Translations under genes and position numbers: made by a program
DNA from: a virus
Reading direction: 5' to 3' (one strand)
Length of the DNA: 33,535 nt
IMG/VR virus record: IMGVR_UViG_3300024346_000273
Coordinates: 1-33,535 of that record
Shown here: positions 1 through 33,535 of the stretch, piece after piece
How positions within the stretch are numbered: position 1 is the first letter of the stretch
Layout: every line of letters starts with the position of its first letter
The notes under the pieces: model-generated
What the model saw: only the letters and a program-made list of their open reading frames with translations
Database searches by the model: none
Told to the model about the DNA's origin: nothing

Positions 1-26
1 GTGTTACTCGTTGAACCTGTGGACAT
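1..26 (-). CDS. start of a further tail-region gene (partial)
   Basis: An ATG on the minus strand at 26 begins MSTGSTSN and runs off the window edge. About 15 bases upstream lies AAGGAGGGG followed by GGGTGGG, one of the few clear Shine-Dalgarno-like stretches in the window. Being directly downstream of the J-like tail tip gene, it probably encodes another tail or fibre protein, but only eight codons are visible, so no function is proposed. Confidence 0.4.
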
Positions 27-89
27 TAGACCCACCCTTCCCCTCCTTGCGCTAGGGCATAACGGTGCCTTTAATGCAAACAGATTGCC

Positions 90-1709
90 TTATGGCAGCG
101 ACGTAGTCTTCAGCGGCCCATCCAAATACCCCGGCCTGAATGCGCGGGAGTAGAGCGTAGGCGTCCCAGTGTAGATCACCGGCTCAGTGTATTCAGTGCC
201 GCCCGCCGATGTCTTTGGATCGCCAGTCAGGCTATACCTGATCCCTGCACCCAGCGTCACGCAGCTAATCGTGAACGTCTTGGGAGGCCCAGAGAACAAG
301 GTAACCGTGGTGTTCCCCGTCTGAGGCGGGTCAATGCTAAGAGCCAGCGGGTCATTGATCGGCCTCTCCTGCCCCACATCCCACGCCCATATGTCCGCGT
401 TCGCCTCCATCAGGGTAATGGTAATACCCGGAGCGCCATCATTCCCCGCGCTCCACCTCCACTCCATAACTTTATACACAGCCCCATCAAAGTATCGCGG
501 CAGGCTCAACATCACATTGCTCCCCACCTTCACCGGCATCGCCTTCAGGTTGCACTGCAGCTGCACCGTCCTGCCCCTCCTCGCCTGCCTTAGCTGGATA
601 TTCGCCAGCCTCTGCGCCTGCGATCCACTGTCCACCAAGGCAAACCCCACATCACTGATGACCTCCTGCCCATCCATCGCCACTGCCGCCGCATCCGTTA
701 TCGATGGAAAATCAAACTGCTGCCAAGCATTCGCCTCTGACTGAAACGTCCCCTTGATAATATTTGCCCGCGCCGTCCTCGGCTGGAGCGATGAAAAAAC
801 AATCCCACCCGCCAGCATATCCTCATCAATCGTGAAGGTCGGCACCTGATACTCCCCCGCATTGATCACAAAGCTCCCGCCCTGCTGAATCATGTCCCCC
901 GCCATCGCCTGCACAAATCGCCTCGCGTTATCCTCCACCGTCTCGCTGGAGTCGATCACCCCTTGGCAAGTGTATCGCGGCTCAGTCCCTGCCAGCGTCA
1001 CCACAGCCTCATCGCACACATCCGCAGCATGAGCCAAGGCATCAGCGTCAAGGTCGCTGTAAGCGATCCCTGGGCCAGTCAGCGGCGTGGTCAAGTAGTC
1101 CGCCAAGCACAGCGCCGGGTTCCTGCTATACCCGCTCAATCCCGTCCTCGGGTCGTAAATATCCGCCTTCCCCTTCACCACCGCGGTGATCGCCGGAATC
1201 CCAGTAAACACCTGCAGATTGATCGTCAGCTTAACATAAAGATACGCGATCCCCGTCAACTTATGGTCCGTCGTCCAGATCGTCGAGGCCGCGTCTAAAG
1301 TAGGATCAACCGTCTGCCCAGCAGTCCCCAAATACTTCTTCACCACTGCCGCCCCGGCATATGTCCCTGTCACATTCCCCGATCCATCAAACGTCACCTC
1401 TTCCCCATCAAAATACACCTTCTCAATGGAATCAATCGGCCCCTCACAAAGCACCTGTATCAAGTGCAAAACCTCATTGCTGGTCCCCGTCGTCTCCGCA
1501 TAGGCAGAAATCGTCCCCAGCAAAGCCCGCCCATAGACCGTCCTCCGGCTCACCGCACTGTTGCTGATCGTGTCCGTGATCCCGCGCTCCGCCCCCGTCC
1601 ACTTCGGGTCACTCGCCCGGTATACCCTGCCAAAATAAAGGCGTGACTGCGCCAGCTGTGAAGCCCTCAACCGCTGCGCCGCCGTCCCTGTGAATTGCGT
1701 GGTATTCAT
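90..1709 (-). CDS. J-like tail tip protein with C-terminal chitobiase-type domain
   Basis: This 539-residue protein looks like a reduced version of lambda gpJ-type central tail tip proteins, which close the tail tube and carry host specificity. The N-terminal half has the family pattern of VLCEGPIDSIEKVYFDGEEV (about residues 87-106) and a later hub-like region with DPRTGLSGYSRNPALCLADY (about 185-204). Residues about 465-535 (ISCVTLGAGIRYSL ... YTGTPTLYSRAFRPGY) match the pattern of the chitobiase/beta-hexosaminidase C-terminal domain (CHB_HEX_C), an Ig-like fold often attached to surface-binding proteins. It is the last complete gene of the tail operon and follows the preceding gene by 6 bases. 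GGCAGG lies about 10 bases before the ATG. It is much shorter than gpJ (over 1,100 residues), so fibre functions may sit in other genes. Confidence 0.75.
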   Translation of the reverse strand: MNTTQFTGTAAQRLRASQLAQSRLYFGRVYRASDPKWTGAERGITDTISNSAVSRRTVYGRALLGTISAYAETTGTSNEVLHLIQVLCEGPIDSIEKVYFDGEEVTFDGSGNVTGTYAGAAVVKKYLGTAGQTVDPTLDAASTIWTTDHKLTGIAYLYVKLTINLQVFTGIPAITAVVKGKADIYDPRTGLSGYSRNPALCLADYLTTPLTGPGIAYSDLDADALAHAADVCDEAVVTLAGTEPRYTCQGVIDSSETVEDNARRFVQAMAGDMIQQGGSFVINAGEYQVPTFTIDEDMLAGGIVFSSLQPRTARANIIKGTFQSEANAWQQFDFPSITDAAAVAMDGQEVISDVGFALVDSGSQAQRLANIQLRQARRGRTVQLQCNLKAMPVKVGSNVMLSLPRYFDGAVYKVMEWRWSAGNDGAPGITITLMEANADIWAWDVGQERPINDPLALSIDPPQTGNTTVTLFSGPPKTFTISCVTLGAGIRYSLTGDPKTSAGGTEYTEPVIYTGTPTLYSRAFRPGYLDGPLKTTSLP

Positions 1710-1715
1710 AATGTT

Positions 1716-2285
1716 CTAAGCCTGCCCCCATCTGATCTGGATATTCTGCAAAGCGGCCACAAACTCCAGCCCCTTGTCACCCGCCGCCGGATAGAGCGTC
1801 TGCTGGTCCTCATGTGTATAGCGGAAAGCCCGCGCCTTCAGTTGGTCAGAAAGCGACGACTCAATCCTGATCGTCACCGCCACCTGCTGCCCATCGTCAT
1901 TCACCGTATCCTGATCCATCAGCCCCCGGAACAGGCTCACCGGATCACCGATCACCGCCATCTCAGCATCAAAAACCACCAGTGCCACCTCCGCCGTCCT
2001 ATTCTGGTAGTCGCCCAGCGTCGCACTGGTAAAAAGGCTGGAAGGAATCCCAGAAAGCCGCACCGCGATCCCCTGCTGGGCGCTATCAGTCGTCTCCGTG
2101 ATGTCCTCTATCGCCAGCAAAGCCCCCGCCCCCTCCCAAGTATATCCCGCCGCCACCAGCGGCCCCTCCCCGCTCCAAATCCGCACCGTCAGGTCCGGGA
2201 AATCAGCATACACCAGCAGCGCCGGCCGGATCAGATTCTCCGCGAAAGCCGCCTTCGTATCAGGGTGCATGGATCGTTCACTCAT
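1716..2285 (-). CDS. phage tail hub-associated protein (DUF2163-like)
   Basis: This 189-residue protein sits between a distal-tail-like protein and the J-like tip. Its pattern (RPALLVYADFPDLTVRIWSG near the N terminus, a middle LFRGLMDQDTV, a C-terminal RYTHEDQQTLYPAAGDKGLEF) resembles short tail-tip proteins with a beta-rich hub fold found at this spot in many siphophages. The closing segment about a stack of items loaded before the tip (DKGLEFVAAL) is typical of the DUF2163/BR0599-like group. The start overlaps the upstream stop by 4 bases (ATGA). The role as a baseplate/hub component is inferred from position and pattern; the exact family is not certain. Confidence 0.6.
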   Translation of the reverse strand: MSERSMHPDTKAAFAENLIRPALLVYADFPDLTVRIWSGEGPLVAAGYTWEGAGALLAIEDITETTDSAQQGIAVRLSGIPSSLFTSATLGDYQNRTAEVALVVFDAEMAVIGDPVSLFRGLMDQDTVNDDGQQVAVTIRIESSLSDQLKARAFRYTHEDQQTLYPAAGDKGLEFVAALQNIQIRWGQA

Positions 2286-2887
2286 GGCAAGATAACTTCA
2301 GTCGCAGAAAATTGAAAGCCCTCCTGCAGTCGGCTAGCGTTCCATGTAAAAGCCGGAACAGAGCTGGCCCGGAAGACCCCCTTCGGATTCAGCCACACCA
2401 CCTCCATCCCATCCGTCAGTCCCCGCGCCTGCGGCCAAAACCGGATCAGCGCCTTTCCGTCAGCATCACTATTCGCCACCTCCGTCACCATCCGCATCCG
2501 CCCCGCTATCTCGATGTGTTGCCCCTTCGTTAGCACATTGGCCATATTCGGCGTCCAGCCTCTCGTCGGCACCGCCAACCCCCCGGCGAAATTACCATCC
2601 ACCTCCGGCGCACCATACCCCACTCCCGCCACCTGCAGGAATGCCGCATCCTGCACGTAAAAAGTCCCACCCATCCCATTGATCTCCGCGAAGAAAGCCT
2701 GCCACTCCTTCGCCGCCTCCACGCTCATCGTCGGCAGAGACATCACCACACTCCACCGCTGCCCCGGCCAGGCATACACCTGTTCCGTCAGGGAGAATGG
2801 CGACACAGACCGGGACACAGCACTATCCAGAATCCATGAAATCTCACGGTTTCCGGGACTGGAGGGAAGTGGGATGGGAGTTTCCAT
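2282..2887 (-). CDS. distal tail-like structural protein
   Basis: The 201-residue product opens with a proline-rich IPLPSSPGNREISWILDSAV and continues with a region on tube-facing beta strands (QVYAWPGQRWSVVMSLP, about residues 36-52), a GTFYVQDAA strand and a GWTPNMANVLTKGQHIEIAG segment. This order is known from tail proteins encoded just upstream of the tip complex in many siphophages of Gram-negative hosts, thought to form the distal tail ring. Its start codon directly abuts the stop of the upstream fibre-like gene (TAA then ATG), and its stop overlaps the next gene by 4 bases, so the genes are probably translationally coupled. Assignment rests on pattern and context. Confidence 0.6.
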   Translation of the reverse strand: METPIPLPSSPGNREISWILDSAVSRSVSPFSLTEQVYAWPGQRWSVVMSLPTMSVEAAKEWQAFFAEINGMGGTFYVQDAAFLQVAGVGYGAPEVDGNFAGGLAVPTRGWTPNMANVLTKGQHIEIAGRMRMVTEVANSDADGKALIRFWPQARGLTDGMEVVWLNPKGVFRASSVPAFTWNASRLQEGFQFSATEVILP

Positions 2888-4453
2888 TTAGGAGAGCTGG
2901 TAATATTCAGTCAGGGAATCCAAGACAGCGCGGGCTTGGTCGTAGTTCAGGCCCGCCCGGTAGACCTGCGCCCTGGCCACCGTGCAGGCCAGCCAGTTGG
3001 ACGCGCCATCTTTCGACCCCATCGTGGCAGTATTCCCCGATGTAGCCGTAGGCGTAAAGGATGCCGTCTGGCCCCCTCCAGTAGCATCGGTAGTCATCAC
3101 GTAGGCCCCAGCGCTTCCAGGCCGCACCACCGCCACAAACGCGATCGGCGCAGTGCTGTAGCTAGTCGAAATCAGCAAACCCGTCCCAGACGCGCCGCCG
3201 TAGGCTTGCAGCCTCACCCCGTCAGTGTCAGTCACGATCTGGATTCCCAGCGCAGAGCTGGAAAACAACGCCTTCTGCCCCGTGGATGCGGTCGCAGTGA
3301 ATACCATGGCCACCGTCATCCCCTGAGCCACCACCGGGGCCTCCATAGCCATCGAGTGCGAGCTGCTTGTCCCGTTATAGGTCACCCCTTTAAAAACGCT
3401 ACCTGCCATCGCTGCATACCCTGGGACGGTAGCGGTAGTGCTGATCGTCCTTCCTGATCGGTCAGCCACCAGATTCGTTCCGCTGTGGAACGGATGCTCG
3501 GCCTGCCAGTCATAAATGGATGGCGGCAAAGCAGGCTGGCGGAACCGGCTCACGTGCACCTTGTATCCATCATACAGGAGGTGGAATTTCTCGTATCCCT
3601 CCCCCGTCACCGGGTGCCATGACTTTTTAGCAAATCCGGCAGACCCCGTTCCATTTGTGATAGTGTTGGGCGGGAAGGAAAAGATCGCATCCCAGTGCGT
3701 CACATACCCCTGATCGATCAGCAGCGTGTGCGATGCCCCCACCGCCAGCCCCGGAGGCCGCAGGTAGAGCACCGTATTCCCATCCGGCGTCACCTCAGTC
3801 ACCCGCGCCTCTTCGCCAAGGATCGTGCCCTCAGATGATGGAGATGGAGCGCCTGTCAAAATCTGCGACCCCCCAGCCGGGCCTGTCCCATGGGCAGTCC
3901 TCGTCAGCAGCTTGTCCGCGCTAGACATCCCGGCATCCATGAAGGCCCCGATCGTATCATACAGCGCATCAGATTCCGCCTTGGTATAGCTGGTCGGCGG
4001 GCCTGGAGTCACCGGAGTGCTTGGGATCAAATTAGTGACCGTCACCCCCTCGATCAATCCACCGGCAAACATTGCCGTGCCTAGTCCCCCCTCATTCGCC
4101 CACACCTCCAAAGTGAAAAAGCCAGCCGGCAGCGTCCCGGTATCCGCGCCATTGATGCTGTATCTTGCCAGCGATCCTGTCCCATTCCGCCATTGGGCCG
4201 CAGTCATCGCCGGGTTGAGCGCCGTATTGGATACCACTTTTTCAAGGATCAGCGCAGCAGCCGAATTATAAAACTTCAGCGTCACCGTCGTCACCTCAGA
4301 CCGCAGCAGCATCCTGCCCGCAGAGAATAACGCCATCTCAATGATCAAGTCTTCCCCCCGGTGAATAAACGCCCCCTGCCCAGTCCGTAGGTCCGTCAGG
4401 TATCCCCCGCGCCGCGTCCGTTGCTCTGCTTCGATTCTGATTGTTCTGGCCAT
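2888..4453 (-). CDS. tail fibre or receptor-binding protein with lectin-like C-terminus
   Basis: The 521-residue protein has three visible parts. The first about 145 residues (MARTIRIEAEQRTRRGGYLT...) form a beta-rich head that may attach to the tail. A proline-rich linker leads to YTKAESDALYDTIGAF (about 160-175), a heptad-like motif common at the start of trimeric fibre stalks. The C-terminal about 200 residues (IYDWQAEHPF ... NLVADRSGRTIS ... VFKGVTYNGTSSSHSM ... QVYRAGLNYDQARAVLDSL) have the pattern of a LamG/concanavalin-like lectin domain that binds glycans. It lies between the tape measure and distal tail genes, which is unusual for a fibre. The 20-base upstream gap is AT-rich and contains AAATAACAC. 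Likely role: receptor binding from the tail tip. Confidence 0.6.
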   Translation of the reverse strand: MARTIRIEAEQRTRRGGYLTDLRTGQGAFIHRGEDLIIEMALFSAGRMLLRSEVTTVTLKFYNSAAALILEKVVSNTALNPAMTAAQWRNGTGSLARYSINGADTGTLPAGFFTLEVWANEGGLGTAMFAGGLIEGVTVTNLIPSTPVTPGPPTSYTKAESDALYDTIGAFMDAGMSSADKLLTRTAHGTGPAGGSQILTGAPSPSSEGTILGEEARVTEVTPDGNTVLYLRPPGLAVGASHTLLIDQGYVTHWDAIFSFPPNTITNGTGSAGFAKKSWHPVTGEGYEKFHLLYDGYKVHVSRFRQPALPPSIYDWQAEHPFHSGTNLVADRSGRTISTTATVPGYAAMAGSVFKGVTYNGTSSSHSMAMEAPVVAQGMTVAMVFTATASTGQKALFSSSALGIQIVTDTDGVRLQAYGGASGTGLLISTSYSTAPIAFVAVVRPGSAGAYVMTTDATGGGQTASFTPTATSGNTATMGSKDGASNWLACTVARAQVYRAGLNYDQARAVLDSLTEYYQLS

Positions 4454-4473
4454 ATATTTTAATGTGTTATTTG

Positions 4474-6498
4474 TTAAGCTTGCAGGGCATTACGGAAGCC
4501 CCCACCATTGGAAACTGCATTCAGCACCGCCCCCAGCGTCGCGTCTTTCAGGTCATCCATACTTCCCGCCAGTTCCGCCCTCGTCACGCCGCTGGAAAAG
4601 CTCTGGTTGATCGTCACCGCCCCCAGCGTCCCGCCTGCTGCCGCCGTATTCATCCGGGGCGTCTTCATCCCGCCCCCGCCGAAGAATGACGGAGCCTGCC
4701 CATTCATCGATGGCGCAGTAAACGATCCATCAAACGATCCGATCTTCATCCCTCCCCGAATATCCCTGAGATTTCTGGCATTATATCTCTCAGCGCTCTT
4801 GTTTTGGCTAAGTGTGCGGTTGTAATCTATTCTCGCGGCTTCCCTGGCCTGGCTGGCCTCTTGAGCGGCGGCGCTTCTAGCCATCGCTGCTTGAGACGGA
4901 GACAAGTCCCCTGCCTTAAACTCCTTAAACCATTTGTCCGAGTCGATTTTGCTTTGCTTATTTAATAAAACCTCTTTTGGAGATAATCCAGCATCCCCCT
5001 GGCCTGCAGCGGGACTGCTCGTTTTCATGCTGTCGAGTGTCGCCTGAGCATCCGCACCCACCCCCTCGTCTTTTCTAGAGCCAAGGCTCTGCAGCATATC
5101 ATTCGTCTTCTTCCACCAGTCTGATGCATTCACGTATTGGACGTTGTTCATCAAATTACTGACTGCCAGGAAATTTGAGATCATCATCGAAACCCATTCC
5201 ACCGTCAGCTCTTTCAGTCCCTTTGTGGTGGCCGTGTATTGCTCCACCACCTGATCCAGCGACGCCTGCACCTTTTCCGGCATCACCTTCCATATGGCAT
5301 CAAAGGACTGGCTGAAGTCACCGTTTGCCGCCCTATTGGCCGCCATCTGCGCTTCGTAGGCCCGCGTCATTTCCTTGGTAGTGTCTACGTATCCATCCGC
5401 CACATCTTTATCCAGTTCCTTTTTTTCACGCGCCGCATTCAGTGCTTCCAGTCGCGCCGCCTGAGACGCCAGCCTTTGCTTCTCGTATCTTTCCCGGACC
5501 ACATCTCCTGCGTTTTTTTCCAAACTTACGTGCTTCATCAGAGCAGCATCCAGATCCTCCATCGAATTTTTGTAATCCGTTAATGGATTAAGCGTAAAGG
5601 GATTATCCTTAGCTGCCTCATTCCAGTCTTTCCAAACTCGCGCAAACTGGCTGACTGCCTGCACCGCCTCGGCAGCAGTAGCTACCGTTTCAACAAAATA
5701 AATTGGCCAATTCCTGATAATTTCACCCACCGCATTGGACTCATCCGCCAATTCCTTCACGGTATTAACCATGTCGATTAAGACAGGAGCAATCGCCACC
5801 GCGAGCTGGTCCTTGATGAACCCCCATCCCGTTTGCAGTTTTTCAATATTCTCCTGGGCCATCGTGGCCATGGATCGTTGGGCATCAGTCAGGTGCCCGC
5901 CAAGCTTTTCCGTGGCGGCACTCATGCTTTCAATCCCCTCCTTGCCCATGTTGATCACGTTCAAAATCTCCACCCCGCCCTTCCCGAAGAAGGACTTCGT
6001 CAGGTCAATCTTGTCCCCGGTGTTCTGGATTTCAGACAGCTTCTGAGCGATTTCGGCAAATTGCTTTTCCGGCGCGAGGTCTCGCAGGTTTTGGGCACTC
6101 AGCCCCAGCTTTAGCAGAGCCTCGTCAGCGCTTCCGCTTGCCAGATTAGCCTGCATCTTTGCCAGAGCGGACACCATCCCCTCAAGGCTACCGCCAGTCA
6201 TCTCAGCGGCAAACTTGAGGTCTTGCAGCGCATTGTAGGCAATCCCGATCTTGCTTGCCGCCTCATCCAGCGCATCGATCCGGTCCAGCCCCTCAAAGGC
6301 CAGCCCCACCACCTTTTTCACTCCTGCCATTGCCGCCCCCAGCCCAGCCACCACACTCACGCCAATAGCCGTGCCCAAAGCCACCGCCCCCACGCTCGTA
6401 GACTGCTGCGCTCCCCGTAGCCCGCTGTTGATGTCAGAAGACAGCTTGTCCGCCGTAGCCCGGAGTTGGATGGAGAGGTCTGCAATGGATTCAGCCAT
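4474..6498 (-). CDS. tape measure protein
   Basis: This is the longest tail gene (674 residues), alpha-helical throughout, with a hydrophobic stretch near residues 36-66 (VGAVALGTAIGVSVVAGLGA) and the repeated Ala/Lys/Glu-rich pattern of phage tape measure proteins, including ALDEAASKIGIAYNALQDLK and SFFGKGGVEILNVI, common in this family. The protein sets tail length and is ejected with DNA. At about 0.15 nm per residue the tail would be roughly 100 nm long. It follows the chaperone and gp10-like genes as expected. Gly/Met-rich low-complexity sequence near residues 600-630 (FFGGGGMKTPRMN) precedes the C-terminal end. Confidence 0.9.
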   Translation of the reverse strand: MAESIADLSIQLRATADKLSSDINSGLRGAQQSTSVGAVALGTAIGVSVVAGLGAAMAGVKKVVGLAFEGLDRIDALDEAASKIGIAYNALQDLKFAAEMTGGSLEGMVSALAKMQANLASGSADEALLKLGLSAQNLRDLAPEKQFAEIAQKLSEIQNTGDKIDLTKSFFGKGGVEILNVINMGKEGIESMSAATEKLGGHLTDAQRSMATMAQENIEKLQTGWGFIKDQLAVAIAPVLIDMVNTVKELADESNAVGEIIRNWPIYFVETVATAAEAVQAVSQFARVWKDWNEAAKDNPFTLNPLTDYKNSMEDLDAALMKHVSLEKNAGDVVRERYEKQRLASQAARLEALNAAREKKELDKDVADGYVDTTKEMTRAYEAQMAANRAANGDFSQSFDAIWKVMPEKVQASLDQVVEQYTATTKGLKELTVEWVSMMISNFLAVSNLMNNVQYVNASDWWKKTNDMLQSLGSRKDEGVGADAQATLDSMKTSSPAAGQGDAGLSPKEVLLNKQSKIDSDKWFKEFKAGDLSPSQAAMARSAAAQEASQAREAARIDYNRTLSQNKSAERYNARNLRDIRGGMKIGSFDGSFTAPSMNGQAPSFFGGGGMKTPRMNTAAAGGTLGAVTINQSFSSGVTRAELAGSMDDLKDATLGAVLNAVSNGGGFRNALQA

Positions 6499-6501
6499 AA
6501 T

Positions 6502-7017
6502 TTAGGTGCGGACTTTCCGCTTTCTGATTTTAGACGCCGTCTTCTCAATGGCCGGCCCTAGTTCTGATTTGTATTTGTCCAGCGTCGTCGTCTTCGTGGA
6601 GGCGTAGGCCGTCCGCATGAATGGCCTTGGCTGATTGCCGGGAGTCACTATCTCCCCCTTCCGCCCATATCCGCCTCGGGACGCCGTCCCGTATTCCACC
6701 AGGTGGGCATACTTGGCAGGCCGCACCGTCGTGATGTTCCCATTTCCGAATCGATCCACCTGCCCAGTTACATTGTTGGATGGCCCCACATAGGCAGTCA
6801 CCATCTGCTTGCGCGTATTGGTCACCACCTTCTGCTTGATGCTCTTCTTCAGCAGCCCGGTCGCCCCCGTTGGCGCACCCCGCTTTACTGCCGCCGTCAT
6901 GATCCGCGCCGCCTTCGTCAGAGAGTCACGCATCGCCCCGCGCCCTATCTTGTCGGTCAGCTCCTTTACTGCCGCCTCCGCATCTCTTGCCCCTGTCACT
7001 CTGGTGTTGAATTTCAT
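6502..7017 (-). CDS. HK97 gp10-like tail completion protein
   Basis: The 171-residue product matches the HK97 gp10 family: MKFNTRVTGARDAEAAVKEL at the N terminus, KRGAPTGATGLLKKSI (about 50-65), a YVGPSN beta segment and the highly conserved YAHLVEYGTASRGGYGRKGE (about 104-123) with the closing QPRPFMRTAYAS. Family members take part in head-tail joining or tail completion. In HK97-like phages the gene normally lies between the connector and the tail terminator; here it is between the tail chaperones and the tape measure, so it has been moved within the operon. The start overlaps the upstream stop by 4 bases. Confidence 0.85.
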   Translation of the reverse strand: MKFNTRVTGARDAEAAVKELTDKIGRGAMRDSLTKAARIMTAAVKRGAPTGATGLLKKSIKQKVVTNTRKQMVTAYVGPSNNVTGQVDRFGNGNITTVRPAKYAHLVEYGTASRGGYGRKGEIVTPGNQPRPFMRTAYASTKTTTLDKYKSELGPAIEKTASKIRKRKVRT

Positions 7018-7337
7018 GAGTTGATCTGTGTCAGGACATTCATCGCCAGCTCCACCTTCTTCGCCACCACCTCCGGCGGCACTTCGGTTACAGGTTCAGG
7101 TTCAGGCTTTTGGATTTGCGGCAGAAAGTCGTCAGGGGTGAATGGCTCAGGGTGGGATTTAGGATCGCGGTGGCAGTTATAGAGGCAGGCGCAGATCATC
7201 GCGGCATTGTAGGACGCAGCTCTCGCCTTGTCCCGCCATTCGCCGATCGCCTCCCGCATGATCTGCTCCACCTCCGCCGGCGTAAGCCCCCAAAAGAGAT
7301 CGCCAGAGAGGGACGCGACCCGGTGAGCACGGGCCAC
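7014..7337 (-). CDS. tail assembly chaperone, second frame (gpT-like)
   Basis: The 107 residues from a GTG at 7337 include an N-terminal LTPAEVEQIMREAIGEW helix and NCHRDPKSHPEPFTPDDFLP (about 54-73), the typical tail of gpT-type chaperone domains. The frame is open further upstream without any ATG: it continues across 7338-7394 through the end of the preceding chaperone gene, reading ANDNQSAREGQSAAYWAGS before the GTG. No usable SD lies before this GTG. It is therefore probably made as a +1 frameshift extension of the upstream chaperone (about 220 residues in total), as in many siphophages. Independent initiation at GTG 7337 is the alternative. The stop overlaps the gp10-like start by 4 bases. 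Confidence 0.7.
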   Translation of the reverse strand: MARAHRVASLSGDLFWGLTPAEVEQIMREAIGEWRDKARAASYNAAMICACLYNCHRDPKSHPEPFTPDDFLPQIQKPEPEPVTEVPPEVVAKKVELAMNVLTQINS

Positions 7338-7386
7338 ACTCCCGGCCCAGTAGGCCGCAGACTGTCCCTCTCTGGCAGATTGGTTA

Positions 7387-7401
7387 TCATTCGCTTTTGC
7401 C
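7387..7401 (-). promoter_or_regulatory. probable +1 programmed frameshift site
   Basis: The sequence GGC AAA AGC GAA TGA closes the first chaperone frame. Lys-tRNA on AAA (7396-7398) could slip one base forward onto the fourth A (7395) with full pairing, after which reading continues GCG AAT GAT AAC into the gpT-like frame. The two frames are related by +1 (equal to -2), not by the lambda-type -1. Confidence 0.5.
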
Positions 7402-7677
7402 CGTGTCAGCGGCCTTCGCGGTCGCCTCCCGGATAGAGGCTGGCACCAGATCGCGGCGGATCGCCTCCGTCAGCAGCTCGATGTGCTCACCCGGCGTCAG
7501 GTCATCGCACGCCTCGGCCACCTTCGCAGCGTCAGCATCCGGCATCCCGCCGACTGTGATCTTCTTCCGGCTCTCAGAGTCGGTGATGGCATCGCCTGAC
7601 AGTTTCATCAGGTCAATCCCGTGGCATTCAAAAAGCTGGCGGACAGCGCGGGTCGTGAATCGTGGTTTTAGGTCCAT
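7387..7677 (-). CDS. tail assembly chaperone, first frame (gpG/GAM-like)
   Basis: This 96-residue acidic, helical protein begins MDLKPRFTTRAVRQLFECHG and has the size and position (between tail tube and tape measure) of gpG-type tail chaperones that coat the tape measure during assembly. It ends GGC AAA AGC GAA TGA. The A run gives a Lys codon that can re-pair after a +1 slip, which leads into the frame of the following gpT-like segment. The leader is A/C-rich with no SD. Function is inferred from position, size and the overlapping second frame. Confidence 0.65.
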   Translation of the reverse strand: MDLKPRFTTRAVRQLFECHGIDLMKLSGDAITDSESRKKITVGGMPDADAAKVAEACDDLTPGEHIELLTEAIRRDLVPASIREATAKAADTGKSE

Positions 7678-7716
7678 GTGTGGTGGATTTTGGTGTGTGG
7701 TTTTAGGGAATCAGGA

Positions 7717-8154
7717 TCAGACAAACTTGGTGTAGACCGGCTTGCCGCTGACCTTGATCGTCACCGGAGCCATGATCCCGGATTTGACAGGGAAGGTCAG
7801 GCCGATCTTCGTGAAGATACCAGCAAAGGCGATGTAACCACCAGCCGCAGTCGATACCCATCCGGGCATCTTGAGATAAAAGTTGTGCTTCTGCCGCCCG
7901 ACCACATCGTTATAAATGGTCTCATGAGCCGCCAGATTCGGGTCAAAGACCAGATCGAACGAGACATCGCCACTGTCAGCGATCCCCGCCAGAAACTCCG
8001 TGAAGAAATCCGCGCTGTCGTGAGTGGTGACGTCGATCGTTTCCACCGAAACCTCTGGGCCGGAGATGTCGCCCACGTTGGCCACATCCGTATAACTCCC
8101 GGTTTGGAGTCGCTGAATCGCCAGTTTAGTGCCGTATGCTGCTTTTTTAGCCAT
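7717..8154 (-). CDS. major tail tube protein, copy 1
   Basis: The 145-residue product begins MAKKAAYGTKLAIQ and shows the tail tube pattern GDISGPEVSVETIDVTTHDS (about 28-47), FTEFLAGIADSGDVSFDLVF and a C-terminal APVTIKVSGKPVYTKFV, as in Phage_tail_2/TP901-1-type tube proteins that stack as hexameric rings. It lies directly downstream of a second, longer copy with the same start and end. The leader ends ATATAACACT before the ATG with no SD. The simpler length suggests that this copy forms most of the tube. Confidence 0.85.
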   Translation of the reverse strand: MAKKAAYGTKLAIQRLQTGSYTDVANVGDISGPEVSVETIDVTTHDSADFFTEFLAGIADSGDVSFDLVFDPNLAAHETIYNDVVGRQKHNFYLKMPGWVSTAAGGYIAFAGIFTKIGLTFPVKSGIMAPVTIKVSGKPVYTKFV

Positions 8155-8195
8155 AGTGTTATATTAGTTTTTTGGTTGGAGAATCGGAAAGGATA

Positions 8196-9017
8196 TCAGA
8201 CGCGGGTGTAGACAGGTGCCCCGCTGATTTTCACGCTCACCGGAGCCTTCAGGGCATCACCCACCGGGGCCAGAATCCCCACCTTGGTGACCAGGCCGGT
8301 GAAGTTGAACCGGGTGGCTGTGTTGCTGGTAATGCCCAGCATCGAGACGCCAGCGATCGAAAAAGTCTGCAGCGTGCTAATGCTGGACGGCACCTCAATC
8401 CTCAAAAGCAGGCTCGTTGATACCGCATCCCATCGCACATATTGCGTCCCGCCTTCAGATGGGTTCACCGTCCCGACAACAGCCCCGCCATGCAGCACGT
8501 TGACGCTGGCCGTGCCTTGGGTCGTCCCGGTGAATGTAATGGCCACCACATAGCTCTCAGCGATCAGCGGGGCCACCGTCAGCGTAGCCTCGATGTAATC
8601 ACCTACGCCCGGATCGGCTGCCGTGTAGTATGCCACCCCGCCCCCTATCGTAAAGTTGCCATTCCGCACCCACCCCACCACCGACCCCGCAAAACTCGTG
8701 GTCGAGATTAATTGCGTCGAGTCAGCCGGAAGCCGGATCACGAACGCCGCCGGCCTCCGCTCGTCCACCATCGCCAGCAGCCGCGAGTGCCCGTTATCGT
8801 TGGGATCGAAGAACAGCTCAAACGTCACATCCCCCGCCTCAGCAATGCCTGCCAATGACTCAGAGAACCCATCAGGACTATCATGTGCCGTCACATCCAC
8901 CACCGCGACCGACACTTCCGGCCCGGAAATATCCCCCAGATGTTTCACCCGGATCACGGATGAGTCTGCAGGGTCAGTGATTTGGATTCGGGTATTGTAT
9001 GCTGCTTTTTTGGCCAT
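8196..9017 (-). CDS. tail tube paralogue with inserted domain, copy 2
   Basis: The 273-residue protein shares its N-terminal about 98 residues (MAKKAAYNTR, GDISGPEVSVAVVDVTAHDS, SLAGIAEAGDVTFELFFDPN) and last about 37 residues (FNFTGLVTKVGILAPV, APVSVKISGAPVYTRV) with the adjacent tube protein. Between them, at about residues 100-235, lies an added beta-rich segment (GWVRNGNFTIGGGVAYYT, LIAESYVVAITFTG, ASVNVLHGGAVVGTV) that resembles a CBM4/9-like jelly-roll module. This is an inference from pattern. The insertion sits at the point where copy 1 has a short loop, so the domain could decorate the outside of the tube. Genes of this kind arise by tandem duplication followed by domain gain. Confidence 0.8.
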   Translation of the reverse strand: MAKKAAYNTRIQITDPADSSVIRVKHLGDISGPEVSVAVVDVTAHDSPDGFSESLAGIAEAGDVTFELFFDPNDNGHSRLLAMVDERRPAAFVIRLPADSTQLISTTSFAGSVVGWVRNGNFTIGGGVAYYTAADPGVGDYIEATLTVAPLIAESYVVAITFTGTTQGTASVNVLHGGAVVGTVNPSEGGTQYVRWDAVSTSLLLRIEVPSSISTLQTFSIAGVSMLGITSNTATRFNFTGLVTKVGILAPVGDALKAPVSVKISGAPVYTRV

Positions 9018-9036
9018 GGTTTGAAAGAGTTAAAGG

Positions 9037-9495
9037 TCAGGCGTCACGCCAGATGATCCGGTAATCGACTGACAGCCGGTGCGCTTCCGTGATGCCGTCG
9101 CCGGTTTGGTAGTCCAGAGGTTGAGCAAACCCGCCGGACTCCCGAAAGGCAGCTTGCAGGTCGGCGGCGGCCCCGCCGGGTTTAGCTCCGTTGAGGGCTT
9201 CGCTGATGGCATCGGCGACAGCGCGGCACCCGGACAGATGCCGCGCCTCGATGTCAAACTGCACGATGGTATCCTCCATGCCGGGGTCGGCGGTCGTCGC
9301 GCTATCATGAGTATGTTCCGGGGTGCTGGTGATCTCATGCCAGATCACCCTTGGCAGAGCACTCCCTTGTGCCGCCCTGCCACTATACAGTCGGCAGGCT
9401 GTCCCTGCCCCGATCAATGCCGTCAGCGCGCCATGGGCCTTCATCGCCACCATCAGTGACGTTGCCAGTTTCGCGCTGTGATTGACGGCGGGCAT
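9037..9495 (-). CDS. tail terminator-like protein (DUF3168-type)
   Basis: The product is 152 residues from the ATG at 9495, four bases after... the preceding stop at 9500; a longer frame to 9546 would overlap that gene and adds an Arg-rich tail unlike the family. The pattern LMVAMKAHGALTALIGAGTACRL, LPRVIWHEI and VQFDIEARHLSGCRAVADAI matches DUF3168/gpU-like proteins, which cap the tail and bind the head. Position just upstream of the tail tube genes fits this role. AATAACATC directly precedes the ATG. Confidence 0.75.
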   Translation of the reverse strand: MPAVNHSAKLATSLMVAMKAHGALTALIGAGTACRLYSGRAAQGSALPRVIWHEITSTPEHTHDSATTADPGMEDTIVQFDIEARHLSGCRAVADAISEALNGAKPGGAAADLQAAFRESGGFAQPLDYQTGDGITEAHRLSVDYRIIWRDA

Positions 9496-9499
9496 GATG

Positions 9500-9826
9500 T
9501 TATTCCGTAGGCTCAACCGGCTTCTGTTTCTCAGCCTGATAAGCAATCAAATCCGGCAAACAAACCGCAACCGCCCCAAAAGCAGCAGCAGCGGACGGAA
9601 TAGCCTGCACCGCCTCCCAAAAAGGCAGACGCACTTCCCGCCGATCTGAAAGCAGCCGGTCGCCAGTCGCCTGATCGTAGGGCACATACTCAACATAAAT
9701 CGAGTCCTGTTCGCCCATAGACCGGGCCGAAATGGCAAGGTCCATAATATAAATCTCGTTGTAAGTCTTCGCGGTGACCTCAGGACGTTCCGCCGGAGTA
9801 TCAAGTGGGATGGTAATTGTGGCCAT
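9500..9826 (-). CDS. phage protein of unknown function
   Basis: This is a 108-residue acidic protein starting MATITIPLDTPAERPEVTAK. It has no motif that I recognise; a short IYIMDLAISARS strand and an alanine-rich helix AIPSAAAAFGAVAV (about 75-88) stand out. It lies between the fibre-like gene cluster and the tail terminator, so it may belong to the neck or to the fibre. AATAACAC directly precedes the ATG. Confidence 0.6.
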   Translation of the reverse strand: MATITIPLDTPAERPEVTAKTYNEIYIMDLAISARSMGEQDSIYVEYVPYDQATGDRLLSDRREVRLPFWEAVQAIPSAAAAFGAVAVCLPDLIAYQAEKQKPVEPTE

Positions 9827-9832
9827 GTGTTA

Positions 9833-10021
9833 TTAGGTAGTGGGTTGTTCAGCCTTGGCCTTTTCGGCTTCGGCTTGATCGATCTGAGTCAGGACGGCGA
9901 TGGCCCCTTTGAGTTGGGTCTCTTCGCTTTCGAGTTGCTTGAGCCGCTCCCGCAGATCGTGCTGTTCGGCGAGGTTGGCGTTACGGGAAGTGACGAGGTT
10001 GGTTTTGTAGGTTGTGGTCAT
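9833..10021 (-). CDS. small coiled-coil protein
   Basis: The 62 residues are almost wholly helical and charged (LAEQHDLRERLKQLESEETQ), consistent with a single coiled coil ending in AEAEKAKAEQPTT. It follows the fibre-like protein by 11 bases and precedes the unknown 108-residue protein by 6, so it may be a small accessory or chaperone for the fibre. TAATAACAA lies in its leader. No homologous family is recognised. Confidence 0.5.
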   Translation of the reverse strand: MTTTYKTNLVTSRNANLAEQHDLRERLKQLESEETQLKGAIAVLTQIDQAEAEKAKAEQPTT

Positions 10022-10034
10022 GTGGGAATTGTTA

Positions 10035-11264
10035 TTAGACAGCGCATGGCACCCGGTATGCAGTCCCGGTAGAGTCGTAGATCGTGATGTAACCAGTGGC
10101 GGCGACTACGGTGGCAGTGTATGCGGTGTCTGTGGTCAGCTTGCCCTTCACTGGAGCAAACCCAGAATCATTTGCCAGCACAATGTCGATCCCGGTCCCG
10201 TTCCGCTTGATCGCGGGGAATGCGGAGGTGGTGCCGCCTAGTTGGAGTCGGTTAAAATCGTCTTGGGTATTATTTTGCAGCAGGTAAACGCCAACCGAAG
10301 GGGCTGAGAAAAGCACGCGACCGCTGAATGCGAAAGCTGCCGACGAACCAATCGTCAAGCCGCCGGTAAAAGTGGCGTTTCCGCTTGTTGCTATTGTCCA
10401 TCGAACCACCCCGCCCACCACAAACTCAATCGGACGCGCCCCCCCGGTCCCTGACAGGTTTGTGCCGATCCGCAGCGTGTTGCCGACCCCTGATGTGATC
10501 CAATCAAATTCAGCCCATTCCGGCGCAGTGCTAAGATTTGTGTTATAGACCCTAAGTGCCTGTTTGGCGGTCCCGTTCCGCTGGGCCAAGATCCCGGAGG
10601 CGTCTTGTATCAAAACTACATCAGCAGTTCCAATATGCAGATCGCCGGAAATTCTGACGCCATTTGGAGCGGTTGGATTCATCAGGATGCGACCCACTCC
10701 GTCACTAGAAATATCCGCAAAGGTATTCCCGGCCCTGAAGGAAAAAGACCCTCCTTTGGCTACCTTGAACTTGGTCCCACCACTCACCTGCAAGTCCATC
10801 AGTAATGCTGCCGGATTGCTATTGGTGTTAATGACATCTAGCTTGATGCCAGTTGGAGTGCCCACGGTGTCCCAGGTCGTCGCCAAGTCCAACAAGTTGG
10901 TCGACTGAGAACTGGTCAGGCTTTGGCCGGTCAGGGTTTGCGCCAAGAAGGTTGGGGCGTCGGCCTGGCCTACGCCGATTGCGCTGCGGAGAGTAGCCGC
11001 GTCAGCTGTCGATAGGAGCGCCCGCCCGTAGGCTGTGGTCGTCAGCGCAGAGATCGCCGTCAGGTCAGAATCAAGGGGTTGATACCCAGCCGCCACCGCA
11101 GCGGTCGTTGCGTAGGCAGAAAGATCTTGGTCCCCGGTATTCGTCCCCGTGTTCGCCGTGTAAATCTCCGTGAAATTATCATTCACCTTCTCGAACGCCG
11201 CGCGGATAGGATCACCCGTTCCGTCGTTGGCTGTAGTCCCGATGTTGATGGTTTGTTTTGCCAT
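10035..11264 (-). CDS. fibre-like structural protein in the neck region
   Basis: The 409-residue protein begins with INIGTTANDGTGDPIRAAFE (about residues 6-25) followed by KVNDNFTEIYTANTGT, a motif widespread at the N terminus of phage fibre and adsorption proteins. The middle is Ser/Thr/Gly-rich with short beta repeats (for example GTKFKVAKGGSFSFR and TIATSGNATFTGGLTIGSS), as in beta-helical shaft proteins, and the end GYITIYDSTGTAYRVPCAV is a typical closing beta motif. It is placed between the head-tail joining protein and the tail terminator rather than at the tail tip, which suggests a neck or collar fibre. That placement function is inference. Confidence 0.7.
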   Translation of the reverse strand: MAKQTINIGTTANDGTGDPIRAAFEKVNDNFTEIYTANTGTNTGDQDLSAYATTAAVAAGYQPLDSDLTAISALTTTAYGRALLSTADAATLRSAIGVGQADAPTFLAQTLTGQSLTSSQSTNLLDLATTWDTVGTPTGIKLDVINTNSNPAALLMDLQVSGGTKFKVAKGGSFSFRAGNTFADISSDGVGRILMNPTAPNGVRISGDLHIGTADVVLIQDASGILAQRNGTAKQALRVYNTNLSTAPEWAEFDWITSGVGNTLRIGTNLSGTGGARPIEFVVGGVVRWTIATSGNATFTGGLTIGSSAAFAFSGRVLFSAPSVGVYLLQNNTQDDFNRLQLGGTTSAFPAIKRNGTGIDIVLANDSGFAPVKGKLTTDTAYTATVVAATGYITIYDSTGTAYRVPCAV

Positions 11265-11268
11265 AGGT

Positions 11269-11688
11269 CTAGGTGTGGTCAGCGGTCTGGAGCGTCATGT
11301 CGGCAGTGAAATCAGTGCTATCTGCCGTAAAGTTGTAGCCGGTCGCGTTGATGGCGTTATCGGTTAAGACCGCCGAAATAATGATCTCAGCCGGCCGGGA
11401 TGGCGGCAGCGGCAGAGCGCTGGTGATGTCGTAAACAAACCCACCCCAGATGATCCGGTCCCGTGGATTCAGGTCATCCAGCAGCGATTGATAGCGCACA
11501 GAGAAAACCTGTTCCGCAGTGGCGTCCCTTGATGAGCCGTTGGTCGTCTCCTTGCCACTCATTGTCTGCGCGTGCGCCCAGACTGTCGCCAGCGTTGACC
11601 AAGTCTGCGTGACAGAGCCTTGATCATCCACCGTGTCTGCAGCCCGCTGGATCGTTATTCTGGCGTCTCTGCGTCCGATGGGGGTCAT
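11269..11688 (-). CDS. head-tail joining protein
   Basis: From the ATG at 11688 the product is 139 residues, beginning MTPIGRRDARITIQRAADTV, with TWSTLATVWAHAQTMSGKET and a later DRIIWGGFVYDITSAL, the pattern of Phage_H_T_join proteins (SPP1 gp16/HK97 gp9-like stoppers) that seal the connector. The start was chosen because it overlaps the upstream stop by 4 bases; a frame to 11733 adds an unlikely glycine-rich lead. The final about 30 residues (NATGYNFTADSTDFTADM) extend beyond the usual family length. Confidence 0.8.
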   Translation of the reverse strand: MTPIGRRDARITIQRAADTVDDQGSVTQTWSTLATVWAHAQTMSGKETTNGSSRDATAEQVFSVRYQSLLDDLNPRDRIIWGGFVYDITSALPLPPSRPAEIIISAVLTDNAINATGYNFTADSTDFTADMTLQTADHT

Positions 11689-12299
11689 TTGACCGCCCCC
11701 TCCCAAGGCACCCGGAAAGAGTCGATCAGCCAATCCAGCGATTTCGGAATCTCCGTGACCGTCGCCCCGCTAATGACCATTTCCCGCCGCTCAAATAGAT
11801 GGGCCGTCAGCAGCAAAATCGCATGGCGCAGCGGCCCCGGAACGTCAGTGGCCAGCGCACCATACCCGGCCCAGAAAGTCGCCCGCCAGACCGCATCCTG
11901 TGGGCTGCGCGGGGTATCGATGTTGTCCGGGTATGATGTCAGCCAGACCAGCGCAGGCTCCCTGATTGGCAGCTGGGTAGTGTTCGCCCATGCCGTCCAA
12001 GTGCCGGCATCGTTCCGGTATTCCATCAAAAAGGTCTCCGCTGCCATCAATCTGGCGCGGGGTAGCTCCACCGGGACGCATCCGCCGATGTCGCCCGTGA
12101 TGTAGGCGATCCACTTCTGCCTGACGAAGGCCCTGCGGCATTCGTTTTCGATCCGATCTCTTGCCGCCGTGATGCAAAGCCCGATCAGCGAATCCTCATC
12201 GCTGCCATCCACCCGCAGATGCTCCTTCGCCTGGACCAAGGTAATCGGCTCAAGCGCAGGCGCAGTGACCAGCTGGGAGATGGCAGCAGAAGGAATCAT
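11685..12299 (-). CDS. head-tail connector protein (phiE125 gp8/gp6-like)
   Basis: The 204-residue product has the adaptor pattern PITLVQAKEHLRVDGSDEDS (about 18-37), followed by LIGLCITAARDRIENECRRA and a late LRHAILLLTAHLFERREMV helix. This is the gp6/gp8-like connector family, which attaches to the portal and forms the first ring of the neck. It follows the small gene after the capsid and overlaps both neighbours by 4 bases. Confidence 0.85.
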   Translation of the reverse strand: MIPSAAISQLVTAPALEPITLVQAKEHLRVDGSDEDSLIGLCITAARDRIENECRRAFVRQKWIAYITGDIGGCVPVELPRARLMAAETFLMEYRNDAGTWTAWANTTQLPIREPALVWLTSYPDNIDTPRSPQDAVWRATFWAGYGALATDVPGPLRHAILLLTAHLFERREMVISGATVTEIPKSLDWLIDSFRVPWEGAVK

Positions 12300-12481
12300 T
12301 TTTTCGTAGGCTTGGCCGCTTTGGCAGGCTCTTCGGTTGGCGCGGCGTAATCCTCTGGGACCACGCGACCCCGGTTTGCCAGCATCAGCTCCACGGCTTG
12401 GTCATCAGTCACGGTCACCACAGTGCCTTCAGCGATATGCTGGCCACCAATCAGGCAGTCGGAGTTGATCAGGAATTTCAT
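12296..12481 (-). CDS. small capsid-adjacent protein
   Basis: The 61 residues (MKFLINSDCLIGGQHIAEGT then VVTVTDDQAVELMLANRGRV) form a small beta-rich core with a lysine/proline-rich tail ending AKAAKPTKK. Small proteins of this kind are commonly encoded between capsid and connector genes in siphophages, sometimes with roles like lambda FI; no function is assigned here. It starts just past a strong terminator and overlaps the connector gene by 4 bases, so its expression probably depends on readthrough. Confidence 0.6.
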   Translation of the reverse strand: MKFLINSDCLIGGQHIAEGTVVTVTDDQAVELMLANRGRVVPEDYAAPTEEPAKAAKPTKK

Positions 12482-12527
12482 AACAAAAAGAAGAAGCGCC
12501 GGGGCGGCGACGTATCCCCGCCCCGGC
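12481..12527 (-). terminator. Rho-independent terminator after the capsid gene
   Basis: On the minus strand a perfect 10-bp stem (12518-12527 with 12498-12507, GCCGGGGCGG/CCGCCCCGGC) closes a 10-base loop and is followed by GCTTCTTCTTTTTGTT. It lies about 25 bases after the capsid stop and just before the next ATG, so it should lower transcription into the connector and tail genes relative to the capsid. Confidence 0.85.
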
Positions 12528-12550
12528 TTATCATATGACCACCAACAAAA

Positions 12551-13954
12551 TTAGGCAGTCAGCGCATCGAGCATCGCGGCGAAGGAGCCAGCCCGGAGCA
12601 CCGCGTTATCACCAAAGGCGGCAGCAGTGATGCGGACCAAGCCAGTGGTGTCGAGGCTGTAAGGATTGACCTGGACATCAAGGCCACCCCACTGAGCGAT
12701 AACCAAGTCAGCAAAGTTGCCGAAGATGATCGCAGAGCAAACCCCGGAGGAAGTGCCCTTGGTCAGGGTGGAGGACACGCAGTTGGAAACCCCGGTGACG
12801 TAGCCGTTAAGCGGGAGTTCAGGGGTGGTGCGGCTCCAGATTTTCTCGGCGCTAGTGCCGGATTCAATGCTGATCTTCTTCAGAGCGCCGCGCACCTTGG
12901 AGTTGGTGAGGTAGGCCAGGTTCCCGGTGGCCGCATCAGCGTTGGCCAGCGCGGTTTCGAGGTCCACGATGTTGGCCCAGGTAGGGGCCAGGCCGTTGGT
13001 GCCGCCAGCCACAGAGCCGATGCCGGCAGTGGCAACGATCCCGGTAGGCTGATTGCTGGAGCCGGTGCCGTGGATGACAGCCTTCTCCCAGATGATGGCG
13101 ATTTCCTGCAGGAGGTTATTCCGCACCCATGCTTCGATGCTCGGGTCAGTCTGGAGCAGGAGCTGCTTGGACAGCTCCACATGAGCAGGGATGCGCTTAG
13201 GCGACAGGGTGATCAGGCTGCTGGTTGGGGTTAGCTCGGTGGAAGCACCATTCTCAGCGGCAAACGCAGGCTTGGTGCTATCCCGGCCCATTTTCGGGAA
13301 GGGAATATTGCCCTGCAGGCCAGAGAGGAACTGAGCGCCCAGGGTGCGGGTCACCATGGCCTCATAGAAGGGATCGACGATCCCTCGCAAAGGCTCGCGA
13401 GTCAGGACTTCCAGGCCAGCGCCGGTGCCGCCAGCGGTCAGGTCGTTGCGGAAACGATTGGCGAACATGGTAGCGAGCACAGCGCGGGGAACATGGCTCC
13501 CTTGGCTGGCCAGCTGCACCGCATCTTTAGCGCCCTGCGCCACCATCTCGGCCTCGGCACCGTCGAGCTTGCCACCGGCCAGCTGACCAACGATCAAGCG
13601 GCGGAAGCTGAAGCGCTCGGCATCAGAGGCATCCTGATTGGAGAGGCCAGAGGCATCCAAGATAACCTTGCGCTTCTCGCTGTCAGGGACGCTGTCGAGG
13701 TAGGCACCAAGCTGGCTCTGGGTTTCAAGGGCTTTGGCGGTAGCCTTGAGGCCATCCACCATGCCGTGGTATTCTTTGACCTTAGCCAAGTCAGATTCAC
13801 TGAGGCCATCCTTGGCCCCGGCGAGGATTTTGTCGGCATCAGCGGCCACGGCCTTGATCTTCGCATGGACGGCGTCCAGCGGGCTGGCATCCATGGTCAG
13901 GATGGTGAGGGAGAATGCCAAGACTGGCAGGACGATCAACGGTTTCTTTTTCAT
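12551..13954 (-). CDS. HK97-fold major capsid protein
   Basis: This 467-residue protein forms the head shell. The N-terminal helical region (about residues 22-95, DAVHAKIKAVAADADKILAG onwards) looks like a built-in delta scaffolding domain that the adjacent protease would remove. The rest has the HK97 pattern: RNDLTAGGTGAGLEVLTREP, AAENGASTEL, AHVELSKQLLLQTDPSIEAW, EKAVIHGTGSSNQPTGI (about 295-311) and a C-terminal beta region with FGNFADLVIAQWGG. The start at 13954 adds MKKKPLIVLPVLAFSLTILT, which looks like a signal peptide and is odd for a capsid; an ATG at 13894 would drop it. Neither has an SD; the first has the recurrent ATAATAAC leader. Confidence 0.9.
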   Translation of the reverse strand: MKKKPLIVLPVLAFSLTILTMDASPLDAVHAKIKAVAADADKILAGAKDGLSESDLAKVKEYHGMVDGLKATAKALETQSQLGAYLDSVPDSEKRKVILDASGLSNQDASDAERFSFRRLIVGQLAGGKLDGAEAEMVAQGAKDAVQLASQGSHVPRAVLATMFANRFRNDLTAGGTGAGLEVLTREPLRGIVDPFYEAMVTRTLGAQFLSGLQGNIPFPKMGRDSTKPAFAAENGASTELTPTSSLITLSPKRIPAHVELSKQLLLQTDPSIEAWVRNNLLQEIAIIWEKAVIHGTGSSNQPTGIVATAGIGSVAGGTNGLAPTWANIVDLETALANADAATGNLAYLTNSKVRGALKKISIESGTSAEKIWSRTTPELPLNGYVTGVSNCVSSTLTKGTSSGVCSAIIFGNFADLVIAQWGGLDVQVNPYSLDTTGLVRITAAAFGDNAVLRAGSFAAMLDALTA

Positions 13955-13976
13955 GTTATTATGGGTGTTTGTGTTA

Positions 13977-14741
13977 TCAGTTTGCGGCGTGTGCGGTGAC
14001 TGTCGGACGGCCCATCTGAGCCACCAGCAGCCGGGCGGCTGCCAGACGCGCCACGGATTGGTTGTCTGGGGTCTCCGGGTCGTGATGCTCCGGCCTCCCC
14101 TTCAAAGTTTCGGATCGGTCAGCGAACCCGCGTTCCACGGATTCCGCTGCGGTCATGTAAGTTTCAGCGTCCAGCCAGCCCTTCAGATCAGCTGGCTTCT
14201 GCCCAGTCCGCGCCTCGTAGGTATCGACAATAATCTGGTCGATGCTCTCCAGCGTCGAGGCAGTGCTAAGGTGGTCAGCAGCATTCCCCATCGTAATCGT
14301 GCTGGCCCGGTGAATCATCATCATGGCATTGCCGCCAATCACGATATCATCCCCAGCCATCGCAATCACCGAAGCAATCGAAGCCGCCAGCGCATCGATC
14401 TTAACCGTAATCTTCCGGTCATCCTGCCCAGCCTGCCATGCCACCAGCGCGTTATAAATCCCCACCCCTTCAAAGACATCGCCACCCGGAGAGTTGATCC
14501 GCACCGTGATCGCAGAATTGGATGGCTCCAATCCAGCCAGCCAGTCAGTCACGGATTGGTGGGTGATCCCGCCGCCGGTAAAGTAGTCAGAGCCGATCCG
14601 GTCGTAGATGAGAAGCTCATGCGAAAGCGCCTGCGGTTTCTGAATCTTCGCAGCATTTTCCCACGCCGTCTTGAGCTTGGCGGGATCGCCAGAGCGGGTG
14701 CTGTCAGCCAGATTGGTAATCTCTTTTTGCTTCACTTTCAT
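13977..14741 (-). CDS. ClpP-type prohead protease
   Basis: The 254-residue product belongs to the S14 (ClpP) serine peptidases used by many HK97-like phages to mature the prohead. RINSPGGDVFEGVGIYNALV (about 81-100) and DALAASIASVIAMAGDDIVI (about 116-135) are diagnostic; Ser121 is the expected nucleophile and His144 in MMMIHRAST the base. TGQKPADLKGWLDAETYMTA follows with the GWLDAETYMTA feature typical of this family. It lies between portal and capsid genes, overlaps the portal stop by 4 bases, and probably trims the capsid scaffold domain. Confidence 0.93.
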   Translation of the reverse strand: MKVKQKEITNLADSTRSGDPAKLKTAWENAAKIQKPQALSHELLIYDRIGSDYFTGGGITHQSVTDWLAGLEPSNSAITVRINSPGGDVFEGVGIYNALVAWQAGQDDRKITVKIDALAASIASVIAMAGDDIVIGGNAMMMIHRASTITMGNAADHLSTASTLESIDQIIVDTYEARTGQKPADLKGWLDAETYMTAAESVERGFADRSETLKGRPEHHDPETPDNQSVARLAAARLLVAQMGRPTVTAHAAN

Positions 14742-16012
14742 ACTGCCGGTTCCATTGTTGCCGGTGCGGCGGCGGTTGCTAAGATGTCAGCCATATTCAG
14801 CTGGCGAACGTGCGTGTCGCCGCCCTCGATCGGGTCGAGGTCTTCGTATCCCCTTACCTCGTTGATGCTGTAGATGCCGTTCTGCAGGCCCGTGCTGTAG
14901 GCAGAGAATCTGGCAGCAGCATCACCTCGGAGCAGTCCGTTAAGGTTGTGCTTCCAGTAGTGGTTATCCTGCTCAGACGGGAGCAGCAAAGCCCCAGCGA
15001 AGGCTTCCTCCCACCGTTTGCACCATGGCAAGAACAAGTCCTGCACGGCTTGGATTTGCTGCTGCTCAATGTTGCTGAAGGTGGCGTTATCAAGGATGCC
15101 AACCTTGTGCGGAGGCACCCCGAACACTTGGCAGATTTGCTGATGCGTCCGCTTGGCGATCTCGTCAAACTGGCTGCTATCATTGGCGCTCCGGGTCATC
15201 TCCATCTTGCCGCCACCTTCCAAGACCATTGTGCGGAAGAAGTTATCGACGCCCTGATAAGCAGAGTTGAGCTGGTCCTTCAGGGCATTCCGTTGCTGCT
15301 CCGTCAAGTTCACCCCCGGCGCTGCTGTGTAGACCATCCCAGGCCGCGATCCATTCGAGAAGAACCTGCTGGAATTATCCTCCAGCGCCTGCGCCAGCCC
15401 AATCAGATTAGCACAAAGACTGATCGGTCCCTGACCCTTCAAGCCATCAGGAGACATCCCGCGCAGATGCAAAATCTTATCAAAGCCCAGCTCTTTGCTG
15501 CCGCTATCACTGGTGACGGTATAGCGGGGGAAGTTCCCGCGCATCGTCATTGACACGTTCCGCGTCCGCAGCGGGTAAATCTCCGCGATCCGCCCCGCCC
15601 GGTCGTAGACCAGCTGCGCGTAAGCGTTGTGATGCAGCGCTTGGTTGAAGGCCAGCGCATAGCGCACATCACTGCTGACCATGATCGGATTGGGCCGTGT
15701 GCGCATCACCCGCCTGGCAGGATGCCCCACGGCCGGCGTCCGGCTGTCCCCATTCTGCACATACAGTTCCAGCGGCAGCGTGCTGACAATCTGGGCGATG
15801 TAATGCACACAGGCATAGACCGTCGAGACCCCAAGGGCGGTCAGTTCATTCACCTTTGCCCCCAGCGGCCCCGTGCTGCCCATCAGAGCGGCGAGAAACT
15901 CACTCCCCGGATTCGTCAGCGGGCTTTCATTCCGAATCGGCGCAAAGCGGGGGCGAATCCCAGTCTGGGAAACGCCTGCCTCACGCAGAGTCATGAATGT
16001 TCGGTCGCTCAT
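14738..16012 (-). CDS. portal protein (HK97 family)
   Basis: The 424-residue product has the Phage_portal pattern: ALGVSTVYACVHYIAQIVST (about 59-78), PLELYVQNGD, RPNPIMVSSDVRYALAFNQA and QICQVFGVPPHKVGILDNAT (about 293-312) followed by FSNIEQQQIQAVQDLFLPWC. The portal is the dodecameric vertex ring through which the terminase pumps DNA. The gene is followed by protease and capsid with 4-base overlaps, the classical order. Unusually it is preceded by the lysis cassette, while the terminase genes lie beyond it on the opposite strand. Confidence 0.95.
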   Translation of the reverse strand: MSDRTFMTLREAGVSQTGIRPRFAPIRNESPLTNPGSEFLAALMGSTGPLGAKVNELTALGVSTVYACVHYIAQIVSTLPLELYVQNGDSRTPAVGHPARRVMRTRPNPIMVSSDVRYALAFNQALHHNAYAQLVYDRAGRIAEIYPLRTRNVSMTMRGNFPRYTVTSDSGSKELGFDKILHLRGMSPDGLKGQGPISLCANLIGLAQALEDNSSRFFSNGSRPGMVYTAAPGVNLTEQQRNALKDQLNSAYQGVDNFFRTMVLEGGGKMEMTRSANDSSQFDEIAKRTHQQICQVFGVPPHKVGILDNATFSNIEQQQIQAVQDLFLPWCKRWEEAFAGALLLPSEQDNHYWKHNLNGLLRGDAAARFSAYSTGLQNGIYSINEVRGYEDLDPIEGGDTHVRQLNMADILATAAAPATMEPAV

Positions 16013-16293
16013 TGATTCAGTTTCTGGTCTATCCGGTCGAGAATTTTGAGGATGTTAGCCAGCTTCTCATTGTTCGCGCTTTCCTTTAGCTCCAGCTCCC
16101 GGATTCGCGGCTGCACAGAGGCAGTCGTGTGGGTGTTTTCGTTGACGGCGATCTGGATCGTGGCCACCCACACCCCCATGGCGAAGGCTCCTGCCAAAAG
16201 CGCCCAGCCAAGCTTGACCACAATATCAAGAGTCTTGAGTCGGCTGGAAAAGCCCTCTGTCTGTTCTTCACTCATGGTCAGGATTTGGCTCAT
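16009..16293 (-). CDS. small membrane protein with coiled coil, lysis region
   Basis: The 94 residues hold one membrane segment (KLGWALLAGAFAMGVWVATI, about 27-46) followed by a periplasm-sized helical part (VQPRIRELELKESANNEKLA) ending in ILKILDRIDQKLNQ. An N-in membrane protein with a coiled coil beside an endolysin could be an inner-membrane spanin or holin-like protein; a haemolysin-XhlA-like small membrane protein is another option. It overlaps the endolysin and portal genes by 4 bases each. Confidence 0.6.
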   Translation of the reverse strand: MSQILTMSEEQTEGFSSRLKTLDIVVKLGWALLAGAFAMGVWVATIQIAVNENTHTTASVQPRIRELELKESANNEKLANILKILDRIDQKLNQ

Positions 16294-16802
16294 GGCGGCA
16301 AAAGGCGGATGAATTTCCGGGACTCTTTGAAGTTACGGGACTTGTCCCACACCCCGTCCCCCTCACGGCCACCACTGGCTCCAGTGTTTCCCTCGATGGT
16401 TTTGATAACCCCTCTGGCATCATCAGCCACCAAGCCCGTATGACTCATGTCAAAAGTCACAATGTCCCCCGTCCGCAGTGATGGGATGTCGTCAGCGAAC
16501 AAAACCTGCAGGCCGCGTTTCTTGGCCCAGTCCTCCAAGCCAAACGCCGCCGCAGTCTTCGGCCTCCATTTTTCAAATCCGGCCGGCGTCAGCTTCAGTG
16601 CTGCCAGCACTTCCTTGTCCTTGCCCCATTCCCGGATGCACCAGCAGACAAAGGCCGCACACCATGGCCATCCAGTGCCCTCAAGATTGGTCGCCGCCTG
16701 ATATTCACGAACCCGCTTCCCGCTATTCCGCCCCACTTCACGCGCCCCCACCTCGCGGCGAGCGATCTCGATCAGCTTCTGGCGGACGGGGAGAGTGCTC
16801 AT
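16290..16802 (-). CDS. endolysin with CHAP-type amidase/peptidase domain
   Basis: The 170-residue protein is a single CHAP-like (NlpC/P60-type) domain that cleaves peptidoglycan. The catalytic cysteine is in GWPWCAAFVCWCIREW (Cys48), the histidine in TFDMSHTGLV (His121) and the third residue probably Asn139 or Glu137 in IEGNTGASGG. RREVGAREVGRNSGKRVREY is the usual opening of this subfamily. No signal peptide or wall-binding domain is present, so a holin should control release. Neighbours on both sides overlap by 4 bases. Confidence 0.88.
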   Translation of the reverse strand: MSTLPVRQKLIEIARREVGAREVGRNSGKRVREYQAATNLEGTGWPWCAAFVCWCIREWGKDKEVLAALKLTPAGFEKWRPKTAAAFGLEDWAKKRGLQVLFADDIPSLRTGDIVTFDMSHTGLVADDARGVIKTIEGNTGASGGREGDGVWDKSRNFKESRKFIRLLPP

Positions 16803-17026
16803 GATTTGCGAACCCAGGCCAGCAAAAGGTGGATGATGGTGTCGATGATCCAGCCAGCCTGCCCTTGCAGATAGGAAACCGCCTTTGTCCTCACGAACTC
16901 CAGCTTCTCAGAGCCGACCCCGAACCGGGCATCAGCAACACTGATCGCCTCAACAATCGCCGCGATTGCCAGCTTGTTGTTGTCAGCCAACCAGGTGGCG
17001 ATGTATTTCAGGAGGAAAACTTTCAT
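16799..17026 (-). CDS. small amphipathic protein, possible holin-related
   Basis: The 75 residues start MKVFLLKYIATWLADNNKLA, include RFGVGSEKLEFVRTKAVSYL (about 35-54) and end IIDTIIHLLLAWVRKS. The middle resembles the conserved end of LL-H-type holins, and the C-terminal segment could associate with membrane, but there is no long clear transmembrane helix. GGAGGAAAAC lies a few bases before the ATG, a good SD. Placement directly before the endolysin supports a lysis role; the call is tentative. Confidence 0.5.
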   Translation of the reverse strand: MKVFLLKYIATWLADNNKLAIAAIVEAISVADARFGVGSEKLEFVRTKAVSYLQGQAGWIIDTIIHLLLAWVRKS

Positions 17027-17310
17027 GGGGTAAAGCGCAGGCGCTTCAGGGTTTGCATCGCCGCTTGTTCGTCAGCGGCTTGGCGTTCCAGTTCGGACTT
17101 AGCGCGGGGAATCAGTGGGGTGAATTGGAGCGGTTCGGGTTGGATGGGCTTGGCCCACGAATCGATTTCAGCTATCTTGAGAGTTTGTTTTGCCGCCTGG
17201 TAATCGTGAGAGCAGCTAGTCAGGATCACCGAAAAGATTAACGCTGCCCTTAGTAACCATCCGCAGGCCGACCTGCAGAATGCCAGCAGCCATGAGAACC
17301 AAGTCAGCAT
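17023..17310 (-). CDS. small lipoprotein, candidate outer-membrane spanin (Rz1-like)
   Basis: From the ATG at 17310 the product is 95 residues. A hydrophobic segment ALIFSVIL is followed by the lipobox LTSC (Cys33), so the mature protein would be a lipoprotein of about 63 residues: SHDYQAAKQTLKIAEIDSWA and a helical end QAADEQAAMQTLKRLRFTP. A small lipoprotein in a lysis cassette is typical of an o-spanin. Its first 32 codons overlap the upstream 72-residue membrane gene in another frame, as nested Rz/Rz1 genes often do. The start is uncertain because no SD is seen and the frame is open further upstream. Confidence 0.55.
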   Translation of the reverse strand: MLTWFSWLLAFCRSACGWLLRAALIFSVILTSCSHDYQAAKQTLKIAEIDSWAKPIQPEPLQFTPLIPRAKSELERQAADEQAAMQTLKRLRFTP

Positions 17311-17434
17311 GGGCCGCGATCCACGGCGCGAGACCGGGAGCAAAGGAACCAACCGCACCGGCCACGGCAACCAACACCCCTGCGAAGGCGGTCTTGGATT
17401 TGAAGATGGATTTGGAGCTATTGATTTCATTCAT
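17216..17434 (-). CDS. small holin-like membrane protein
   Basis: The 72-residue product has a short polar start with KSIFKSKTAFAG, then one or two membrane segments (GVLVAVAGAVGSFAPGLAPW and LVLMAAGILQVGL) and the closing RMVTKGSVNLFGDPD. The pattern KSKT.wAG...a..g followed by a glycine-rich hairpin is common in small phage membrane proteins beside endolysins and fits a holin. The ATG overlaps the upstream stop by 4 bases. Confidence 0.6.
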   Translation of the reverse strand: MNEINSSKSIFKSKTAFAGVLVAVAGAVGSFAPGLAPWIAAHADLVLMAAGILQVGLRMVTKGSVNLFGDPD

Positions 17435-17826
17435 GGCTGGATAGGAGCTTCCTCCACGGGGTTAAGGATTTTGAGCTTCTCCACATCAGCCGCCGATGTG
17501 GTAGCGGCCCGCGAGGTTTCCTCTTTAGCCAGGATGCGCGTCGTGCTCTCGCTTGTGCGGAACATTGAGTTAGCCGCCTCGGTCACTGCTTTGACCCCAT
17601 AGTAATTGGCGATCTTGCCGGGGATCACCGTCTCATCCTTGCCAGTGTCGTTATAACTCAGCGTCCCCAGCGGCCCGGAATAACTGGCAGTCTCCCCAGC
17701 AGACTTCGTAAAGACCGATCCGCCCAAGGAAACCACAGACTCCCCGGAGCGGATCAGAGGCCGCACCGTGCAAGCGGCACACGCCAGCGCCGTGAAGGCG
17801 GATAGGGCGGCGATTGCTCGGAGCAT
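17431..17826 (-). CDS. lipoprotein at the head of the lysis and late operon
   Basis: Taking the ATG at 17826 gives 131 residues beginning MLRAIAALSAFTALACAACT, a signal peptide with a lipoprotein-type cysteine (Cys16 or Cys19), followed by GSVFTKSAGETASYSGPLGT and a helical C-terminal half. An upstream GGGATAGG may serve as SD. The frame stays open to 18066, but that part encodes the 9-bp repeats and overlaps plus-strand genes, so it is not accepted as coding. The protein may aid lysis or alter the cell envelope; it is not recognisable as a known family. Confidence 0.6.
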   Translation of the reverse strand: MLRAIAALSAFTALACAACTVRPLIRSGESVVSLGGSVFTKSAGETASYSGPLGTLSYNDTGKDETVIPGKIANYYGVKAVTEAANSMFRTSESTTRILAKEETSRAATTSAADVEKLKILNPVEEAPIQP

Positions 17827-17867
17827 GGCGGACCTATCCCTTTTTATAGGGCTTCCCGCAAGACTGG

Positions 17868-17887
17868 ATTTCTGTCGTGTCAGAAAT
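17868..17887. promoter_or_regulatory. inverted repeat in the divergent control region
   Basis: ATTTCTG-TCGTGT-CAGAAAT has perfect 7-bp arms around a 6-base spacer. It lies between the leftward lysis/late genes and the rightward terminase genes and directly borders the 9-bp repeats. Such a site could bind a dimeric regulator, for example the HTH protein encoded at 17957. A minus-strand TATAAA at about 17845-17850 is a possible -10 element for the leftward operon. Confidence 0.45.
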
Positions 17888-17890
17888 AAA

Positions 17891-17944
17891 GGAACATTCG
17901 GAACATTAGGCACACTAAGAACTTGCGGCACATTGGGAACTCCA
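17891..17944. repeat. six imperfect 9-bp tandem repeats
   Basis: Six head-to-tail units with consensus GGAACATTR follow one another: GGAACATTC, GGAACATTA, GGCACACTA, AGAACTTGC, GGCACATTG, GGAACTCCA. They fill the gap between the divergent operons and end 12 bases before the ATG at 17957. Read on the minus strand they would encode a VPN-type repeat, but no start there is credible. A protein-binding array for late control is the likely use; a chance microsatellite cannot be excluded. Confidence 0.6.
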
Positions 17945-17956
17945 TACTTTTCACCC

Positions 17957-18112
17957 ATGGCAAAACTCAGCACCTCCCAAGCTGCCAAGAAACTCAACAT
18001 CAGCCGCCAGCACGTCGTCCGGCTATGCAAGGCCGGGGTGCTCACCGGCTCCCGCCTCCATGACAAAAGCTGGTGGCAAGTCGAGCTGCCAAAAAAGGAG
18101 GCCGACCCATGA
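17957..18112 (+). CDS. small MerR/excisionase-like HTH protein
   Basis: The 51-residue product MAKLSTSQAAKKLNISRQHV continues with VRLCKAGVLTGSRLHDKSWW, the HTH_17 pattern (helix-turn-helix plus a wing ending in a Trp-rich strand) known from AlpA/Xis-like proteins. It is the first gene of the rightward terminase operon and sits next to the repeat array, so self-regulation or late control is likely. It is too small to be a full excisionase with certainty. The stop overlaps the next start by 4 bases. Confidence 0.7.
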   Translation: MAKLSTSQAAKKLNISRQHVVRLCKAGVLTGSRLHDKSWWQVELPKKEADP

Positions 18113-18261
18113 GACTCCTCAACGCCCTGATCAACCTCGGCCTCCAGCTCATCGCCGCCGCCCTCGCCATCATCGCTATCCCGCCGGCCATCTGCGCCGC
18201 CGTCATCCTCTTACTAGCCTCCACCATCTCCCATCATGCAGACCACCAAGTCCCACGATAG
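18109..18261 (+). CDS. tiny membrane protein
   Basis: The 50 residues MRLLNALINLGLQLIAAALA continue with IIAIPPAICAAVILLLASTI and a polar end SHHADHQVPR, giving one long or two short membrane helices split by Pro-Pro. AAGGAGG lies 8 bases before the ATG, the best SD in the window, and the start overlaps the preceding stop by 4 bases; the end overlaps the small terminase by 26 bases. The function is unknown; a holin-like or packaging-related role is possible. Confidence 0.6.
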   Translation: MRLLNALINLGLQLIAAALAIIAIPPAICAAVILLLASTISHHADHQVPR

Positions 18262-18712
18262 CCTCGGCCGCACCCGCCGCGTCAGCCAGGGTGGAGCCGG
18301 TCCCAAGCCTCTGCCCAGCAAAGATGCACCGAAGGCCGGAGAGTTCGACCCCCGCCCGCCTGACCATCTGGAAGCCCACGGCCTCAAGTTCTGGGACGAC
18401 GCCGTGGAGTGCCTCCTGTTGATGGGATTCATCGACGCCGCCGACCGAATCTTCCTGATCCACGCCGCCGAATCCTTTCAGCTTTACAAGGAATGCCGCG
18501 ACTCCATCCAGCTGGATGGCCGCACCGTCTGTGACAACCAAGGCAACGTCAAAGCCCACCCTTTGATGAATACCATGCTCAAGTCAGGAAAGGATTGCTT
18601 CAGCTACCTCTCCAGCCTCGGCCTCACCCCATCCGCCCGCGCCAAGTTCGGCGGCAACGTCAAAGAAGAAGACCCCTTTGCCGAACTCCTCAAAGCCCAG
18701 CGGGGAAACTGA
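18236..18712 (+). CDS. terminase small subunit (P27 family)
   Basis: The 158-residue protein recognises phage DNA for packaging. PRPPDHLEAHGLKFWDDAVE (about 40-59), LLLMGFIDAADRIFLIHAAE and the late MNTMLKSGKDCFSYLSSLGL with TPSARAKFGG are the classical Terminase_4/P27 features. It precedes an HNH nuclease and the large terminase, a fixed trio in cos-type HK97-like phages, which suggests packaging from cohesive ends. Confidence 0.92.
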   Translation: MQTTKSHDSLGRTRRVSQGGAGPKPLPSKDAPKAGEFDPRPPDHLEAHGLKFWDDAVECLLLMGFIDAADRIFLIHAAESFQLYKECRDSIQLDGRTVCDNQGNVKAHPLMNTMLKSGKDCFSYLSSLGLTPSARAKFGGNVKEEDPFAELLKAQRGN

Positions 18713-19054
18713 ATGCCCACCAAGCCGCCCCAGCACAGCCTGCCCAAGTTCACCGCGCCGTCACACGCTAGGCAGGTCTACGATCGGCAAACCCGGCGGA
18801 TGACTGCCGGCCTGCGGATCGCCTCCGATCTCCGCAATTCCAATTTCTGGAAGCGCGTCAGGCTCACCTACATCTCCCGGAATCCCATCTGCGAAAACCC
18901 CCACGGCTGGCACGGCGAGTTCCCCCCGCCAGCGCAGGAAGTCCATCACAAGGAAAGCCTGCAGACCGCCCCTCACCTCGCCTTCGTGCATTCCAATCTC
19001 ATGGCCCTCTGCGTCAAGTGTCACGCCAAATTCAGCCAAGAGGAAAGACAATGA
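18713..19054 (+). CDS. HNH endonuclease of the packaging module
   Basis: The 113-residue protein carries the HNH fold: ICENPHGWHG supplies an early cysteine, QEVHHKESLQ the catalytic His pair, NLMALCVKCHAKFSQEE the closing Asn, zinc cysteines and His. HNH proteins next to terminase genes stimulate cos cleavage in HK97-like phages. The start immediately follows the small terminase stop, and the large terminase begins 3 bases after its stop. Confidence 0.9.
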   Translation: MPTKPPQHSLPKFTAPSHARQVYDRQTRRMTAGLRIASDLRNSNFWKRVRLTYISRNPICENPHGWHGEFPPPAQEVHHKESLQTAPHLAFVHSNLMALCVKCHAKFSQEERQ

Positions 19055-19057
19055 ACC

Positions 19058-20770
19058 ATGCCAGCCAAGCGCCACACCGCCCCGGCAGACGACCCCGCCA
19101 CCGCCTACGCCCGATCCGTCCTATCCGGTGAGACTCCAGCCGGGAAGCTCGTCAAGCTGGCCTGCCAACGGCATTTGAATGATTTGGACCGGCAGGGCAC
19201 CGCGGCTTTCCCATACGTCTGGGAGCCTGACCGTGGCGCGAACCTCGATGCCTTCTGTCTGCTGCTCCGCCAATACACCGGCGAGTGGGCCGGCCAGCCC
19301 CTCAGTCTCGCCCCCTTCCAGAAGTTCGTGGCGTATAGCATCTTTTCATGGGTCTATGCCGACAGCGGGATGCGTCGATTCAAAACCGCCGTCATGCGTG
19401 TGCCCCGGAAGAACGGCAAAACCTGTTTCGCCGCTGCCATCGCCCTTTACCTGCTGGCCCTTGATGACGAGCCGGGTGCCCAAATCTTTGCCGCCGCCAC
19501 CAAGCGGGATCAGGCCCGGCTCGTCTTCCGGGATTCCTGCACCATGCTGCGGAAGGCCCACCCCAAAGTCCGCGCCCGGTTCGTCGAAAAGGTCAGCGTG
19601 CTAGAGTTCCCGTCCACCAATTCCCGCTTTGAGCCACTAGCCGCAGACTCCGACAAGCTTGACGGCCTGAACCCCCACGCTGCCATCTGCGACGAAACAC
19701 ATGCCTGGGCGTCCCGTGATCTGTGGGATGTCCTCCAGTCAGGTATGGGTGCCCGCCGCCAGCCGCTCATGCTGGACATCTCCACCGCAGGCAATAACAC
19801 CCACTCATTCGCTTTCGAGACCCATAAGCGGGCCGAAGATGTCCTGACCGGAACACTGCACGACGAGGCATTTTTCGCGTTCATCGCCATGGCCGACCCG
19901 GAAGACATCGACCGATGGGACGATCCGGCAGTCTGGCAGAAAGCCAACCCCGGCTACCTGACGATCAAGCCCAAGCACTATTTCGAGACAGAGGTCTCCA
20001 AAGTCCGCGCCACCCCATCCGCCCTCCCCGACTTCCTGACAAAACAGCTCAACATCTGGGCCAACGTCGCAGAGCGGTGGCTCGATCCCGACGACTGGAA
20101 GAAAGGCGGCTGCGAAGGCCTGGCCGAAAAGCTAAAAGGCCGGAAATGCCACGGTGCCCTCGATCTCGCCAAGGTCAGCGACCTTTCCGCCTTTGCCCTC
20201 GTCTTTCGGCCTGACGAGGTCTTCAAAGCCATCGGCGTCAGGAAGCACGCCCTGCTCGTCTGGCACTGGTGCCCCGGCGACGACATCGCCACCCGCACCC
20301 GCGAGCACCGCGTGCCTTACGAGAGCTGGAAAAAGGCAGGCTGGATCAACGCCACCGCCGGCAACACCACCGACTTCGTCGCCCTCCGGCACGGCATCCA
20401 ACGGATCTGCGCCGACTATGAAGTCACGGATGTAGCCTTCGACCGATGGGGAAGCCTCGAAACTGTCCAGCACCTCCAAGAAGACGGGATGCAGGTCTTT
20501 GAGTTCGGCCAAGGCTACAAATCCATGGGTGCCCCCACCTCAGAGTTTGAGCGCCTCGTCAAAGGCGGCCACCTCCTGCACGATGGAAGCCCACTCCTCG
20601 CATGGGAGGCCGGCAACGTCGCCTGTGAGATGGACCCCAGCGGAGCCATCAAGCCCAACAAAAAGCGCAGCCGCGAAAAGATCGACGGCATCGTCGCCGC
20701 CGTGATGGCTCTAGGCCGGGCCATGGCCCAGGAGGAGGTAGTCGCGGCACCCACCGTCTGGGTAGCCTGA
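19058..20770 (+). CDS. terminase large subunit (Terminase_1)
   Basis: The 570-residue packaging motor has an N-terminal ATPase with Walker A RVPRKNGKT (about 114-122), Walker B AAICDETH (about 208-215) and a coupling STAGNN (242-247), then a nuclease domain with acidic residues in HGALDLAKVSDLSAFALVF (about 365-383), TDVAFDRWGS and the C-terminal REKIDGIVAAVMALGRA. All key residues expected for the Terminase_1 (PF03354-like) family can be seen. It is the last gene of the rightward unit and converges on the early genes. Confidence 0.96.
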   Translation: MPAKRHTAPADDPATAYARSVLSGETPAGKLVKLACQRHLNDLDRQGTAAFPYVWEPDRGANLDAFCLLLRQYTGEWAGQPLSLAPFQKFVAYSIFSWVYADSGMRRFKTAVMRVPRKNGKTCFAAAIALYLLALDDEPGAQIFAAATKRDQARLVFRDSCTMLRKAHPKVRARFVEKVSVLEFPSTNSRFEPLAADSDKLDGLNPHAAICDETHAWASRDLWDVLQSGMGARRQPLMLDISTAGNNTHSFAFETHKRAEDVLTGTLHDEAFFAFIAMADPEDIDRWDDPAVWQKANPGYLTIKPKHYFETEVSKVRATPSALPDFLTKQLNIWANVAERWLDPDDWKKGGCEGLAEKLKGRKCHGALDLAKVSDLSAFALVFRPDEVFKAIGVRKHALLVWHWCPGDDIATRTREHRVPYESWKKAGWINATAGNTTDFVALRHGIQRICADYEVTDVAFDRWGSLETVQHLQEDGMQVFEFGQGYKSMGAPTSEFERLVKGGHLLHDGSPLLAWEAGNVACEMDPSGAIKPNKKRSREKIDGIVAAVMALGRAMAQEEVVAAPTVWVA

Positions 20771-20780
20771 TCTTAGTGGC

Positions 20781-20851
20781 GCAGCAGGGCGGGCCCCTAT
20801 GGCGTTGTTCTGCCATGCTGCGGGGCGTAACTCGTTGGTTTGCAATGAGTT
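20781..20851. other. stem-loops between converging operons
   Basis: The 107-base gap 20771-20877 separates the large terminase and a leftward gene. It can form AACTCGTT-GGTTTGC-AATGAGTT (20829-20851; 8-bp stem with one G-T pair) and ATGGC-GTTGTTCT-GCCAT (20799-20816), with flanking GCAGCA/TGCTGC. GGGCCC occurs twice (20791 and 20859). No U-run follows, so a bidirectional terminator is plausible but unproven. Confidence 0.4.
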
Positions 20852-20877
20852 TATAGGTGGGCCCAGAAACACTGCTT

Positions 20878-21051
20878 TTAGTGATCCAGCATCCGCCGCA
20901 CCATCTCCACCATCTCCCACCGATTACACGTCGTCCGCCCCTCCAGCCTGACAATAATCTGAGCGATCAGCCGAAGCAGGCCCGCGTCAGTCATCCCGGC
21001 GGCGTGCGCGGCGCGGATCGTTTTATCGGCGTTGGCTTGGAGGGTGGTCAT
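20878..21051 (-). CDS. small unknown phage protein
   Basis: A 57-residue frame from ATG 21051 reads MTTLQANADKTIRAAHAAGM, then TDAGLLRLIAQIIVRLEGRT and RWEMVEMVRRMLDH. It is helical and charged. The start overlaps the preceding stop by 4 bases, as throughout this operon, which supports translation. It is the last gene of the leftward early unit. No family is recognised. Confidence 0.6.
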   Translation of the reverse strand: MTTLQANADKTIRAAHAAGMTDAGLLRLIAQIIVRLEGRTTCNRWEMVEMVRRMLDH

Positions 21052-21266
21052 TTTGATGGGTTGGCATTGGACAAGGCAAAGCGCAGTCCGTCGTCAGCCT
21101 CGTCACTGGCCAACAGCATCATGGGCATTCCTTCCTCTATCACCGGCTTGGCCCATCGTATCTCGCAGGGCGAGTATTCACCGTGAGATGATTCGATTTG
21201 CACATCCAAGTCGCCATGAGACGCGAGGCAATTACTTAAGACCGTTATCAGTTCGGAGGTTTTCAT
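21048..21266 (-). CDS. small conserved phage protein
   Basis: The 72 residues begin MKTSELITVLSNCLASHGDL, a start typical of small phage proteins of the type in which a short helix and a DL(E/D)V strand are followed by a beta hairpin. The rest (QIESSHGEYSPCEIRWAKP) fits such a fold. Function is unknown. Both ends overlap neighbours by 4 bases. Confidence 0.6.
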   Translation of the reverse strand: MKTSELITVLSNCLASHGDLDVQIESSHGEYSPCEIRWAKPVIEEGMPMMLLASDEADDGLRFALSNANPSK

Positions 21267-21496
21267 CCGGCAATCTGAGTCGCTTTCTTTTCATCATCCG
21301 AAAGCCGGCACCATTCATCGACGGCACGCCAGAATTTAAGACCTTGGCGGGCGGCTGGGTCTCCATTCTTTTTGACCTTACCCGGCCCGCAGAAGTAGTG
21401 GAACTCAAAGGTAAATCCTTTGTATCGGTAGATGTTGGCGTAGGTCACGATCGCGTGGCATCGGCCTGTGTCGTCTCTGTGGAAGTGGTCGCTCAT
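21263..21496 (-). CDS. small unknown protein
   Basis: The 77 residues from ATG 21496 (MSDHFHRDDTGRCHAIVTYA) include an aromatic strand YRYKGFTFEFHYFCGPG and end WRAVDEWCRLSDDEKKATQI. The start was set by the 4-base overlap with the preceding stop; the longer frame to 21529 is less likely. No family is recognised. Confidence 0.55.
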   Translation of the reverse strand: MSDHFHRDDTGRCHAIVTYANIYRYKGFTFEFHYFCGPGKVKKNGDPAARQGLKFWRAVDEWCRLSDDEKKATQIAG

Positions 21497-21882
21497 GGTT
21501 TTTGATTGGTTGTGGATGGCTTGTGACAAGGCATCCAGTCCTCGCCGGGGCGTTTAATTTCAGAACATTTCTGAAGGGCTTCGTAGGTGGACCAGCCCTT
21601 ATGCCCAAGGTTTACGTGGGTTTTCGCAACGCTTGATACCATCCACCACTGGGTATCGCCTATACTCCTGATGGCGCTCCCCGGCGGCACATCCTCCGGC
21701 CCTAGCGGCTCAGTTACTGGCTCGGGCTTAATGCGGTAGCAGTCTGGAGCGCAGGAAAAATCCAGTTCAACTGCTTCTTCCCAATCTTCACAGCCATTGC
21801 TGTTGACGAGAATCTCGATCGTTTTGCCTTTGGCGAGGGCTTGGACAAGCGGCGTGTAGAGGTGTGCGTTTTGTTTGTTCAT
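21493..21882 (-). CDS. phage accessory protein with YRIKPEP motif
   Basis: The 129-residue product from ATG 21882 begins MNKQNAHLYTPLVQALAKGK and contains CYRIKPEP (about 49-56). This combination of AHL..PL..A...G.....N and YRIKP is seen in many small phage proteins of unknown function. A second part (WWMVSSVAKTHVNLGHKGWS) follows. The leader is strikingly A/C-rich (repeated CCAA). The start overlaps the preceding stop by 4 bases. Confidence 0.6.
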   Translation of the reverse strand: MNKQNAHLYTPLVQALAKGKTIEILVNSNGCEDWEEAVELDFSCAPDCYRIKPEPVTEPLGPEDVPPGSAIRSIGDTQWWMVSSVAKTHVNLGHKGWSTYEALQKCSEIKRPGEDWMPCHKPSTTNQKP

Positions 21883-22253
21883 ATTTTTGGTGTTTGGTTG
21901 GTTGGTTGATCGTGGTTTGCAATAAACTCCCAAGTAGCCAGCAGTCGCGGGATCGTTGCCAGTCCGGCCTCAATGTCATCAGGCATCCCGTGGTTGTGCA
22001 TCTTGATCCACGTTCCATCAGAAAGTTCACCGTGCAGCTCGATCTCGTAGGCAAAATACGTGCCGTGCTGGGTTGCGGCTATTGTTACCTGCATCCCCTC
22101 CTTGCGGTGGTTGCAGGCGCATCTGGTCGGAGTCTCGAAACGCTTACAAAAGCATCTCACGTATTTGCGGAATTGGTCCTGGTATTCCTTCCAGCCTTCG
22201 GCCAGTAAAAGTGCGTAAATGGATTCGTTCATGGTTTTTTGGTTCGGGTTCAT
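21879..22253 (-). CDS. unknown protein with Cys/His cluster
   Basis: The 124 residues start MNPNQKTMNESIYALLLAEG (or at Met8). RYVRCFCKRFETPTRCACNH-like cysteine spacing (C-x-C and C-x-C-x-H, about 33-48) suggests a metal site, followed by a beta-rich region HGTYFAYEIELHGELSDG. No known family is recognised. It overlaps the helicase loader stop by 4 bases, so it is co-translated with replication genes. Confidence 0.5.
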   Translation of the reverse strand: MNPNQKTMNESIYALLLAEGWKEYQDQFRKYVRCFCKRFETPTRCACNHRKEGMQVTIAATQHGTYFAYEIELHGELSDGTWIKMHNHGMPDDIEAGLATIPRLLATWEFIANHDQPTNQTPKI

Positions 22254-22945
22254 CCCTCAAAAATAACGGAGTGCTGCACCAGCCGCCGCTCGATCGCGTC
22301 AGCCGTGCCCTGATCCACTCCCTTCCCTGCCGCGATCTTCGCCGCCAATCTCCCCGGCCCATGCTGTGCCGTCCAGCAGGTCAGCAGCAGGGAGGTGTTC
22401 CGGTGCTCCAGTAGCTCAAAAAGTTTCTCAGCGAACGCCTCCGTGAACTTCACCTCAGCCAAGTCATCAATCACCAAAAGCGGCACATTCCGCAGACCGG
22501 CCAGAGTTTTCCGCGCATCGTCCCGGTCCGCCCCATCCAGCATGGCCGCATTGAGCGCCAGAGCGCGCAGGGCGGCTCCGGTGAGCCATCGGAAGGGGAT
22601 TGCCGCAGACAGCACCATCAAGGCCATACAGTGCGTTTTCCCGCAGCCGGACGGCCCATGGATTCCTAGTCCCGTTTCACCCACCTTCGGAAGCCAGCTT
22701 GCGGCTTGCCGGAGCCGCTGCGAAACGGATTCGATTTGGGCGCACTGGTAGGCTGGCGGGACGATCTTTTCCCAGGCGTCGCGAAAGCTCTTCGCGGCCT
22801 TCGCAGTCGCCTCCTCAAGTGCACGTTTGTCATCGCAGGCTTGGCACAGGCAGGCGAGGCCGGCCAGCAGCTCACGGCCCAGGAAGATCACAGCCTCGCG
22901 GGTCACGGCAGTGCCGCAGATTGGACAGGGTGCGGTGCGGGTCAT
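22250..22945 (-). CDS. DnaC-like helicase loader ATPase with zinc finger
   Basis: The 231-residue protein from ATG 22945 begins with a zinc finger (CPICG at 7-11 and CLCQAC at 32-37), then a linker and a AAA+ core with Walker A GPSGCGKT (97-104) and Walker B LLVIDDLAEV (156-165). This layout is that of IstB/DnaC-type loaders that place the replicative helicase on the origin. It follows an O-like initiator with a 4-base overlap, so the pair is probably the lambda O/P counterpart. The frame is open to 23230, but that part overlaps the initiator in another frame. Confidence 0.85.
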   Translation of the reverse strand: MTRTAPCPICGTAVTREAVIFLGRELLAGLACLCQACDDKRALEEATAKAAKSFRDAWEKIVPPAYQCAQIESVSQRLRQAASWLPKVGETGLGIHGPSGCGKTHCMALMVLSAAIPFRWLTGAALRALALNAAMLDGADRDDARKTLAGLRNVPLLVIDDLAEVKFTEAFAEKLFELLEHRNTSLLLTCWTAQHGPGRLAAKIAAGKGVDQGTADAIERRLVQHSVIFEG

Positions 22946-23676
22946 GCTTTGGGTTTCCATTTGTCGGGTTGGAGTGGTCCGTATTGATTTTCGGTGGACG
23001 CGGCGGATGCCGGCTTGGTGAATGGCGCATACCCCAGCGTATGCCAGGACCGGACGGTGGCTTTCCAGTCCTTGATGGTCTTGCCTGCGTTCTGCCAGCC
23101 GTTGCCCTCCCACTTCCAGTAAGCCGCGGTGCCCTGCGATGGGAGGCATCCGATGGAGATGGCGAATGCCTCGACCTCCTCCGGCGTGGATGCCTTGGCG
23201 ATGTGGGTTGGCGGGGTGGCATCGCCACACTCCTTCCCTTCCATATTCCCTTCCTTTCCATGTTCCTTTCCTTTCCTTTCCTTATGGCACGCGTGGTTGT
23301 CGCGTGGGTCACGCGTGGCGCACGCGTTGGAATCCTTATCCAGTATAGGCTCCGGCAGTTCTGAAGCCCGCTCCTTGTTGTTGACCACCTGGTGGCGCGA
23401 GAACCCGGGAATCCACCCAAATTCACCCGTCTCTGTCGCGTATTTCATAACAAAACCACGCGTGGCCAACGCGTGGAGCACGCGTGAAAAGTCCAGTTTA
23501 TCGTAGGGCAGAATCTGCACCCCAAGGCGGCGAGGCTCCCACCTGAAACGCCCCTCCCGGTCAGCCGCGCACCATAGCCCGGCAAAGGCAATACGGAGCG
23601 GCAGCTTGTATTCCACCTCGGCCTCAAAGAGCCGGTCATGAGTAAAGAACTCAGGCTTGATGGTTCGGATTCTCAC
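22942..23676 (-). CDS. O-like replication initiator
   Basis: From the GTG at 23676 (overlapping the upstream stop by 4 bases) this encodes 244 residues. The N-terminal winged-helix part (RIRTIKPEFFTHDRLFEAEV, LRIAFAGLWCAADREGRFRW, PRRLGVQILPYDKLDF, GWIPGFSRHQVVNNKERASE) is typical of phage replication proteins that bind origin DNA. A basic low-complexity linker (KERKGKEHGKEGNMEGKE) leads to a DnaT/DnaD-like C-terminal region, YWKWEGNGWQNAGKTIKDWK (about 189-208). The gene contains its own iteron clusters, as lambda O does. It likely recruits the DnaC-like loader encoded next. Confidence 0.85.
   Translation of the reverse strand: MRIRTIKPEFFTHDRLFEAEVEYKLPLRIAFAGLWCAADREGRFRWEPRRLGVQILPYDKLDFSRVLHALATRGFVMKYATETGEFGWIPGFSRHQVVNNKERASELPEPILDKDSNACATRDPRDNHACHKERKGKEHGKEGNMEGKECGDATPPTHIAKASTPEEVEAFAISIGCLPSQGTAAYWKWEGNGWQNAGKTIKDWKATVRSWHTLGYAPFTKPASAASTENQYGPLQPDKWKPKA
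23288..23330. repeat. iteron cluster A, four 11-bp-spaced copies
   Basis: CACGCGTGG (23288), GTCGCGTGG (23299), CACGCGTGG (23310) and CACGCGTTG (23321) start exactly 11 bases apart. The period is not a multiple of three, so it is not due to the protein code, and it places each copy about one helical turn from the next. Confidence 0.8.
23457..23487. repeat. iteron cluster B, three 11-bp-spaced copies
   Basis: CACGCGTGG (23457), AACGCGTGG (23468) and CACGCGTGA (23479) again start exactly 11 bases apart and share the core of cluster A. The two clusters are separated by about 126 bases. Confidence 0.8.
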
Positions 23677-25874
23677 AGCAGCAAAAGTTGGGATGTCGCG
23701 TTGGCGAGGTTCTGGCTGGCCTGGTTGAAATAGGACTCCTTCAGCTCCGACCCCACAAAGCGCCGCCCCATCTGCAGGCTCTTGTAGCCCTCCGATCCGA
23801 TCCCGGTGAACGGGCTGTAAACCAGCTCCCCTGGATTCGACCACAGCGCCACCGCCCGCTCGATCACATCGAGCTGGAGAGGGCAGATGTGGCGCTCATC
23901 GTTGTTATCCCGCGCCCCGTCCCGGTTCAGCACATTCCCCTGGTCCACTGTCATCCACACCGGAGATGCCGCTTCCTGCCACCAGTCGATCGGGTAGCTG
24001 GATTTGTCCTTCGTCACCGGCACTGGGTTCTCCCCTGGCGTTTTGAAGATGAGCAAGTAGTCCGCGCACCCCACCCGGCTGTTGGTGCTGTCAGAGCAAA
24101 GGGTTTTGTAGAGCAGGCCATGGGCCTTCGTCCGCTGCATCTCCGTGACCGGGCTTTTCCAGATGCAGATCCGGCTATGGAACAGGAAGCCATGCCGCCA
24201 GAAAGCGCGGATCAACTCCCCGCTGAAGTCCTGAAACTCAATCCGCCCCGTCTTCCACTTCGTGCTCAGGAGGTCCACGCAATGCACCGCCACCTCCCGC
24301 CCCGGCATCATGATCCGTTTCATTTCAGCGATCAGGATTTCAAAGTGCTTCGTGAACTCTGACAGGTCCGCGCAATTCCCCATGTCTTGCAGATCATCCG
24401 AATAACAAAATAAATCAGCAAACGGCGGCGAGAACACCGAAAAGTGGATCGATCCATCCGGGATCGTCTTGGCCACCCGCACACAGTCCCCGTGGTGCAC
24501 TGTCCAGCCCTCGCCCGTCTTGGTTTCGATTTCCGTTTTCATTGTCAGTTTCTTAGTGGTGTTTTCCTTGAAGGCTTTGGCCGCTTGTTTCATACTGGTT
24601 TGCATTTCCTGATGTTGGGTGATTTTGCGTTGGATGGATTGGAGGATCGCCCCCTCCGTCGATGCCTGCACGATCAGCGCCCGCACCGGGTGCACCTGCC
24701 CAAAGCGGTAGCACCGCCGCAGCGCCTGGTAGAAGTCCTCGAAAGAATAGGACAGCCCCACAAAGGCCACATTCCGGCAGTGTTGGAAATTCAGGCCATA
24801 GCCAAAGATGCCCGCCTTGCTGATCAGCACCCGCGTCCCTCCGCTGATAAAGTCCAGCGGAGCGCGTTCCTTGTGGCGCGGGTTATCGCTCCCCTTCACC
24901 TCCACCGCGTCAGGGATCGCCAGCTTCAGCTCCTCGCTCTCCTCGTTGGTATTGCACCACACCATCCATTGATCCGTGCTGGAGTTCACCGCATCCGCCA
25001 GTGCCGCCACCCGCTCCGTCAGTGTCATCCGCAGCTCCTTGTGCATCGTGGTGGCTGACAGCGTAGCGTGCCGGAACAGCTGATCCTCCGGCGCTCCGTC
25101 AGCCTCATCCACTTCCACAATCCGTGTCTCCAGATTCAGCCCCGGCAGATCATAGCCGGCATCCTCGTAGCCAATATCCGAAGGCTTGGAAATGCACGCC
25201 GCCCAGCTGGCCAGCCACTTCCAGAACTCCCCCTCCGCGTGCTTCTTCAGCCGCCAGTCCCCCGTGTTGAAAGTGTCATTGATGAACCAGGTGGACAGCA
25301 TCTGCATCGGTGAGCAAATCCCCAGAAAGTCCGCGTGCTGCCCCAGCTCCGTGTAGTCGTTCGGCGATGGCGTAGCCGTGCAGCAGAGCCGGTAGGGCGT
25401 GTCCTTGAATCGCTCCGTCAGCACCCTGCGGGTCTTCCCCTGAAAGGACTTCAGGATACTGCTCTCATCCAGCACCACGCCGGCAAACTCAATCCCCTCA
25501 AAGTGCTCCAGCTTCTCATAGTTCGTGATGAATACGCCGGCCCGATCCACATCATCCCCACTGCTCACCACCTCCGCGGCGATGCCAAACTTCCGTGCCT
25601 CCGCCTCCGTCTGCCGCGCCACCGAAAGCGGCGTCAGGATCAGCACGCAGCCACCGGTATGCTGTGCCACCTGATGCGCCCACTCCAGTTGTTGGATCGT
25701 CTTGCCCAGCCCGCAGTCCTCGAAAAGCGCTGCCCTCCCCTGCCGGATCGCCCAGCCGATAACGTGCTCCTGCCATGGAAAAAGCGGGGCCGTAAAAGGC
25801 CGCGGTTCAAATCCAGACTCCGACAAAAGCCGTGACTTGGATTGGATAAATTCGTCGTAATTCAGATGTTTCAT
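23673..25874 (-). CDS. SNF2-like helicase fused to DNA methyltransferase
   Basis: One 733-residue chain carries two enzymes. The N-terminal SF2 part has Walker A EDCGLGKT (52-59), a DESS box (LDESS, 135-139), CCTATPSPND (164-173), ISKAGIFGYGLNFQ (351-364) and QALRRCYRFGQVHP (383-396), the SNF2-like motor. After a helical linker and HGDCVRVAKTIPDGSI (461-476), the C-terminal part has SPPF (482-485) and later YSPFTGIGSEGYKS (686-699), the beta-class amino-methyltransferase order with motif IV before motif I; SPPF favours cytosine-N4 or adenine-N6 methylation. No nuclease domain is seen. Its stop overlaps the initiator start, so it belongs to the replication operon; likely DNA protection or base modification. 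Confidence 0.85.
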   Translation of the reverse strand: MKHLNYDEFIQSKSRLLSESGFEPRPFTAPLFPWQEHVIGWAIRQGRAALFEDCGLGKTIQQLEWAHQVAQHTGGCVLILTPLSVARQTEAEARKFGIAAEVVSSGDDVDRAGVFITNYEKLEHFEGIEFAGVVLDESSILKSFQGKTRRVLTERFKDTPYRLCCTATPSPNDYTELGQHADFLGICSPMQMLSTWFINDTFNTGDWRLKKHAEGEFWKWLASWAACISKPSDIGYEDAGYDLPGLNLETRIVEVDEADGAPEDQLFRHATLSATTMHKELRMTLTERVAALADAVNSSTDQWMVWCNTNEESEELKLAIPDAVEVKGSDNPRHKERAPLDFISGGTRVLISKAGIFGYGLNFQHCRNVAFVGLSYSFEDFYQALRRCYRFGQVHPVRALIVQASTEGAILQSIQRKITQHQEMQTSMKQAAKAFKENTTKKLTMKTEIETKTGEGWTVHHGDCVRVAKTIPDGSIHFSVFSPPFADLFCYSDDLQDMGNCADLSEFTKHFEILIAEMKRIMMPGREVAVHCVDLLSTKWKTGRIEFQDFSGELIRAFWRHGFLFHSRICIWKSPVTEMQRTKAHGLLYKTLCSDSTNSRVGCADYLLIFKTPGENPVPVTKDKSSYPIDWWQEAASPVWMTVDQGNVLNRDGARDNNDERHICPLQLDVIERAVALWSNPGELVYSPFTGIGSEGYKSLQMGRRFVGSELKESYFNQASQNLANATSQLLLL

Positions 25875-25989
25875 TGGTGTGTGGGTAGTGTGTGATGATC
25901 AGAAATTGAACCTGCTCCGTGGATCGGGACCGACGCAGGTGGATCGGCTTAAACGGCATAATGTCAGACCGCCCCTTCGCTCTCACGGT

Positions 25990-26247
25990 TTACGAAGTTG
26001 TCTTGGCCCCAGCCAGGGCCACCGCTGCCGCCTCTGCCACTGTCGCATAGGCACCCAGACTGATCAGCCTCTCTCCCACCTTGATCCGCACCCGCCAAGG
26101 CTTCCCAGCGATGTAGCTATGATAAACCCCGATGGGCAGACCGCGCCGCAGTCTAGTGCGCGGCGGGGGTGGGGCCTGCGGTGGGATTGGTTTCATCCAG
26201 CGCTGCGCCTGTGCGCGGGCCTTGGCGTGTTCTTCAGGAGACATCAT
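25990..26247 (-). CDS. AP2-like small DNA-binding protein, copy 1
   Basis: The 85 residues from ATG 26247 (a second ATG follows directly) begin MSPEEHAKARAQAQRWMKPI after the first Met, then a Pro/Arg linker and GLPIGVYHSYIAGKPWRVRI with KVGERLISLGAYATVAEAAA, the pattern of an AP2/ERF-like three-strand sheet plus helix (W and LG..ATVAEAA). It is a paralogue of the neighbouring gene, with the same N-terminal segment and domain order. AP2 domains in phages mostly accompany HNH nucleases; here it stands alone. A 115-base gap without a credible gene follows before the helicase gene. No SD is seen. Confidence 0.65.
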   Translation of the reverse strand: MMSPEEHAKARAQAQRWMKPIPPQAPPPPRTRLRRGLPIGVYHSYIAGKPWRVRIKVGERLISLGAYATVAEAAAVALAGAKTTS

Positions 26248-26276
26248 GGCAGAATCAAATTGTTGTGGTTGATGGT

Positions 26277-26600
26277 TTAGGGACTTGTGGATTTCGCTGC
26301 ATTCGCTCTCTCCAGAGCCTGCTGACGATCCAGCCACTGGGCCAACCGCCGCACCGCCTCGGCGACCGTTGGAAAGCTCCCAACGTGGTGGCTTTTGCTT
26401 TTGAGCGACTGCTTGACGTTGACGACGTAAAACGGCTCCCCGGAAATGTAGTGCCTGCGGTATATCCATTTTGGCAAGGTCTTGGCGCTCCTTGGTTTTC
26501 CCTTGTGCGATCTGGGCTTGGCGACCAGCTCCGGCTCCGGCGCCTTGGTTATCCACTGCTTCGCCTGCTCTTTGGCGAGGGCTTTTTCTTCGTTGGTCAT
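26277..26600 (-). CDS. AP2-like small DNA-binding protein, copy 2
   Basis: The 107-residue product MTNEEKALAKEQAKQWITKA has a basic linker, then LPKWIYRRHYISGEPFYVVN and SHHVGSFPTVAEAVRRLAQW (about 74-93). It matches copy 1 in N-terminal EE.AKA.AQ..W pattern and in the sheet-helix domain, but is more divergent, and its C-terminal helix is longer. The pair is a tandem duplication. Either could regulate early genes or bind the origin; no evidence decides. Confidence 0.6.
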   Translation of the reverse strand: MTNEEKALAKEQAKQWITKAPEPELVAKPRSHKGKPRSAKTLPKWIYRRHYISGEPFYVVNVKQSLKSKSHHVGSFPTVAEAVRRLAQWLDRQQALERANAAKSTSP

Positions 26601-26628
26601 GGGGTTGGGGTGGTAACTTTAGTTAAGA

Positions 26629-27210
26629 TCAGCGGCGGCATTTTCGGGCCAGCTCAACAAGCCAGATGGCGAATGCTTCCGGGGTTTTCTCACGGTCCTT
26701 TTTTAGCAGCTCCGGCTTTTGAATACCGGCTAGAACCTTGTGGCGGCGGGTTGATCCCATCGTTCTGGGGGCCTCCCCCAATACAATCGGCACAGGAGGC
26801 GCATCAGCCGGTGAGCACCCACAGACGTAAAGCCTCGTTGCCTTGTCAGCGAGATGCCCAAACCAGAACTGCGGAAGGATCATGGTAAATCCACCCCATG
26901 CATCAGTCTCCCCAAGCGCAGGCAGGCCCGCCTCCTTCCATAGCTTGCTGCCGGCTGGATGCTCCAGAACCCCGCCGTTGATCCTGATTTGATTGACCGA
27001 ATAAAGGGCCAGTGCTTTTTCATCCGGTCTTGGCTTGGCCATATGGGAAAGGCAGCCCCAAGCCCGGCAAGGCGGATGAGCCACCACCGGACAAGTCCCG
27101 CGCCAGCCCCGTGCATCCCGGTCAATGTCCCAAACATCACAGCCGGGGATTGATTTGTAGATAGAATCAGCGCGGGCAAATAGCACCGCCACTTCTTGGT
27201 TTGTGATCAT
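26629..27210 (-). CDS. PPCRAWG-family phage protein, methylase-like motif
   Basis: The 193-residue product belongs to a widespread phage family with the signature SIYKSIPGCDVWDIDRDARG, VVAHPPCRAWGCLSHMAKPR (about 42-61), GGVLEHPAGSKLW (about 79-91) and GGFTMILPQFWFGHLADKAT. The PPC motif and LEHP resemble motifs IV and VI of C5-cytosine methyltransferases, but no clear SAM-binding FxGxG is present, so catalytic activity is uncertain. The start overlaps the nuclease stop by 4 bases. Confidence 0.75.
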   Translation of the reverse strand: MITNQEVAVLFARADSIYKSIPGCDVWDIDRDARGWRGTCPVVAHPPCRAWGCLSHMAKPRPDEKALALYSVNQIRINGGVLEHPAGSKLWKEAGLPALGETDAWGGFTMILPQFWFGHLADKATRLYVCGCSPADAPPVPIVLGEAPRTMGSTRRHKVLAGIQKPELLKKDREKTPEAFAIWLVELARKCRR

Positions 27211-27521
27211 TGGTTTAGTGCGTCCTGAATAGCATTAATGGTTTCCAGCTTGCAGCAATCACGCGGCTGGCATCGCAGCACCCGCCATCCTTGGGTCGCT
27301 GCGGCGTTTTCCTTCTCCCAGGTTTTCAACATTGCCCCCGGTCTTGTATGCCGGCCTCCTGACCAGATTCCTCCGTCGATTTCGAGGAATACTTTTCGGT
27401 CCGGCCAGGCGAAGTCCATGCGCCATTTGCGGGTCGGATGGAAACGGAACTCAGCGACCGGCGCAGGGATTCCGGCTTGGGTTAGTGCGGCAAGGAAGAT
27501 GCGGTCTTGGGCTGGCGTCAT
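27207..27521 (-). CDS. VSR/DUF559-like endonuclease
   Basis: From ATG 27521 the product is 104 residues. EFRFHPTRKWRMDFAWPDRK (about 24-43) followed by VFLEIDGGIWSGGRHTR and EKENAAATQGWRVLRC are typical of VSR-fold phage nucleases; the Asp and Glu residues in MDFAW and FLEIDGG should hold metal. Such nucleases act in repair or recombination or as resolvases. A TTG at 27548 is an alternative start. It sits directly before a methylase-like family protein with a 4-base overlap. Confidence 0.8.
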   Translation of the reverse strand: MTPAQDRIFLAALTQAGIPAPVAEFRFHPTRKWRMDFAWPDRKVFLEIDGGIWSGGRHTRPGAMLKTWEKENAAATQGWRVLRCQPRDCCKLETINAIQDALNQ

Positions 27522-27541
27522 GATTTTGTAGTTGATTCCTG

Positions 27542-28015
27542 CTAACAATATCGCGCCTGATACTGGGCGACGCGCTCACCCATGAGGCCCTCCCCGCTGG
27601 GGTCTTGGTCGTTAAGGACGGCTCGCCAGTAGCCGGAGGCCAGATCGGACAGGAGGATTTCGGCGTGGTTGAGTCGTTCCGTGGCTTCGTCGGGCTGGAC
27701 GATTGGGGTCGATATGGGAATCCCCATATCGCTATGGAGGGGGCTGCTCATTGTTTCGGTTGGTTTGGTTTCCCGCGCTTTAATCAATTCATCGGTTTTG
27801 TTGTATGCTTCTGAACAATCCTCGCAGAGGCCGTAGTCCCCGCCGCACCCACAACCTATCGCGTCTTGGATTGCAGCCAGTGCTCCAAACAGGGAATTTA
27901 TCTCCTTGCGGGCTTGGTCGCGTTCTCGCTCCATCTTGCGGCAGAGATGAATGAGTTCGGTCCTTTCCATAGCCACAAAGGCATCCTCAGGGATTAGCGG
28001 GGGAGGGATGTTCAT
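27542..28015 (-). CDS. unknown protein with cysteine cluster
   Basis: The 157-residue product has a helical N-terminal half (TELIHLCRKMERERDQARKE) and a Cys-rich segment GCGCGGDYGLCEDCSEAY (about 54-71) that could bind zinc, then a polar second half. The stop overlaps the start region of the nuclease gene. A perfect hairpin sequence lies inside it (27711-27730). No family is recognised. Confidence 0.55.
   Translation of the reverse strand: MNIPPPLIPEDAFVAMERTELIHLCRKMERERDQARKEINSLFGALAAIQDAIGCGCGGDYGLCEDCSEAYNKTDELIKARETKPTETMSSPLHSDMGIPISTPIVQPDEATERLNHAEILLSDLASGYWRAVLNDQDPSGEGLMGERVAQYQARYC
27711..27730. repeat. perfect 8-bp inverted repeat inside a gene
   Basis: GATATGGG-AATC-CCCATATC has 8-bp arms and a 4-base loop, encoding part of DMGIPIS of the surrounding gene. 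It could be a protein-binding site or an RNA hairpin; chance is possible. Confidence 0.4.
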
Positions 28016-28113
28016 GTTGTAAAAATGCGCAGGGAGAAATAGATGATCTCAATAACGACTACTGCGGCCAAAAAAAGATCAGTGGAGGGGCGCTCACGTT
28101 GACTCCTCCGCAA
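28012..28113 (-). CDS. tiny candidate membrane protein (TTG start)
   Basis: A 33-residue frame from TTG 28113 reads MRRSQRERPSTDLFLAAVVV then IEIIYFSLRIFTT: basic N terminus and one membrane helix, with its stop overlapping the next ATG by 4 bases. This explains an otherwise 78-base gap in a tightly packed operon. GGAAG lies about 8 bases before the TTG. The start is weak, so it remains a candidate. Confidence 0.35.
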   Translation of the reverse strand: MRRSQRERPSTDLFLAAVVVIEIIYFSLRIFTT

Positions 28114-28513
28114 TTAAGTCTTCCAGTTTCACATCAGGCATCTTTTCCATACAGTCGTCGCAGAACACCCCCATGTCCTCGTCGAGAAGAGTTTTGGCCA
28201 TGTAGTCAGCGGCAGGGATGAACTTGCCCGCAAAGTCTATCATAGGCGACCAGTGGCAGACCATGGGGGACAAGCACCTTCTACAGAGTGTTTTGAGCGC
28301 CACCGCGTCAGGGTGGGGTTTAGCGTTTTGGTTGCGGTCGGACTTGTATCCGGCGCGGTGATTTTCCTCGAAGTCGGTCGCCCAAATGGACTGTCCGCAT
28401 TGATCGCAGGTTTCGTCCCCGCACGCATCGCCTACCAGTTCGTAGGGCTTGTCTCCACGCTTCAAGCAAAGCTGAACAAGTCGCGGCGGGCTGTCTGTTT
28501 CTGGGGTGCTCAT
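28094..28513 (-). CDS. small protein with zinc-binding cysteine pairs
   Basis: The 139 residues from ATG 28513 include GDACGDETCDQCGQSIWATD (about 27-46), CRRC and VFCDDCMEKMPDVKLEDLIA, three cysteine pairs that probably bind zinc. No family is known to me. The start overlaps the preceding stop by 4 bases, and it is one of several Cys-rich genes in this block. Confidence 0.6.
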   Translation of the reverse strand: MSTPETDSPPRLVQLCLKRGDKPYELVGDACGDETCDQCGQSIWATDFEENHRAGYKSDRNQNAKPHPDAVALKTLCRRCLSPMVCHWSPMIDFAGKFIPAADYMAKTLLDEDMGVFCDDCMEKMPDVKLEDLIAEEST

Positions 28514-28788
28514 GGTTTGGTTGGGGTGTTGCTGGGTCCGTCCCAGTTCGCGCATGTCACATTCCATCCGCACCGGCGGAGCACCCTAGTGCTTTCCCTG
28601 TGATTCAACCCGTAGAACGTGTGGGTTGATAGGTAGCGCCCAAGGTCATCGGGATTTGCTTTTTCCTTGATCCACCCACAGCCTCCGCTGGGGTCCATTT
28701 CAATCCGGTGCGTTTCTGATTCCGGAAGCTGCGCAAGCTCTGGCCATCCAGGGATGTATTTTGGCGCTGTTTCTGGGGTGTTGCTCAT
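28510..28788 (-). CDS. small unknown protein
   Basis: The 92-residue product MSNTPETAPKYIPGWPELAQ has a conserved-looking DDLGRYLSTHTFYGLNHRES and ends in RRCGWNVTCANWDGPSN. A role cannot be given. Stop and start overlap the neighbours by 4 bases. Confidence 0.5.
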   Translation of the reverse strand: MSNTPETAPKYIPGWPELAQLPESETHRIEMDPSGGCGWIKEKANPDDLGRYLSTHTFYGLNHRESTRVLRRCGWNVTCANWDGPSNTPTKP

Positions 28789-28988
28789 GGTTTCGGGCAG
28801 TGTCTGGTTTGGTCTTCGGCAGGCAGGTAAACTTCGATGCGCGGAAGGGGAATTGCCCAGCCCTCTCCGTCCGGCCGGAACTCAAAAACAGGCCGTTTGC
28901 CCCAGTTTCCCTTTACCATTCCGTAGGTGCCGGTTTTGCCATAATTGAGGAACCAGCTATCCCCTCCAATGTAGATGGCGCGTTTCAT
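28785..28988 (-). CDS. small unknown protein
   Basis: The 67 residues from ATG 28988 (MKRAIYIGGDSWFLNYGKTG) form a beta-rich fold with TYGMVKGNWGKRPVFEFRPD. The shorter start was chosen for its 4-base overlap with the upstream stop. It may be a small SH3-like protein; this is a guess. Confidence 0.5.
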   Translation of the reverse strand: MKRAIYIGGDSWFLNYGKTGTYGMVKGNWGKRPVFEFRPDGEGWAIPLPRIEVYLPAEDQTRHCPKP

Positions 28989-29344
28989 TTCGGCTGCTCT
29001 GGTTTGGGTTGGTGACATTCCTTGTTGTGCCAGCAGACGGCGCAGTATCCATCGTGCCCAATGATGTATTCGGGACAGACTGGAGGGATCACACAGCAGT
29101 AAAATTCGGAAGCATCACAGCCGCATTTCTGGGCTTCTTTCGACGCTTTCCATTCCTTCAAGACTTTGCCAGATGCCTGGAATATGGCTTCAGCGGCCTT
29201 TGATTCCGCCTCTGCTACTTCCGATCCTTGGCAGCTCCAGCAGTTCATTTGCTGGCATCCCTCCTCGCCGCAGCAGATTACTGCGGTGACCACGTAGCCT
29301 AGGATGTTGTCCAAGGCTTGAGCTAGTTCGGTTTCAGTGACCAT
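28985..29344 (-). CDS. cysteine-rich unknown protein
   Basis: The 119 residues carry many cysteines: AVICCGEEGCQQMNCWSCQG (about 21-40), CGCDASEFYCCVIPPVC and GYCAVCWHNKECHQ. A helical stretch AESKAAEAIFQASGKVLKEW separates them. The cysteine spacing suggests one or two zinc sites. TAACATT directly precedes the ATG. Function unknown. Confidence 0.55.
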   Translation of the reverse strand: MVTETELAQALDNILGYVVTAVICCGEEGCQQMNCWSCQGSEVAEAESKAAEAIFQASGKVLKEWKASKEAQKCGCDASEFYCCVIPPVCPEYIIGHDGYCAVCWHNKECHQPKPEQPK

Positions 29345-29348
29345 AATG

Positions 29349-29579
29349 TTATGCTTTGATGTTGTTGGCGATGCGCCAGAGTTTGAAGGATGCTTTGTCC
29401 TCTGCTGATTCGTCCATCACCCGCATCACCGACTGATCGTAATGCGGTTCGTTGGCGCGGGTGAAGCTGCGGTCCTTGACCCCCTCACTGGTTCTGGCTG
29501 GGCCAATGCAGAGATAACGGCGGGGATGGGTTTGCGCGGCCGGCTTGGCCTTGGGCTTGGAGAATTTCGGAGGGGTCAT
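29349..29579 (-). CDS. small basic protein
   Basis: The 76 residues from ATG 29579 begin MTPPKFSKPKAKPAAQTHPR and end ASFKLWRIANNIKA; the front is highly basic and could bind nucleic acid. The start was set by a 4-base overlap. No family is recognised. Confidence 0.5.
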   Translation of the reverse strand: MTPPKFSKPKAKPAAQTHPRRYLCIGPARTSEGVKDRSFTRANEPHYDQSVMRVMDESAEDKASFKLWRIANNIKA

Positions 29580-29794
29580 CTTTTGCGTTGATTGGTAACG
29601 GTTTTCCACCCGGCCAGTGCGGCTGCATATTCAGCATCCGGCACGGTATAACTCAGGTGGCAGTTCGGGCATTGGATCGTGGTCGATCCGGCTTGATACT
29701 GGGCATAGGCCCCGACCGTCCCGCACTTGCAGGTTTTATAGTCCAGCTTTAGTTGCAGGACGGTCAGGGCGCGTTCTTCAAGGGTTATCGACAT
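29576..29794 (-). CDS. small zinc-ribbon protein
   Basis: The 72 residues from ATG 29794 contain CKCG (about 21-24) and CPNC (about 41-44), a simple zinc ribbon, then a polar end. The start overlaps the SSB stop (TGATG). It may aid DNA or RNA binding near the recombination genes. Confidence 0.6.
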   Translation of the reverse strand: MSITLEERALTVLQLKLDYKTCKCGTVGAYAQYQAGSTTIQCPNCHLSYTVPDAEYAAALAGWKTVTNQRKR

Positions 29795-30249
29795 CAAAAG
29801 GCAATGTCATCGTCGTCAACAATTCCGGCAGGGGTAGCCGCCAATCGTGCAGCAGGAGCGCCGGCCACTGTCCCCTCGGGTTTCGGGCAGTAATAACTGA
29901 CCACATTTTTCGGATCATACCCATCCTTCGCCGCCTGAATCTTGATGCAGACCCAGCCCTCTCGGCCCACGCAGTCGGATTCCTCAAGTTTGCCGCTGGC
30001 ATAAAGCGCCTCCAAGCCGGTGAAGCGGCAGAATTGCTCAAGCTGGGCAGGCTTGTTTTCCATGAGGTAATCAAAGACGGTCGATTGCCCGCCATTGTCG
30101 GCATAGACCGTGAGCTGCAGCGCCAGCATGGGATTGCCGCTGGCCTTGCTGGTTTTCTCCTCTGCCTTGATGACAGAGAAAGGATATTTGCCAGCCGGGA
30201 GCAGGCCATCCATTGCGAGTTCTTCTTTTGATTTCGGGGTGAAGTTCAT
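29794..30249 (-). CDS. SSB-like single-strand DNA-binding protein (DUF669-like)
   Basis: The 151-residue product has LLPAGKYPFSVIKAEEKTSK, MLALQLTVYADNGGQSTVFD and a DUF669-like core, and ends with the acidic SSB-type tip VDDDDIAF that normally recruits partner proteins. It lies 4 bases after the RecA-fold recombinase, which fits the known pairing of Sak4-type annealases with an SSB. AAATAACACT directly precedes the ATG. Confidence 0.75.
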   Translation of the reverse strand: MNFTPKSKEELAMDGLLPAGKYPFSVIKAEEKTSKASGNPMLALQLTVYADNGGQSTVFDYLMENKPAQLEQFCRFTGLEALYASGKLEESDCVGREGWVCIKIQAAKDGYDPKNVVSYYCPKPEGTVAGAPAARLAATPAGIVDDDDIAF

Positions 30250-30253
30250 AGTG

Positions 30254-31144
30254 TTATTTGGTTGGGGTTGGGAGTTTTTTCCGCAGGGCGGTAATGATCG
30301 CGTTGGCTTGGGTTTCGTTGACTTCAGGGAGGGCTTCGGCAGAGAATTTTTTGAGGCACTTGTCGATGAAATCCTCATCCACCCTGACGGTTTCCAGCAG
30401 ACCGGCGATCTCTGCCAGTTGCTCGGCAGTGGCCAAACTGATGGGCTTGGCCTCGGCCTCGATGAAGTCCTTGCCATAGCGGCTGGCAAAGTCAGCAAAC
30501 TCAAGATTGAAAGACTCCCCCTCAGGGAATCCAGTCAGGCGGGACTTCCGCACCACCGCCACCCGCTGCGGCCCGCGCTTCTGGCAGTGCAGGCCCAGGT
30601 CGATCTCATAAATGAGCTTATTCCAAACGTCAGGCTCCTTGCCCACCTCAGACCGCTGGCCATTCACCAGACCCCATTCAGAAGCCTCATGAGCGATCAA
30701 GACCACGTTCATATCCAGCTTGTCGATCCAAGCCACCAGACGCCGCATATAGGCGATCGCTGGCTTCTTGCTGGCTCCGAATGCATCCTTGTCCCCCAGC
30801 TTCTCCGCTTCGTTGGAAATGGCGGTTTGATACAGCTTCGTGATGCTGTCGATGATCAGGGTCTTGTAGGGGTGCGTTTCCGTGGCCAGTGTTTGGATTT
30901 CGGAAAGGACAGTCTGGAAATCCAAGGTGCCATCACTCGGCCCCATGTAGGCCCCGCCGGCTTCCTTGAGTCTCGCCTGATAGTGCTTCAGATCAGCCCC
31001 GCCTTCGGTATCCATATAGTAAGGCTTCGGGAAAGACAATCCGAACCAAGTTTTCCCCACCCCGGAAGGACCGAAGATAATCATTTTGCTATGGCCAGGC
31101 TGAACCTCTTCAGGCTCGCGGGCTTTGAGTTTTGATGTTGCCAT
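30254..31144 (-). CDS. Sak4-like RecA-fold recombinase/ATPase
   Basis: The 296-residue protein has Walker A GPSGVGKT (25-32), DTEGG (45-49), Walker B TLIIDS (95-100) and VVLIAHEASEWG, the AAA_24/Sak4 pattern of phage single-strand annealing and pairing proteins. A C-terminal helical domain ATAEQLAEIAGLLETVRVDE binds partners or DNA. With the neighbouring SSB it would drive phage recombination and end repair. It lies downstream of a 187-base gene-free stretch. Confidence 0.8.
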   Translation of the reverse strand: MATSKLKAREPEEVQPGHSKMIIFGPSGVGKTWFGLSFPKPYYMDTEGGADLKHYQARLKEAGGAYMGPSDGTLDFQTVLSEIQTLATETHPYKTLIIDSITKLYQTAISNEAEKLGDKDAFGASKKPAIAYMRRLVAWIDKLDMNVVLIAHEASEWGLVNGQRSEVGKEPDVWNKLIYEIDLGLHCQKRGPQRVAVVRKSRLTGFPEGESFNLEFADFASRYGKDFIEAEAKPISLATAEQLAEIAGLLETVRVDEDFIDKCLKKFSAEALPEVNETQANAIITALRKKLPTPTK

Positions 31145-31331
31145 TTAGTTTGTGTGGTTTGTGTATTCAGTTAAGAAAGCTGTGCCCCCGGCCCCGTTAG
31201 ATTTCTCCGTTAAGAGCGGGACCGGAAGGCATTCCGCCTGAAACAGTCAGGTCGGAAATTTGATCCAGAACCACCGCGCCCTACGCCACCCCCCGGTGTT
31301 GTTTGGTTATGCGGCGGCTCTGGAAATTGGT
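31145..31331. other. gene-free stretch upstream of the recombination genes
   Basis: No credible reading frame is present in 187 bases. A small inverted repeat CGGAA-GGCA-TTCCG (31223-31236) is seen, and the piece next to the recombinase start is A/C-rich on its sense strand. A promoter for the leftward recombination-replication genes could lie here, but no clear -35/-10 pair was found. Confidence 0.4.
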
Positions 31332-31409
31332 TTAGACCGCGATGTGGGAATGTATTTCCGTCCATCCAACATATTCAGCAATAGCAGTGTCGATTTGGTC
31401 ATTTGTCAT
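31332..31409 (-). pseudogene. short ORF resembling the start of an ABA-sandwich phage protein
   Basis: ATG 31409 begins MTNDQIDTAIAEYVGWTEIH and stops after 25 residues. This is the usual N terminus of small phage proteins (MTN.QI..AIAE..GW...) that normally run for 80 or more residues to a YCADLNAMHEAE-like end. No continuation appears in the other two frames, so it is probably a remnant. The ATG overlaps the preceding TAA by 1 base. Confidence 0.45.
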
Positions 31410-31696
31410 TACTCGGCCCTCCCTCCTGCTGCGGCAGTGATATTGCGGGCCTTTTCCCGTATGGCGATAAAGAGGTATTTAACCAAGTTGTCGTCAGTTC
31501 TGCTGATATCCGTCTCAGCAAGTTCTTTCAAAATCGCCAGCAAATCAGGCGCGGCGGCAATCAATCTGGCATTGGCCCTATGCTCTGCGGTCGGGTGCGC
31601 GGAACCAAATCCGATCCATGCGATGCTTGGCTCGATATTCGCGCCGTATCCTTTATCCACAATCACCCATGGCCCTTCGGTATGTTGTGCGTCCAT
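31409..31696 (-). CDS. small phage protein with NARLIAAAPDLL motif
   Basis: The 95-residue product MDAQHTEGPWVIVDKGYGAN contains EHRANARLIAAAPDLLAILK (about 38-57), a signature found in many small phage proteins of unknown function. The start directly follows the preceding stop (TAA then ATG). Confidence 0.7.
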   Translation of the reverse strand: MDAQHTEGPWVIVDKGYGANIEPSIAWIGFGSAHPTAEHRANARLIAAAPDLLAILKELAETDISRTDDNLVKYLFIAIREKARNITAAAGGRAE

Positions 31697-31894
31697 TTAG
31701 TTATTCCCCCTTAGGTTGAGCTTCCCCCACTTGCGGCGGATCTGTTGGCGGTTCTGCTTTTCAAGCTGGCGGCGCGTGTGGCTGATGTGCCAGATGCAGA
31801 GCAACCCCAGACTGCCAAGGACGACGTAAAGAGCGCCCAGAACCAAGTCCACCTGAGCGGCCTCCTTGAGTAATTCGATTTGGAGCAGGCTCAT
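31697..31894 (-). CDS. small membrane protein with basic tail
   Basis: The 65 residues from ATG 31894 have one membrane segment (VDLVLGALYVVLGSLGLLCI, about 15-34) followed by a strongly basic tail (HTRRQLEKQNRQQIRRKWGK). It lies in the early block. The start was set by a 4-base overlap. Function unknown. Confidence 0.55.
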   Translation of the reverse strand: MSLLQIELLKEAAQVDLVLGALYVVLGSLGLLCIWHISHTRRQLEKQNRQQIRRKWGKLNLRGNN

Positions 31895-32130
31895 GACTGC
31901 GCCTCCTTCCTGGTGGCGATCATAGCGTTCGCCATGATATAACAAAATTCAGCAACCTTAAGTGCTTCGTCATTCTGCATTTCCACGCTTGGCTTATTCA
32001 GGCAGAAGTCCTCAATCCATGCCGTCATTGCCTGACCCGCAAAGTAGTCGCGGAGGGTCATGCCAGGGACGCCCCCTTGTCCGTCATAAAAGGGAACGGC
32101 TGGCCCGCCGTCGTCGATCGGATTGCTCAT
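31891..32130 (-). CDS. small phage protein with DGGPA...GMTLRDYFA motif
   Basis: The 79-residue product MSNPIDDGGPAVPFYDGQGG continues GMTLRDYFAGQAMTAWIEDF. This is a common small phage protein family of unknown function. It overlaps the preceding stop by one base and the next start by four. Confidence 0.75.
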   Translation of the reverse strand: MSNPIDDGGPAVPFYDGQGGVPGMTLRDYFAGQAMTAWIEDFCLNKPSVEMQNDEALKVAEFCYIMANAMIATRKEAQS

Positions 32131-32339
32131 TACTTGTCCCTCCGTTCCATTATAGCGGCTGCGTCACGGGTCGTTCCTTTGGCAGTGTGGGCATACAGGA
32201 GATTCCCGTCCTGCCGAAACATGATGTCGGAGTAATCACGGATTCCGAAGATCATTCCAGCTTCCGAGCAGAGGGCAGGTCTGATGCCGTTACTGGCTTG
32301 CTTCGTCCAGATAGTGTGGGCTTTGATATTTGAGTGCAT
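32130..32339 (-). CDS. small unknown protein
   Basis: The 69 residues MHSNIKAHTIWTKQASNGIR go on with a beta-rich GMIFGIRDYSDIMFRQDGNL. No family is recognised. Its leader contains the 32364 inverted repeat. Confidence 0.5.
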   Translation of the reverse strand: MHSNIKAHTIWTKQASNGIRPALCSEAGMIFGIRDYSDIMFRQDGNLLYAHTAKGTTRDAAAIMERRDK

Positions 32340-32363
32340 GATTCGATCTTTGAGTGTTGTTTT

Positions 32364-32378
32364 GACCCGATCCGGGTC
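32364..32378. promoter_or_regulatory. inverted repeat GACCCG-ATC-CGGGTC
   Basis: Perfect 6-bp arms with a 3-base centre lie in the 46-base gap between a small HTH gene and the following gene. A second small one, AGTC-ATC-GACT, adjoins it at about 32384-32394. A U-run is missing, so this is more likely an operator than a terminator. Confidence 0.45.
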
Positions 32379-32385
32379 GGTTAAG

Positions 32386-32595
32386 TCATCGACTGATCAG
32401 GCGTTTCCTGGCCTGCATCACCCCGATAAACTTGGAGGCGAGTTGCCCGTTGATTCTGATCCCGACACCGTTGATTTTCTCAGCGGCCTTGTTAAGGCGG
32501 CAGGTTCCGGCGCGGATGTGACGGTCGATCTGAGAGACGCTGATCCCGCAGGTCTCTGCCAAGGTGTGGCGGGAGTAGTATTCGCGGACGTTCAT
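32386..32595 (-). CDS. small helix-turn-helix protein
   Basis: The 69 residues MNVREYYSRHTLAETCGISV continue with SQIDRHIRAGTCRLNKAAEK and a wing-like GVGIRINGQLASKF. The helix-turn-helix LAETCGISVSQIDRHI is clear and suggests a DNA-binding regulator; the operator-like repeat just beyond its stop could be its target. Confidence 0.6.
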   Translation of the reverse strand: MNVREYYSRHTLAETCGISVSQIDRHIRAGTCRLNKAAEKINGVGIRINGQLASKFIGVMQARKRLISR

Positions 32596-32604
32596 GGTGG
32601 GTGA

Positions 32605-33393
32605 TTACTTCTTGTTTTTGCCACCGAACTCCCGCTCCTTGGCCGCCTGATCCGCGAGGAACCGCAACGGAATAGGTGATCGAGCGGCCTTGTTGTAGAT
32701 GCCCGCGATGATGTCGGTAAATTCCGGTATGGTGCTGCGGTTCTCCAGTTCGCCGGGATGCGTGGCCAGCTTTTTAGCAAAGGCCGCGCAGTCAAACTGA
32801 GGAACAAACAGGCACCGGGAAAGAGCCTTGATGAAGTTGACGGTTCTGATGATTTTGTTGTTTGGGAACTTCGTCAAGACCGCCGCGATTTTATCAGCGT
32901 TTTCTGTGGTCTTGACCTTGAAGTCCCCCGTCTTGACGCGCTTCATGTAGTTGGCGGAGCTGGCAGATTCGCCGGACAACAGAGAGCTTGCGGCAGAGAC
33001 AGACATTCCCAGCTTCACGTATTCCATCATCGTGATGTAGTCAGGATTCCCCCGGCGGATCTCCAGTGCCACCGTCTCTCCGATCTTCCAAGTGGCCCAG
33101 TTCTCAGCCTTGATCAGGTCGATGCTTTCCTCCTTGGTGACATCCTGCATCTCGGCGGCATAGCCACTGCACTTCAGCGCCAGGCAGGCTTCGCGCCGGT
33201 GGTGGCCCCAGATAATGATCTTCTTGCCGTTGTAGACAAAATAGACAATCGGATGGGATTTCCAAAATCCGTTCTCGCGGATGCTGTCCATGTATTGCTT
33301 CACCTTGATGGCTTGGATGATCCGCTGGAAGGGATGCACGTGCAGGGCCTTCAATTCTTCCGCCGTGATGATCTTGACGTTTGATAATTTCAT
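32605..33393 (-). CDS. ParB-like protein
   Basis: The 262-residue product has the ParB/sulfiredoxin-fold pattern: VHPFQRIIQAIKVKQYMDSI (about 18-37), PIVYFVYNGKKIIIWGHHRR (about 48-67) and EACLAL. The GHHRR box is the usual G.HR(R) nucleotide-binding motif. The C-terminal half holds helices with a likely DNA-binding HTH (MSVSAASSLLSGESASSANY). Phage ParB-like proteins act in regulation, nicking or DNA metabolism. It is the first full gene of the leftward early block seen here. Confidence 0.7.
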   Translation of the reverse strand: MKLSNVKIITAEELKALHVHPFQRIIQAIKVKQYMDSIRENGFWKSHPIVYFVYNGKKIIIWGHHRREACLALKCSGYAAEMQDVTKEESIDLIKAENWATWKIGETVALEIRRGNPDYITMMEYVKLGMSVSAASSLLSGESASSANYMKRVKTGDFKVKTTENADKIAAVLTKFPNNKIIRTVNFIKALSRCLFVPQFDCAAFAKKLATHPGELENRSTIPEFTDIIAGIYNKAARSPIPLRFLADQAAKEREFGGKNKK

Positions 33394-33424
33394 CGTATTT
33401 ATTCTTGTGGATTTGGCTTAGTTG

Positions 33425-33535
33425 TTATTTCCCATTAAGGGCCAGCCTTTCGTTGCAGTGGTCGATTACGGCGCGATAGGCTGGCTCCAATTCTTTGTCG
33501 TCGTCTCCAATTCGCTGGAGAGTAGTGATGGCCAT
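33425..33535 (-). CDS. small protein at the window edge (complete or partial)
   Basis: A frame of 36 residues ends at 33425 and reads MAITTLQRIGDDDKELEPAY followed by RAVIDHCNERLALNGK. An ATG lies exactly at the window edge, so the protein may be complete or may extend beyond it. It is helical and acidic; no family is recognised. Confidence 0.4.
   Translation of the reverse strand: MAITTLQRIGDDDKELEPAYRAVIDHCNERLALNGK

Follow-up and report, generated by a model that had tools for sequence, protein, structure and literature searches.

Candidate iteron arrays in the linker codons and the predicted recognition-helix codons of a phage replication initiator gene

Where does this virus begin the replication of its DNA, and what are the two clusters of short, evenly spaced repeats inside its initiator gene? 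The window analyzed here is the whole IMG/VR record (33,535 bp). The original prediction placed a candidate origin in these clusters, flanked by a DnaA-box-like sequence and a purine-rich tract. The features concerned are the following.

22942..23676, minus strand: replication initiator gene, 244 aa, with PHROG matches and no Pfam match
23347..23676, minus strand: winged-helix DNA-binding domain, codons 1-110 (AlphaFold2 [AF2] model)
23461..23490, minus strand: alpha-3, codons 63-72, recognition helix by topology (AF2)
23456..23487, minus strand: helix array, three copies with an 11-bp period (cores 23458-23463, 23469-23474, 23480-23485)
23436..23441, minus strand: degenerate eighth copy, TCGCGT on the plus strand, in wing codons exactly two periods past the helix array
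23288..23328, minus strand: linker array, four copies with an 11-bp period (cores 23289-23294, 23300-23305, 23311-23316, 23322-23327)
23230..23283, minus strand: GGAA-repeat purine tract (coding strand), candidate unwinding element directly 3' of the linker array
22250..22957, minus strand: DnaC-like helicase loader, following the initiator gene in the operon (phrog_50, E 8e-12; phrog_3277, E 2e-9; IstB_IS21)

That the host gene of the repeats encodes a phage replication initiator is supported by residues 1-120 of its product, which match PHROG 16167 (E 5e-37) as well as further PHROGs likewise annotated “replication initiation protein.” No Pfam family was found at E ≤0.01, and a PDB sequence search with the protein returned no match. 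The gene starts with a GTG codon overlapping the stop codon of the upstream gene (GTGA), and the helicase-loader gene lies directly downstream. Immediately upstream, positions 23673-25874 encode a fusion of a SNF2-type helicase and an N6/N4 DNA methyltransferase. Elsewhere, the gene for the terminase large subunit (19058-20770) is on the plus strand, opposite to the minus-strand capsid and tape-measure genes.

AF2 modeled residues 1-110 as a confident winged helix (pLDDT mostly above 95), and the linker at low confidence. The model contains helices at residues 27-37, 48-55, and 63-72 (alpha-3), a strand at 43-45, and a wing made of strands 77-80 and 85-88. Alpha-3 directly precedes the two-stranded wing and by this topology is the predicted recognition helix, which would contact DNA; in a TTCC-type relative, the corresponding helix spans residues 60-71 of the AF2 model. 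The top PDB fold match for both the window protein and this relative was 4pt7, “Structure of initiator,” at weak E values of 0.016 and 0.002. We take 4pt7 to belong to the pSK41 Rep protein family.

The seven ACGCGT-type copies are arranged as predicted, in clusters of four and three with an exact 11-bp spacing in both; the core at 23300 reads TCGCGT. Perfect ACGCGT occurs six times in the whole record, close to the 5.8 expected if copies were scattered, but all six are inside the two clusters. Likewise, CACGCGTGG with at most one mismatch was found 13 times in the window, which is not above chance (11.3 expected), with 11 of the 13 in the region of the arrays. The linker array occupies nucleotides 349-388 of the gene, within linker codons. 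On the coding strand the other array covers codons 64-75 and thus falls on alpha-3. The degenerate copy in the wing reads ACGCGT in two relatives (L012 and L013), and its codon 80 (GCG) has a synonymous identity of 0.87. Absence of the repeats from relatives with the same initiator would have spoken against an origin; both clusters are kept in 70 of the 74 genes that share the N-domain. The original prediction therefore holds in that the repeats behave as iterons of the initiator and persist in its relatives, while its DnaA box does not (see below). It overlooked that one of the two clusters falls within the predicted recognition-helix codons, a feature that sets the locus apart from lambda-type origins.

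We then asked how general this arrangement is. A genome scan with the window protein as the query found no relative, while a profile scan of genomes revealed prophage relatives in many phyla. In total, 295 distinct genes from viral contigs, named phages, and prophages in genomes were collected; grouping at 60% identity of the N-domain gave 41 clusters. For each gene, the best ungapped match between the DNA of the N-domain and that of the linker was compared with the matches obtained after synonymous-codon permutation of the N-domain, which keeps the peptide. The helix/linker match was significant (p ≤0.02) in 129 of the 295 genes, with ~6 expected, and 127 of these 129 matches fall on alpha-3 (40-120 nt 5' of the HQ codons), a zone that took ~45% of the best matches of shuffled sequences. 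Because the genes are related by descent, gene counts overstate independence, and the cluster and permutation figures are safer: 20 of 41 clusters have at least one gene that passes, and 14 of the 41 unselected cluster representatives pass by themselves. The matches in L341, L051, and L040 are off-position or weak and may be due to chance. In about half of the 41 clusters the helix copy is absent; the enterobacterial and Pseudomonas branches (L042 and L044 clusters) lack both this copy and the constraint peak described below.

The repeat itself differs among groups, the types being ACGCGT, TTCCAAGAA, TTCGTCGA/TCGACGA, CGATTAATC/GATAAATC, CGGTAGTA, and TCAGTGA, and the helix and linker copies change together between groups. 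Across the 41 unselected representatives, a gene's own helix/linker pair scored 11.90, while permuted pairs scored 7.97 ± 0.34 with a maximum of 9.62 (10,000 permutations). Some of these matches are between opposite strands, and a shared peptide therefore cannot be their source. Periodicity at 11 and 22 nt was seen in the helix codons (z 2.1 and 1.6) and the linkers (1.7 and 1.5), as opposed to ~0.2 in the rest of the N-domain. Since 11 nt corresponds to 3.67 codons, or about one turn of an alpha-helix, an array of 11-bp iterons can be written through a helix, a form of dual coding in which the period of the site fits the turn of the protein. The two arrays are about 115-160 bp apart in most genes. 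Helical phasing of this spacing was considered and dropped; spacings in 78 genes bunch near integral turns, but with the 25 distinct spacings the resultant amounts to only 0.27.

The helix array is under selection at the DNA level. In 67 dereplicated genes of the ACGCGT group, synonymous identity over codons 64-75 is 0.79 (0.29 expected), reaching 86-100% at codons 63-66, 68, 69, 72, and 73 (19-52% expected), while the flanks are near expectation (codons 1-61, 0.40 versus 0.36; codons 77-100, 0.49 versus 0.41). In eight helix-array clusters, namely, the ACGCGT group and seven others, most of them with other iterons, synonymous constraint peaks on or beside alpha-3. No synonymous excess was detected in L042, L044, L341, and L040, in which helix matches are missing or nearly so.

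These data bear on an improbable reading in which the linker array alone is the functional origin and the helix array a leftover of a duplication, the linker having been seeded by helix-coding DNA or the helix by linker DNA. Consistently with such a duplication, the two copies of several groups match in a common reading frame, with an alpha-3-like linker peptide, as with DDSSIVRRTIDELS and DSSSPRRSIDDQS of L251. However, a relic would have drifted, and in the eight clusters the helix array is frozen at its synonymous sites, in lineages with saturation elsewhere; the frames and the spacings between the arrays also vary.

Iteron type appears to be a property of the N-domain. Among close IMG/VR relatives the same arrays recur in both positions, also where the C-terminal domain is unrelated (L015 and L024), and L027, with a related N-domain and an unrelated C-domain, keeps the same iteron in the linker array only. 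In contrast, L028, whose C-domain is related (53%) and whose N-domain is distant (32%), has another iteron. Taken together, these comparisons indicate that iteron type follows the N-domain and not the C-domain. The L040 and L341 clusters have ACGCGT linker arrays but a different alpha-3 and no helix array, so that specificity may depend on more than the alpha-3 sequence, and some branches do without the helix array.

An origin inside an initiator gene is of a known kind; here it would come with a new iteron. Phage lambda gene O likewise carries iterons in midgene, from nt 349 on, the very position of the window's linker array, and lambda shares the adjacent helicase-loader gene; its downstream strand-opening tract has a candidate counterpart in the GGAA tract of the window. 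The lambda-type layout is found in the window, with tandem putative iterons in the initiator gene between the DNA-binding and C-terminal parts. The lambda iterons, however, are 18-19 bp long and about 20-24 bp apart, compared with the 11-bp period here, and gene O has no N-domain copy of its iteron (best match 8.0, null 8.05). No homology of the initiator to lambda O was found by Pfam (E ≤0.01), and its PHROG matches are to other initiator families.

In architecture, the staphylococcal pSK41 Rep is closest, with a winged helix and boxes in linker codons. The winged-helix N-domain of this RepA_N protein binds four Rep boxes in its own linker codons, and N-domain and origin are swapped as a module (PMC5703833). 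The repeats of the window have the same position, in linker codons between the winged-helix N-terminal domain and the C-terminal domain, but the pSK41 repeats are of 23 bp rather than of 11-bp period, and a copy is absent from the N-domain of pSK41 rep (10.5, against a null mean of 12.1). Pfam and PDB sequence searches gave no match that would place the initiator in RepA_N, and the fold similarity is weak. SPP1 oriL, within gene 38, is comparable by its published description, with direct repeats and an AT-rich unwinding element inside the initiator gene (PMC6316719). In the Obolenskvirus phages Brutus and Scipio, midgene repeats of the replication-protein gene have already been proposed as the origin (PMC10888812). 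Obolenskvirus phage NL (L049) is a member of the present family and has the helix-codon copy, a feature unmentioned in the parts of the Brutus and Scipio account available to us. A search of open-licence papers found no report of an array in helix codons. It is the array in the predicted recognition-helix codons that appears to be new.

The purine-rich asymmetric tract beside the linker array is real, as position 23230 begins the most purine/pyrimidine-asymmetric 50-mer of the window. With 58% AT against a mean of 42%, the tract ranks in the top 3.5% of windows but is not classically AT-rich. Among the 41 clusters, the tract 3' of the array is of the purine type in 24 and of the TGATTC type in 8, and neither type was found in any gene of the N-domain control. 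The two types, GGAA/GGGAA purine repeats and 7-bp TGATTCC repeats, are nearly exclusive, occurring together in 1 of 70 TGATTC genes. The DnaA-box-like TTATCCAGT did not survive scrutiny: it differs from TTATNCACA at two positions, and the window has 155 such two-mismatch sites (168 expected). The same 9-mer recurs at 5408 and is common only to near-identical relatives. No DnaA boxes beyond chance or conserved, as a DnaA-dependent origin would have, were found in the window and the relatives. GC skew was uninformative as an origin marker, its cumulative minimum being at 27374, away from the candidate.

It could be argued that the arrays are operators for autoregulation, with the initiator acting as a transcription roadblock, and not an origin. 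Both are inside the initiator/loader operon, and a bound array just within the gene could block RNA polymerase. We regard this as quite improbable, since the linker array occupies the place that proven iterons have in lambda, and next to it comes a tract that serves in lambda, in AT-rich form, as the unwinding region (PMC7466680). The lambda-like position and tract are nevertheless compatible with an added regulatory role of the helix array. Selection on mRNA structure, through hairpins formed by palindromic repeats, is very improbable, because although the predicted folding of helix regions is slightly more stable than that of their synonymous shuffles (mean z -1.2), hairpins need neither identity with the linker array nor an 11-bp period, folding z values are near -0.5 in L257 and L247 despite the same array pattern, and no Rfam family matches within 22200-24200.

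We therefore consider it probable that the repeats are iterons of the initiator encoded by the same gene, that the linker array and the GGAA tract form the origin, and that the helix array is a second cluster of these sites, maintained by selection. In this model the N-domain of the initiator, with its winged helix, would bind the repeats of its own gene, probably as dimers, on dyad-symmetric 11-bp units one DNA turn apart. The initiator would assemble on the linker array, open the adjoining GGAA tract, and recruit the DnaC-like loader and the host helicase to it. The helix array, within about 150 bp, most likely provides additional docking or control; it may serve in a DNA loop, in handcuffing, as a promoter-proximal roadblock, or in the co-inheritance of reader and target. 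It is tempting, though somewhat less than an even bet, to go further and regard the recognition-helix DNA as an array of the initiator's own sites, kept by selection as the working second half of a bipartite origin that acts by looping or handcuffing, a layout not described before. If this is true, reader and target are one physical segment, and new replicon specificities could arise and spread as a unit. The textbook origin-in-initiator layout would be sharpened, in that the predicted DNA-reading helix is encoded by copies of its own target. The arrays offer a computable way to predict the likely recognition sites of many uncharacterized phage initiators, and the repeat groups form a natural series for the co-evolution of initiator and origin specificity.

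Several linkers of the wider family and of pSK41 have features of their own. In the TRIKPEFW group (L251, L259, L274, and similar genes), the linker encodes, in the same frame, a peptide similar to that of alpha-3, as though the linker had arisen from helix-coding DNA. In pSK41 rep (L374:13205-14164), the 23-bp Rep boxes are closely followed on the 3' side by 15-bp TGATACTGATTTTAT repeats; the phage family likewise has a second repeat tract. Inspection of translations by eye suggests an HNH-like insert in the initiator linker of Pseudomonas phage Sew_P27 (L044) and a GIY-YIG/T5orf172-like insert in that of Myxococcus phage Mx8 (p19; L048); these endonuclease-like inserts occupy the linker site where relatives keep the putative origin.
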